Of a stretch of DNA of 45,746 nt, positions 1-45,746 are shown piece after piece. Position numbers and translations under genes: made by a program. How positions within the stretch are numbered: position 1 is the first letter of the stretch; the number at the start of each line of letters is the position of its first letter. The notes under the pieces are model-generated. The model saw only the letters and a program-made list of their open reading frames with translations, was not told where the DNA came from and searched no databases. Location: the NCBI GenBank assembly GCA_025359945.1, contig JANYDD010000029.1, positions 1 to 45,746 on the forward strand, read 5' to 3'. Source of the stretch: Bdellovibrio sp. GTDB lineage: Bacteria > Bdellovibrionota > Bdellovibrionia > Bdellovibrionales > Bdellovibrionaceae.

Positions 1-2
1 AC

Positions 3-104
3 AAGAAATTCAAAAAAATTGTAGATAAAATTATCGATTTATCGATCCAATTATCTAAAGAAAAAATTGAAATCGCTAAAAAATCATTAAATTCAACTGC
101 TTAA
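3..104 (+). CDS. C-terminal tail of a truncated protein (cut by window edge)
   Basis: An open frame enters from the left edge and runs 33 codons to a TAA at 102-104. The visible residues are rich in Lys, Ile and Ser and form an amphipathic, probably helical tail ending in LNSTA. No domain can be recognised from so little sequence. The other two forward frames meet stops within the first 30 bases, which makes this frame the only candidate. It may simply be the end of a longer plus-strand gene. Confidence 0.4.
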   Translation, partial: KKFKKIVDKIIDLSIQLSKEKIEIAKKSLNSTA

Positions 105-166
105 ACTGGTTTTAAAGCTCAATTGTGAAAGAGATCTAGTAAAACAAACTGCAGTTTTAGCGAACA

Positions 167-216
167 TTGGCAAGGAAGGGCATCTTATCGGATCAGACCC
201 GAGCAGTTCTTGCCAA
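167..216. repeat. 8-bp inverted repeat in a non-coding gap
   Basis: TTGGCAAG at 167-174 is matched by CTTGCCAA at 209-216 around a 34-nt spacer. A separate 12-bp palindrome, AAACTGCAGTTT, lies just upstream at 146-157. The gap from 105 to 357 holds no convincing gene. These symmetries could be a protein-binding site or part of a small RNA, but neither is shown. Confidence 0.3.
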
Positions 217-320
217 CTGGGTTCTACTAAATAATAATTCGATTTGTTTCTAGATTTAATCCCTCAAAAGCTTAAAAAAATTTGCAGCTACAAAAACTAA
301 ATTTTAGACTTGGATTTTAA

Positions 321-356
321 GGGAGCGGACTCAGAAATACCGCTCCCGCTTTTATT
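321..356 (+). terminator. Rho-independent terminator hairpin between convergent genes
   Basis: GGGAGCGG (321-328) pairs perfectly with CCGCTCCC (340-347) around an 11-nt loop and is followed on the plus strand by GCTTTTATTTT. It sits 10 bases beyond the stop of the minus-strand DUF4360 gene, so it may serve both directions. The T-rich tail is better on the plus strand. Confidence 0.7.
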
Positions 357-357
357 T

Positions 358-1527
358 TCAAGGTCGAGTTTGAATGACATATCCCAAAATTTGTTGGACG
401 CGCATTTGTGGGAACTCTTGGGGGTTGGTGGTGACGGCGCGATCGCTGCGGTTGAAGGGGCTTGCCATATCGTACAGGGGGGCTAGTCCTCTTTCCGGTC
501 GTAGGGACATGGCCCCAAGTGTGCTTTGCAGGCGGCCGCCTTCGCAGTAGGAATCAGTACTTAGGAAATAGTTTCGGTTAAAGACGTCAAAGCATTGGTA
601 AAGGTTGGCCAAGTTTCCACCATAAACTCTAGGCAGTTCGAAGGCGATGCCTTGGTTCACCCAAGCACCTTGTTCCACAAGCCTTGGATCCGTTGTGTAA
701 AACCAAGCTCTGCCGTCGTACATTTGAAAAATTTCTGCGGTGCTGATGCCGGGTCCACCCGGATTTCCAGGTCGACCGGGTCCATTGGGTTGATTTGGAT
801 CTGGAAATTTAGGCGGGCGTCTTCCACCGCCGTTGCCCGGAGGACGTGGATCTTGACCGCCGCCATAGCTGCACGGGCGCCATTGAACCGCAAAAGTTTG
901 TTCGAGTGCAGAATCCAAAGAATCCAAGCTCATAGTCGCAGGTGGATTGGAACCAATCGGGCGCCTTCCGTCGGTTTGAGTGACTAAGCTGATTCTAAAA
1001 GTCAGGTCTGCGGTTTGCGCTTGGCAACTGGACCAACTCATTTGCGATGCTAGGAGCGCGTCTTTTTCGTAGTAGGGCTGCTGCATCGGGCCCCAGAATT
1101 TTTTCGAGGTAAAGGCGCTGCCCCCGTAATTTCGATCGAAAGAATACAAAACTTCGTGCTGAGCTGTGGTGTTGGGCGAAAGGTCCGCAAAGCCTCGGTA
1201 CTCGGCAGAGACAAATCCCATCGAAAAACCGGGTGGCAAATCCAGAGTCATGTTAACGACGCAAACTTTTTTATCAAAGGTTTCCGTCGTCGTAGATAAG
1301 TCGCTGATAAAGTTATCAAAGAGAAGCGTCAGTTCTTGTCCCGACGGCGAGATGATCGTTCCGACTTGGTTTTGGGGGCAACCTGACCCCAGGGCCTGGA
1401 CCTGGCGAATGGTAAATTGCTGGGCTGTGGCCGTCCAGCTGATCATGATTGCTGACATGATTGCTGACATGCCAATGGCCCAAGTCCAGGGCCTTAAGAG
1501 CGTCTTTAGTTTGAAAGTTTGATTCAT
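358..1527 (-). CDS. Secreted DUF4360 protein with a C-terminal DUF5648-like domain
   Basis: This is a predicted exported protein of 389 residues. The ATG at 1527 is chosen because a GGGGAG Shine-Dalgarno precedes it; an in-frame start at 1563 lacks one. A signal peptide covers about residues 1-36 and ends near TATAQQ. Residues about 40-225 match the DUF4360 pattern: GSGCPQ near the start, a FDNF strand, SAEYRGFADL in the middle, and a final WRPC. A Pro/Gly-rich linker follows (about 228-262). The last 125 residues, with FYTTDPRL and QGIAFELP, resemble the DUF5648 repeat found at the ends of secreted hydrolases. The function of DUF4360 is unknown. The two-domain arrangement and exported location suggest a cell-surface or extracellular binding role. 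The gene is transcribed alone and ends at a hairpin. Confidence 0.8.
   Translation of the reverse strand: MNQTFKLKTLLRPWTWAIGMSAIMSAIMISWTATAQQFTIRQVQALGSGCPQNQVGTIISPSGQELTLLFDNFISDLSTTTETFDKKVCVVNMTLDLPPGFSMGFVSAEYRGFADLSPNTTAQHEVLYSFDRNYGGSAFTSKKFWGPMQQPYYEKDALLASQMSWSSCQAQTADLTFRISLVTQTDGRRPIGSNPPATMSLDSLDSALEQTFAVQWRPCSYGGGQDPRPPGNGGGRRPPKFPDPNQPNGPGRPGNPGGPGISTAEIFQMYDGRAWFYTTDPRLVEQGAWVNQGIAFELPRVYGGNLANLYQCFDVFNRNYFLSTDSYCEGGRLQSTLGAMSLRPERGLAPLYDMASPFNRSDRAVTTNPQEFPQMRVQQILGYVIQTRP
1444..1471. repeat. In-frame 12-bp tandem duplication in a signal peptide
   Basis: The 12-bp unit CATGATTGCTGA occurs twice in tandem (1444-1455, 1456-1467) followed by a partial CATG. Read on the minus strand it gives MSAI-MSAI-M inside the hydrophobic core of the DUF4360 protein's signal peptide. 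It adds four residues without shifting the frame and looks like a slippage duplication. Confidence 0.75.
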
Positions 1528-1744
1528 TTTATTTTTCTCCCCTTTTCGTGCGTGTGGTTTCAAAGTGGGTGTTCACTTCTTAAACAGTTAGGAAGGCAAA
1601 ACACGGACCAGGGATTTGGGTGTCATTCTGGCTCTGAGTCGTGATACATAAAATTTGCTATTTCGAGCCGACATCGTTACGTGATGCTGGTTCGCTGGGC
1701 GCGTGAAGTTTCTTAGAGCGCTTCATTTAGATTGGTTTTTAGGA

Positions 1745-1793
1745 CTTCAATAATTGAATATCGAATAGTCGAGAGCAATTATTGAAGTTTTTT
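1745..1793 (+). terminator. Terminator-like hairpin in the leader of the 1809-10180 operon
   Basis: CTTCAATAATTG (1745-1756) is perfectly complementary to CAATTATTGAAG (1776-1787) across a 19-nt loop, and six T residues follow at once (1788-1793). That is the form of an intrinsic terminator, though the stem is AT-rich. It lies only 4 bases ahead of the GGAGAGGA ribosome binding site (1798-1805) of the giant exported protein gene. It could be an attenuator of the operon or a block against read-through from upstream. Confidence 0.55.
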
Positions 1794-1808
1794 AATCGGA
1801 GAGGACAA

Positions 1809-4800
1809 GTGAGAAATTTAAAATATTTTTTTTCCCTTTTGTTTTTTTTCGCATTTGCATTTTGGCCGGGCGATCTTTGGGCGGCCGGTATTGTGATTGA
1901 TCCTTGGCGTTTGAGTGACCAGCCCGTGGGCCTAATGAAAAACGGCAAATTGATTCGCTCGCCGGCCCTTCAAAAAATGGCGGCCGCGGGCGAAGACCTC
2001 AGCCTGCTGAACCCACCCGAAGACAATTGGTGGCAAAATAAAAAATTCTCAGTTTCGCAACCCGAACTGAACTATCCAACGCCAGAAGTAGGTGTGCAGT
2101 TTGTTTCGGAAAGTTTAGCGCAAAGTCGCTATTACCAATCTTTTTTTTCCGCTAAAGTCAGATCTCAAAACAATCCCAATGAATTTTACACGATGACCGG
2201 AAGCTTAAATATCCCTGGCGTTTTAGCCAGAAGTGGGCTGCTCAACAAAATGGGATACTATCACTGGGCTCCTAAATATTTTTCAAGCCTTCGGGTGCAA
2301 TTTGCCGATGAAGCCGAGAAAAAAATATTTCTGGCTCACGTTTTAATTTATAGCTCGATCAATCTTCAACAGCGCAAATGGCTGATTAAAGAAGAAAAAA
2401 CTTCAGTGGTCTTTCGGTCGGTGCTGCTTGAAAAAGGACAACAGGACTTCACTTCATTTTACTGGGGTCTTTTCCCTGAACCCAAGTCAGTTCCGCCGGA
2501 ATATCAGGCCAGTGAATATGCAAAAGTGAATAATTTTAGTCCCTTTCGAACTTTTCGCGGGGTTTTAATTCCGATTTTGCTATTGGATATGGATGAAAAG
2601 CCCAACCGGTTTAATCCTAATTTGGGGACAATGGATTCGGGCAAAATTATTTTTAATTACCCGGTGTCGACGATTTTTGAGAAAGTAAAACTATCGGATG
2701 CACAATGGGCGCTTCGACGAGTTCTGCAGCTGACCCCCGCTGACCACGAAGAAATTTTTAAAATCTTACCCTATGACGAGTGCTATCGAAAAATTCTTTT
2801 GGCCAGCTACTACCGTCGGATTTTGGCGATGGCGAACTTATTTGGCATGAAAAACGAATTTAAATACGAGCTTCCCTCGCTGGAAGTCACGTGTGAGGGC
2901 GTAGAAAAAGGCCGTGTGGTTAAAAATCAAAATGACTTGCCCTTCGAAATGATATCGACAGCGCCATCTTCTCCGCAAGAGGGCGGCTATATCTGGAGTC
3001 TTTTAGGGGTGGAAGGAAAATCCGCATTGATGGCTTCGCTGGCAGGCAAGATCAACGAGCATTTGGTTTTGTTGGCCACCAGTGATGCGCTTAAATCCGA
3101 GCGAGAAGCGCTTCTTAAGAAATTGCAGGATCATATTAAAAACAATCCGGGCAAACCTTTTTTTCAGCCAGTGACGCCGTACTTCGGACTGACAGCATCC
3201 ATAGCGGGATCAGTTTCTAGGCATTTGTCGTCGGGGACTTTCTTTCAATCGCAAGCTCCGGTTCAATTGGTGGATCAGATTTCACTGTCGGGTCGCTTGG
3301 GGTATTTTGTTTCCTGGGATGGAAAAAAAGACTGGATTCCGTTTCTATCGGCAAATATTTCGCTGACTAGGGATTATACGCATGTGCGGCCGCTGGCCAC
3401 GGTCAAGCAGGCGAATGAAACGCCCTTGAAAGATATTCTTATTCCGTCACCTATGCATGAATTGGTTCGAACTTTGGGAAGTAATGAAGTTCGCAAAATG
3501 CCGGCCCCTAAGGACAAGCCTGAAGATCCCGACAAAGTCAGTTTGATTGACCCTGTCGATGATTTTTTCAATCGCTTTTTGCCCAACGAAGTTTTTATTG
3601 TGACGGATTCAGCGGTAAAAACCTTAAGCGTAGCGATGAATTCGCCGCTGGACGTTTTATTGGCATTTAATCCGGTTAGTTTTATCAGTTCGCTTTTTGT
3701 CTCGGCGGATGTTTCTAGAATCGCAACGCAACAAACGGTTTTAACCAGAACGTCAACGGGAGTGCAGATTTCCTTTCGCCCTCAAAATTACACTTGGGCC
3801 GAAGGTGGCGGATTGGATATTAATTATTTTGTGAATCTCTTCAGGGCCAGGGCGCAAGCCATCCAAAGTGATTTGCTGACCTACACCATACCGATTACGT
3901 ACACACCAGGAATTCCTAGAACTGTGAATGCTTCAGAGGCCACTGACAATCAGTGGAATTGCGAAAAAAATAACGAGGCCAACTGCGATCAAAAAAGAAA
4001 AATCCAGGGCGCCTTGTTTCAGCTTTTTCAGTATAATAATGCCCAACAAGCTTTGGATCTTTTCAAAGATCGAGTCATCAAATCAAGGATCAAACTAGAT
4101 ACCGTGGGGTTGGCAGGCCAAGCTGCGGTTTGGAAATCCAACGAAGTGACCGAAAGCGAAAGATTAGATTTTACTTTTCCAAAGCTTCGACCTTTGGATG
4201 AGAACGGTAAAGAATACGATTTACCTTTGGCCCAGGAATCAGTTGGTATTTCAATTTTTCGAAAAGCAAAGTTGATAGGTCGGGATCTTTTTTCGTTTTC
4301 ATTTGATCTTCTGGAAGGATTTTTAAACTACAAAAATTCAGATTTAAAGGTTTCAAGGCTTGGAGTGCAAAATCCGGTTAACTCGATTTACGGAAGTGCC
4401 GAGTGGAATTGGTTAGAGACTCAAAATATTTTAAATGCAGATTCACATGTGATTCGTGGGGATTTTCCAAAGTGGATTGTTAACGTTCAGAAAAATTACG
4501 GCGGGTGGAGTTTGTCTGCCGCTGACTTTAATAAAACGATCGATCAACTGCAAATGTCTTTAGTTGGAATCCCGGGGCAGGATTACGAGCTTGTTCAGAA
4601 GTCAGAATTTCACCTGATGACTTCGCTTGATTTTTATCGAATCACCTTAAGTGTCCTGATGCACCAGGTGGCCGTCGACAAAATAAAGCAACTAGTTTTG
4701 GCTCAAACTTCACAGAATTTTCAAGAGCAGTTGATCGATCGATCGGGAGTTTCTGGAATGATTCAAAGTTTAAGTTTAATGGGGTCATCGTATCGCCCTG

Positions 4801-5309
4801 AGGATAAGGTGATGATGAAGAGTTTAATTTCGATATTGGGCGACGGAGATGGATCCAAAGGTCGCGCGGTTTACGACAAAGTTTGCCTAGAAGAAAAGAT
4901 TGAGGATCAGAGAAGCCGCGGCGGCTATTCACCCTACGCCGTGGCTTGGCAAAGGGGAATAGTTTACCCCTGTTTGGCACAATGGTTGAAAAAACTAATG
5001 AGTTTGTCTCGATCGATGCCGCCTGATTATACCGAAGCTCAAGCCAGGTGGGCGGGGGAAGTCTTTTTTATTTTATACGAAAAAATTCCGCTGCCCTTAT
5101 TGTTAAAGTTTTTGGGTTCAAATAACTATCTGGTTTCAATCAAAATCAGTGGCTTTAGACGCGGAGACCAGGGCAGCCAGCAAGATTTTATGTCGAAAAC
5201 ATATGGAACTCCGCTTGCAGATTATCCGGATAATTTTCTAAATTATTTTGCACGGATGCTGGGAATTACACCGACGGAATTCTACCGGACCAACACGGGG
5301 GTTCAATGA
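1809..5309 (+). CDS. Giant exported protein of unknown family, first gene of operon
   Basis: This predicted exported protein of 1166 residues belongs to no family I recognise. The GTG at 1809 is preferred because GGAGAGGA lies 3-7 bases upstream and because it gives a standard signal peptide (MRNLKYFFSLLFFFAFAFWPG, cleaved near LWAA). A TTG at 1782 would add nine charged residues inside the leader hairpin. The mature protein has no strong internal membrane segment. It is rich in aromatic residues and in alternating hydrophobic stretches, consistent with large beta-rich or mixed folds. A pair of Cys (WNCEKNNEANC, around residues 720) could form a disulfide. The stop overlaps the next gene's start in an ATGA, so it is translationally coupled to the S8 protease. 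A substrate, scaffold or partner of that protease is possible, but this is inference. Confidence 0.85.
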   Translation: MRNLKYFFSLLFFFAFAFWPGDLWAAGIVIDPWRLSDQPVGLMKNGKLIRSPALQKMAAAGEDLSLLNPPEDNWWQNKKFSVSQPELNYPTPEVGVQFVSESLAQSRYYQSFFSAKVRSQNNPNEFYTMTGSLNIPGVLARSGLLNKMGYYHWAPKYFSSLRVQFADEAEKKIFLAHVLIYSSINLQQRKWLIKEEKTSVVFRSVLLEKGQQDFTSFYWGLFPEPKSVPPEYQASEYAKVNNFSPFRTFRGVLIPILLLDMDEKPNRFNPNLGTMDSGKIIFNYPVSTIFEKVKLSDAQWALRRVLQLTPADHEEIFKILPYDECYRKILLASYYRRILAMANLFGMKNEFKYELPSLEVTCEGVEKGRVVKNQNDLPFEMISTAPSSPQEGGYIWSLLGVEGKSALMASLAGKINEHLVLLATSDALKSEREALLKKLQDHIKNNPGKPFFQPVTPYFGLTASIAGSVSRHLSSGTFFQSQAPVQLVDQISLSGRLGYFVSWDGKKDWIPFLSANISLTRDYTHVRPLATVKQANETPLKDILIPSPMHELVRTLGSNEVRKMPAPKDKPEDPDKVSLIDPVDDFFNRFLPNEVFIVTDSAVKTLSVAMNSPLDVLLAFNPVSFISSLFVSADVSRIATQQTVLTRTSTGVQISFRPQNYTWAEGGGLDINYFVNLFRARAQAIQSDLLTYTIPITYTPGIPRTVNASEATDNQWNCEKNNEANCDQKRKIQGALFQLFQYNNAQQALDLFKDRVIKSRIKLDTVGLAGQAAVWKSNEVTESERLDFTFPKLRPLDENGKEYDLPLAQESVGISIFRKAKLIGRDLFSFSFDLLEGFLNYKNSDLKVSRLGVQNPVNSIYGSAEWNWLETQNILNADSHVIRGDFPKWIVNVQKNYGGWSLSAADFNKTIDQLQMSLVGIPGQDYELVQKSEFHLMTSLDFYRITLSVLMHQVAVDKIKQLVLAQTSQNFQEQLIDRSGVSGMIQSLSLMGSSYRPEDKVMMKSLISILGDGDGSKGRAVYDKVCLEEKIEDQRSRGGYSPYAVAWQRGIVYPCLAQWLKKLMSLSRSMPPDYTEAQARWAGEVFFILYEKIPLPLLLKFLGSNNYLVSIKISGFRRGDQGSQQDFMSKTYGTPLADYPDNFLNYFARMLGITPTEFYRTNTGVQ

Positions 5310-8300
5310 TTCAATTGAATTTAATCCAACGAAAAAGAAATGCTGTCGTGGTTGCCATAGCGCTCTTCGTTTTTGGAGTATTTTTTTCCCCGTGCGAAGC
5401 ACAGTTAGCTCCGGCCAGCCAACCCCTATCTGTTTTTCAGTGGGCCCTATTTCCCACTTCAGAAAACATTAGATTTCTTTTGGGGCCGCAAGAGAGTTTA
5501 TTTTTCCAACGACTTCCTTCTGAAAACATCAAGCCCTTAGAATTTCACGCCAATCGAAAAGTCTTGGTTGGTTTGATTGATACCGGGGTTTGGACCTCGC
5601 ACCCGAATCTTAAAAATATTATCGCGCGAAAGCCCGATGAATGCGCGGCACTGGCGAAATTTCACGAATGCATTTCGGCAGCTCAAGGTAACCAAAAGGC
5701 AAAAGATCAGTGCGAAGCAGCCTGGTTTGATCTGAATAACCCTTTGGTCGACAAAGATAAAAATGGATACCCCTTGGATTGCGAGGGTTGGAGTTTTCTG
5801 ACCACCACAGGGACAGAGTCCTTTCGCCAAACTCAGATTGTCGGCGGTCCCGAGATAAATATTTCTTTTGGGCATGGCACTCATCTGGCCGGAATTATCG
5901 GCGCAGAAAAAAATGGTTCTGGCCTCCAAGGCGTATCGCAAAATGTTTTGATTTTGCCAATTCAAGTGCCTCAGGGCCCTCGTGAACCCTTGCGACCTTT
6001 GAGTGTGGATTTAAAAAGTGACGATGTTGTCTTGCCCAAGCCAATAGAAAGTGTTTTGAAATTGCCCGGCGGTGATTTTACAACTTTAGTCGCTAGATCC
6101 GTTTTGTATGCTCTTTATTCGAAGGTTGAAGTGATCAATCTTTCGATGGGCTGGCCCGGAAGTTTCGAGACCCCCAAAATTCGCGCCCTTTTTGAGTGGG
6201 CAAAGAAAAAACAAGTCTTTGTTGTGGCGGCTGCGGGAAATGATTCGACAGAAGAATTGCCGTCGCCTTGCCAGTATGACTTTGTGATCTGTGTGGGTTC
6301 GCATAACCCTGATGGATCGATTTCTCACTATTCAAATTATGGAACTGCTGTGGATATTTTAGCGCCGGGGTTTTCAATTCTCAGCACCTGGCATGAAGAG
6401 ATCGCCGACTTACTATTGCCAAAGGGCTATGCTTACCTGAGCGGAACTTCGCAGGCCACTGGATTTGTCACCGGAGCGATTGCCGAGATGCTGGCGCGCG
6501 GAATTCGTAAGAATGAAATTTATCCAAGGCTTTTAGCCGGGGCAAGAAAGACGCCGAAGTCTTTACCCTTGTTGGCAGGAGTTTACGGGCAGTCTTTGAT
6601 AGAAAGTCTGAATCAATCTCAAAAACCGTATGAGAAAAAAATTCTTTCGGGAAATTTAGATTTGCAAGCCTCCATCCGCGCCCAACCGCAGGTTTTAATC
6701 GGGCTTTCAACAAAATCCAAAAAAGTTTTGAATTGGAATTTAAAAGATCGAAAGGTGACCTGGAGTTTAGAACTTAAAAATCTTTGGCAAGATTTAGATT
6801 TGTCCACTTTAGACCTGGCCGTTCAACTGACAGCTGAGATGCAAAGAGAGCCGCTTCGAATAGAACAGGTTCGAATCTTTCCGCAAGTTGGGATTTTAAA
6901 ACAAAATGAGCTTTTAAAAATTGATGTCGATTTATTGTTTACGGATGTGGATCAAGCCATTTCAAGAGTTAGCGGAGATTTGCAACTTCAAATCAGTCCG
7001 AATGTTCGCGGGCAAGATTTAGCCCAGTTATATCCACGCGCCGAAATTATTGTGAATATTGATAATTATTTTGGCCTTGATTCTAGATGGGTGCGAAAAG
7101 TCGTTTTGCCAAATTTTGACCTTTCAAATGTAATTCGTACGCCGATTTCAATTCAGGCTGATGGCCGATCCGCGGATGATTTATTTTTAATTTCTGATCT
7201 GGGAAACCAGCTCAAGATCACTTTGCTTCGGGATTTGGATCAAGGCGGCGCTACCGCAGCCAACACAGCCACTATCGAAGTTTCAAAAAACCTAAATCGA
7301 TTACGACTTTTTCAGTATACGGCCAGGTTTTGGAATCCTCAGCAAAAAAGAACGGAATTTGTTTTGGGTCTTTTCGATGATCAAAGCCGCGTGAAAAAAC
7401 CTTCCAATGCGTACTTTTTCGTTTTCGACGAGAAAATGAATATCGTAGACCAATGGAGTTATGACTCGAAATCCGCGCAAATTTCGTACGTGGTCAAATG
7501 GATGAGTTGGCCCGATGGAAAGAGGCGTCCGGTTTGGGTCTCTCAAGGCAAGGATCCTCGACGAGAAATCTTTCAAAGCGATGTGCAAAAGGACCGAACG
7601 CTAAAGGAGACCCCGGTCACCAGTTTGTATTATCTAGACTCGGAGAATCAGCTTCAACGCATCAGCCAGTGGAATAAATATTTTGTGATCGACGTGCTGG
7701 AGCCTTCAAGGTCCGAGTCCCTGGCCGGAGAAGTTCCTGTGTTGCTGATGAAACCAAAGCAAAATGATGGCCACAAAACGGGACTGAATGATTTTGCACG
7801 GGCGATTTTTAATAGAGGGGAAATCTCTGGACTTGTAGTATTGAATCAAGATGGCCCTTCCAGCTTGGCAGCGGACTTGCTTCAAACTAGAATCAATGGC
7901 GTTATTAATCTGGATTATGAGGATGAGCTTTTCATCGGGAATACATGGTTCTCGCAAGTAGTCCCTCGGGAAAGACAATTGACAGTCTTTGATCATCGCA
8001 CGAAAAAATTTGAAACTTTCGATTTGTCGGCGCTGGCAAATCCTTTAGACGCGGTCAAGACCGTGAAGTCAGCATTTAGCGGCAGCGATCAAAAAAGCAC
8101 TTTTACTTTAACCAATTCCGAAGTCCAATTTCACGATTTAATGGATGGAAGTGTAAGATCAGCAAGCTTCAATCGATTTACTTTTATGACAATGTATTTG
8201 CAGCAGGATTTTTTCGTTGAAATTTTAGTCGACGATGCCAATGCAGGAAAAAAAATCCCAGGACTGTTTTTCCCCGAGGGTCTTGATTGGTACAAAAGTT

Positions 8301-8521
8301 TGCGGGTTTATATTCCGCACTATGAGAATGGAAAATTATCGCACCTGAAAATCCCCGCCAAATTCAAAATTAAATCCCTGAAGATGGATCCCCAATTTCC
8401 GTACAAATGTTTTCCCGTCGATGAACCTCGCCTGGGTGGCAAAAACTATGCAAGCTCTATGGGCTACATTTGTCAAAGCGGGCAAGAAACGTTTTTTTTG
8501 GGATTGCGGCTGGAGTATTGA
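5306..8521 (+). CDS. Secreted subtilisin-like serine protease (S8) with long C-terminal region
   Basis: This 1071-residue exported protease hydrolyses peptide bonds with an Asp-His-Ser triad. A signal peptide covers about residues 1-33. The catalytic Asp is D92 in GLIDTGVW, the His is H190 in FGHGTHLAG, the oxyanion Asn is N312 in AAAGND, and the Ser is S382 in SGTSQATG. There is little room for an I9 propeptide before D92. An insertion of about 60 residues between Asp and His carries four Cys residues (CAALAKFHEC, DQC, LDC), unusual for the family. Residues from about 450 to the end form a long, mostly beta-predicted extension with no recognised domain. The start overlaps the stop of the upstream giant protein, and the Gly-rich surface protein follows 87 bases later, suggesting one operon. 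Confidence 0.92.
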   Translation: MIQLNLIQRKRNAVVVAIALFVFGVFFSPCEAQLAPASQPLSVFQWALFPTSENIRFLLGPQESLFFQRLPSENIKPLEFHANRKVLVGLIDTGVWTSHPNLKNIIARKPDECAALAKFHECISAAQGNQKAKDQCEAAWFDLNNPLVDKDKNGYPLDCEGWSFLTTTGTESFRQTQIVGGPEINISFGHGTHLAGIIGAEKNGSGLQGVSQNVLILPIQVPQGPREPLRPLSVDLKSDDVVLPKPIESVLKLPGGDFTTLVARSVLYALYSKVEVINLSMGWPGSFETPKIRALFEWAKKKQVFVVAAAGNDSTEELPSPCQYDFVICVGSHNPDGSISHYSNYGTAVDILAPGFSILSTWHEEIADLLLPKGYAYLSGTSQATGFVTGAIAEMLARGIRKNEIYPRLLAGARKTPKSLPLLAGVYGQSLIESLNQSQKPYEKKILSGNLDLQASIRAQPQVLIGLSTKSKKVLNWNLKDRKVTWSLELKNLWQDLDLSTLDLAVQLTAEMQREPLRIEQVRIFPQVGILKQNELLKIDVDLLFTDVDQAISRVSGDLQLQISPNVRGQDLAQLYPRAEIIVNIDNYFGLDSRWVRKVVLPNFDLSNVIRTPISIQADGRSADDLFLISDLGNQLKITLLRDLDQGGATAANTATIEVSKNLNRLRLFQYTARFWNPQQKRTEFVLGLFDDQSRVKKPSNAYFFVFDEKMNIVDQWSYDSKSAQISYVVKWMSWPDGKRRPVWVSQGKDPRREIFQSDVQKDRTLKETPVTSLYYLDSENQLQRISQWNKYFVIDVLEPSRSESLAGEVPVLLMKPKQNDGHKTGLNDFARAIFNRGEISGLVVLNQDGPSSLAADLLQTRINGVINLDYEDELFIGNTWFSQVVPRERQLTVFDHRTKKFETFDLSALANPLDAVKTVKSAFSGSDQKSTFTLTNSEVQFHDLMDGSVRSASFNRFTFMTMYLQQDFFVEILVDDANAGKKIPGLFFPEGLDWYKSLRVYIPHYENGKLSHLKIPAKFKIKSLKMDPQFPYKCFPVDEPRLGGKNYASSMGYICQSGQETFFLGLRLEY

Positions 8522-8608
8522 AGTTCACCCATGGCTGGTTTGTCCAGGCGCTCATCAAAAAAATTTCGTACGGACCACTCCTTTTTTGTCTAGAAAAAAA
8601 ATCTAAAA

Positions 8609-10180
8609 GTGGCCTACAATAAATTCATGCTATTTTTACTGCTTAGTTTTTTTTCTTCAGCGCAAATTCTTTATGTCGAGGATTTTTCGACCTCTCAACT
8701 TTTTCAAAGCTCCGCCGCTACGACGTCGCTAATCCTTAACCTTAATTCACAGCTGCTTCACCCCCCATTGCAAGTGTCGGGGTATACAGGTGGTGGGACT
8801 AAGACCTTTGACATCGGCAATGGGGTTCATGGGGTTTTTGATTCGACAACGTATTCTAGTTTTTCCAGAAACGGTGATGTGACCGCTCAAGTAATTACTT
8901 TGGATTTGTCCGTGTTCCCTGAATTGAAAGTGACCAGATTCAATTTAGCTAGTGGTTGGACTTTGAAAACCACGGGCAGTGGTCCTTTAGTCATCCGCTC
9001 GCAAGGGGACGTGATCGTCGCGGGAACTATTTCTTGCGCCGGCGACAAGGCGTTGGGTTCAGCCGCGGGTGTTAGTTACTGCAACGGCGGATCCGGAGGC
9101 ACGGGCGCCACTATTTCGGTCGCGGCTACTTCCGGATCTTTAGGCGAAGTGCCCACGGGATTTTTCACTTCCGGTGGTGCTGCCACAGGAAGTGTGGGTG
9201 CAGGGGGTGGAGGCGGTGGCGGATTTTCGGCGACGGGCCCGGCCTCACAAGCGGGGTCCGGAGTGGGTGGTGGAAGTGCGGGCACGACCACAACTACTGA
9301 CGGAAGTTTTTCACAAGTCGGGGGCGGAGCTGGCGGCGGTGGGGGAGCCACACAAGGTGGGTCCTCGGGCGCGGGTGGCGGCGGTGGTGGCGGAAGGATT
9401 TTAATTTATGCTTTTAGTAATGTGACGATCACGGGATCAATCACCACCAAAGGTGGCGCGGGCGGAGATACTACGACTTCGGCCGGAGCCGGCGGCGGCG
9501 GCTCCGGGGGATCAATTTTAATATTCGTCGGAAATACTTTGTCGGGCTTGGGCAGCCTGCTTGCCTCGGGTGGATCGGGCGGAACATCCTCGGGCGGGGG
9601 ATCCAATGGCGGCCTTGGTGCCAACGGTCGCATCTGGGGAACTGACAAACTGGGTGGGTCGACCGGAGTCACTACAGTCACTCCGTCTTTTAGCGGATTG
9701 GTCATCGAGGGAACCAGTCAATTTCAAACGGGCGTGTTCGAGCTTGAATCGCAAATTCTGGATCTGAATAATTTTCGAACAGTGTTTTCGTCGCCTCAAA
9801 AAACCCTAGTGAACACTTCCCAAGGCACCACAATAGTTTATGTTCAAGGAAGCCGAAAGGGATTTTCGGATGAAACCACGGGTTACAGAGCGCTGGAACA
9901 AATCGCAGACCTGAATCAAAATCGTTATTTAAAATTTAAAGTTTCACTCGCGAATAATTCAGCGACGATTCCACATGAGTTGACGGATTTCAGTTGGACC
10001 TACGAGCCTAAAGGCGCAGATGAGTTTAAATATCGCGCCGCTGGGTGCGGGCGAATTTCTAGTCCGCCAGCAAAAGGCCCTATGAATTTTTCTGACTGGA
10101 TTTTATTTTTATTAGTATTTCTGGGTTGGAGTCTATTGAAAAGAGCGAAGAGGGCCAGAATCAAAATAAATCCAAGTTAA
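8609..10180 (+). CDS. Exported glycine-rich surface protein with Cys/TM/basic C-terminal tag
   Basis: This 523-residue protein has a signal peptide (start GTG at 8609, with Lys in the n-region; an ATG at 8627 is a possible alternative, and neither has a strong Shine-Dalgarno). After an N-terminal beta-rich part, residues about 150-345 are dominated by Gly, Ser, Thr and Ala with runs of 5-7 Gly. The next 130 residues are again globular. The last 45 residues hold GCG (C480), a short linker, a hydrophobic segment (about 496-511) and a Lys/Arg cluster. That tripartite tail resembles sorting tags such as MYXO-CTERM, where an intramembrane protease cuts near the Cys. A surface-displayed or surface-released structural role is inferred. 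The stop shares TTAA with the convergent glycosyltransferase gene. Confidence 0.75.
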   Translation: MAYNKFMLFLLLSFFSSAQILYVEDFSTSQLFQSSAATTSLILNLNSQLLHPPLQVSGYTGGGTKTFDIGNGVHGVFDSTTYSSFSRNGDVTAQVITLDLSVFPELKVTRFNLASGWTLKTTGSGPLVIRSQGDVIVAGTISCAGDKALGSAAGVSYCNGGSGGTGATISVAATSGSLGEVPTGFFTSGGAATGSVGAGGGGGGGFSATGPASQAGSGVGGGSAGTTTTTDGSFSQVGGGAGGGGGATQGGSSGAGGGGGGGRILIYAFSNVTITGSITTKGGAGGDTTTSAGAGGGGSGGSILIFVGNTLSGLGSLLASGGSGGTSSGGGSNGGLGANGRIWGTDKLGGSTGVTTVTPSFSGLVIEGTSQFQTGVFELESQILDLNNFRTVFSSPQKTLVNTSQGTTIVYVQGSRKGFSDETTGYRALEQIADLNQNRYLKFKVSLANNSATIPHELTDFSWTYEPKGADEFKYRAAGCGRISSPPAKGPMNFSDWILFLLVFLGWSLLKRAKRARIKINPS

Positions 10181-11337
10181 ATTTTTTGTCTTCTGACCAA
10201 GGCCCTTAAAAGTAAAAACTGCAAATAAAACCAAAGGCCAATCAGGGGCCAAGCTTTTAGTTCGTAGGCGTGAACAACGGATTTTTTAAAACCTTCTGAA
10301 ATTAAATCTGAGTACAAAAATGAAATAAAAAAAAGTCCCAGGGCCAATCCCCAATTTTTAAGTTTTTTATTTTCCTCGACCAAATACCAAACCGCCAAAC
10401 CAAAAATCCCAATGATAAAAGTAGGGGATTCACTTTTGTGATTAAAAAGAATCATCCAGATCAAAACGCTCGAGAATAATAAAGATCGAAGTTTCTCTGG
10501 CTTGAATGAATTGCAGATTTTTTTAAAAAACAAAAACGGGATCGAAAGCATAATTCCGCCCAACATTTGATAGGTCTGGTTGGGTATCTGCCAACCGGTC
10601 AAGGCGTGGGTAACACCCATCAACGAAATTCCAAGAGAATTGCCGTTGTCCCATTTCAAAAGTTCTAGCCACCAGAAATACTGCTGGCTTAAATCCGATA
10701 GACTGATAAAAGCCAAGGGGGCCGAAGCCATCAGGAGGATCCAAAATAAACACCAACACCAAAACCGCAAGGGCCTAGGAAAAAGAAAACCAAAAAGCAA
10801 AAGTAAAATTCCAAAAAGCTTTATGTGGACGCTGAGACTTAAAAAAAACGCGGCCCAAATTGGTTTTTCGTTATGCAGGAAATAAAAAGTAAAAATAAAA
10901 AAACTCAAAAGCATTGAGTTGGTCTGGAAGTTCTGCATATTTCCAATAAATTCCGGCAAACAAATTAAAAAAAGCATTTTCTCAGCAGCAAACTTAGGCC
11001 GAGGCCTGTTTGCCCTAGAAATCAACGGTGCCATCAGGGACAGCGAGAATACTAGGAGAAAATATCCTAAAATCGTCCAAAGAAAAGCCCCACCAAAATT
11101 GGGAAGAAGGGCGAAGGGAACCATCATCAAAGCGAAACTGGGACCATATTTAAAAAAATCTTTATGTTCGTCCAAAAATTCAAGGTAAAGATTTTGACCC
11201 TGCAGTAAGTGCCAAAAAGAGCTTTTAAAAATCAAATAATTATTAAAATCCCTCTGAAAAATTCTAGGCAGTACCAAAGCAAGGGTTATAAACCCAAACC
11301 AAATCCAAAACTGATTTTCTTTAATTCGTGAGTACAT
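10177..11337 (-). CDS. GT87-type (DUF2029) polytopic membrane glycosyltransferase
   Basis: This 386-residue protein has roughly ten hydrophobic segments and is an integral inner-membrane protein. The early luminal loop with FFKYGPSFALMMVPFALLP fits the conserved KYxP...PF..LP pattern of the GT87 (DUF2029) branch of GT-C enzymes, and the late FNHKSESPTF is a second family signature. Such enzymes transfer a sugar from a polyprenyl-phosphate donor to an envelope glycan or lipid. The specific sugar and acceptor cannot be told here. The ATG at 11337 has only AGG directly before it. The gene is monocistronic, overlaps the stop of the Gly-rich gene by 4 bases, and points away from the cysteine-protease gene. 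Confidence 0.8.
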   Translation of the reverse strand: MYSRIKENQFWIWFGFITLALVLPRIFQRDFNNYLIFKSSFWHLLQGQNLYLEFLDEHKDFFKYGPSFALMMVPFALLPNFGGAFLWTILGYFLLVFSLSLMAPLISRANRPRPKFAAEKMLFLICLPEFIGNMQNFQTNSMLLSFFIFTFYFLHNEKPIWAAFFLSLSVHIKLFGILLLLFGFLFPRPLRFWCWCLFWILLMASAPLAFISLSDLSQQYFWWLELLKWDNGNSLGISLMGVTHALTGWQIPNQTYQMLGGIMLSIPFLFFKKICNSFKPEKLRSLLFSSVLIWMILFNHKSESPTFIIGIFGLAVWYLVEENKKLKNWGLALGLFFISFLYSDLISEGFKKSVVHAYELKAWPLIGLWFYLQFLLLRALVRRQKI

Positions 11338-11525
11338 CCTGATTTAGGACGTTAATCGATCCGGAAATTGTGCGGTATGTATTTCGCAGTCTGTTTGGGA
11401 TGATTGTTCGCTGTGCCTTTGTCGACCTGTTCAGGTTTGCGGCCTTGGGCTTAGGTCCTGCCGTCTAGATTTGGCACAATTAGAATTTTTTTGCTTCGAT
11501 ATTTGTTTTGATTGCCGATAACCTA

Positions 11526-11535
11526 TTGACGTCAA
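11526..11535. promoter_or_regulatory. 10-bp perfect palindrome upstream of the cysteine-protease gene
   Basis: TTGACGTCAA is a perfect palindrome lying just before the original Shine-Dalgarno (AGGGG, 11539-11543) and the 106-bp element. It may be an operator half or whole site. The 212-base gap between the two divergent genes shows no convincing sigma-70 promoter, so the assignment is weak. Confidence 0.25.
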
Positions 11536-11550
11536 CTTAGGGGAAACCAT

Positions 11551-11656
11551 CCTACCTATGCACATGACGCCAGCAAATTCGCCTTGTCGAATATTGTCGA
11601 CTTGAATGCGCTCCAGTCGAACACGACAGGTAGGTGGCGTCATGTGCATACGTAAG
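11551..11656 (+). mobile_element. 106-bp palindromic MITE-like element, copy 1
   Basis: This stretch is identical at all 106 positions to 41725-41830. Its ends are imperfect inverted repeats of 24 bases with three mismatches and a perfect 16-base core (TATGCACATGACGCCA at 11557-11572, reverse complement near 11635-11650). The interior is also self-complementary (TGTCG/CGACA, GACT/AGTC), so the whole element can fold into one long hairpin. A perfect 8-bp duplication, GAAACCAT, flanks it (11543-11550 and 11657-11664). It encodes no protein. It separates the promoter region of the downstream cysteine-protease gene from its start codon and supplies the AAG of the present Shine-Dalgarno. The 8-bp duplication implies mobilisation by a transposase not present in this window. 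Confidence 0.88.
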
Positions 11657-11662
11657 GAAACC

Positions 11663-13411
11663 ATGAATAATATTTTCAGAAAAGTGATAGCCTTTGCCAT
11701 AGTGTTTGCACCGTTTTTAACTAAAGCGGCCTGCTTTGTCCGCGCTGATGTTGACTGCCCCGGCAATACCGTCGCTTGGAGCCCCAAAGACGCCCTGACG
11801 AGATCAAAACTTCTCTACAGCGCGGAGGTTCAAAGCAATTCCCAGTCGTGCAACCTCTACGCCGCTTTGATCAAAGCTGAGTGTAATATTAAAGACCCCA
11901 TTCAATCTGTTTTTATCGACGCCAAAGGCGCATCGACGACTTATTTTTCGGCTGCAGATATGACGTCGGCTTTTAAAGATCCAAAAACATTGCCTTTGGA
12001 TTTTCAAAAATACTTTGCCGACAATGGCACGCAACTGATTATGTTGGAAAATCTGCAGGTGACCAAAGACTTTACCGCTCAACAGCAAACAACTTTAATG
12101 GATTTTGTTTCGGCGAAAAATCAGACCACTGTTCTGACTTTGCCAGGAGCCTGTGATTCGTTCAATCAGTTATCCGTTGATTTTTCGAGATTCAATCGAT
12201 GTGGGTATCGCGTTCAGTGCGGGACGAAGACGAATTTGAATGTTGGAGTTTCGATTGTGATCACCAAAATGGGCGCCAGTGACTCTGAAAATGTTACGTG
12301 CACGGCGGCAGATGCTTTGCAATCGATCATCGATGACATCACGACAATTCAAGGGACTGATGATCCCACTAAAATTTTATCTTATAAAGTTCAACCGACT
12401 GTGGCTAATTTTTCGGCGTTTAAAAATATGCCTTCGATCAGTCAGACCGACGGGTGGATTCAAGGTTTGTCGCTGGATAAATACGGCGTCAATTATGTGA
12501 AACCTGGAATCTGTTTGGGGACTTCGATGACCATGATGGCGTTGGGATTGAAAGACACCTCCGTTGGATCTTGGTTGGGAAATGGATTTGATGTCGCACC
12601 CAACAGCTATGGAGATGGAGTTGCATGGGTTCGCGATCCGTCAGATTCAAATAAATCAGTTCAAAAACAATATAGTCACTATGCGACTTATGTGGATGAG
12701 ATGCTGCGAGCAGGAGGTCTGGTGACAGGATCGTTTCCAGCCCTGATAAGTCAGTACAAAAACTTTTTTGAATCGCCTTTGGTTCAAGATCCTATGATGA
12801 CTGCGATCGCGTTTGCCGGTGGAAGTCCTTTGGGTTCTTACGAACATTTCTTGGCCCACAAAACGATTCAGTTAACTGTCATGCAAAACTTTAGAGCCTG
12901 GATTGCAGGGCGAAAGGGGATTGTTCTTGCTTTGCAAAGTACGGGCGTCACTCAGGGAGCAACCCCGATCGAGGGTCGGGTTGGACATGCCAACGTTGTG
13001 ACTGGATTTAGCGGATTTACACTTCTTTTGTTAGACCCCTGGGGAGTCGTCAGTCAGGCTCGATTTTCTAACTATGTTCAGGGAAATGCCGGACAAGTCA
13101 TGCGGACCTTTACCCAAGCCGAAGTCGATGCCTGTCGTCGAGATACGCCAGCTCAGTATGTTTCACTTTGCCCTAAAAAAGCCGGTGATCAATTGGTGGT
13201 GGAGTCCAGAGTTTATAGTGCGCTAACTCAGGTAGGCACTCGCTCGACCACGGATTTTAATAAAACCGGTGGGTACATTGGACTTAAGCTAGCGAGTGAA
13301 AATTCAATGGTCAGTGGGCAGGCGGCGTCTCTACAATTCGCGGCAGGAGAATCGACTAGCTATGCAAGATATACAGCCGCGCATAAGTTCGGGGACATAG
13401 TTGTACTTTAG
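11663..13411 (+). CDS. Secreted papain-like cysteine protease (predicted), C-terminus altered by an IS
   Basis: The product is a 582-residue exported protein. The ATG at 11663 is chosen for its signal peptide (MNNIFRKVIAFAIVFAPF..., cleaved near TKAA) and the AAGG five bases upstream. Residues about 280-465 carry the ordered pattern of a papain-fold peptidase: C284 in GICLGTSM, H442 in GHANVVTG, and D458 in LLDPWG. This resembles C39/C58-type enzymes. Overall family membership is uncertain because the rest is unfamiliar. The N-terminal 270 residues, with several Cys, may be a pro- or binding domain. The final 13 codons are IS630 sequence. Removing the IS and one TA would recreate a TAG stop directly after ...TSYAR. 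The 106-bp element sits in the 5' leader. Confidence 0.6.
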   Translation: MNNIFRKVIAFAIVFAPFLTKAACFVRADVDCPGNTVAWSPKDALTRSKLLYSAEVQSNSQSCNLYAALIKAECNIKDPIQSVFIDAKGASTTYFSAADMTSAFKDPKTLPLDFQKYFADNGTQLIMLENLQVTKDFTAQQQTTLMDFVSAKNQTTVLTLPGACDSFNQLSVDFSRFNRCGYRVQCGTKTNLNVGVSIVITKMGASDSENVTCTAADALQSIIDDITTIQGTDDPTKILSYKVQPTVANFSAFKNMPSISQTDGWIQGLSLDKYGVNYVKPGICLGTSMTMMALGLKDTSVGSWLGNGFDVAPNSYGDGVAWVRDPSDSNKSVQKQYSHYATYVDEMLRAGGLVTGSFPALISQYKNFFESPLVQDPMMTAIAFAGGSPLGSYEHFLAHKTIQLTVMQNFRAWIAGRKGIVLALQSTGVTQGATPIEGRVGHANVVTGFSGFTLLLLDPWGVVSQARFSNYVQGNAGQVMRTFTQAEVDACRRDTPAQYVSLCPKKAGDQLVVESRVYSALTQVGTRSTTDFNKTGGYIGLKLASENSMVSGQAASLQFAAGESTSYARYTAAHKFGDIVVL

Positions 13412-13428
13412 TTCTATCTGTTTATACT
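13401..13428 (+). promoter_or_regulatory. Transposase promoter inside IS630
   Basis: TTGTAC (13401-13406) and TATACT (13423-13428) are spaced by 16 bases and lie just inside the left inverted repeat. The expected start site is at or next to the transposase ATG at 13436, so the message would have almost no leader. This fits the absence of a Shine-Dalgarno before that ATG. Confidence 0.5.
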
Positions 13429-13435
13429 TTAGTCC

Positions 13436-14499
13436 ATGCAACAAAGATTCATCCACCTTCATCATAGAACAAAAAATAATTTGAAATCAATTATGCGAGA
13501 AGCCGCATCTGACGGGGCTGACAGAGTAGCTCGGCGTGTTCACGCCGTGCTCTTGAACAACGAAGAAAAGACTAGCGGACAAATAGCCGAGATTCTCGAC
13601 GTATCAAGATCTAAGGTCTCTGAGTGGCTTAGAATATATGATGAGCAAGGCTTTGAAGGATTGAAGGAAGGTGAAAGGTCCGGCCGCCCAGGTAGGTTGA
13701 CTGAAGTTCAAAAAATGATTCTGTGTGATATAGTCGATAGTGGTCCAATTGCTTTTGGATATTCCAGCGGGATCTGGACTTCAAAAAGAATCGCGCAAGT
13801 TATTTTCGAAGAGTTCCGCGTCGAGTATCACGCTGGTCATGTCAGAAAATTACTTTACGATTTTGGATTTTCAGTTCAATCACCAAAACGAGTCTTAGCC
13901 TTGGCAGACAAGGAAAAGCAGGATAAGTGGATTCGTAAAACGTATCCACAAATTAAAAAAAAGCTCAATCAGAGCAGGCTCGCGTAATATTTGAAGACGA
14001 AGCCAGTTTCAGACAAGATTCAACCCTACACCGAACCTGGTCGCGAATTGGTTGCCAACCATTTGTTCCAGTGACGGGACAGCGTGAATCAGTTAAGGTT
14101 TTTGGCTGCGTTGACTTGCATTCTGCGGAGTTTGAATTTATGTTCGATGAAGTCTTCAACTCCACGACCTATATGGTTTTCCTGGAAACGACACTCAGCA
14201 AGTTTTTTGAAAATAGTCGACGCATTCACTACATTCAAGATGGAGCTTCTTATCATAAGGACGGCGATGTTTGGTACTGGTTTAGAGAAAATAGAAAGTG
14301 GATTGAGGTTTATAATCTTCCATCGTACTCCCCAGAATTTAATGCCGTAGAGGCTTTGTGGAAGTTTACCCGCAAAGAAGGAACCCATAACGCAACGTTT
14401 GAATCTAAAAATGAAGTTCTCAGTTGCGTAACGGATGTCTTTGATAAAATGCAAAGAAATCCACAATCAATTGCTGGTTATCTTAAACCTTTTTGCTGA
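13436..14499 (+). CDS. IS630-family transposase, made by programmed -1 frameshift
   Basis: This DDE transposase cuts and joins DNA at TA sites. It is encoded in two overlapping frames. The first (13436-13987) supplies the DNA-binding half, with a helix-turn-helix around TSGQIAEILDVSRSKVSEWL and a second winged-helix part. The second frame, one base back, supplies the catalytic half: the first Asp in VIFEDEASF, the second in YIQDGASYH, and the Glu in SPEFNAVEALW. The frames join at A_AAA_AAG (13957-13963) in a run of eight A, correctly phased for a -1 shift. The fused product has about 354 residues, normal for the family. The frame break is therefore probably regulatory, not a mutation. Unshifted translation gives a 183-residue DNA-binding protein that could act as an inhibitor. 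Confidence 0.88.
13957..13963 (+). promoter_or_regulatory. Slippery heptamer for -1 ribosomal frameshift
   Basis: A_AAA_AAG lies in phase with the upstream transposase frame and just before the upstream stop at 13985-13987. A -1 slip here leads into the frame carrying VIFEDEASF. Confidence 0.75.
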
Positions 14500-14829
14500 C
14501 ACTATGTCCCCTAACTTATGCGCGGCTGTATAGAGGTCGGGCTGGGTAATTTTAACTTCAATTGGCCCCGTCGCAACTGGAGCATCAGGGCTTGGTCGCC
14601 AAGTCGTCTCATGCTTTCCGCTCCATTTTCCTTCGATATTTGGAACTCCATGAATCCACTCCAAAAATGGCAACCACTTCCAAACCCACTTGATAAAAAT
14701 CAGTCGCCCAAGCACTGCAATCGAGATGGTGGATGAAATAATATTTAGAATCTCTTTTGAAAAATCAGGCCCTTTAAATGCTGCCAAAATTAAGAAAATA
14801 AAAATTGCAAAACTGATCGTGAGGTTCAC
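14467..14829 (-). pseudogene. Truncated Cap15-like (2TM plus beta-barrel) CBASS effector remnant
   Basis: The native part spans 14533-14829 (100 residues from a GTG); the remaining residues are read from the IS630 end. Two hydrophobic segments (about residues 2-18 and 24-46) precede PNIEGKWSGKHETTW and GPIEVKITQ. That order and the PNxxGxW motif match the start of the Cap15 cyclic-nucleotide receptor barrel, in which two membrane helices are joined to an eight-strand barrel. In intact CBASS the barrel senses a cyclic nucleotide and the protein then damages the inner membrane during phage infection. Here only about the first two barrel strands remain, so it is probably non-functional. No CD-NTase partner gene is visible. 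The family call rests on motif memory and is moderate. Confidence 0.55.
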
Positions 14830-14979
14830 GTCCCATCGATGATGTCCAGACTATCGCCCAGTTGTCCGGTAAAAAAAGCAACTGTCTAAAAATGACAAAC
14901 AAGGTAAATACCTGCAAAAAATCAGGACTTTTCAATTCTAGACTAAGTATCTTAGAATGGTCATAAGCGAGGAAATTTT

Positions 14980-15786
14980 ATGAAATACTTCATTACGGCG
15001 TTCCTAGTATTGGCTTCGACTCAAAGTTTTGCAAAGGGTCCGTTCGGCGATGCTACATCTAAAAATTTTAGCTCTGGGCGAGATCAATCGGGTTGTACTG
15101 CTGACAGGCTTTTAGAAAATACAATTGAAGATACTGGTATTGATCTTTTGGATGGAAGTGTAAGCCAAGTTTGGAATTGTGAAAATGGCGAAGGTCCCGC
15201 AACGGCAGGTACCAGACGATGCCCTTACGATCAATATATGAAAGCACAAAGCTACAAGTGTTATTCCAATACTCCAAAAGGATTTCCTTATGTTTGTGTA
15301 GCCGGAGCAAAGTCTGAACTTGTCGAAGAAAAATATGCTGGGGATCAAAAACCACAAAAAATTCCTAGAGTTAGATTTTCGCAATTATTTGTTTTTCAAG
15401 GTGATCAAAAACAAAAAAATATAGAAATGGACCAAAATGGCTGTTCGGCGGCGAAAGTAAGGGGCTGGGACTCTACGGGTCTGTTTAGTAACGGATCGAC
15501 AGAGAGCGAACACGATAAGTGTTTAAAAATGCTTAAAGATTCTCTGGACGGTGGCTATATTTACCCTCCTCGCAAAGCTAAAATTGGCACGGAAGAAGAT
15601 CCAGGGGTCAAGTTTTGTGAAGGTTCAAAATCTAGAGACGACAGATATGTCTTTGCACATTTGACTGCAATAAAAAATTTGTACCATTGTTATGAAGCAT
15701 TTCCAAATTTAGATACTCTTTTAAAAAATAGTAAAACAACACCGGCTAAAGTCGAAAAAAATGAAGAAGCTAAAGGTGCTAGATAG
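14980..15786 (+). CDS. Secreted Cys-containing protein of unknown function
   Basis: This 268-residue protein has a clear signal peptide (MKYFITAFLVLASTQSFAKG) and a good GAGGAAA Shine-Dalgarno. The mature part has about ten Cys scattered in motifs such as SGCTADR, WNCENG, RRCPYDQY and YVCVAG. This suggests several disulfides and a periplasmic or extracellular location. The C-terminal 25 residues are Lys/Glu/Ala-rich and probably disordered. I recognise no family. The gene stands alone, followed closely by its own terminator, and lies next to the IS630 and Cap15-like debris, so it may belong to an accessory segment. Confidence 0.8.
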   Translation: MKYFITAFLVLASTQSFAKGPFGDATSKNFSSGRDQSGCTADRLLENTIEDTGIDLLDGSVSQVWNCENGEGPATAGTRRCPYDQYMKAQSYKCYSNTPKGFPYVCVAGAKSELVEEKYAGDQKPQKIPRVRFSQLFVFQGDQKQKNIEMDQNGCSAAKVRGWDSTGLFSNGSTESEHDKCLKMLKDSLDGGYIYPPRKAKIGTEEDPGVKFCEGSKSRDDRYVFAHLTAIKNLYHCYEAFPNLDTLLKNSKTTPAKVEKNEEAKGAR

Positions 15787-15789
15787 TCT

Positions 15790-15823
15790 ATAAACAGACA
15801 ATATAGTTTAGTTGTCTGTTTAT
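15790..15823 (+). terminator. Terminator of the 14980-15786 gene
   Basis: ATAAACAGACAA (15790-15801) pairs perfectly with TTGTCTGTTTAT (15812-15823) around a 10-nt loop, beginning 4 bases after the stop codon. The T-rich 3' arm serves as the tail. The following gap to 16086 holds no recognisable gene or strong structure. Confidence 0.75.
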
Positions 15824-16086
15824 TCAAGCCACCCAGCCAGTACAAGCGGTTCGAAACTCCTCAAGTTGACTGCACCAAAATTCCCAAAAGGTATCGCATC
15901 TCAGGGCCGACGCATTAAAACTTCCTTTGCTGGAGCGTCGTACAAACCGTCGCACAATTTTTTGCCGATATTTTAGGAAAAACTCCGCGGCTACACATTT
16001 AGAATCATTTGGATTTTAAATGCGTCAACCCTGTACCGCATCCCTTTTTACGTAAAGCCGTTCTAAAAATTGGCTGATCGTTTTTT

Positions 16087-17511
16087 TTAAAGCCTTCGGC
16101 GGTTTGATTTTCGGACATTGTTTTCGAAGTCATCTAAGCTTTGTGGGCGCGATGCTTCTGATTGAAGCGATGTTGTTGGTGCGCGACCTAGCCACGTCGA
16201 CAGCTGCTGCACTGCTTGGGTTTTTGTGGCCCCTGGAAGTTTTAAAAATGTTGATCCGTGATTTCCGCCGGGAACTTCGAATTTGTACACGGCTCTGCTT
16301 GGTGCTCCGGCCTCGAAGGCGCCGCCTGTCCAAGGATCAAGTTCTCCGTAAATAAAAATTATTTTTTCAGCAGAATTGCTGACCCAGTCTTGAACGCGAA
16401 TCATATTATAGTGGCTGTAAGTGCCTTTCGTGCCTTTGGGTTTAAAGTCATAAATCTCGAGTGGAAAATTTAAAAATTTCTCAAGGTGCGAGGTCAAATT
16501 CATGGGGCTGCCTAATTCGGTCGCAGCTTGAAAAAAATAGGGAGCAAAATCAGCCGCGAAAGAATCCTGGTAATTTTTGATAGGACTCATCGTTTGCAAA
16601 AAGGCGAATTTTTCTTCCACAGTGCCGGTCGTTGGGATGGCGGCACAACCTTCAGTGGAATCCAAAGGGTCACTGTACTGCCAAAAAGAAAAGTAAGCTC
16701 CTAAAACCGAGTCTTCAAAGGCTCGTTCAACGCTTGTATTTTTAAAGCTACCAGTAATCTTCGGGATGACTTGATCACGAGAGTTCAGCAAAGCGACCTG
16801 CATTTTTTTGAGATCTTCACGGCATTGGGCGTACTGACTTCCACCAACCTCTCTTAAGAAATCAACATATCGTTGGTCGGCGGGGCTGTAGGAATGGGGT
16901 GCCACATCCGCCAGCGTGCCATCTAAATCTGCAGGAAAAAAATAACGGTGGTAGATTGAAGTCATTCCCCCTTTGCTGGCGCCTGTATTCACCCACTTCC
17001 CAGAATAGATTTTTTTAAACAAGACTGTGATCGCGTGAAAATCCTGTGCAGACTGATAAATATTTAAATAATCCCATGGAATTTCTTGATTCAGCGGCCT
17101 TGAATCGGCAAAAAAACGATGCTCAACTTGAATCTGATTTGTCGAAAAGTGTTGAGCTAACTCAGAAAGCCTGACGCCGAAAATCCGATAGCCATTGGTT
17201 TGCAACACCACGGGATCAGTATCAGATCGATGTAGTAAAACCAATCGCTGAAGAAATTGACCGCTGTAAAAATTCTGGTGATCGACCGGCTGCTCGATTT
17301 TCAATTCAAATTGCCGAACCTGCCCCGGAAATTTGGGATTTTGGACCTCACTCCACGAAACTCCCGGCAAACACGAAAGCTTTCTTTCGATGGTCGTCGC
17401 CAAAGACACGCACTGATCAACTGCATCCGCCAAGACTTGATTTGGTAGAAAACCCAAGGTCACAACAAATAAAAAAACCAATTTCGAATTTTGAAAAGAA
17501 ACTTTTCCCAC
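16087..17511 (-). CDS. Secreted S37-family (PS-10 type) tripeptidyl aminopeptidase
   Basis: This exported alpha/beta-hydrolase peptidase of 474 residues is expected to release short peptides from protein N-termini outside the cytoplasm. The GTG at 17511 is preferred over an ATG at 17565: it has a GGGGGG Shine-Dalgarno six bases upstream and starts a normal signal peptide ending near VLADA. The nucleophile motif GASKGGM places the catalytic Ser at S179. The following block (YHRYFFPADLDGTLADVAPHS) is typical of peptidase S37. GELDPWTGG and GGNHG near the C-terminus supply the expected Asp and His. The length fits the family. The gene is monocistronic, and it adds a further exopeptidase to the proteases encoded nearby. 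Confidence 0.88.
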   Translation of the reverse strand: MGKVSFQNSKLVFLFVVTLGFLPNQVLADAVDQCVSLATTIERKLSCLPGVSWSEVQNPKFPGQVRQFELKIEQPVDHQNFYSGQFLQRLVLLHRSDTDPVVLQTNGYRIFGVRLSELAQHFSTNQIQVEHRFFADSRPLNQEIPWDYLNIYQSAQDFHAITVLFKKIYSGKWVNTGASKGGMTSIYHRYFFPADLDGTLADVAPHSYSPADQRYVDFLREVGGSQYAQCREDLKKMQVALLNSRDQVIPKITGSFKNTSVERAFEDSVLGAYFSFWQYSDPLDSTEGCAAIPTTGTVEEKFAFLQTMSPIKNYQDSFAADFAPYFFQAATELGSPMNLTSHLEKFLNFPLEIYDFKPKGTKGTYSHYNMIRVQDWVSNSAEKIIFIYGELDPWTGGAFEAGAPSRAVYKFEVPGGNHGSTFLKLPGATKTQAVQQLSTWLGRAPTTSLQSEASRPQSLDDFENNVRKSNRRRL

Positions 17512-17776
17512 GATTCGCCCCCCTTTTGTAATCAAAAGCGTATTTAGGCTTTCTTCGACTGCCAAGAAAATTCTTCAAAGCTAAAAAACTTTAAAGAACG
17601 AAAAGTTTTAACGAATGCAAATCGTAGAAAAGCTCAATCAAAGGATGAGCTCACATAGATTCACAGCTCCCTAGTGGAATAAATTATTTGAAGTGATCGC
17701 TATTTCCCACGTGTTGGATTCGTCAACCCATTGAACGTCTTGACCGCCGGTGTAGGTCATAGCTGGCTGGGAAGTT

Positions 17777-18988
17777 CTAACGGTAACGTCTTTCAATCAT
17801 CGCCTTAGCTTTTCCGCGGGACACCAAGGGGGCACTTGCCGCGTTGTTTGAAAAAAATGGATGATCCACCACCGGAATTTTTTGACCGGTCAATTTTTCG
17901 ATATCGCGCAAAAAAGATCTTTCATCTTGATCGCAAAAAGAGATCGCCGACCCTTCCGCACCGGCTCGGGCGGTTCTGCCGATGCGGTGAACATAGCTTT
18001 CAGAAACGTTGGGAAGTTCAAAATTAATCACGTGGCTGATACCATCGATATCAATCCCACGTCCCGCAAGATCAGTGGCCACCAGAACTCGAATTTTGCC
18101 ACTGCGAAAGGACTCTAGCGCTTTTTGACGTGCGTTTTGAGATTTGTTTCCATGAATCGCCAAACTTGAAATCCCGTTTCTTTCCAAAACTTCGCTGACC
18201 TGATTGGCGCCTCGCTTAGTTCTGGTGAAAACAATGACCCTGGTTAAATCCTTATCGCCAAGAACGTGCCTTAAGAGATCTTTCTTTTTGTTGCGATCCA
18301 CGAACATCACGGATTGGCTTATTTTTTCGGCCGTAGAAGAAATCGGAGTGACCTCGACCCGAACGGGGTTGACCAGCAAGGTCGATGCCAATTTTTGAAT
18401 TTCTGGCGGCATCGTCGCTGAAAAAAACAAAGTTTGTCTTTTGGACGGCAACATCGCAATCACCTTGCGGATGTCGTGGATAAATCCCATATCCAACATG
18501 CGATCGGCTTCGTCCAAAACAAAGACCTCAAGGCCCTCTAGGCTAAGTGCCTTTTGCTGAATAAGATCCAGAAGACGACCCGGGGTTGCTACTACGACGT
18601 CCGTTCCGCGGGCCACGCTGCGCACTTGGGGTCCCTGCCCTACGCCACCAAAAATGACCGCGAAATTTAAATTCAGGTTTTTCCCGTAGTCCTTAAAGCT
18701 TTCAAAAATTTGAACAGCCAGTTCTCGGGTAGGTGTCAGAATTAAAACGCGGGTCTCGCGATCGTAAGACCGGACCGGGTTTTTCGCCAGGTTCTGCAGA
18801 ATAGGAAGCGCAAAGGCCGCCGTTTTGCCGGTGCCGGTCTGGGCACAACCCAATAAATCTCGGCCTTCCAGAAGATGCGGAATCGCCTGTATTTGAATCG
18901 GCGTTGGGTTTTTGTATCCCAAGGCTTCGACGGTTTTTTGAAGAGTATCTAAAAGTTTAAGATCCGAAAAGAAGGGCATAGCAGACAT
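17777..18988 (-). CDS. rhlE: DEAD-box ATP-dependent RNA helicase, RhlE type
   Basis: This 403-residue cytoplasmic helicase unwinds short RNA duplexes using ATP, in ribosome assembly or RNA decay at low temperature. All core motifs are present in order: the Q motif (GYKNPTPIQ), Walker A AQTGTGKT (residues 49-56), PTRELA, TPGR, DEAD, SAT in the first RecA domain, then ARGIDI-like GRGIDID and HRIGRTAR in the second. The C-terminal extension is very short (about 30 residues, ending in MIERRYR) and is basic. Motif order and size fit RhlE best, though other small DEAD-box paralogs cannot be excluded. The ATG at 18988 is chosen by comparison with RhlE; no strong Shine-Dalgarno is seen. The gene appears monocistronic. 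Confidence 0.9.
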
Positions 18989-19276
18989 AATTATCAACAA
19001 CTTTCGCGAGATGGTTGGTGTGAGATGAACGGCTTAAGTACAATAGAGTCTCATTTAAGTCCACAAACAAAACCTGCGGGGATGAGGATGAAAAAGATCC
19101 GGTCTCTAGAGTTTGAATCGCTTTTTTACAAAAAAATATTCTTCGGATGCCAGGGTTTAGTCGACCACCTGGACATTTTGGTGAGATCTAGGTACAAATC
19201 GATGAGTTTTTACAGCTTAAAATGCGGATGTTAACTTCGTGATCATTAGACCAGTTAAAAAAGGGAGAAACAATTT

Positions 19277-19678
19277 ATGAAAACACTCAGTCAAACGCGA
19301 ACAATCATTTTCATGGCTTTTCTGTTTGGAAACTTAGCCTCTGCAAACACGGTCAAGTCAGTTTTCAAGACCGACTCAATCCTGCCCGCGGAACTTCAAA
19401 CAAAGGTTCTAGAATTTGCTGAATCCAATTGCAGCGAAAAAATCGAAGCCTTTGGATTGGAAGAAGTCACCACCACCAGCAACACTTACCCATCGATAAA
19501 AATCGAACCGACCTACGAACAAGTCCACACGATGGAATATTTAACCGAGCTTCGATCTAGGTACCACAACGAACAGCATCCCACTTGGACCAAGATTTTC
19601 GTTAAAAGCACAACCTATGACTTTTTTTCGGAAAAATTCACCCTGGTTATACTTTGTTTCGAGGATTCTGGGCGCTAG
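19277..19678 (+). CDS. Small secreted protein of unknown function
   Basis: This 133-residue protein starts at an ATG preceded by AAAGGGAG. It has a signal peptide of about 23 residues, cleaved near NLASA. Two Cys (SNC and LCF) may form a disulfide in the mature protein of about 110 residues. The alternation of charged and aromatic residues suggests a small alpha/beta fold. No family is recognised. It is convergent with the large metalloprotease gene. A hairpin (19756-19784) lies in the gap between them. Confidence 0.75.
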   Translation: MKTLSQTRTIIFMAFLFGNLASANTVKSVFKTDSILPAELQTKVLEFAESNCSEKIEAFGLEEVTTTSNTYPSIKIEPTYEQVHTMEYLTELRSRYHNEQHPTWTKIFVKSTTYDFFSEKFTLVILCFEDSGR

Positions 19679-19755
19679 TAGGAATTTCAATTTAATTCCA
19701 CAGATCTTAGCCAAAGTGGCGCTTCTAATTTTAAAGCAAAACGTAGTAGCTAACT

Positions 19756-19784
19756 TGGCCTCGGTCGAGTTATCGACTGGGCCA
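19756..19784. repeat. Hairpin between convergent genes
   Basis: TGGCC (19756-19760) with GTCGA pairs to TCGAC with GGCCA (19780-19784), leaving an internal mismatch and a GTTA-type loop. There is no T tract on either strand, so a terminator role is possible but unproven. Confidence 0.35.
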
Positions 19785-19816
19785 CTCATAGAACAAAAAC
19801 CAGGATCAATCCCAGA

Positions 19817-22800
19817 CTACCCGCCACCGGTTAAGCTAAAAATATGCGCCAGCGAGAACAACAAATCGTCCTGAGCTCTAACCTCGGACTTGTTTTTTTC
19901 GTTTAGCTCTCGTGCACTCTCGAAAAACTCGAACGATCTTTTGGATTCAACAACGAATCTTTCTTTAAAGAAAATCCAACTTAATCGTGTGCTTGCTGCC
20001 TGAAGTGGACCCTCTTCTCGCATTTTAATCGCCTTAGCATCTTCAGCCCTAATTTCTGCAAGAATGTCGGTTTTTTTGGCGGCCTCTTCCAGCTTTTTCT
20101 GAAATTCCTTTGCTGCATCCCCGTTAATTCCCTGCGGAATTGCCATCAAACTAGAAAGCTTTCCGTTGATAGCCCTCACCTCATTGATGGGGAGCACACC
20201 CACAATGGAACCGACTCTTCGTTTAAACATTTCAAGATCAGCTTCGATTTTTTCGATGGGATCGCCGGCTTCAGTCGCAGCTTTTACAATTTTCTCTACG
20301 TAGCCATTAACCCAGGTTTTCAAAGCTTCATCTGCTTTTTTCAAAACTTCCTGTGCATCGTGCACACTCAGTTCAGTCACGTTCTCACTCGGCATTGAAT
20401 TCGCCATAGCAGTCAAAAATTCTATAACCACTTTTTTGTCGATGGGGGCGAGCGCTTCTGCAATTTCAGCCATTTTTCGTCTTTCATTCGAATTATAAAT
20501 CGCCTGCGCCAACGACGTGGCGGACGAACTTTCAGCATTGGTCATGAAAAATAAAGTTTGCGTCAGAGGCACTTGAATCTTAAACAACTCTCGCTCGGCA
20601 GGCCCTGGCAAACCAACCATCGAATTATAAACTTGCAAACGATCCAGTGTCGCACGCACGTCACCCGGCACGACCATGGCGCTAAAAGAATTAAAAAACA
20701 AACGCTTTAAAAAAAGGCCTTCGTGTTCAAAAGATTTGATGTGACTTGGCATCGCCCCATTTTTTGGACCCAGCAAACTCGTCCTTAGCTCATCCAACTG
20801 ATCTTGAGCTGACAGAACTTCGTTTGGCTTTCGGACGTACTCTGCGGCAAAAGTAAAGCTATCCCCGTAAAAGTCTTTGCGAACTCCATTCAGGGATCGG
20901 TCAAGAATTGTCGTTTGCCAATCATCACGTAGGTCAGGCTCGTCAAGAAAAGAAAAATTATTGTTGTTTAAAAAGTTTCTTTTAGAAAATGTCGTTCGCG
21001 TCAACAATACTGTTGCAGCCAGTTCTTTATCAAATTCAATTCCCACCTCATCAAAAGGCTTACTGACACCTTGTTCAGTAAAATCTTTTTTAAACGAACC
21101 TAGCTGATATCCACCTTGTGCCAACTGGACGGCCCTGAAGTGTTGGTCCGCACCTAGCGAGTTAAGAGCGTAAATAATCTGTGGAACAATTTTATCGAAA
21201 CAAGTTGATGGATTCTCATTAAATCGACGAATGCCAAACTCACGAATTTTCTGTAAGTCCTCAATCAAGATCGATCTATTGCCGTCCGGAAGTTCAATCC
21301 AAAGAAAACAGGTCTGCGCGGGCGCCAATGCCAGGCCCGTAATAAACGAGAAAATCTTCTTTTTTGCAGGCTCTAGATCTGCGAATTCTTCTTTAAACTG
21401 TGGATGCTTTTTGATCTCAGATTTAATGTTAGCGTAAACTGGGATTGTCATATCAGAAAGACTTTGGCTTTCTTTTCCGACAAACTTGGCAACTAATGAA
21501 CGCCAGTCTTCGTACACTCGGAAAAGCATTCTTAAATGCGCAGCTTTTTCGCCGAACAATTGATTCAGATCTGAGAAACTGTGACTATCATACCTGAACT
21601 GATGACGTAAGTAATCAGTGTTGTACTCGCTAATCGTATTTTCAACTAACTCCTGGCGAGTGGTCCCTTTGTCAAATCTATTGCACAAAGCGTACAAACC
21701 AGCTTGAACGTCCTCATCAGTGCAGTAAAAATAGGACTTCATGTCTGTGATTTTCTTGCCTGCAAGTTCTAAATTATTAGCAATTGTAGCATTGGGATTT
21801 GAAAGCGTGAAAAAACTGCCATCTTTAAGCTCAATTTGATTTGAATACCCGAATCGGATCGCGGCAACATCATACTTACCGGGTCGACCATCGACCATAT
21901 CGTCCAAATTAAGATAGTCCATCACAGATGCCGTTTGATCTATTCTGATCAAATTTCCGTTTTCATCTTTTTGAGGATCTGGAAAATTATTTCGATCTGC
22001 CGAAGCCATGAAGTTATGACGAAGCCCAAAGTTGTGCCCCATCTCATGCGTGGTCAACCAAACAAGAGGCTTTTTAGACAAGGCTACGATACATGGCCCA
22101 TAAGCTTCATTCTGTATTTTGGTATCCGAACGTAAGGCTGGGCTTGCAATCACACGCGAGATATATCTACTTATTTGCGGACAAAGTTCATCCACCTTAG
22201 ATGGCAGATTTCGATATCTGAGGGCAAACATTTCTTCCCGATAAGTCTCGGTCTTAAAAATAGATTTATCAGTGCCGTTGGCAATGAAATCCTTCCAGTG
22301 ACTCAAGTACTGCTTCCAAGCTTTTTCACCGTTAAATTCGGCAAAGACTGGCGCAAGGACTCCGTAAGCTTTGTTTGCCGGCGCCGCAAGATCAGCCTTA
22401 GGTGTTTCTTCGATCAAATATGAGGCTGCGGACCCGCTGTCGAATCCTAATATCTTATTCACATTGGGCAGACTCTGGCCTCGGCTCTCGTTAAGTTGAC
22501 TTCGAACATAAAGATCCAGTTGGGCATCAATTTCTTTCATGGCTCCGGATAAGAATATATTGGTCGTCGCCGAGATGATTTCGCCACTTAATGGATTATT
22601 AATCCCTGGTCCGTATCCCCATCCACCGTCGGGCTGCAAAGATTCCACAAAATGCAAAATATTATATCGGGTATCGCCCAGGCCCGGCCGAAAATTTTTA
22701 TTGAGAACAACGCGAATGCCCGTCCCCGCTTTAGCGAAGGCTTCATCCCAAGCTGCCACCGCAATCTCTGCGATTTCGGTCACCCAAGAGGGAGACGACT

Positions 22801-24247
22801 CTCGAGAGAGATAATAAATAATTTCTTTTTGTTGGGTCGTTGGATTGACGACGGGTTGAAACCGGTTAACAAAAAGAAAATCTTCAATATCGCTCTCGCG
22901 GCGCAAGTCTTTGTCTACTTTTACATTTTTTGCGCTGGCGAAATATCCAAAAATTTTTGCATCTGCAATTCGATAAGTCTTACTTTTATATTCAGAAGGC
23001 TTAACCCTTAAAAACCCGTATCTGACTTTTTCTCCGCCGTTGGCTAGCTCTAGAGTCACCGAAAACCAATCATCCGAAATTACAACATCAACAATCCGAC
23101 GCTTAAGTTGAACGGTTGTCGCTAACTGGCTTCTGCCTGGCTGAACCCGACCAGATCGATCGCGCGCGCCGTCGGCACTAGCAACTAGATTGGTGTAAAC
23201 CGTGTTAAAACTTGAGGCAAAATCAAGTTTTATAAATTTCAATTTTTTCCAATACGAGTTCTTGTCGATTTCTTCGTTGTTACCCGCAACACTAGAAGGC
23301 TTTTTAAAATCCAACCACTCTCCTTGAACAAAGGTCACTGGCGTTTGGCTTTCTTCCAGCCTGGTTGATCTGTCGTCATAGTTCACGTTAACAATGCTAA
23401 GACCCTGAGGAGCCGGTCTAAACTGGACAATCTGAGCAGATTCTCCGTCTATATCCATCGCGAACGAACCCCCAGTTTGCCGAGTTGTCTCGTCTGTAGA
23501 AGATACTTTGGTTTCGGAATAGTACCAAGTTGGTATACCCTCGCCCTTTGAATTGGAGAGCGAGTCGCCAACAAAATAATCTGCCGGAAACACATCCACT
23601 TTTGCCACCACTTCCGTGAGCTGCCGACTGGGGTAATCGATTTTAAAATATTGAGCTTCAGACAAACTTGAAACACCAATTTCAGTTTTAAGGTTTAGCT
23701 TTTCATCATTATCTGAATTCTTCACAGTTTCGACTTTAATCAGTTGGACTCTGTAGTTGAGAATCTCGATCGCCAATTTACCCGGAAACTCCGGAAGTTT
23801 TTCGGCGAAAGTGCTTTCATCAAAACCGATATCGTCAGGGTCACCAATTTTATACACGCTCAGTTTAAAGTCATTATTGATTTTGTAGAACGCCTTGTAT
23901 TTGTGATTGGGAATTCCCTTTAACGGGGCATCTTTTAAGAGTGTTGCATTGGTCGTGTAATTGACCAATGGAAAAGATTCTAATTTCACTTTCTTTCCCG
24001 AATAGGTCACTTCCGACGAAAAAGTCGCATTGGCTCGCCCAATGGGTGCGCCAGTCTGGATATCAAAAACTTTTCCGTGATAATCACCAATCGCGTTGAG
24101 GTTGCTTCCCTGCCCTTGCACGAACTGTTCTTCGCGTTTTTTGGTAGTGCAGCTGACTAAAACGATCAGGGCTGCGCCAAGGGCAGCCTTCGTGAAGAGC
24201 GCTAACGAGGTCGCTTTGTTTTTTTCTGCGACGTTGGTTTTGTTCAT
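19817..24247 (-). CDS. Large lipoprotein zinc metalloprotease (EcxA-like; DUF5117/DUF4953 type)
   Basis: This 1476-residue protein is probably anchored in the outer membrane as a lipoprotein: the leader ends in LIVLVSC (lipobox), giving a lipidated Cys. The ATG at 24247 is chosen because AGGAG precedes it by seven bases. The zinc site HEMGHNFGLRH lies at about residues 734-744 and the Met-turn SVMDYLNLDD about 40 residues later. That HExxHxxGxxH plus Met-turn pattern defines metzincins, and the long flanking regions fit the EcxA-like DUF5117/DUF4953 group. The N-terminal 480 residues are beta-rich. The C-terminal 500 residues are largely helical, with coiled-coil-like EKI/KKLEEAAKK stretches. 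It follows an outer-membrane barrel gene by 29 bases and is probably co-transcribed with it. Confidence 0.85.
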   Translation of the reverse strand: MNKTNVAEKNKATSLALFTKAALGAALIVLVSCTTKKREEQFVQGQGSNLNAIGDYHGKVFDIQTGAPIGRANATFSSEVTYSGKKVKLESFPLVNYTTNATLLKDAPLKGIPNHKYKAFYKINNDFKLSVYKIGDPDDIGFDESTFAEKLPEFPGKLAIEILNYRVQLIKVETVKNSDNDEKLNLKTEIGVSSLSEAQYFKIDYPSRQLTEVVAKVDVFPADYFVGDSLSNSKGEGIPTWYYSETKVSSTDETTRQTGGSFAMDIDGESAQIVQFRPAPQGLSIVNVNYDDRSTRLEESQTPVTFVQGEWLDFKKPSSVAGNNEEIDKNSYWKKLKFIKLDFASSFNTVYTNLVASADGARDRSGRVQPGRSQLATTVQLKRRIVDVVISDDWFSVTLELANGGEKVRYGFLRVKPSEYKSKTYRIADAKIFGYFASAKNVKVDKDLRRESDIEDFLFVNRFQPVVNPTTQQKEIIYYLSRESSPSWVTEIAEIAVAAWDEAFAKAGTGIRVVLNKNFRPGLGDTRYNILHFVESLQPDGGWGYGPGINNPLSGEIISATTNIFLSGAMKEIDAQLDLYVRSQLNESRGQSLPNVNKILGFDSGSAASYLIEETPKADLAAPANKAYGVLAPVFAEFNGEKAWKQYLSHWKDFIANGTDKSIFKTETYREEMFALRYRNLPSKVDELCPQISRYISRVIASPALRSDTKIQNEAYGPCIVALSKKPLVWLTTHEMGHNFGLRHNFMASADRNNFPDPQKDENGNLIRIDQTASVMDYLNLDDMVDGRPGKYDVAAIRFGYSNQIELKDGSFFTLSNPNATIANNLELAGKKITDMKSYFYCTDEDVQAGLYALCNRFDKGTTRQELVENTISEYNTDYLRHQFRYDSHSFSDLNQLFGEKAAHLRMLFRVYEDWRSLVAKFVGKESQSLSDMTIPVYANIKSEIKKHPQFKEEFADLEPAKKKIFSFITGLALAPAQTCFLWIELPDGNRSILIEDLQKIREFGIRRFNENPSTCFDKIVPQIIYALNSLGADQHFRAVQLAQGGYQLGSFKKDFTEQGVSKPFDEVGIEFDKELAATVLLTRTTFSKRNFLNNNNFSFLDEPDLRDDWQTTILDRSLNGVRKDFYGDSFTFAAEYVRKPNEVLSAQDQLDELRTSLLGPKNGAMPSHIKSFEHEGLFLKRLFFNSFSAMVVPGDVRATLDRLQVYNSMVGLPGPAERELFKIQVPLTQTLFFMTNAESSSATSLAQAIYNSNERRKMAEIAEALAPIDKKVVIEFLTAMANSMPSENVTELSVHDAQEVLKKADEALKTWVNGYVEKIVKAATEAGDPIEKIEADLEMFKRRVGSIVGVLPINEVRAINGKLSSLMAIPQGINGDAAKEFQKKLEEAAKKTDILAEIRAEDAKAIKMREEGPLQAASTRLSWIFFKERFVVESKRSFEFFESARELNEKNKSEVRAQDDLLFSLAHIFSLTGGG

Positions 24248-24276
24248 CCTGGTTCTCCTCATGTTCGTGCGTTATT

Positions 24277-25152
24277 TTATAGCGTCCAACTTAAAATTAC
24301 TTTTGTGCTTGTATTATTTTGCTCAAAAACGTTTCGATCTGTTTGCAATCGGTCATTCGTTGAAACGGCAAAGGCCGCCCGCATTTTTTTTGTGATGGAA
24401 TATCCGACCGAAGTTGAAACTCCGTAGAGATGGTAATAGTTGTTGGCGTAGTTTTGAAACTGAATCAAATGCGCTGAATTGGACCAGACAAAACGGGGCG
24501 CAAATTTCCATGAAACGCCGCCACCGCCAACGATCTCCATTTTTTTATTAAACTGTTCGCCGGCCGCATTATTTGTCTCGTAAGCATAAGATAAAACGGT
24601 GGGCGTTAAATCTGCCGAAAAAGTTAAGGTCCTGTAGACATAGCTGATTTTATTTTCCCAGCTTAAAGAGGCTCGGAATCCCGCCTTGCGATCCGTCGAA
24701 TTGGTAGGCAAACCTACGCTGACGGAAGATTCGTAACCCACAGTCGGGGTGATCTCAAACGAAGTCCCAGCGCCCACGTGCAAGTCAGCCAAAAAGTGAG
24801 TGGTCTCATCCACCGCTGAACTTTCGCGAGCAGGCCAGACGTAGTTATAACTAAAACCCGCTGTGGGTTGAAGACCCGCGAAGGCTCTGTTCGAAACCAC
24901 TTCCACTGCAAGCTGGGTCAGGTCCCTTTGATTTTCGTTATTTGGTCTTGAATTCACCAGCGAAGTATTAAGGCTAACCCAATTTGGAGAGGCTTCTGCG
25001 GACTCTAAAGTAGCGCGGGTTTCTTGCGCTTGTGAAACCCCCGACAAAATCACAAAGCTAAAAAATAACACGAAAATCAACGCCCTTTTTTGGGTGCATG
25101 CACGAGTGCCCGACTTAAGATTTTGCGTCTGATTCAGCAATGGGTCCCTCAT
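24277..25152 (-). CDS. Outer-membrane beta-barrel protein (predicted)
   Basis: The product has about 291 residues (ATG at 25152, with GGAAAG upstream; an earlier ATG at 25185 lacks a ribosome binding site). A long n-region leads to a signal peptide cleaved near VSQAQ. The mature part alternates polar and hydrophobic residues in about ten to twelve strands (GYESSVSVGLPT, RTLTFSADLTPTVLSY, YHLYGVSTSVGYSI) and ends in a strand, KVILSWTL. This is typical of small outer-membrane barrels, although the last residue is not Phe. The role is unknown. It lies directly upstream of the large lipoprotein protease, and the pair may work together at the outer membrane. Confidence 0.7.
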   Translation of the reverse strand: MRDPLLNQTQNLKSGTRACTQKRALIFVLFFSFVILSGVSQAQETRATLESAEASPNWVSLNTSLVNSRPNNENQRDLTQLAVEVVSNRAFAGLQPTAGFSYNYVWPARESSAVDETTHFLADLHVGAGTSFEITPTVGYESSVSVGLPTNSTDRKAGFRASLSWENKISYVYRTLTFSADLTPTVLSYAYETNNAAGEQFNKKMEIVGGGGVSWKFAPRFVWSNSAHLIQFQNYANNYYHLYGVSTSVGYSITKKMRAAFAVSTNDRLQTDRNVFEQNNTSTKVILSWTL

Positions 25153-25591
25153 TCCAAGTTCTTTCCACTTTTTGTGATCGATCATTTCTATGGGTGTGGA
25201 ATTTTTGCACGAAATTCAAAAGTTGACAAGAGTTTCGACTCGATGATCGCAGATGCCGCGCTGATTGCGATTCTGCGATTGTCTACAGATTCAACAAAGT
25301 GACTAATTTCGCCTGAAAAATTCTGAATTCAAATTCTAAATTAGCTGCGCAAGCCATGCGCATAAAGGAGCCCCAATCGCTTTAAAACCCCGCAGTTTTT
25401 CATTTCATCTATTGGTGATTGCTTGTGTTTTTATCACCGTAATCCCAAGCTCTGGCCCAAAGCCCGGGTCCAGATAGTGCTTCTTGCTAGCTACCTGTTC
25501 GTCCATTAATGTGAGTTGATAGCCAGTGACCATATTTTCGACATGGCCCCGATTTCAATACGAATTCGGCATTTTCCAGGAAGGAATCCTT
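25153..25591. other. Non-coding divergent gap ahead of the sugar ABC operon
   Basis: These 439 bases separate two divergent operons. A short hairpin (GGTGAT...ATCACC, around 25414-25438) and an imperfect direct repeat of TGCGATT near 25265-25280 are visible. A short open stretch with a hydrophobic core ends in TAG near 25478 but has no acceptable start codon. I see no clear promoter or riboswitch. Confidence 0.4.
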
Positions 25592-26566
25592 ATGAAATAC
25601 ATTAGACATTTTTTTCTGATCTTTATTTTCCAACTTCTGTTGATTGGGTTTTCGATGACCGTGTGGGCTGCCGAGACCTCGATTGCAGTGATCCCGAAGG
25701 GCTCGGTCTTGCATTTCTGGAAATCCATTCATGCTGGAGCAGCTAAAGCCGCCGCAGAAGAAAAAATTAAATTGATCTGGGATGCGCCCCAAAAAGATGA
25801 CGATCGCCAAGCACAAATCCAAATGGTGCAAAATATGATGAGCCGCCAAGTATCGGCAATTGTGCTTGTACCGCAAGATTCGCGCGCCCTACAGGCCCCA
25901 GTTCAACAAGCTAAGAAGAGAAAAATTCCCGTGGTGATTGTTAATTCGGGACTGGAAGGCAACGACTATGAAAGTTTTGTGGCCACCGATAACTTTCACG
26001 CGGGTGAAATGGGCGCGCAAGAGCTCACTCGCATTTTAGGCGGAAAAGGGAAAGTCACTGTACTAAGATATTTCGAAGGTTCGGATTCTACCACCAAACG
26101 CGAGAATGGATTTGTCGCTCAAATTAAAAAGACTCCTGGGATGACTTTGATTGACCCCGTGATTTACGCCGGCGTTGGCGTTGAAAAGGCCTTTCAAGCG
26201 GCGCAAAATATTCTCAATCGAAATCCCGACATCAACGGTTTTTTCTGTCCCGCTGAAACTGTTTGCCAAGGAATTTTACGCGCTTTGCAAACGATCAAAA
26301 AAGTCGGAACCGTAAAATTCGTGGGCTTTGACGCTAGCGACGCCATGAAGGAAAGTCTTCGTAAACAAGAAGTCCAGGCTCTGATAGTTCAGTCTCCATT
26401 TCAGCAAGGATATATCGGATTTAAAACCGCAGCCAAAGTCTTGCGCGGCGAAAAAGTAGAAAAGCGAATCGAGATTCCAGTTTTGGTTGTGACTAAGGAA
26501 AATCTTGACGACCCCAAAATCCAAGAAGATTTTATCAATCCTGACCTTGAAAAATGGCTGAAGTAA
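25592..26566 (+). CDS. Periplasmic sugar-binding protein of a ribose-type ABC importer
   Basis: This 324-residue periplasmic protein captures a sugar or sugar-like ligand and delivers it to the membrane permease. The ATG at 25592 follows AGGAAGG and opens a signal peptide cleaved near VWAAE. The rest has the type I periplasmic-binding fold (Peripla_BP_4, RbsB-like): IAVIPKGSVLHFWKSIHAGA at the first strand and helix, AIVLVPQDSRAL, PVVIVNSG, FVATDNFHAGE, and FVGFDASDAM near the C-terminus. The ligand cannot be assigned from sequence alone. It is the first gene of a three-gene operon, and the ATPase gene begins before its stop. Confidence 0.9.
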   Translation: MKYIRHFFLIFIFQLLLIGFSMTVWAAETSIAVIPKGSVLHFWKSIHAGAAKAAAEEKIKLIWDAPQKDDDRQAQIQMVQNMMSRQVSAIVLVPQDSRALQAPVQQAKKRKIPVVIVNSGLEGNDYESFVATDNFHAGEMGAQELTRILGGKGKVTVLRYFEGSDSTTKRENGFVAQIKKTPGMTLIDPVIYAGVGVEKAFQAAQNILNRNPDINGFFCPAETVCQGILRALQTIKKVGTVKFVGFDASDAMKESLRKQEVQALIVQSPFQQGYIGFKTAAKVLRGEKVEKRIEIPVLVVTKENLDDPKIQEDFINPDLEKWLK

Positions 26567-28131
26567 CAAATGGAAAAAATCCTCTTCTGGAAATCAAAGG
26601 CTTAAGCAAAAGCTTTGGTCCCAATCGCGTTCTTGAATCCGTTGATCTGAATTTATTTTCTGGCGAGGTGCACGCATTGCTTGGGCCTAATGGATCTGGC
26701 AAAAGCACTCTGGTGAAAATCCTGATGGGCGTTCATGTTCAGGACCGGGGCGAAATTTTTTATAATAAGAAAAAATGGAACCCCAAAGATCCTCGGGTGG
26801 CCGTGCAAAGTGGGATTTTTCTGATTCCGCAAGAGCCGGCCCTGTGCCTTGATCTTTCGGCTCAGGAAAATTTTTACTTATTGCCCAACTATAAAATTGA
26901 AAATCAAAACCTGATTAACGCTTGGGAAATTGATCGGATGTGGAATAGCACGGCATCACTATCTGCTTTTTCTGCTGGCAAAAGGCAACTGCTTGAAATT
27001 TTCCGAGCCCTTTCCTACCGCCCTCAACTTTTGATTTTGGACGAACCGACAGCCCGATTAACTCAGGCCGAAAAAAATAAGTTATGGGAAGCTTTAGACG
27101 ACCTTACAAAATCAGGGGTTGCGATTTTATTTATTACTCATTTCCTGGACGACGCTTCGAGAATTTCGCAAAGCTACACGCTTCTTAAAGAAGGTCACGT
27201 CGAGCTTTCGGGCCGGGTCAACGTGGAGGGCTCTGGTTCGATCATCCCCGCCTGGGTGCACGCCCTATCCGGGGAGAAGCTTGCAGACAAGCCCGAGCAG
27301 AAAATCCCAAAGCATCTACCCAAACAACTCCCAGCCCATAGCTTCGGAAAAAATAAGTCACTGGACATAAGTATCGAATTCAGAAAGCCAGCCCCTCTTA
27401 CAAAAGGAAAATCCCTTTTATCCGTGCAGGATGTGCAGTCGCTTCCCGAAATTAGAAAAATGTCTTTGGAAGTTCAACCTGGAGAAATTCATGGAATACT
27501 CGGGCTGGTTGGCGCGGGCCGCTCCAGTTTATTAAAGTCCATTTTTGGGGCGAAGAATTATCAAGGGAAAATTTTTTTTAAGTCCAAAGAATGCCCTGCA
27601 AAACATGACCCTTCCTGGGCGGTGAAAAACGGGATTTATTATTTGAGCGAAGAAATAATAAAAGATCACTTGAGCTTTGGCTTAAGTGCCCTGGAAAATA
27701 TTGCAGTTGCAGAATCTCAAATGCGAAACCCTTTCTTTTTTTATCAGAAACTTTTAGGCAAAATTTTTCAGGCGATTCAACCGTTTGCCCTGAGCCAAGA
27801 AAAACTGTACCAAGAAATTTCAACCCTTTCGGGCGGGCAAAAACAAAAAGTGACGCTGTCGCGATCCCAGCTAGATCAAGTTTCTCTTTTCCTTTTGGAC
27901 GAACCTACCCGGGGCGTTGATATTTCGACACGCCAAGAAATTTACTCGTGGATTCGCAGCGAGGCCAAAAAGGGATCTAGCTTTTTGATTTCTAGTTGCG
28001 ATGAGCAAGAAATTTTTGACCTTTGCGATCAGATCACTTTGGTTTTCAAGGGGCAAACAATTGGGACGTTCGAGAAAAGCAAAGTGGATTTGAATTTTTT
28101 AATTTCCGGCATTGCCGTGGGGTCTGTATGA
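26554..28131 (+). CDS. Sugar ABC importer ATPase with two nucleotide-binding domains (RbsA/MglA type)
   Basis: This 525-residue cytoplasmic protein powers sugar import. The first domain has Walker A GPNGSGKS (residues 44-51), a degenerate signature FSAGKRQ, and Walker B LLILDEPTA. The second has GLVGAGRSS (about 316-324), signature LSGGQKQKV and Walker B LFLLDEPTRGVD. A weakened second Walker A of the GAGR type is normal for RbsA/MglA proteins. A linker of about 40 residues rich in Pro and Lys joins the halves. The ATG at 26554 overlaps the binding-protein gene by 13 bases, and the stop overlaps the permease start as ATGA. Both overlaps suggest coupled translation. Confidence 0.92.
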   Translation: MAEVTNGKNPLLEIKGLSKSFGPNRVLESVDLNLFSGEVHALLGPNGSGKSTLVKILMGVHVQDRGEIFYNKKKWNPKDPRVAVQSGIFLIPQEPALCLDLSAQENFYLLPNYKIENQNLINAWEIDRMWNSTASLSAFSAGKRQLLEIFRALSYRPQLLILDEPTARLTQAEKNKLWEALDDLTKSGVAILFITHFLDDASRISQSYTLLKEGHVELSGRVNVEGSGSIIPAWVHALSGEKLADKPEQKIPKHLPKQLPAHSFGKNKSLDISIEFRKPAPLTKGKSLLSVQDVQSLPEIRKMSLEVQPGEIHGILGLVGAGRSSLLKSIFGAKNYQGKIFFKSKECPAKHDPSWAVKNGIYYLSEEIIKDHLSFGLSALENIAVAESQMRNPFFFYQKLLGKIFQAIQPFALSQEKLYQEISTLSGGQKQKVTLSRSQLDQVSLFLLDEPTRGVDISTRQEIYSWIRSEAKKGSSFLISSCDEQEIFDLCDQITLVFKGQTIGTFEKSKVDLNFLISGIAVGSV

Positions 28132-29105
28132 ATTTAATCGCAAAAATCCAGTGGAAGAATTATCTGCGGCCCATGCTGGGATTTATTGTGGTGTTCACTT
28201 TGATCTTTGTGTGGGCTCCGGATTCTTTCAATACGATCTACAATTACAAAACCATTCTGACACAGTCGGTGCTAATTAGTTTGGGCGCTTTAGGGATGAC
28301 CCTGCTGATTATGAGCGGTGGACTTGATTTAAGTACGGGAGCCCAAGTGGCGCTGATCACAGTGGTTGTGGCGAAAGTTCTTTCCAGTTTTTCGACTGAA
28401 ACTGTTGGCTGGGGGCCCGTGGCTTTGGCTGTCCTAGCCGCTTTATTTACTGGAATTTTGGCTTCGGCGTGGATTGGATTTTTGGTCAGCCGATTTAAAG
28501 TCACACCGTTTTTAGTTTCTTTGGGAATGATGCTGGTTTACCGCGGCCTTGCCAAAAGTATCGCCCACGAAGCCACCGTGGCAGCGCCGACAAGCGTTTT
28601 AAATCAAGCGATGTTGGTCGACCCAGAACCTAGCTTTTTATTTTTTGCTCCTGGTGTTTGGGTTTTACTGATCATTTCGATAGCGCTGTATTTAATATTA
28701 AAGAAAACCTCGTGGGGTCGTACGGTTTTGGCGATGGGATCCAATGAAACCGCGTTGTGGTTATGCGGTCTACCGGTGAAAAAATTAAAGGTTAGCTTTT
28801 ATGCTGTCAGTGGATTGATGATGGGCATTTGCGGAGCTTTGCAGTTTTCCAATTTAACTGTCGGAGATCCCACTGCAGGTTACGGCATGGAATTGGATAT
28901 GATCGCAGCTGCAGTTTTGGGTGGAGCATCGTTAAACGGAGGTCAGGGAAGTTTACCTGGCACACTCATAGGATCTTTGGTCATGGCATTACTTCGCAAC
29001 GGCTGCAATATGATTGGGCTTGCGACATACCTTCAAGAGATTCTGGTGGGTGTGGTGATCGTTGGCGTGGTGATTATCGATCGATTTCAACAAAAGAGTT
29101 CGTGA
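28128..29105 (+). CDS. Sugar ABC importer permease (RbsC type)
   Basis: This 325-residue inner-membrane permease forms the channel for the sugar bound by the upstream periplasmic protein. It has about eight to ten hydrophobic segments. MSGGLDLSTGAQVAL and GRTVLAMGSNETALWLCGLPVKKLK are family blocks of BPD_transp_2 (RbsC-like) permeases, the latter including the ATPase-contact loop. AAAVLGGASLNGGQGSLPGTLIGSL near the C-terminus is also characteristic. The ATG at 28128 overlaps the ATPase stop. The gene ends the operon, 27 bases before the convergent kinase gene, with no clear terminator between. Confidence 0.92.
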   Translation: MNLIAKIQWKNYLRPMLGFIVVFTLIFVWAPDSFNTIYNYKTILTQSVLISLGALGMTLLIMSGGLDLSTGAQVALITVVVAKVLSSFSTETVGWGPVALAVLAALFTGILASAWIGFLVSRFKVTPFLVSLGMMLVYRGLAKSIAHEATVAAPTSVLNQAMLVDPEPSFLFFAPGVWVLLIISIALYLILKKTSWGRTVLAMGSNETALWLCGLPVKKLKVSFYAVSGLMMGICGALQFSNLTVGDPTAGYGMELDMIAAAVLGGASLNGGQGSLPGTLIGSLVMALLRNGCNMIGLATYLQEILVGVVIVGVVIIDRFQQKSS

Positions 29106-29132
29106 AGCCAATTTCAAAGCGTTAAATCAAAT

Positions 29133-31589
29133 TTAAAATGTGTTTTTAATTCGAATAGTAAGCTCAGTTCCGATTCCAACCCGAGACAAAATCTCAAGCT
29201 CACCGTTCATTTTTTTAAGCATTGCGCGGACGATGTCCATACCTACGCCACGGCCAGAAAGCTCATTAGCTTCTTCTTTGGTGGAAAAAGAGGGCAGGAA
29301 AATAAGATCAATTTTTTCTTGTTCCGTCATTCGATCTAATTGTTCCTTGGTGATCGCCCCTTTTTTTAAAGCGATCTCGGAAATCCGATGTGGGTCAATG
29401 CCCTGCCCGTCGTCTATCAGAAGGATCAGCGTTTCATCGGATTTTTCTAAACACTGAATTTCGATCAGCCCAACTTCCTTTTTTCCGATTGCTAAGCGTT
29501 TTTCAGGGGACTCGATACCGTGATCGATGGAATTTCTTAGCATGTGAACTAAAGCATCTTTCAGATCCTGCAGTTTTTCGGGAAGCATGGAAATTTCGTC
29601 CCCAGAAACCAAGTACGAAACTTTCTTCCCCAGCTTGCCCGAGACCTCATCGATCATAGATTGAAATTTTAAAAGTGTGGGCTTAATGGGATTTTCGTGA
29701 AGTCGTCGAAAATCTTTTTTTATTTGCTCGACCAAACGCGGATCTGGGTTGGGGTTTAGCTTTAAAATCGAGCTTTCCAATCTGGACAAATTAATATCTG
29801 AAACTTCCATAGTTTTTAGCATCTGGGTGACGTTTTGCCTAGATCGATCCAAATAATCTTTGAATACTTTGTTCAGCCCTTCAAAAAGGGGATCTCCCAC
29901 GGCGAATAATTTTCCTTCTTTCGAAAACTTTAAAAGCCGTTCGCTCATCACGGTCAGGTCGGGGACTTGCACAGAAATTAATTTCCTTGCAAATACTTTA
30001 AGGTCGCCGTCGCTCATGATCAAAGATCCCTTTTTTAAACCATCGAATTGGGATTCTAAATTTTCTAGAATTGAAATTTCAAACTGATTTTTTATCTGTA
30101 AAACTTTTTGAGCGACCTGAGCATAAATCTGAAACGTTCCCGCCACAGAAAATATTTCACCCAACAGATGGGTGCGTAAGTCTTCTTTTTTAATAGTTTG
30201 GGAATAAAAAAGATTTTTAATTTTAATCACTTCACTTTCACAGTTGTGCACCGCTTGAGACGCGAACGAAAACCCAAACAATCGAACATTGCCCTTAAAG
30301 GTATGAAGATTGCGCATCAGTTGGCCCAGATAAGAGGGATCGCCGGAAGCTCTTTCTATGTCGTTAATACAATCTTGAATAATTTCCGAAGACCTTAAAA
30401 AAACGCTTTTCAAATCATCCAGTGAATTTTTAACTAGCTCTTGAATCATCTGAATTTCGTCGCGCTCGCGGCTGACTTCTTTTTCCAATTTCTCTAGCTC
30501 AGTGACGTCTTCGACCACCAGCATGATTTTTTCCAGCGCGCCATGATCATCGAAGATCGGGCGAAAGGAAAGTTTCAAGGCCCTTTCATTGCTGACCTCT
30601 GGGAGACCGGGGTGAATATACGAAACTTTCTTAGGGAAATCTTCTTCCATCAGTTCCCACTGCAGTTCGTCTTCTCCGAACACAGTCAGAAATGCGGTCT
30701 TTAGCTTACTAAAGATTTCACTGCCACGGCTTAGATCTTTAAAAAGTGTTTCGAACATACTTTTTCCGACTAGGTTTTGCCCAAAGATCGCGTCGGCAAA
30801 TCTCGAAACGGGCTCGACGACCAGCGCTTCTGGGTTAACCGAGAAAACGGCCTGGCGCATATTATTCAAAAGCCGCTTCACTTGCGCAGACTCGTGCTGG
30901 ATTGCTTGCATAAAGTGAAGCGTGTTCATTGCCCCTGAAATAAGTGCTGTAAAATTCAGGAACAAAGAATCCAGTTCGTCCTCCAAATTTATATTTTGGT
31001 GCAGACTGGCGTGCGCACGGGTGTTTCCAAAAACTAAAAGCGCCTTAATTCCCCCCTCACTTTTTCCGATCGAGTAAACCAAAAAATTATCCAGCAAAAA
31101 AAACTGCGAGGCTTCAGGATTTGCATAATCTTTGGGGGAAACCATCATCCGATAAACGTCACCGTAGATGGGTTTTAAAAAACCCTCTTGCGCCGACGCG
31201 ATCGAAATTTTTAGTCCCTGGATTTGATCAACATCATTGGCATCAAGATACCCACCGTGGGCACGAACTTTCCAAAAATTTCCCTGCGGCATCAATAACA
31301 AAAAGCGCTCAAAATTAAGAAGATCAATAATAAACCGATCCACCCCGCGAATGACTTCATTAAAATTCAGCGAGGCATTGAACTGATGGCCCACCTGTGC
31401 GATCTGCGAATAAATAATTTTTTGCTGTTCAATTTTTTCTTGAAAACGGTACAGATTTCCTTGCGCCTTCATCATGTTAGAAAGTTCAGCCGTGACGACT
31501 TTTTCTTTCTTGCGAGTCTCTAGAAGTTCTGACTGCAGCGACTTAAGTTCTTTTTGAATTTGATCGATAGAACCTTGAGGAAGACCCAT
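29133..31589 (-). CDS. Soluble CheA-like sensor histidine kinase with GAF, PAS and HPt domains
   Basis: This 818-residue protein has no membrane segment and should act in the cytoplasm. It begins with a coiled coil (about residues 1-60), followed by a GAF-like region (about 75-230), a PAS-like region (about 255-375) and a short coil. An HPt-like domain follows, with the expected phospho-acceptor H429 in LHTFKGNVRLFG. The C-terminal 170 residues form a CheA-type ATPase, with N box MLRNSIDHGIE, G1 box DDGQGID and G2 box GRGVGMDIV. No CheW-like P5 domain follows, so it is not a standard chemotaxis kinase. No response regulator is adjacent. The ATG at 31589 overlaps the divergent gene's ATG within CATG; a TTG at 31595 is an alternative. 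Confidence 0.85.
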   Translation of the reverse strand: MGLPQGSIDQIQKELKSLQSELLETRKKEKVVTAELSNMMKAQGNLYRFQEKIEQQKIIYSQIAQVGHQFNASLNFNEVIRGVDRFIIDLLNFERFLLLMPQGNFWKVRAHGGYLDANDVDQIQGLKISIASAQEGFLKPIYGDVYRMMVSPKDYANPEASQFFLLDNFLVYSIGKSEGGIKALLVFGNTRAHASLHQNINLEDELDSLFLNFTALISGAMNTLHFMQAIQHESAQVKRLLNNMRQAVFSVNPEALVVEPVSRFADAIFGQNLVGKSMFETLFKDLSRGSEIFSKLKTAFLTVFGEDELQWELMEEDFPKKVSYIHPGLPEVSNERALKLSFRPIFDDHGALEKIMLVVEDVTELEKLEKEVSRERDEIQMIQELVKNSLDDLKSVFLRSSEIIQDCINDIERASGDPSYLGQLMRNLHTFKGNVRLFGFSFASQAVHNCESEVIKIKNLFYSQTIKKEDLRTHLLGEIFSVAGTFQIYAQVAQKVLQIKNQFEISILENLESQFDGLKKGSLIMSDGDLKVFARKLISVQVPDLTVMSERLLKFSKEGKLFAVGDPLFEGLNKVFKDYLDRSRQNVTQMLKTMEVSDINLSRLESSILKLNPNPDPRLVEQIKKDFRRLHENPIKPTLLKFQSMIDEVSGKLGKKVSYLVSGDEISMLPEKLQDLKDALVHMLRNSIDHGIESPEKRLAIGKKEVGLIEIQCLEKSDETLILLIDDGQGIDPHRISEIALKKGAITKEQLDRMTEQEKIDLIFLPSFSTKEEANELSGRGVGMDIVRAMLKKMNGELEILSRVGIGTELTIRIKNTF

Positions 31590-32778
31590 GTCCAAAGGTT
31601 ATCAAGAAAATACCAAGAGTTTGATTAAAAAGGGTGAACACCGGCTTGAGTCCATCTTGATCGGTTTTCCAATACCTTTGTCGGGGATCTACGGCACAGA
31701 AGCTCAAGAACAACTTTGGGGCGCGCAAGTCGCGATCGACGAATTTAACTCAGGTGGCGGTCTGGACGGACGGCATGCAGAACTTTTAGTGCGTGATACC
31801 CAGCTGAAGGTCGAGCTTGCGGTTTCGGCGACAGAAGAACTTATTTTAAAAAATAAAGTTCATTTTATCGTGGGGGCATTATCCGCGGGGGACATGTTGG
31901 CAATCAGTAAGGTCTGTCACCGCCACAAAATTCTCTACAATGCGATCAGCCAGTCGGATTCTATTTTGTACAAAGAAAATCGTAGTCCTTATCTTTTTCA
32001 CGAGGGTCAGAATCCTCATATGACCGTAGGATCAGTAGGCCGCTACGCCTTCAGCCACTTTGGAAATCGCGTCGCCTTTTTAAATGCGGATTCCGAGTTT
32101 GGCCAGCATTCAAAGCGGGCCCTCATTCACATCGGAAAGCAAATTGGGTTAGAGGTAGTTTTGAACTTGGACTATCCCGTGGGTTTAAAAGACTACTCAC
32201 CTTACTTGGAACAAATAAAAAAAGCTGGACCGGAAGTTTTGGTTTTAAATAATTTCGGTGAAGACCAATTCCAATCAGTCAAACAAGCTCATGAAATGGG
32301 TTTGAAAGAAAATATAAAAATCGTCTGCCCCAATTTATCAGTGACTCAGAGATACCTGGCGGGCGCAGAAATTTTCGAAGGAGTGATTGGCACATCAGCA
32401 TACTACTGGAAGTTGGAAGAGCTGTACCCCACCGCAAAGCGTTTTAACGAAAAGTATCGGTTTAAGAGCCAGGGCTTATCACCCACTAGCTATTCCGCTT
32501 ACGGCTACAATGGAACAAAAACAGTTTTAGATTCCGTTCAAAAAGCAAAAAGTATTGATACGGAAACAGTCGTTGGCGAAATGTTACGCTTGCGCTTCGA
32601 CTACTGCAAGGGCCCGCAGTTCTATCGACGTCTGGATCGGCAATCGGTGCAAAGTGTTCTAATCATCGAATCAAAATCCAAAAAAGAAATGAAATTCAAA
32701 GACGATTACTTTGAGATTCTAGAAGTCGTGCCCTTCCTAGGGCCGCGAACTTTCTTGGTGTCACGCGAGACCATGTAA
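31588..32778 (+). CDS. Signal-less LivK/AmiC-like ligand-binding protein (cytoplasmic sensor?)
   Basis: This 396-residue protein has the branched-chain amino-acid-binding fold (Peripla_BP_6): IGFPIPLSGIYG, GAQVAIDEFNSGGGLDGR, VHFIVGALSAGDM, VAFLNADSEFG, and a late TSYSAYGYNGTKTVLD. Unlike periplasmic members it has no signal peptide. The N-terminus is charged (MSKGYQENTKSLIKKGEHR) and GAGGAAG lies in front of the ATG, supporting that start. Signal-less proteins of this fold such as AmiC bind amides or urea-like ligands in the cytoplasm and control a partner protein. Its ATG overlaps that of the divergent CheA-like kinase, so a shared sensing module is plausible but is inference. No transport genes of the Liv type are nearby. 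Confidence 0.75.
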   Translation: MSKGYQENTKSLIKKGEHRLESILIGFPIPLSGIYGTEAQEQLWGAQVAIDEFNSGGGLDGRHAELLVRDTQLKVELAVSATEELILKNKVHFIVGALSAGDMLAISKVCHRHKILYNAISQSDSILYKENRSPYLFHEGQNPHMTVGSVGRYAFSHFGNRVAFLNADSEFGQHSKRALIHIGKQIGLEVVLNLDYPVGLKDYSPYLEQIKKAGPEVLVLNNFGEDQFQSVKQAHEMGLKENIKIVCPNLSVTQRYLAGAEIFEGVIGTSAYYWKLEELYPTAKRFNEKYRFKSQGLSPTSYSAYGYNGTKTVLDSVQKAKSIDTETVVGEMLRLRFDYCKGPQFYRRLDRQSVQSVLIIESKSKKEMKFKDDYFEILEVVPFLGPRTFLVSRETM

Positions 32779-32860
32779 ATTTTCAAAGGTTTCCCAAGTA
32801 GGCTATGAACCTCGAACGTCATTAATATCACTTGCAGACGACAAATGCTTTTGCTTCTGA

Positions 32861-32870
32861 GGGGGGGGGG
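32861..32870. repeat. Homopolymer run of ten G
   Basis: Ten consecutive G residues lie between the ends of convergent genes, with a second run of seven G at 32933-32939. Such runs are prone to slippage during replication and to sequencing error. Neither run is in a coding region here. Confidence 0.9.
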
Positions 32871-32940
32871 AGCACGGACTCCACTGAAGCCTCTCCATAC
32901 GATTGGCTATTGCAAATAATTCACCGGTGTGTGGGGGGGC

Positions 32941-34632
32941 CTAAATCACAAATCCTTTTGGGATCGATGTAAGTAGTTTTTTTGTGTAGTCGTTTTGTGG
33001 GTTTTTGTAGATTTCGTCGGGCGACGCCATTTCTACGATCTTGCCCTTGTTCATCACTGCGATTTGGTCCGAAATAAATTTTACCACCGAAAGATCGTGC
33101 GAAATAAAAATATACGTTAACCCCATTTGATCTTGCAGATCGACTAGCAAGTTTAGAATTTGAGATTGAATGGAAACGTCCAGTGCCGACACTGATTCGT
33201 CGCAGATAATAAATTCGGGCTCGACAGCTAGGGCGCGGGCAATGCACACGCGTTGGCGTTGGCCGCCTGAAAATTCGTGCGGATAGCGGCTCAGCATTTT
33301 GGGGTCAAGACCCACTTTTTTCATTAGCAATTCGGTGCGATCCTTCATCTCGCTTTTGGAATTTCCCACGTGATGAATTTCCAAAGGTTCTAACAATGCT
33401 TCTTGTACGGTTAATCGGGGATTAAGTGATGAATATGGATCTTGAAAAATAATCTGCATTTTTTTTCTGAACTTCAGCAGTTCTTTTCTTCCCAACGCCA
33501 TCACATTGGTGCCTTGATACGAAATTTCTCCAGACGTGGGTTCGATTAAGCGCAGAATCGATCGGCCCAAGGTAGTTTTACCACAACCACTTTCGCCTAC
33601 TAGGCCTAGGGTCGTACCTTTGGGGACTTTTAAACTGACGTGATCCACGGCCCTGGCTTCTTCAAGAACTTTTCCAAAAATACTTTTGCGGACCGGAAAG
33701 CTTTTCGACAAATCTTTGATCTCTAGCAAAATGGGATCAGCCGTGGTTATTTTTTTGGCCATTTTTATCGGCTGGGCTTGCAGTGATTTTTTTATTTCTT
33801 GACCTCGATCGTCCATAAAATCGCCGACCACGGGAAGGCGCTGCGGATTTTCAATCATCGACGGACGGCACGACAGCAAAGCTTTTGTGTAAGGATGTTG
33901 CGGCGATCGGAAAATTTCTGAAGTTTTATTTTTCTCGACGATATTCCCGCGGTACATCACCACGACTTCGTCAGCGATCTCGCCGATAACTGCAAGGTCA
34001 TGAGTAATAAACAGTAAACTCATTCCATACTTCGATTGCAAGGATCGCAACAGATCTAGAATCTGTTTTTGAATCGTAACATCCAAAGCGGTTGTGGGTT
34101 CGTCCGCAATCAAAAGTTGCGGCCGACAAGCAATGGCCATCGCAATCATTACCCTTTGCCTTTGTCCCCCACTCATTTCGTGGGGATAAGATTTAACTCG
34201 TTTTTCAGGCGACGGAATTCCTACCTGTTGAAGCAGATCAATCGCTTGTTCCAGCGCCTGCTTGCGATTCATATTTTGATGCAGTCTAAGGGCCTCCATG
34301 ATTTGGTAGCCCACCGTAAAAACGGGGTTCAAACTAGACATTGGTTCCTGAAAAATCATTGAGATTTTATTGCCGCGAATTTTTCGCATCTGAGGCTCGG
34401 ACAGTTTTAACAAGTCGGTGCCTTCGTACAAAATCTGGCCCTGGCTAATTTTTCCATTAGGTTCAAGAATCAATCGCATCATCGCCAAAGAGGTCACACT
34501 TTTTCCCGATCCGCTTTCACCCACCAGGCCAACAGTTTTTCCTTTGGGAATATCAAACGAGATTTGATTTACGGCCCGAAACTGTCCCTCTGCGGTTTGA
34601 AAGTCCACCGAGAGATTTTTAATTTGGATCAC
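32941..34632 (-). CDS. Peptide ABC importer ATPase, DppD-DppF fusion (YejF type)
   Basis: This 563-residue cytoplasmic ATPase drives import of peptides. Two complete nucleotide-binding domains are joined: residues about 1-265 with [19 protein letters not shown] and LLIADEPTT, and residues about 305-563 with [19 protein letters not shown] and FIICDESVS. Each is followed by the short oligopeptide-type extension ([12 protein letters not shown] and [11 protein letters not shown]). Fusion of the two ATPases is typical of YejF and of several Dpp/Opp-like systems. The second Walker B has DES in place of DEP, a tolerated variant. The GTG start overlaps the permease stop as GTGA, so it is coupled to the upstream permease. 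It is the last gene of the operon. Confidence 0.93.
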
Positions 34633-35498
34633 AGTTTCCCCCTTAATTTAGGGTCCAAGGCTTCGCGAAGGGCATCCGTAAAAAGATTAAAGGCCAAAAC
34701 TAAAATAAACATCAATGCGGATGCCGCGGCCAGGCCCCACCAAACGCCGCGAGAAAGTTCAAGTCGAGCATCCGTGATCATCAGCCCCCAAGACGGCGTG
34801 CCAGGTTCGACGCCCAAACCTAAATAACTTAAGATAACCTCGGATTTAATGGCGCCAATAAATCCTAAACTGAAATTAATAATAATAATGTGAAAGACGT
34901 TGGGAAAAATATGAACAAATATTTTTCGAAAGTGGCTGCTGCCAATCGCCGTAGCGGCATGCACATATTCCTTTTCCCGGTGTTTCATAAATTCGGCGCG
35001 AATCAGTCGGCACAAATTCACCCAAGAAGTAATTCCAATCGCAAAGCATAGGGTGCCTAAGCCACCGCCTAAAACAAAAGACATTCCGGCCAACAATAAA
35101 ATATATGGAATTGTATCCAAAGTCGTGTACAGCCAAACAATAAGATCATCAGTGACCTTTCCGAAATAGCCTGCGATCGCGCCAAAAATAGATCCAATGA
35201 CTACTGAAAGTCCCGTGCCCGCCAAACCCACGGTCAAAGAAATTTTGATCCCATGAAATGAACGCGCTAAAACGTCTCGACCAAAAATATCAGTACCGAA
35301 CCAATCTTCTGGCGACGGGGGAAGATAGGACCGATCATTGTTGGTCAGCGCATAATGCGGAAATAAAACACCCAAGGCACACAACAAGCCTGCCGCAAAA
35401 TAAAATATAATTATGATCAAACAAGTAAACGCTAGTTTATTTTTTTTCAGTTTAAAGAAAGCATCCAACCAAATTGAATTATTTTTTACACCCTTCAC
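34629..35498 (-). CDS. Peptide ABC importer permease 2 (OppC/DppC/YejE type)
   Basis: This 289-residue inner-membrane permease pairs with the OppB-like permease to form the peptide channel. It has one N-terminal membrane segment, a periplasmic loop with the family motif HWFGTDIFGRDVLAR-like DWFGTDIFGRDVLARS, and five more segments. The ATPase-contact loop is EYVHAATAIGSSHFRKIFVHIFPN. SYLGLGVEPGTPSWGLM is a further C-type signature. The start is a GTG; the GGGGAG upstream lies about 12 bases away, farther than usual. A gap of 123 bases, free of a clear promoter or hairpin, separates it from the upstream permease gene. Confidence 0.92.
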   Translation of the reverse strand: MKGVKNNSIWLDAFFKLKKNKLAFTCLIIIIFYFAAGLLCALGVLFPHYALTNNDRSYLPPSPEDWFGTDIFGRDVLARSFHGIKISLTVGLAGTGLSVVIGSIFGAIAGYFGKVTDDLIVWLYTTLDTIPYILLLAGMSFVLGGGLGTLCFAIGITSWVNLCRLIRAEFMKHREKEYVHAATAIGSSHFRKIFVHIFPNVFHIIIINFSLGFIGAIKSEVILSYLGLGVEPGTPSWGLMITDARLELSRGVWWGLAAASALMFILVLAFNLFTDALREALDPKLRGKL

Positions 35499-35621
35499 AG
35501 AATTTTTAATCTCCCCACTCTAAAAAAACTTCTAAAATTACAACTGCTTTTAAGCCTGAATTACCGCAACTCCAGCTTTTTAAGCTTAAACTACTTCAAC
35601 CCATCCTAAATCCAAGTCAGC

Positions 35622-36557
35622 CTATTTCAACTGAACTTTTGGATCCACAACCACATATAGGACATCCGAAATCAATTGAAAGATCATATACAAAAACGCT
35701 GAAATAAATGTCATTGCCTTGATCACCGGAAAATCCGCGCTTTGCAAAGCCTGAAAAATCATTCCGCCTAATCCGGGAATTCCAAAGTAAGACTCCAACA
35801 AAAGAGACCCCAAAATTAGGGCTGGCATCTCGATGACCACAATAGTGATGATCGGAATTAAAGCATTGCGAAGAATATGTTTAAACAAAACTGCCGTGTG
35901 CGACAGGCCTTTGGCGCGGGCAGTGCGGACATAATCTTGAAATATCTCGTCCATAAAAATTGTTCGATAAAAAATCACGCTTCCACCCAATGAAATGGAG
36001 ACAAAAATAAAAATCGGCAATGTCAGATACTCCCAACGTTCAAGCCAATCGGGGCTCCAACCTGAAATAGGAAATAAACCCAGCTGAAAACTAAAATAAT
36101 ACTGCATATACAAAATATAAACTAACGAGCTTAAACTAATCGCCGCCAAACAAATGACAAAAATTGCCCGATCCACAAAAGTTCCACGAAAATACGCAAT
36201 CAACAGAGCGATCGAGATACTTAAAAAAACGGTTAGAAAAAAAGCTGGGATAGTTAGGCTTAAACTGGCTCCGACCCCGTCCATAATCATTTTAGAAATC
36301 GTTTGTTTAGTTGACCAACTTCGACCAAAATCAAAACTCACAATTTGTTTTACAAAAAATAGGTATTGCGCAGGGAGGCCCCGATCCAGACCAAGCTCGG
36401 CCTTGACCAATTGGACTTGTTCAGGGGTTGCGTACCTGCCGGCAGCTTGCAAAGCGGGATCACCACCCACCACGTTAAACAGCAGAAAGGTAATCAAGGT
36501 AACCCCCAACAAAATGGGAATCATATATAGAAGTCGTTTCAAAACATATTTAAGCAT
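35622..36557 (-). CDS. Peptide ABC importer permease 1 (OppB/DppB/YejB type)
   Basis: This 311-residue inner-membrane permease begins with the classic MLKYVLKRLLYMIPILLGV segment and has six hydrophobic segments. FDFGRSW is the family loop motif after the first segment. DYVRTARAKGLSHTAVLFKHILRN is the ATPase-contact loop. It starts 12 bases after the stop of the binding-protein gene, so the two are co-transcribed. The first periplasmic loop is of ordinary length (ARYATPEQVQLVKAELGLD), more like OppB/DppB than the larger YejB. Together with the other three genes it completes the importer. Confidence 0.92.
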   Translation of the reverse strand: MLKYVLKRLLYMIPILLGVTLITFLLFNVVGGDPALQAAGRYATPEQVQLVKAELGLDRGLPAQYLFFVKQIVSFDFGRSWSTKQTISKMIMDGVGASLSLTIPAFFLTVFLSISIALLIAYFRGTFVDRAIFVICLAAISLSSLVYILYMQYYFSFQLGLFPISGWSPDWLERWEYLTLPIFIFVSISLGGSVIFYRTIFMDEIFQDYVRTARAKGLSHTAVLFKHILRNALIPIITIVVIEMPALILGSLLLESYFGIPGLGGMIFQALQSADFPVIKAMTFISAFLYMIFQLISDVLYVVVDPKVQLK

Positions 36558-36569
36558 GAATTCTACAGG

Positions 36570-38351
36570 TTAGAGTTTTTCTTTAAGCTGCGTTCGTTTT
36601 GGCACATCAATTTGCACATATTTAAATCGATCCACAATCACCGAGTTCGCTTTATAATTCGTCACCCAACCGTGATAAAGAGAATAACCCTCGCGATGTG
36701 TGCTGGGTATAATGGGCAATTGCTCGGCAGAAATGTCTCGCATTTTCTGATACAAGGCATTTCGAGCTGGGCCTGGAGGCGTTCTTGCGGCTTGCTCAAA
36801 AAGTTTATCAAATTCAGGATTTGAAAAATTAGAGTTGTTGGGGCCAGGGCTAGCGTTCTTACTATAAAGAAGCGCAAGAAAATTCTCGGCGTCGGGATAA
36901 TCGGCTACCCACGCCGCACCGGTCACCTGAAATTTTCGATCACGAAGTCTTTCTAAAAACTGAGGCCAAGAAACGGCAGAAATTTTTACCTTGATCCCAA
37001 GACGGCCCAAGTCTGTTTGGAAAAGCTCCGCGCCCTGTCTAGCGGTAGAAGAATTTGTAACCATGTATTCAAGCTCTGGAAGGCCTTTGCCACCGGGGTA
37101 TCCCGCTATAGCTAGGTATTCTTTAGCTTTCTCGACTTTAAATTCAAGCCGGGCATTTTTAAAATTGGGATCGTAACTTTCAAGTTCTGGAGGTATAATG
37201 CTCTGAGCCTCTATTCCCCGACCATTTTGAAACTTTTCGATCGTAGTTTTTGTATCTTGCGCCTGTGCCACTGCATATCGCAAATTCACATTATTTTTAA
37301 AAAGCGGATCCAACATATTAAATGAAGTGTAGGTCAGATCATATCCCGGGGCTCGATCAAGCTTTACACCTTTGGCAGCTAGATCCGGCGCCACGTCTTT
37401 ATTTTTTATTGCCGCATCGAAATTGTCTTTAGGGATTGCCGTAATATCAGTGTCACCTTTTAAAAACTTCAGCCAAATAGGTTGGTCTTCAACGATCTCA
37501 TAAAAAATCAGACGGTCAACAAAAGGAATTTTCTGTCCAGCCATTGCCAGGCGACCTTTTTCTGCATCGCCAGTGTCGCCAACAGAGGGATAAACACCGT
37601 GATAATGTGGATTCTTCACCAAAGATATCTGCGAATTTCTAGTCCAAGATTCTAAACGGAACGGACCCGTCCCCACGGCGTGGTTGACCATTTCTTTTCC
37701 GTATTTATCGACAGCTTCTTTTGGAACTGGCGCGGTGTAGACCATAGCCAAAATATTATGAAGCTGATAAAAAGGACGGCTTAATTTAATCACGATTGTT
37801 GAACTGTCCGGAGTCTGAAACCCGGGCACAGGGGCATCAAAGTTTTTGCCATCTTTTTGAACCGCTTTTCTCCAGTCATCAAGACCCTCGACCTTGCCGT
37901 CAAAAAGCCAAAAACCTTCGCTGGCCAATCGTGGATCACACAATCTCTTCCAGCTATAGACAAAATCTTGCGACACTAATTCGCGACCCTTACCCCCTGA
38001 AAAAGAGGCATCATCTGAAAAGAAAATTCCTTTTTTAATTTTAATCGTATGGACCAAGCCATCTTTTGAAACCTGAGGCATGCCATCAGCTAAATTTGGC
38101 TCAATCGTCAAGGGGCGTTTCAAATACTGATATTGAAAAAGAGTATCGTAAAGCAGCGCGATCACGTTCGAAGAAGTTTCATCGCCTGTAGCTACCGGAT
38201 CCAGGCCCTTGAGGTTGGCCGAAGCTATCCGAAGTTCATTGGCCAAATTATTTTTTTTAGAGGTGCAAGAAATCAAAGAAAGAGCGATCGATAGAAAAAA
38301 TGCCCCAGCAAATCCCACTTTTAAATTAGAACTACAAAAAACCCTTTTCAA
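36570..38351 (-). CDS. Peptide-binding lipoprotein of the ABC importer (OppA/DppA type, SBP_bac_5)
   Basis: This 593-residue binding protein captures peptides outside the inner membrane and passes them to the permeases. The TTG at 38351 is accepted because GGGAGG lies seven bases upstream. The leader ends in ALSLISC, a lipobox, so the protein is lipid-anchored. SBP_bac_5 features follow: LKGLDPVATGDETSSNV, FFSDDASFSGGKGRELVSQDFVYSWKR, VGTGPFRLESW and NLRYAVAQAQD. The size is slightly larger than DppA. It is the first gene of the operon and faces away from the glycerophosphodiesterase gene, with a 266-base gap carrying the promoter of each. Confidence 0.93.
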   Translation of the reverse strand: MKRVFCSSNLKVGFAGAFFLSIALSLISCTSKKNNLANELRIASANLKGLDPVATGDETSSNVIALLYDTLFQYQYLKRPLTIEPNLADGMPQVSKDGLVHTIKIKKGIFFSDDASFSGGKGRELVSQDFVYSWKRLCDPRLASEGFWLFDGKVEGLDDWRKAVQKDGKNFDAPVPGFQTPDSSTIVIKLSRPFYQLHNILAMVYTAPVPKEAVDKYGKEMVNHAVGTGPFRLESWTRNSQISLVKNPHYHGVYPSVGDTGDAEKGRLAMAGQKIPFVDRLIFYEIVEDQPIWLKFLKGDTDITAIPKDNFDAAIKNKDVAPDLAAKGVKLDRAPGYDLTYTSFNMLDPLFKNNVNLRYAVAQAQDTKTTIEKFQNGRGIEAQSIIPPELESYDPNFKNARLEFKVEKAKEYLAIAGYPGGKGLPELEYMVTNSSTARQGAELFQTDLGRLGIKVKISAVSWPQFLERLRDRKFQVTGAAWVADYPDAENFLALLYSKNASPGPNNSNFSNPEFDKLFEQAARTPPGPARNALYQKMRDISAEQLPIIPSTHREGYSLYHGWVTNYKANSVIVDRFKYVQIDVPKRTQLKEKL

Positions 38352-38617
38352 CTCAAACCTCCCGCATTTTTTAAAACACCAAAAACAATTTTAAACTTAA
38401 ATTTTGACCCAACACTAAAAGCCTGACGAAGCCTTCGCACGAGCAATTTAAAGATGTGTTAGAAATCTAAATACCCTGGCGCGCTCTAATTAATCTAATC
38501 CCAAAATTTTAGTCAAGACCCGAATCCATTGGAGCAGCTCGACGAAAATCTAGTTCGGCGCGCCTAACAAATATCAAACACGATCTTTGAAGCTAATTTC
38601 CTCAAACTAGAAAACAG

Positions 38618-39430
38618 ATGTACGCAATATCGCTAGCCACTGACGCTATTTTATTTTTATTCTTTATCCACTCCGCGGCAGCCCAAGTTCATTTTGAAAA
38701 TCGATTTTATTCTGGTGCTCATCAAGGGGGCATTTTTGGAATTTCGCAACCCAACTCTCGCCGGCAGTTTCAGCGCGCTTACCGCGCCGGCATCGATATA
38801 ATTGAAATGGATTTGCGCACCAGCTCTGATGGGATTCCGTTCGTTTTTCACGATCAAAATTTGCAACCGCAAACCAAGTGCAAGGGCGATCTAAGGCAAG
38901 TCTCGTGTCAGCAAATTCAAAAATGCCACTATAAAAACTTCGATCCCCCTGACACGTTCGAACAAGTTTTAGCGTGGGCTTTGGATAAAAATATTATTCT
39001 CAACGCAGAGGTTAAAGACGATGCGGCAATTGCGCCAGCGATCGCACTGGTCAATCGCTATAAAATGCAGCATCGGATTTATTTTCAAACGCAAAACAAT
39101 CGCCAGAAATACCAGATTTTTCGGCGGCAGAACACCCAGATGACGCTGCTTTTTCGGGCGCAGTCCGACGACGATTTGACCTGGGTTGAAAGCCTTAACG
39201 ATCCACAATTGAAAATCATCGAGCTTACAAATAGGTTTATCTCGGACGAAATTATTCAGCGAATTCACAGGATGGGAAAAATCGCATCACAAGATTCATT
39301 TGAATATGATTTATCCAGGGAACTCTTTGGGGCCTCGTGCAAGAGGGTCTTTGAACGTGGGATTCAAATTGCTATTTCCAACAGCCCCGGGGTTTGCCAA
39401 CAACAAAAAAATACTTTTAATGGTTTGTAG
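38618..39430 (+). CDS. Exported glycerophosphodiester phosphodiesterase (GDPD family)
   Basis: This 270-residue protein hydrolyses glycerophosphodiesters to glycerol-3-phosphate and an alcohol, probably in the periplasm. A signal peptide ends near HSAAAQ. Catalytic features are the first His in AHQGG (usually HRG in the family), the metal ligands in IIEMDLRTSSDG (Glu and Asp), and the second His in FVFHDQNL. The further metal-binding Glu in LNAEVK (usually EIK) is in place. The Arg-to-Gln change after the first His is unusual. Four Cys in the middle and at the end may form disulfides. No strong Shine-Dalgarno precedes the ATG. The last 14 bases overlap the convergent methyltransferase gene. 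Confidence 0.82.
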   Translation: MYAISLATDAILFLFFIHSAAAQVHFENRFYSGAHQGGIFGISQPNSRRQFQRAYRAGIDIIEMDLRTSSDGIPFVFHDQNLQPQTKCKGDLRQVSCQQIQKCHYKNFDPPDTFEQVLAWALDKNIILNAEVKDDAAIAPAIALVNRYKMQHRIYFQTQNNRQKYQIFRRQNTQMTLLFRAQSDDDLTWVESLNDPQLKIIELTNRFISDEIIQRIHRMGKIASQDSFEYDLSRELFGASCKRVFERGIQIAISNSPGVCQQQKNTFNGL

Positions 39431-40139
39431 TTTCAGGTTTTCGAAGAATCATCGCTATGTGTTTTGCGCCTCGACGACCTTGCAATCCTGAAATGCTGCT
39501 GATGATTTGCGCCCAAGATTCTGATTTTAAAAAGGCCCGAAACCATGAATACTTCTTCAGGCCCTTAAAATTGCTTTCTAACTGAAACCAAAGTCGATCC
39601 GGCAAGTAGGAATTCACTTCGACCTTCAAAGGCCCTTTCGCCAAAAGAGAAGAATACTCATCAAAATTTCTTCTTTGCAGAAAATCAGTCACCACCACGA
39701 TGCCGCCTGGGCGAAGCACTCGGTAAGCTTCCTCCATGGCTTGAACTTTTTGAAGCGGGGTAAGCTCCCAGCCCTGAGGACCGTCTGCCATCACTAGGGC
39801 TGAAAAAAATTGATCCGGAAATGGAATCGACAAAGCACTTCCCAATTTAAGTTGATCCTGGTTGAGGCCCGCAAATTGGGAAGAAAGATTTTGGTAGGTC
39901 ATTCGAACGGCGGTGGGCGATAAGTCGATCGCATAAATTTTATTTCTAAGACATAGAAGATGCGCCGTCAAAAGACCTTTGCTACAGCCAATATCCAGCA
40001 CCGGGCCGCCGTCCAAAACCCGCTTGGAAATTTGTTGGCGAACCCAGCTGTGGCGAAGGGTTTCTACCCCTTTTTCGCTGTAGCCCCAAGGTTCAGACTC
40101 AACTTTGTGTTTTTTTTCAAAATCAGTCACTGGATCCAT
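39417..40139 (-). CDS. Class I SAM-dependent methyltransferase
   Basis: This 240-residue cytoplasmic enzyme transfers a methyl group from S-adenosylmethionine. Motif I is VLDIGCSKGLLT (about residues 46-58), motif II IYAIDLSPTAVRM, and motif IV SALVMADGPQGWE, with EEAYRVLRPGGIVVVTDF as the post-motif strand. The order matches Methyltransf_11-type enzymes. The substrate is not evident. The gene is monocistronic and its 3' end overlaps that of the glycerophosphodiesterase gene. The ATG at 40139 has only AGG-like bases upstream. Confidence 0.82.
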   Translation of the reverse strand: MDPVTDFEKKHKVESEPWGYSEKGVETLRHSWVRQQISKRVLDGGPVLDIGCSKGLLTAHLLCLRNKIYAIDLSPTAVRMTYQNLSSQFAGLNQDQLKLGSALSIPFPDQFFSALVMADGPQGWELTPLQKVQAMEEAYRVLRPGGIVVVTDFLQRRNFDEYSSLLAKGPLKVEVNSYLPDRLWFQLESNFKGLKKYSWFRAFLKSESWAQIISSISGLQGRRGAKHIAMILRKPETTNH

Positions 40140-40173
40140 CAGCCTAGAATGGCTGAAAGGATCGCCATCAACA

Positions 40174-40194
40174 AGAATATTTTAAGAATATTCT
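40174..40194. promoter_or_regulatory. AT-rich inverted repeat between divergent genes
   Basis: AGAATATT (40174-40181) and AATATTCT (40187-40194) are perfect complements separated by 5 bases. The site lies between the divergent methyltransferase and lipoprotein starts and could be an operator. There is no T tract. Confidence 0.3.
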
Positions 40195-40258
40195 AATGAT
40201 CCTTGATGACAAAAGTCGCAAAAGCGTTTACGCCCAAGCCTAGTATGGAGGGGTCTCA

Positions 40259-41704
40259 ATGAAAAATTCTCTCACGTTTTTGATCGGTCGAATTCTATCC
40301 GCCGTATTCCCGGTATTAATTGTCGGCATTTTTTCGGGCCTTGGGTGTCAAAAAAAATCTCCACCTAAAGGGCCCTCGGGGACTTTGACTGAATCTGAAA
40401 GTTCCGACCTTCCGGCTCCCAAAAAGAAAGACGAAAAGAGCGAAGACACGGCGGTTGATATCAACAATCAGCCAGTGGTGAAGACTTTTTCTGACGAGGG
40501 GATTACTCTGCAATCCGATCCCACCGCGGATCCACAAAATCCCAGCGCAGTACTATCTAGCTATTCGAATTCGCAAATTTTATTTATCCTAGAGCAACTG
40601 GGAAATGCCTTTCCAAGCTTTAAAGATTTGCCGCGCGAGCTTCAGATAGTGAAAATAAAATTTTCTCCGAATTACTTTCGACTCAATATTAAAAATATCG
40701 AGTCCCCAGTCGCAGGAAAAGCCCCCAATCAGGGCAGCGTGATTGAGATTCCGGTCAGCGCAACAACTGCAGAAATTGTTCAGTTTTTAAAATTACGCAA
40801 AGAGATCATGTATTTTCCGAATTTACTGGGCAAATTTTCCGTGGGATTCCTAGAATCAACTCTAGAAACCGTGACCGTTGTCCAACTGCAACAAGTCGTG
40901 GACAATTTTAAAACGCTTTTGCCGATGATCAACCAGATGCAGGAAGATGGACATATCACAAAGGTTTCTTTAGGAAATGATTTCAAATATGACTTATTCC
41001 TGCCTGTCGGCAATGTCGCAGATAACGGAAAAAGTGTTTCGAAAATACTTAGCTTGGGCAGCAGTGCCAATCCAGATCTAGTGGCGCGGCTTCCAGTGAT
41101 GATTTCCGAACAATTTAAAACCCACTTTCAGTTTTTCAGCAGTCAAATTTCTTTAGCGCTTGAAAGTTCAATTGTAAACCTGACAGATCCCAAATACGGA
41201 CCCACGTATTCATATTTGAACGGCATCCGAGATTATCTAGCGTCACAGATGAAAAACTCTGGGCTTTCAGTTTTAAAAGTTATCGATTCAAGCTCGACGG
41301 ATTTTGACCTTTTAAGTAGCACACCTCAACTGACCTTAAAGGCAGGGTTATCACGCCAGTATTTGGATATGGGCTTTGACCTTATTAAAAGAATCAATCA
41401 GATTTCAAACGACCTGCAGATCAGTGTAATCCCACTGACCGCAGATTCGACTGCCTTGAATGGAAAACCCTATTCAGTTGACGAGAACAAACTTGAGACT
41501 TTTTTAGAAATGCGTTCGATGGTCGATCAAATCATTAGTTTGAAAGATTTGTTTCAGAAAAAACCTCTGATTAAAAGGATCGTCCTGGTTAGGAATGTCG
41601 CTGACGGATCACCAAAAGTTCGAATGATTTTAATTGAAGAAGGCACAATGGTGATCGATATTTCAGCTTCAGCTTCAGAAATAGTCGATCAGTTGATGCT
41701 TTAA
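40259..41704 (+). CDS. Lipoprotein of unknown function
   Basis: This 481-residue protein has a signal sequence ending in FSGLGC, a lipobox, and an ideal GGAGGGG Shine-Dalgarno. After the Cys there is a Pro/Ser/Lys-rich linker of about 60 residues, as for outer-membrane lipoproteins that must reach past the membrane. The remaining 400 residues are mixed alpha/beta. Related blocks seem to recur: a stretch ending in VIEIPVSATTAEIVQFLKL (about residue 175) and the C-terminal MVIDISASASEIVDQL share the pattern of two strands and a helix. This suggests an internal duplication. No family is recognised. The gene is convergent with argS, with the 106-bp element between them. Confidence 0.8.
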   Translation: MKNSLTFLIGRILSAVFPVLIVGIFSGLGCQKKSPPKGPSGTLTESESSDLPAPKKKDEKSEDTAVDINNQPVVKTFSDEGITLQSDPTADPQNPSAVLSSYSNSQILFILEQLGNAFPSFKDLPRELQIVKIKFSPNYFRLNIKNIESPVAGKAPNQGSVIEIPVSATTAEIVQFLKLRKEIMYFPNLLGKFSVGFLESTLETVTVVQLQQVVDNFKTLLPMINQMQEDGHITKVSLGNDFKYDLFLPVGNVADNGKSVSKILSLGSSANPDLVARLPVMISEQFKTHFQFFSSQISLALESSIVNLTDPKYGPTYSYLNGIRDYLASQMKNSGLSVLKVIDSSSTDFDLLSSTPQLTLKAGLSRQYLDMGFDLIKRINQISNDLQISVIPLTADSTALNGKPYSVDENKLETFLEMRSMVDQIISLKDLFQKKPLIKRIVLVRNVADGSPKVRMILIEEGTMVIDISASASEIVDQLML

Positions 41705-41706
41705 AA

Positions 41707-41861
41707 AATTCCAGCGCCCTTTTTCCTACCTATGCACATGACGCCAGCAAATTCGCCTTGTCGAATATTGTCGACTTGAATGCGCTCCAGTCGAACACGA
41801 CAGGTAGGTGGCGTCATGTGCATACGTAAGCCCTTTTTACATCCGTAAGGGCGCTGGAATT
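41707..41861 (-). terminator. argS intrinsic terminator, split by the 106-bp element
   Basis: On the minus strand the last codons of argS form AATTCCAGCGCCCTT (complement of 41847-41861), which pairs perfectly over 15 bp with AAGGGCGCTGGAATT (complement of 41707-41721), followed by TTTT. Without the element and one 8-bp duplication the loop would be 11 nt, a strong terminator. The element now lies inside that loop, making it about 125 nt long, though the element's own hairpin could keep the arms close. Confidence 0.75.
41725..41830 (+). mobile_element. 106-bp palindromic MITE-like element, copy 2
   Basis: This copy is identical to 11551-11656 and in the same orientation. A perfect 8-bp duplication, CCCTTTTT, flanks it (41717-41724 and 41831-41838). 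The different duplication at each copy shows independent insertions, not a long direct repeat from one event. It lies in the loop of the argS terminator, downstream of both neighbouring genes. Confidence 0.88.
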
Positions 41862-43594
41862 CCTAAAATCTGCAAGCCTTGTTTAAGAATTTCGTGAGTT
41901 GCGATCGACAACGCAAGCCTTGCCTGAGCCAAATCTTCGTTTCCAGCATTTTGAACCGAACATTCATGGTAAAAATAATTAAAAGCCCGCGCCAGGTCGT
42001 AAACAAAGCTAGTTAATATTGAGGGCTTATTGACAGCGCAAGCCTGCAACAATGTGCTTTGGTACAAGATCGAAAACTGAATCAACTTTCGTTCGGCGGG
42101 GTGAGACAAAAGCTGCCACCGCACGGGTTTTCCTAATAGGGCATTTTTATCTCGAAGACTTTGAATTCGCGAACACGAGTACTGAACAAAGGGCCCAGAA
42201 TCGCCTTCGATTTTAAGCCATTCCTGCAGATTAAAGACGATTTTTTTCAGTGGATCAATTTTTAGCATTCCGTATTTAATCGCACCTTGCGCGACTTGTC
42301 GGGCGGTTAAAGCCAATTCCTGTTCGCTCCATTCGCCCTCGTATTTGGCTAAATGATCCTGGCGAATTCTTTTTTGCATAGAATCCACTAAAGTCAAAAG
42401 CGGTACGATATTTCCTTTTCTAGAGCTCATCGCGCCGTCGGGAAGTTCGACAAAATTGTAGGCCAAGTGAATGCAATCTTTGGCTTGTGGAAAGCCAATC
42501 ATTTCCAGCACTCGGAACACTTGTTTAAAGTGAAGTTCTTGGCGAATATCGACCACATAAAAACTTTTTTCGATCTTGTGATCTTTAAATTTTCTGCGAG
42601 CTAATTCTAAATCTTTGGTCGCATACAGGCCGGTTCCGTCACTTTTCAAAAGCATGCAAAAACCCAAATTCTGGCTTTCCAAATCCACACCCAAGGCACC
42701 TTTGGATTTTTGAATCAAACCCTGATGGTACAGATCCTGGATCCACTGAATGCTGGGACGATCGACATCAGATTCCCAAATCCAGGCGTCAAATTGAATT
42801 CCGCACCAGAGATAAACTTGCTCCATCAGCTGGATCGACCACTGGCGAGTTTCACGCCAAAGTTCAAAATATTCCCCGGATCCCGCTTCGAGCTGTTTTA
42901 AAATGGCCGTCATTTCTTGCTGAACTAAGGTTAATTTTTGCGGATCAGTTTGGGCCAAGTCTTCGAGAAAAAGATTGGATTTAGAATAAATTTGGCCTAA
43001 CCATTCGCCTTTTTTTTCAGCGGGTGGGTCCTCGTGGATTTGATTCTTTAAATACCAAAGACATTTAGCCACGTGAGTTCCAACATCGCCAGGAAAGGTC
43101 GACGAAACCACCGGAAACTGACAAGCCTTGTAAAGATTAACCAAGGCATTTCCCAGACAGGCATTGCGCAAATGACCCACGTGAATTTCTTTGTGCGTAT
43201 TGGGTTGCGAATACTCGATCATCACCTTGGGGCCCGGAAGACAAAGATCCTGCTTTAAAAACGATCCGTCGACAATTTTTGCCAAATAAGACTGCCCCAA
43301 AAATTCAATCGAGAAACTAAAGTTCAGGTAAGGCCCCAGGGGTTGAGCTTTTAAACAAGTGGAATCTTTAAAATAATCTTGAAGTTGTTGGGCTATCACT
43401 GCCGGAGATTTTTTTAGTAATTTCGAGAATTGAAAACACCCAAACGCCAGATCGCCAAATTCACTTTGCGGGGGCTGACTTATTTGATCATCCACTTCTG
43501 CTTTTACAAACGCCAGCTGGTGATCTTGATAAAATTTCTCGAGACCCTTTAAAATTTCAGCTCGACAAGGGTCGTTAAGAATTTTTTGTGCCAC
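41837..43594 (-). CDS. argS: Arginine--tRNA ligase
   Basis: This 585-residue cytoplasmic enzyme charges tRNA-Arg with arginine using ATP. It has an N-terminal Add-1-like domain (about residues 1-90), the HIGH motif as HVGH (residues 138-141) in NTHKEIHVGHLRNA, and the KMSKS-equivalent MSSRKGN in GAMSSRKGNIV. The C-terminal helical DALR anticodon-binding domain includes VYDLARAFNYFYHECSV and ends in GIPAPLRM, as usual for the family. The GTG at 43594 follows GCGGGG. The gene lies 29 bases downstream of an S8 protease gene on the same strand and may be co-transcribed with it. Its last codons form one arm of its terminator. Confidence 0.96.
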   Translation of the reverse strand: MAQKILNDPCRAEILKGLEKFYQDHQLAFVKAEVDDQISQPPQSEFGDLAFGCFQFSKLLKKSPAVIAQQLQDYFKDSTCLKAQPLGPYLNFSFSIEFLGQSYLAKIVDGSFLKQDLCLPGPKVMIEYSQPNTHKEIHVGHLRNACLGNALVNLYKACQFPVVSSTFPGDVGTHVAKCLWYLKNQIHEDPPAEKKGEWLGQIYSKSNLFLEDLAQTDPQKLTLVQQEMTAILKQLEAGSGEYFELWRETRQWSIQLMEQVYLWCGIQFDAWIWESDVDRPSIQWIQDLYHQGLIQKSKGALGVDLESQNLGFCMLLKSDGTGLYATKDLELARRKFKDHKIEKSFYVVDIRQELHFKQVFRVLEMIGFPQAKDCIHLAYNFVELPDGAMSSRKGNIVPLLTLVDSMQKRIRQDHLAKYEGEWSEQELALTARQVAQGAIKYGMLKIDPLKKIVFNLQEWLKIEGDSGPFVQYSCSRIQSLRDKNALLGKPVRWQLLSHPAERKLIQFSILYQSTLLQACAVNKPSILTSFVYDLARAFNYFYHECSVQNAGNEDLAQARLALSIATHEILKQGLQILGIPAPLRM

Positions 43595-43623
43595 GTATCC
43601 CCGCGTATCTCTTAAGAAGGTTT

Positions 43624-45360
43624 TTAAGGGATCTTAAGAACGGACAATAACTGAGTGATATCCAGCAAACCCGAACCTAATTTCTTTTCCGTCGAAGGCA
43701 CAGCACCTTTGATCAAGCCTTGCATTAGTTCACTAGGCGTCATCAAAGGGTACAAGCTTTTCAGCAGTGCCACGGCGCCAGTCACATGGGGCGCTGCCAT
43801 CGAAGTTCCATCCATTGTTGTGTAGCTGGATTTTCTCACAAACATTTGCGCTTTTAAAACTTCGTTTCTTAGCTTCAGGGTCTTTAACCTATCGCCAAGT
43901 TTGGAACTTACCAAAAAAGTAACGATCGGTAAAGGAAGAGTATCGATTTGATCTTTGGTCGGTGCCTTTGAAAAGTAAAACAGAACGCCCCGAGCCCCCG
44001 ACAAGTACGATTTAAAGACAATTTCCGAAATCGCTTTGTTTTTAATTTCAACTACGGGAATCTCTTGGGATGCAAAATTAGCCCCTTGGAAAAGTTGATC
44101 CTCGGTCACAAAAGTCAGGTCGCCCTGAATTTTTTCAGGAAAGTCATTTGACTGAGGCACAAACAAACTAGGTTCTTTGATGCTTTGGTCGGGCTGCTCC
44201 AAAGTCAAAAGACTTTCGCGCGCTGAATCCACCGGAATGGTCGAGAAAATATTCACTCCTGGCGCCGATATAGTCAGCGATTTGCTCCAGTTTGAAAAGG
44301 CCGCGATTTTCAATTGCTGATCGTAAGCCCCAACTGAAATCACAAAGGGAAGTTTTGCGGGATAGCCCAGATCAGATTTGGCTTCGTTACCCGAAGCAGC
44401 CACTAAAGCGATATCTTTGTCGTAAGCTTTCTGTAGAAAAAATTTCTCTTGTTCGTCGATTCCCAATCCACTGAAGGACATATTGGCCACTTGGACTTTG
44501 TTAGTGATTCCCCATTGAAGAGCTTGAACAACTGCCAAGGTTTGACAAGCTTCCATACAAACTCGCGCCACGTAGACCGAAGATTTAGGGGCTACTCCGG
44601 AAAATCCGTTTTGCTGAGGCATCCCCGCGGCAATTCCAAACGTATGACTGCCGTGCCCAACTAAATCAAAATAGGGGTAAATTGCATTGGGTTGATCATT
44701 TAAAAAGTCTTTGGCGTCGGCGATATTGGCTTTCAAAGCAGGATGTTCGGGGTCAACTCCTGAATCTAAGATTAAAATTTTTGAACGTAAGCCCATCGCC
44801 GTGTCTTGCCAAGCCTCTGCGGCCTTTACCGAGCGAACTCCCCAAGTTAAAGCCTTGGGAATAACAAATCCGGGGTTACCTGCGGCGGCTTGTAAAGGAG
44901 CTTGAATTCTCAAACCCTCGGGCGCTGGTGGAGCCTCTAACGAGCGATTATGATAAACCCAACGCACCCGTTGATCTTCTTGAAAAAACGCTAAGGCTTC
45001 TGAAAGCGGATCTTCAACCAACAATGAATCAAAACTCTCCAAGGCATTTAAAACGCGAGCATTTTTCAAAGGCCGAATTTTCTCTAAAGCCTGGAAAAGC
45101 TGCGCAACCGAGTTCATTTCAACGTTGCTCTTGAAAGTCACAATGTATTGGTGAGCAAATCGAGCGGCTTCGATTCGAAGTTTTTCATCCAGATCTTTTT
45201 GAACTTGCTCTGAAAGCGTTTTTTGGTTTTGACCCCACCTGAGGGAGTTTAAGACATTCGAGGAACTGGCGTAAGACCAGCTAGTGACCAAGGCTGCCAA
45301 AAATAATTTGGACAGCGACACCTTTCCCACATGAAAAATATTTTTCCCTTGAACCTGCAT
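43624..45360 (-). CDS. Secreted subtilisin-like serine protease (S8) with I9 propeptide and PA-like insert
   Basis: This 578-residue exported protease has a signal peptide ending near SYASS and an inhibitor_I9-like propeptide (about residues 65-140, HQYIVTFKSNVEM to VRWVYHNRSLE). The catalytic residues are D199 in ILILDSGVD, H236 in VGHGSHTFG, N325 in AASGNEA and S520 in DGTSMAAPH. Between the Asn and Ser lies an insert of about 140 residues containing SYLSGARGVLFYF and PIVTFLVSS, the pattern of a PA domain, which often restricts substrate access. The ATG at 45360 follows a run of G residues. It differs clearly from the S8 enzyme at 5306-8521, which lacks I9 and PA parts. The argS gene follows after 29 bases. 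Confidence 0.93.
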   Translation of the reverse strand: MQVQGKNIFHVGKVSLSKLFLAALVTSWSYASSSNVLNSLRWGQNQKTLSEQVQKDLDEKLRIEAARFAHQYIVTFKSNVEMNSVAQLFQALEKIRPLKNARVLNALESFDSLLVEDPLSEALAFFQEDQRVRWVYHNRSLEAPPAPEGLRIQAPLQAAAGNPGFVIPKALTWGVRSVKAAEAWQDTAMGLRSKILILDSGVDPEHPALKANIADAKDFLNDQPNAIYPYFDLVGHGSHTFGIAAGMPQQNGFSGVAPKSSVYVARVCMEACQTLAVVQALQWGITNKVQVANMSFSGLGIDEQEKFFLQKAYDKDIALVAASGNEAKSDLGYPAKLPFVISVGAYDQQLKIAAFSNWSKSLTISAPGVNIFSTIPVDSARESLLTLEQPDQSIKEPSLFVPQSNDFPEKIQGDLTFVTEDQLFQGANFASQEIPVVEIKNKAISEIVFKSYLSGARGVLFYFSKAPTKDQIDTLPLPIVTFLVSSKLGDRLKTLKLRNEVLKAQMFVRKSSYTTMDGTSMAAPHVTGAVALLKSLYPLMTPSELMQGLIKGAVPSTEKKLGSGLLDITQLLSVLKIP

Positions 45361-45404
45361 TTTCCCCCCCCATCATCCTTAATAAAAATGCGTGCGTTTC
45401 TTTT

Positions 45405-45440
45405 AAGAAGTTCGAAAATCTTTCTCGAACTTCTTGTTTT
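45405..45440 (+). terminator. Plus-strand terminator hairpin without an obvious gene
   Basis: AAGAAGTTCGA (45405-45415) pairs perfectly with TCGAACTTCTT (45425-45435) around a 9-nt loop, followed by GTTTTT. It points along the plus strand, but the only DNA upstream is antisense to the S8 protease gene. It lies within 50 bases of that gene's start. Confidence 0.6.
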
Positions 45441-45540
45441 TAATCTTCTCGATGAAAGTCCAGTTTGATCAACCATTCGTTTTCAACAGCAAACACTTAG
45501 AAAACAAAAAAAGTAGCGCAAGAGCTTCAGATCTAAAATA

Positions 45541-45555
45541 GGGGCCTTAGGCCCC
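45541..45555 (-). terminator. Short GC-rich hairpin, possible terminator for the IS5 transposase
   Basis: GGGGCC (45541-45546) and GGCCCC (45550-45555) pair with a 3-base loop. On the minus strand the hairpin is followed by TATTTTAG. It lies about 60 bases beyond the transposase stop and outside the inferred IS end. Confidence 0.45.
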
Positions 45556-45610
45556 CGCGAATAAATAAAACTAATGTTTCGATGTAAAATTATTTTTTTA
45601 AACAGCCTTA

Positions 45611-45746
45611 GAGCGTGTTTAAGAAGTGTTGTGTCGAGCAAGTCTGTGCAGCATGAGCTGTATCATGGCGATATAAATCATCGATTCACTTGAATCGGTG
45701 AAGTGTTCGTAGTCTTTGCTAAGTCTTCTATATTTACAAATCCAGC
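45611..45746 (-). mobile_element. One end of an IS5-family insertion sequence (cut by window edge)
   Basis: The boundary is inferred from GAGCGTGTTTAAG starting at 45611, which resembles IS5-family (IS427-type) inverted repeats, and from TTA just outside it, the usual type of target. The transposase stop overlaps the end sequence. The rest of the element lies outside the window. Confidence 0.6.
45619..45746 (-). CDS. IS5-family transposase, C-terminal fragment
   Basis: The frame enters from the right edge and runs 41 codons to a TAA at 45619-45621. The visible residues include RRLSKDYEHFTDSSESM and IYIAMIQLMLHRLAR, the conserved C-terminal pattern of IS5-family transposases (RLSKDYE followed by a helical tail with RLA). 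The catalytic Glu usually lies just upstream of this block, beyond the window. Whether the full gene is intact cannot be seen. Confidence 0.8.
   Translation of the reverse strand, partial: WICKYRRLSKDYEHFTDSSESMIYIAMIQLMLHRLARHNTS

Follow-up and report, generated by a model that had tools for sequence, protein, structure and literature searches.

The window, by which we mean the whole 45,746-nucleotide stretch of Bdellovibrio sp. DNA analysed here, contains two identical 106-bp stretches. One sits immediately upstream of the ATG at 11663, where a gene begins, and the other occupies the loop of a 15-bp hairpin overlapping the last codons of argS (Table 1). Each is bounded by perfect 8-bp direct repeats which differ between the two sites. 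This arrangement had been claimed in a preliminary description of the DNA and was confirmed by comparison of the two stretches, as were the inverted-repeat ends, which match at 20 of 22 positions and include a perfect 16-bp core (TATGCACATGACGCCA). A repeat-finding tool reports 107 nt, the extra base being a T shared by chance at the end of the two duplications. As a single strand the element folds at −48.7 kcal/mol (z = −7.5 against shuffled sequences) and its other strand at −51.1 kcal/mol (z = −7.2). It contains no gene, and the longest open frame possible within it is 35 codons. The earlier statement that it codes for nothing is thus correct as regards genes, but one frame (reverse frame 2) runs without a stop over the entire element.

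Insertion of copy 1 took place across the region in which the gene at 11663 starts. It displaced the AGGGG motif that lay 5′ of the old start, and the end of the element now supplies TAAGGAAACCATG 5′ of the start codon, which could plausibly act as a new ribosome-binding context for this gene. A consensus search found no promoter in copy 1.

Table 1. Coordinates of the MITE copies, their ends and target duplications, and of IS630-family elements. Positions without a locus prefix refer to the window.
Feature	Position	Strand	Remarks
MITE copy 1	11551..11656	+	106 bp; same sequence as copy 2 and 12 other genome copies
Left target duplication, copy 1	11543..11550		GAAACCAT
Right target duplication, copy 1	11657..11664		GAAACCAT; its final AT belongs to the downstream ATG (11663-11665)
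Left terminal inverted repeat, copy 1	11551..11572	+	CCTACCTATGCACATGACGCCA
Right terminal inverted repeat, copy 1	11635..11656	-	CTTACGTATGCACATGACGCCA (inward reading)
MITE copy 2	41725..41830	+	106 bp; within loop of terminator-like hairpin overlapping argS end
Left target duplication, copy 2	41717..41724		CCCTTTTT
Right target duplication, copy 2	41831..41838		CCCTTTTT
MITE copies with IS630 inside	L032:4395-4500, L033:2859-2965, L034:3948-4053, L015:42-170		contigs C20, C41, C57 and C96 of the same genome
IS630-family element	13370-14532		transposase in two frames, 13436-13987 and 14071-14499

We searched the 2.74-Mb assembly to which the window belongs (106 contigs, with the window in contig C9). 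Forty copies were scored in this search, and further ends came from a search with the end pattern; once flanks had been fetched and duplicates removed, 41 full-length copies were obtained, which are 93–100% identical. Fourteen of these are exactly identical; among the rest one or two differences are typical, rising to about seven in the copy that looks oldest. Substitutions define subfamilies with T3C, with C74A, and with C30G and C74A together. A perfect 8-bp target duplication flanks 35 of the 41 copies, and all 35 duplications are distinct. Since such a repeat would be expected by chance at only about 2e-5 per copy, a chance origin is excluded. The 35 different duplications show transposition, and rule out both ordinary duplication and a conserved RNA gene. 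The spread of the element was recent. The preliminary description had called the element a recently moving MITE and had proposed searching for many copies with distinct duplications and for a complete IS sharing its ends; the copy number, the duplications and the IS described below all support that view. Among the remaining copies, the one at L031:743-844 lies between 8-bp repeats that disagree at a single position (TGCGATTG / TTCGATTG), that at L023 has a 7-bp repeat, that at L015 has an end cut by IS630, and three (L009, L010 and L040) have unlike flanks. For two of these three, one flank repeat belongs to another copy: L009 and L034 have CAATCCTT in common, and L010 and L035 have GAGATTTC (contigs C26, C57 and C63). 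To explain the exchanged flanks, either MITE copies have recombined with one another or contigs have been joined wrongly.

Two copies are insertions into formerly intact genes, because removal of the MITE together with one repeat rejoins the domains that they interrupt. With the MITE present, an NDH-2 gene (L023) gives two partial Pyr_redox_2 matches (2–135 and 130–291), which become one continuous match (2–291, 175.5 bits) on removal. Similarly, a DUF4360 gene (L021) is matched in halves (2–139 and 138–178) and then continuously (2–178, 165.5 bits). The target itself is weakly palindromic, approximating to TAAC-n-[nAAATTTn]-n-GTTA when 35 sites are treated symmetrically, with a total half-site information of 2.07 bits versus a maximum of 0.95 in 500 random-site controls. 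A preference for hairpin targets, suggested by the position of copy 2, was rejected: the sites fold at a mean of −10.6 kcal/mol versus −9.5 for nearby DNA (P = 0.63).

At least 15 MITE copies are located within ORFs of 150 or more amino acids, on both strands. The MITE and its duplication together measure 114 bp, or 38 codons, so the reading frame is kept. Six of 15 such insertions read through the open reverse frame, whereas nine break the ORF. The expected proportion of readthrough is 1/6, and the excess (P about 0.03, post hoc) may represent survivorship or chance. Pfam searches of the six readthrough ORFs gave a single clear match (DUF4423, at L003) and a weak HNH match at L011 (5e-5), with no Pfam match for the remaining four.

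The IS1595 family, the bacterial relative of the eukaryotic Merlin transposons, comprises the ISPna2, ISH4, IS1016, IS1595, ISSod11, ISNwi1 and ISNha5 groups. Its members usually generate 8-bp duplications and have a single transposase gene whose product, outside the IS1016 group, carries a zinc finger at its N-terminus (PMC8101967). For ISApl4, 39 copies with A/T-rich 8-bp repeats have been reported (PMC12561309). Using the MITE as a query we matched the end of a 952-bp element in G029, another Bdellovibrionaceae genome (UBA2316, contig DDVI01000061.1). The ends of this element are CCTACCTATGCACCTGACGCCGGTAAATT and CCTACCTATGCACTTGACGCCGGTAAA (consensus CCTACCTATGCAC[C/T]TGACGCC), and 20 of 21 end positions are identical to the left end of the MITE, the match extending to 26 of 29 bases with the end at the transposase C-terminal side. 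Its ORF of 291 residues contains DDE_Tnp_IS1595 (3.4e-19) and Zn_ribbon_IS1595 (5.2e-9) domains, and this is the full-length IS with the same ends. In an alignment of four members of the transposase family D135, D192 and E260 are conserved, which makes them a candidate catalytic triad. No matching 8-bp flanks surround the full copy in G029; 8-bp duplications do occur at the IS1595-type elements L065, L067, L068 and L071. The first of these belongs to a Nitrospirae genome and is flanked by the repeat CTACTTTC. One of its ends, CCTGCATACCCGGTTGACGCC, can be aligned with the MITE end base for base and in register from base 1 to 21, and the boundary of the MITE is thereby fixed independently. A further IS1595-type end, in G010 from the same family, matches the MITE at 20 of 21 positions.

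In the window's own genome, an end search found at least four IS ends (CCAACCTATGCACTTGACG), each at the end of a contig. At three of them the coding sequence gives one and the same transposase C-terminus, with 94% identity to the protein of G029 across 36 residues; the fourth gives an N-terminus with 68% identity across 28 residues. The end sequence agrees with the left end of the MITE at 18 of 21 positions (three differences) and has five differences in 21 to the right end. The assembly contains no complete IS1595 element and no intact transposase, the middle of the IS being absent, and none of the IS found is the source of the MITE interior (about 30–84). All seven IS630 and all four IS1595 insertions at contig ends show one side only, their partners not being found in the assembly; contigs shorter than 3 kb may have been dropped. 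A more distant IS1595-type transposase remnant (C40:756-935; 37% over 63 residues) lies near a MITE copy at C40:379-482.

Taken as a whole, these data make it very probable that the MITE is a non-autonomous IS1595-family element, moved by the IS1595-type transposase of a full-length element in the same cell. The transposase would act on the MITE in trans, and its present partner is probably the IS whose ends are assembled here. A full-length IS would make the transposase, which would bind the inverted ends of about 21 bp and either cut the MITE out or copy it. Insertion at a target opened by cuts staggered by 8 bases would then produce the 8-bp duplication. Having spread recently, the MITE now occupies about 41 places in the genome of this member of the Bdellovibrionaceae.

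The MITE is also associated with another insertion sequence. An IS630 element (full copy at about L050:2055-3154, with ends TAGTAGGTAAC) is inserted in four MITE copies (Table 1), at the same TA (81–82) in three of the four and in both orientations. About half of the assembled IS630 ends lie in the MITE, which constitutes about 0.16% of the genome and looks like a hot spot for IS630. The window contains another IS630-family element, with 32-bp ends that are 97% complementary and TA on each side. Its transposase is split in two frames after an A-rich run, reflecting either a programmed frameshift or decay.

With one mismatch allowed, the MITE end pattern is found in five of 369 genomes of the phylum: the window's own genome, G029, G010, G079 and G123. 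The ends in G029 and G010 are of IS1595 type, and the end in G079, which belongs to the same family as these two, is IS-like by its sequence. G123, from a different family of the same order, contains the MITE twice, once with the identical sequence and once with T3C, and each copy has its own 8-bp repeat (GTCGCTAG and TGGGCGAA). The contigs concerned (C7 and C237) have 44–45% G+C versus mostly 53% in the larger sampled contigs of the bin, and their tetranucleotides are nearer to the window's own genome. When the MITE flanks were compared with that genome, no match was obtained except an ISAs1-like stretch (96%) and two weaker patches (78% and 84%). Because the G123 contigs differ in composition from most of that bin and otherwise share almost nothing with the own genome, the G123 copies represent either a recent transfer or a mis-binned third organism. 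We rejected them as proof of transfer. In contig C7 (L170; 2020-3655, 5962-6456) the MITE directly precedes an IS91-like transposase frame, and the end of the contig is taken up by an ISAs1-like element with 96% identity to one in C12 of the own genome, both elements being named by sight of the translation. A phage or plasmid vehicle was also rejected, there being no match to the MITE in phages, plasmids or IMG/VR. The wider proposal, that the MITE moves between Bdellovibrionales families and can seed 38-residue segments in proteins without breaking them, we regard as unlikely.

The strong fold on both strands, together with the position of copy 2 in a terminator loop, might be taken to indicate a conserved structured RNA gene or a multi-copy regulatory hairpin. 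The preliminary description had named a conserved RNA gene as an outcome that would overturn its reading, and the distinct target duplications contradict such a gene. No Rfam family reaches its gathering score in the window, where only loose limits yield matches, at chance level; 35 copies have their own distinct repeats; at least 15 copies are inside long ORFs, on both strands; and the end pattern is missing from 364 of the 369 phylum genomes. We consider an RNA gene or hairpin barely conceivable on this basis.

Movement by a transposase of another family is very unlikely, although the length of the duplication would permit it: elements of the IS6/IS66/IS256 type leave about 8 bp, and several IS families leave 8–9 bp. 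The presence of IS630 within four MITE copies is also compatible with such an origin, but the IS630 here has unrelated ends and inserts at TA, and the sole full-length element found with MITE ends is of IS1595 type. IS630 as the parent was likewise rejected, since the apparent longer versions of the MITE (82 bp, then TAGTAGGTAAC...) are IS630 insertions within it. It is most unlikely that the MITE has become a protein-inserting element, adding 38-residue segments in the manner of Rickettsia palindromic elements. The post hoc excess of readthrough and the DUF4423 domain of one affected gene are in keeping with this idea; against it, the majority of insertions in long ORFs are disruptive, only that one readthrough ORF has a clear Pfam match, and a run of 35 codons without a stop would not be unusual as a chance event. 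Mobilisation by an IS1595-type transposase remains our preferred explanation.

In the part of the literature covered by our search, no IS1595-type MITE is described in Bdellovibrionota. The claim that no element of this sequence had been described held in the collections searched, the kind itself being known, and the MITE appears to be an undescribed family that is new in sequence and ordinary in kind. The finding leaves the general picture unchanged. It concerns a recently active, high-copy MITE family in the Bdellovibrio group whose ends allow assignment to a transposase family, and it accounts for broken genes, one plausible new ribosome-binding context, exchanged flanks and a target for another IS. 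For the IS1595 family the MITE is a handy test object, being a natural substrate of 106 bp whose preference for targets can be measured.

With members of that family the MITE has in common 21-bp terminal repeats in register, 8-bp duplications, and ends found on relatives with DDE_Tnp_IS1595 and zinc-ribbon domains, but it differs in its 106-bp length, its lack of a transposase gene and its interior, which is not common to them. It resembles bacterial MITEs in being short and geneless, with inverted ends, target duplications, many near-identical copies and the ends of a full-length IS; the difference is that the partner here is of IS1595 type. The preliminary comparison with the Correia elements of Neisseria was apt as to size, those elements also being palindromic, about 100–155 bp long, present in many copies and located in or near genes. 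They duplicate TA, in contrast to the 8 bp duplicated here, and their ends are unrelated; the kinship of the MITE lies instead with the IS1595 family. The palindromic elements of Rickettsia are similar in their palindromic structure, in their length of about 100–150 bp and in that some insertions are read through in frame. Their insertions into genes have been reported to be in frame at high frequency (PMC10969869), whereas most of the MITE insertions in long ORFs break the gene (9/15).
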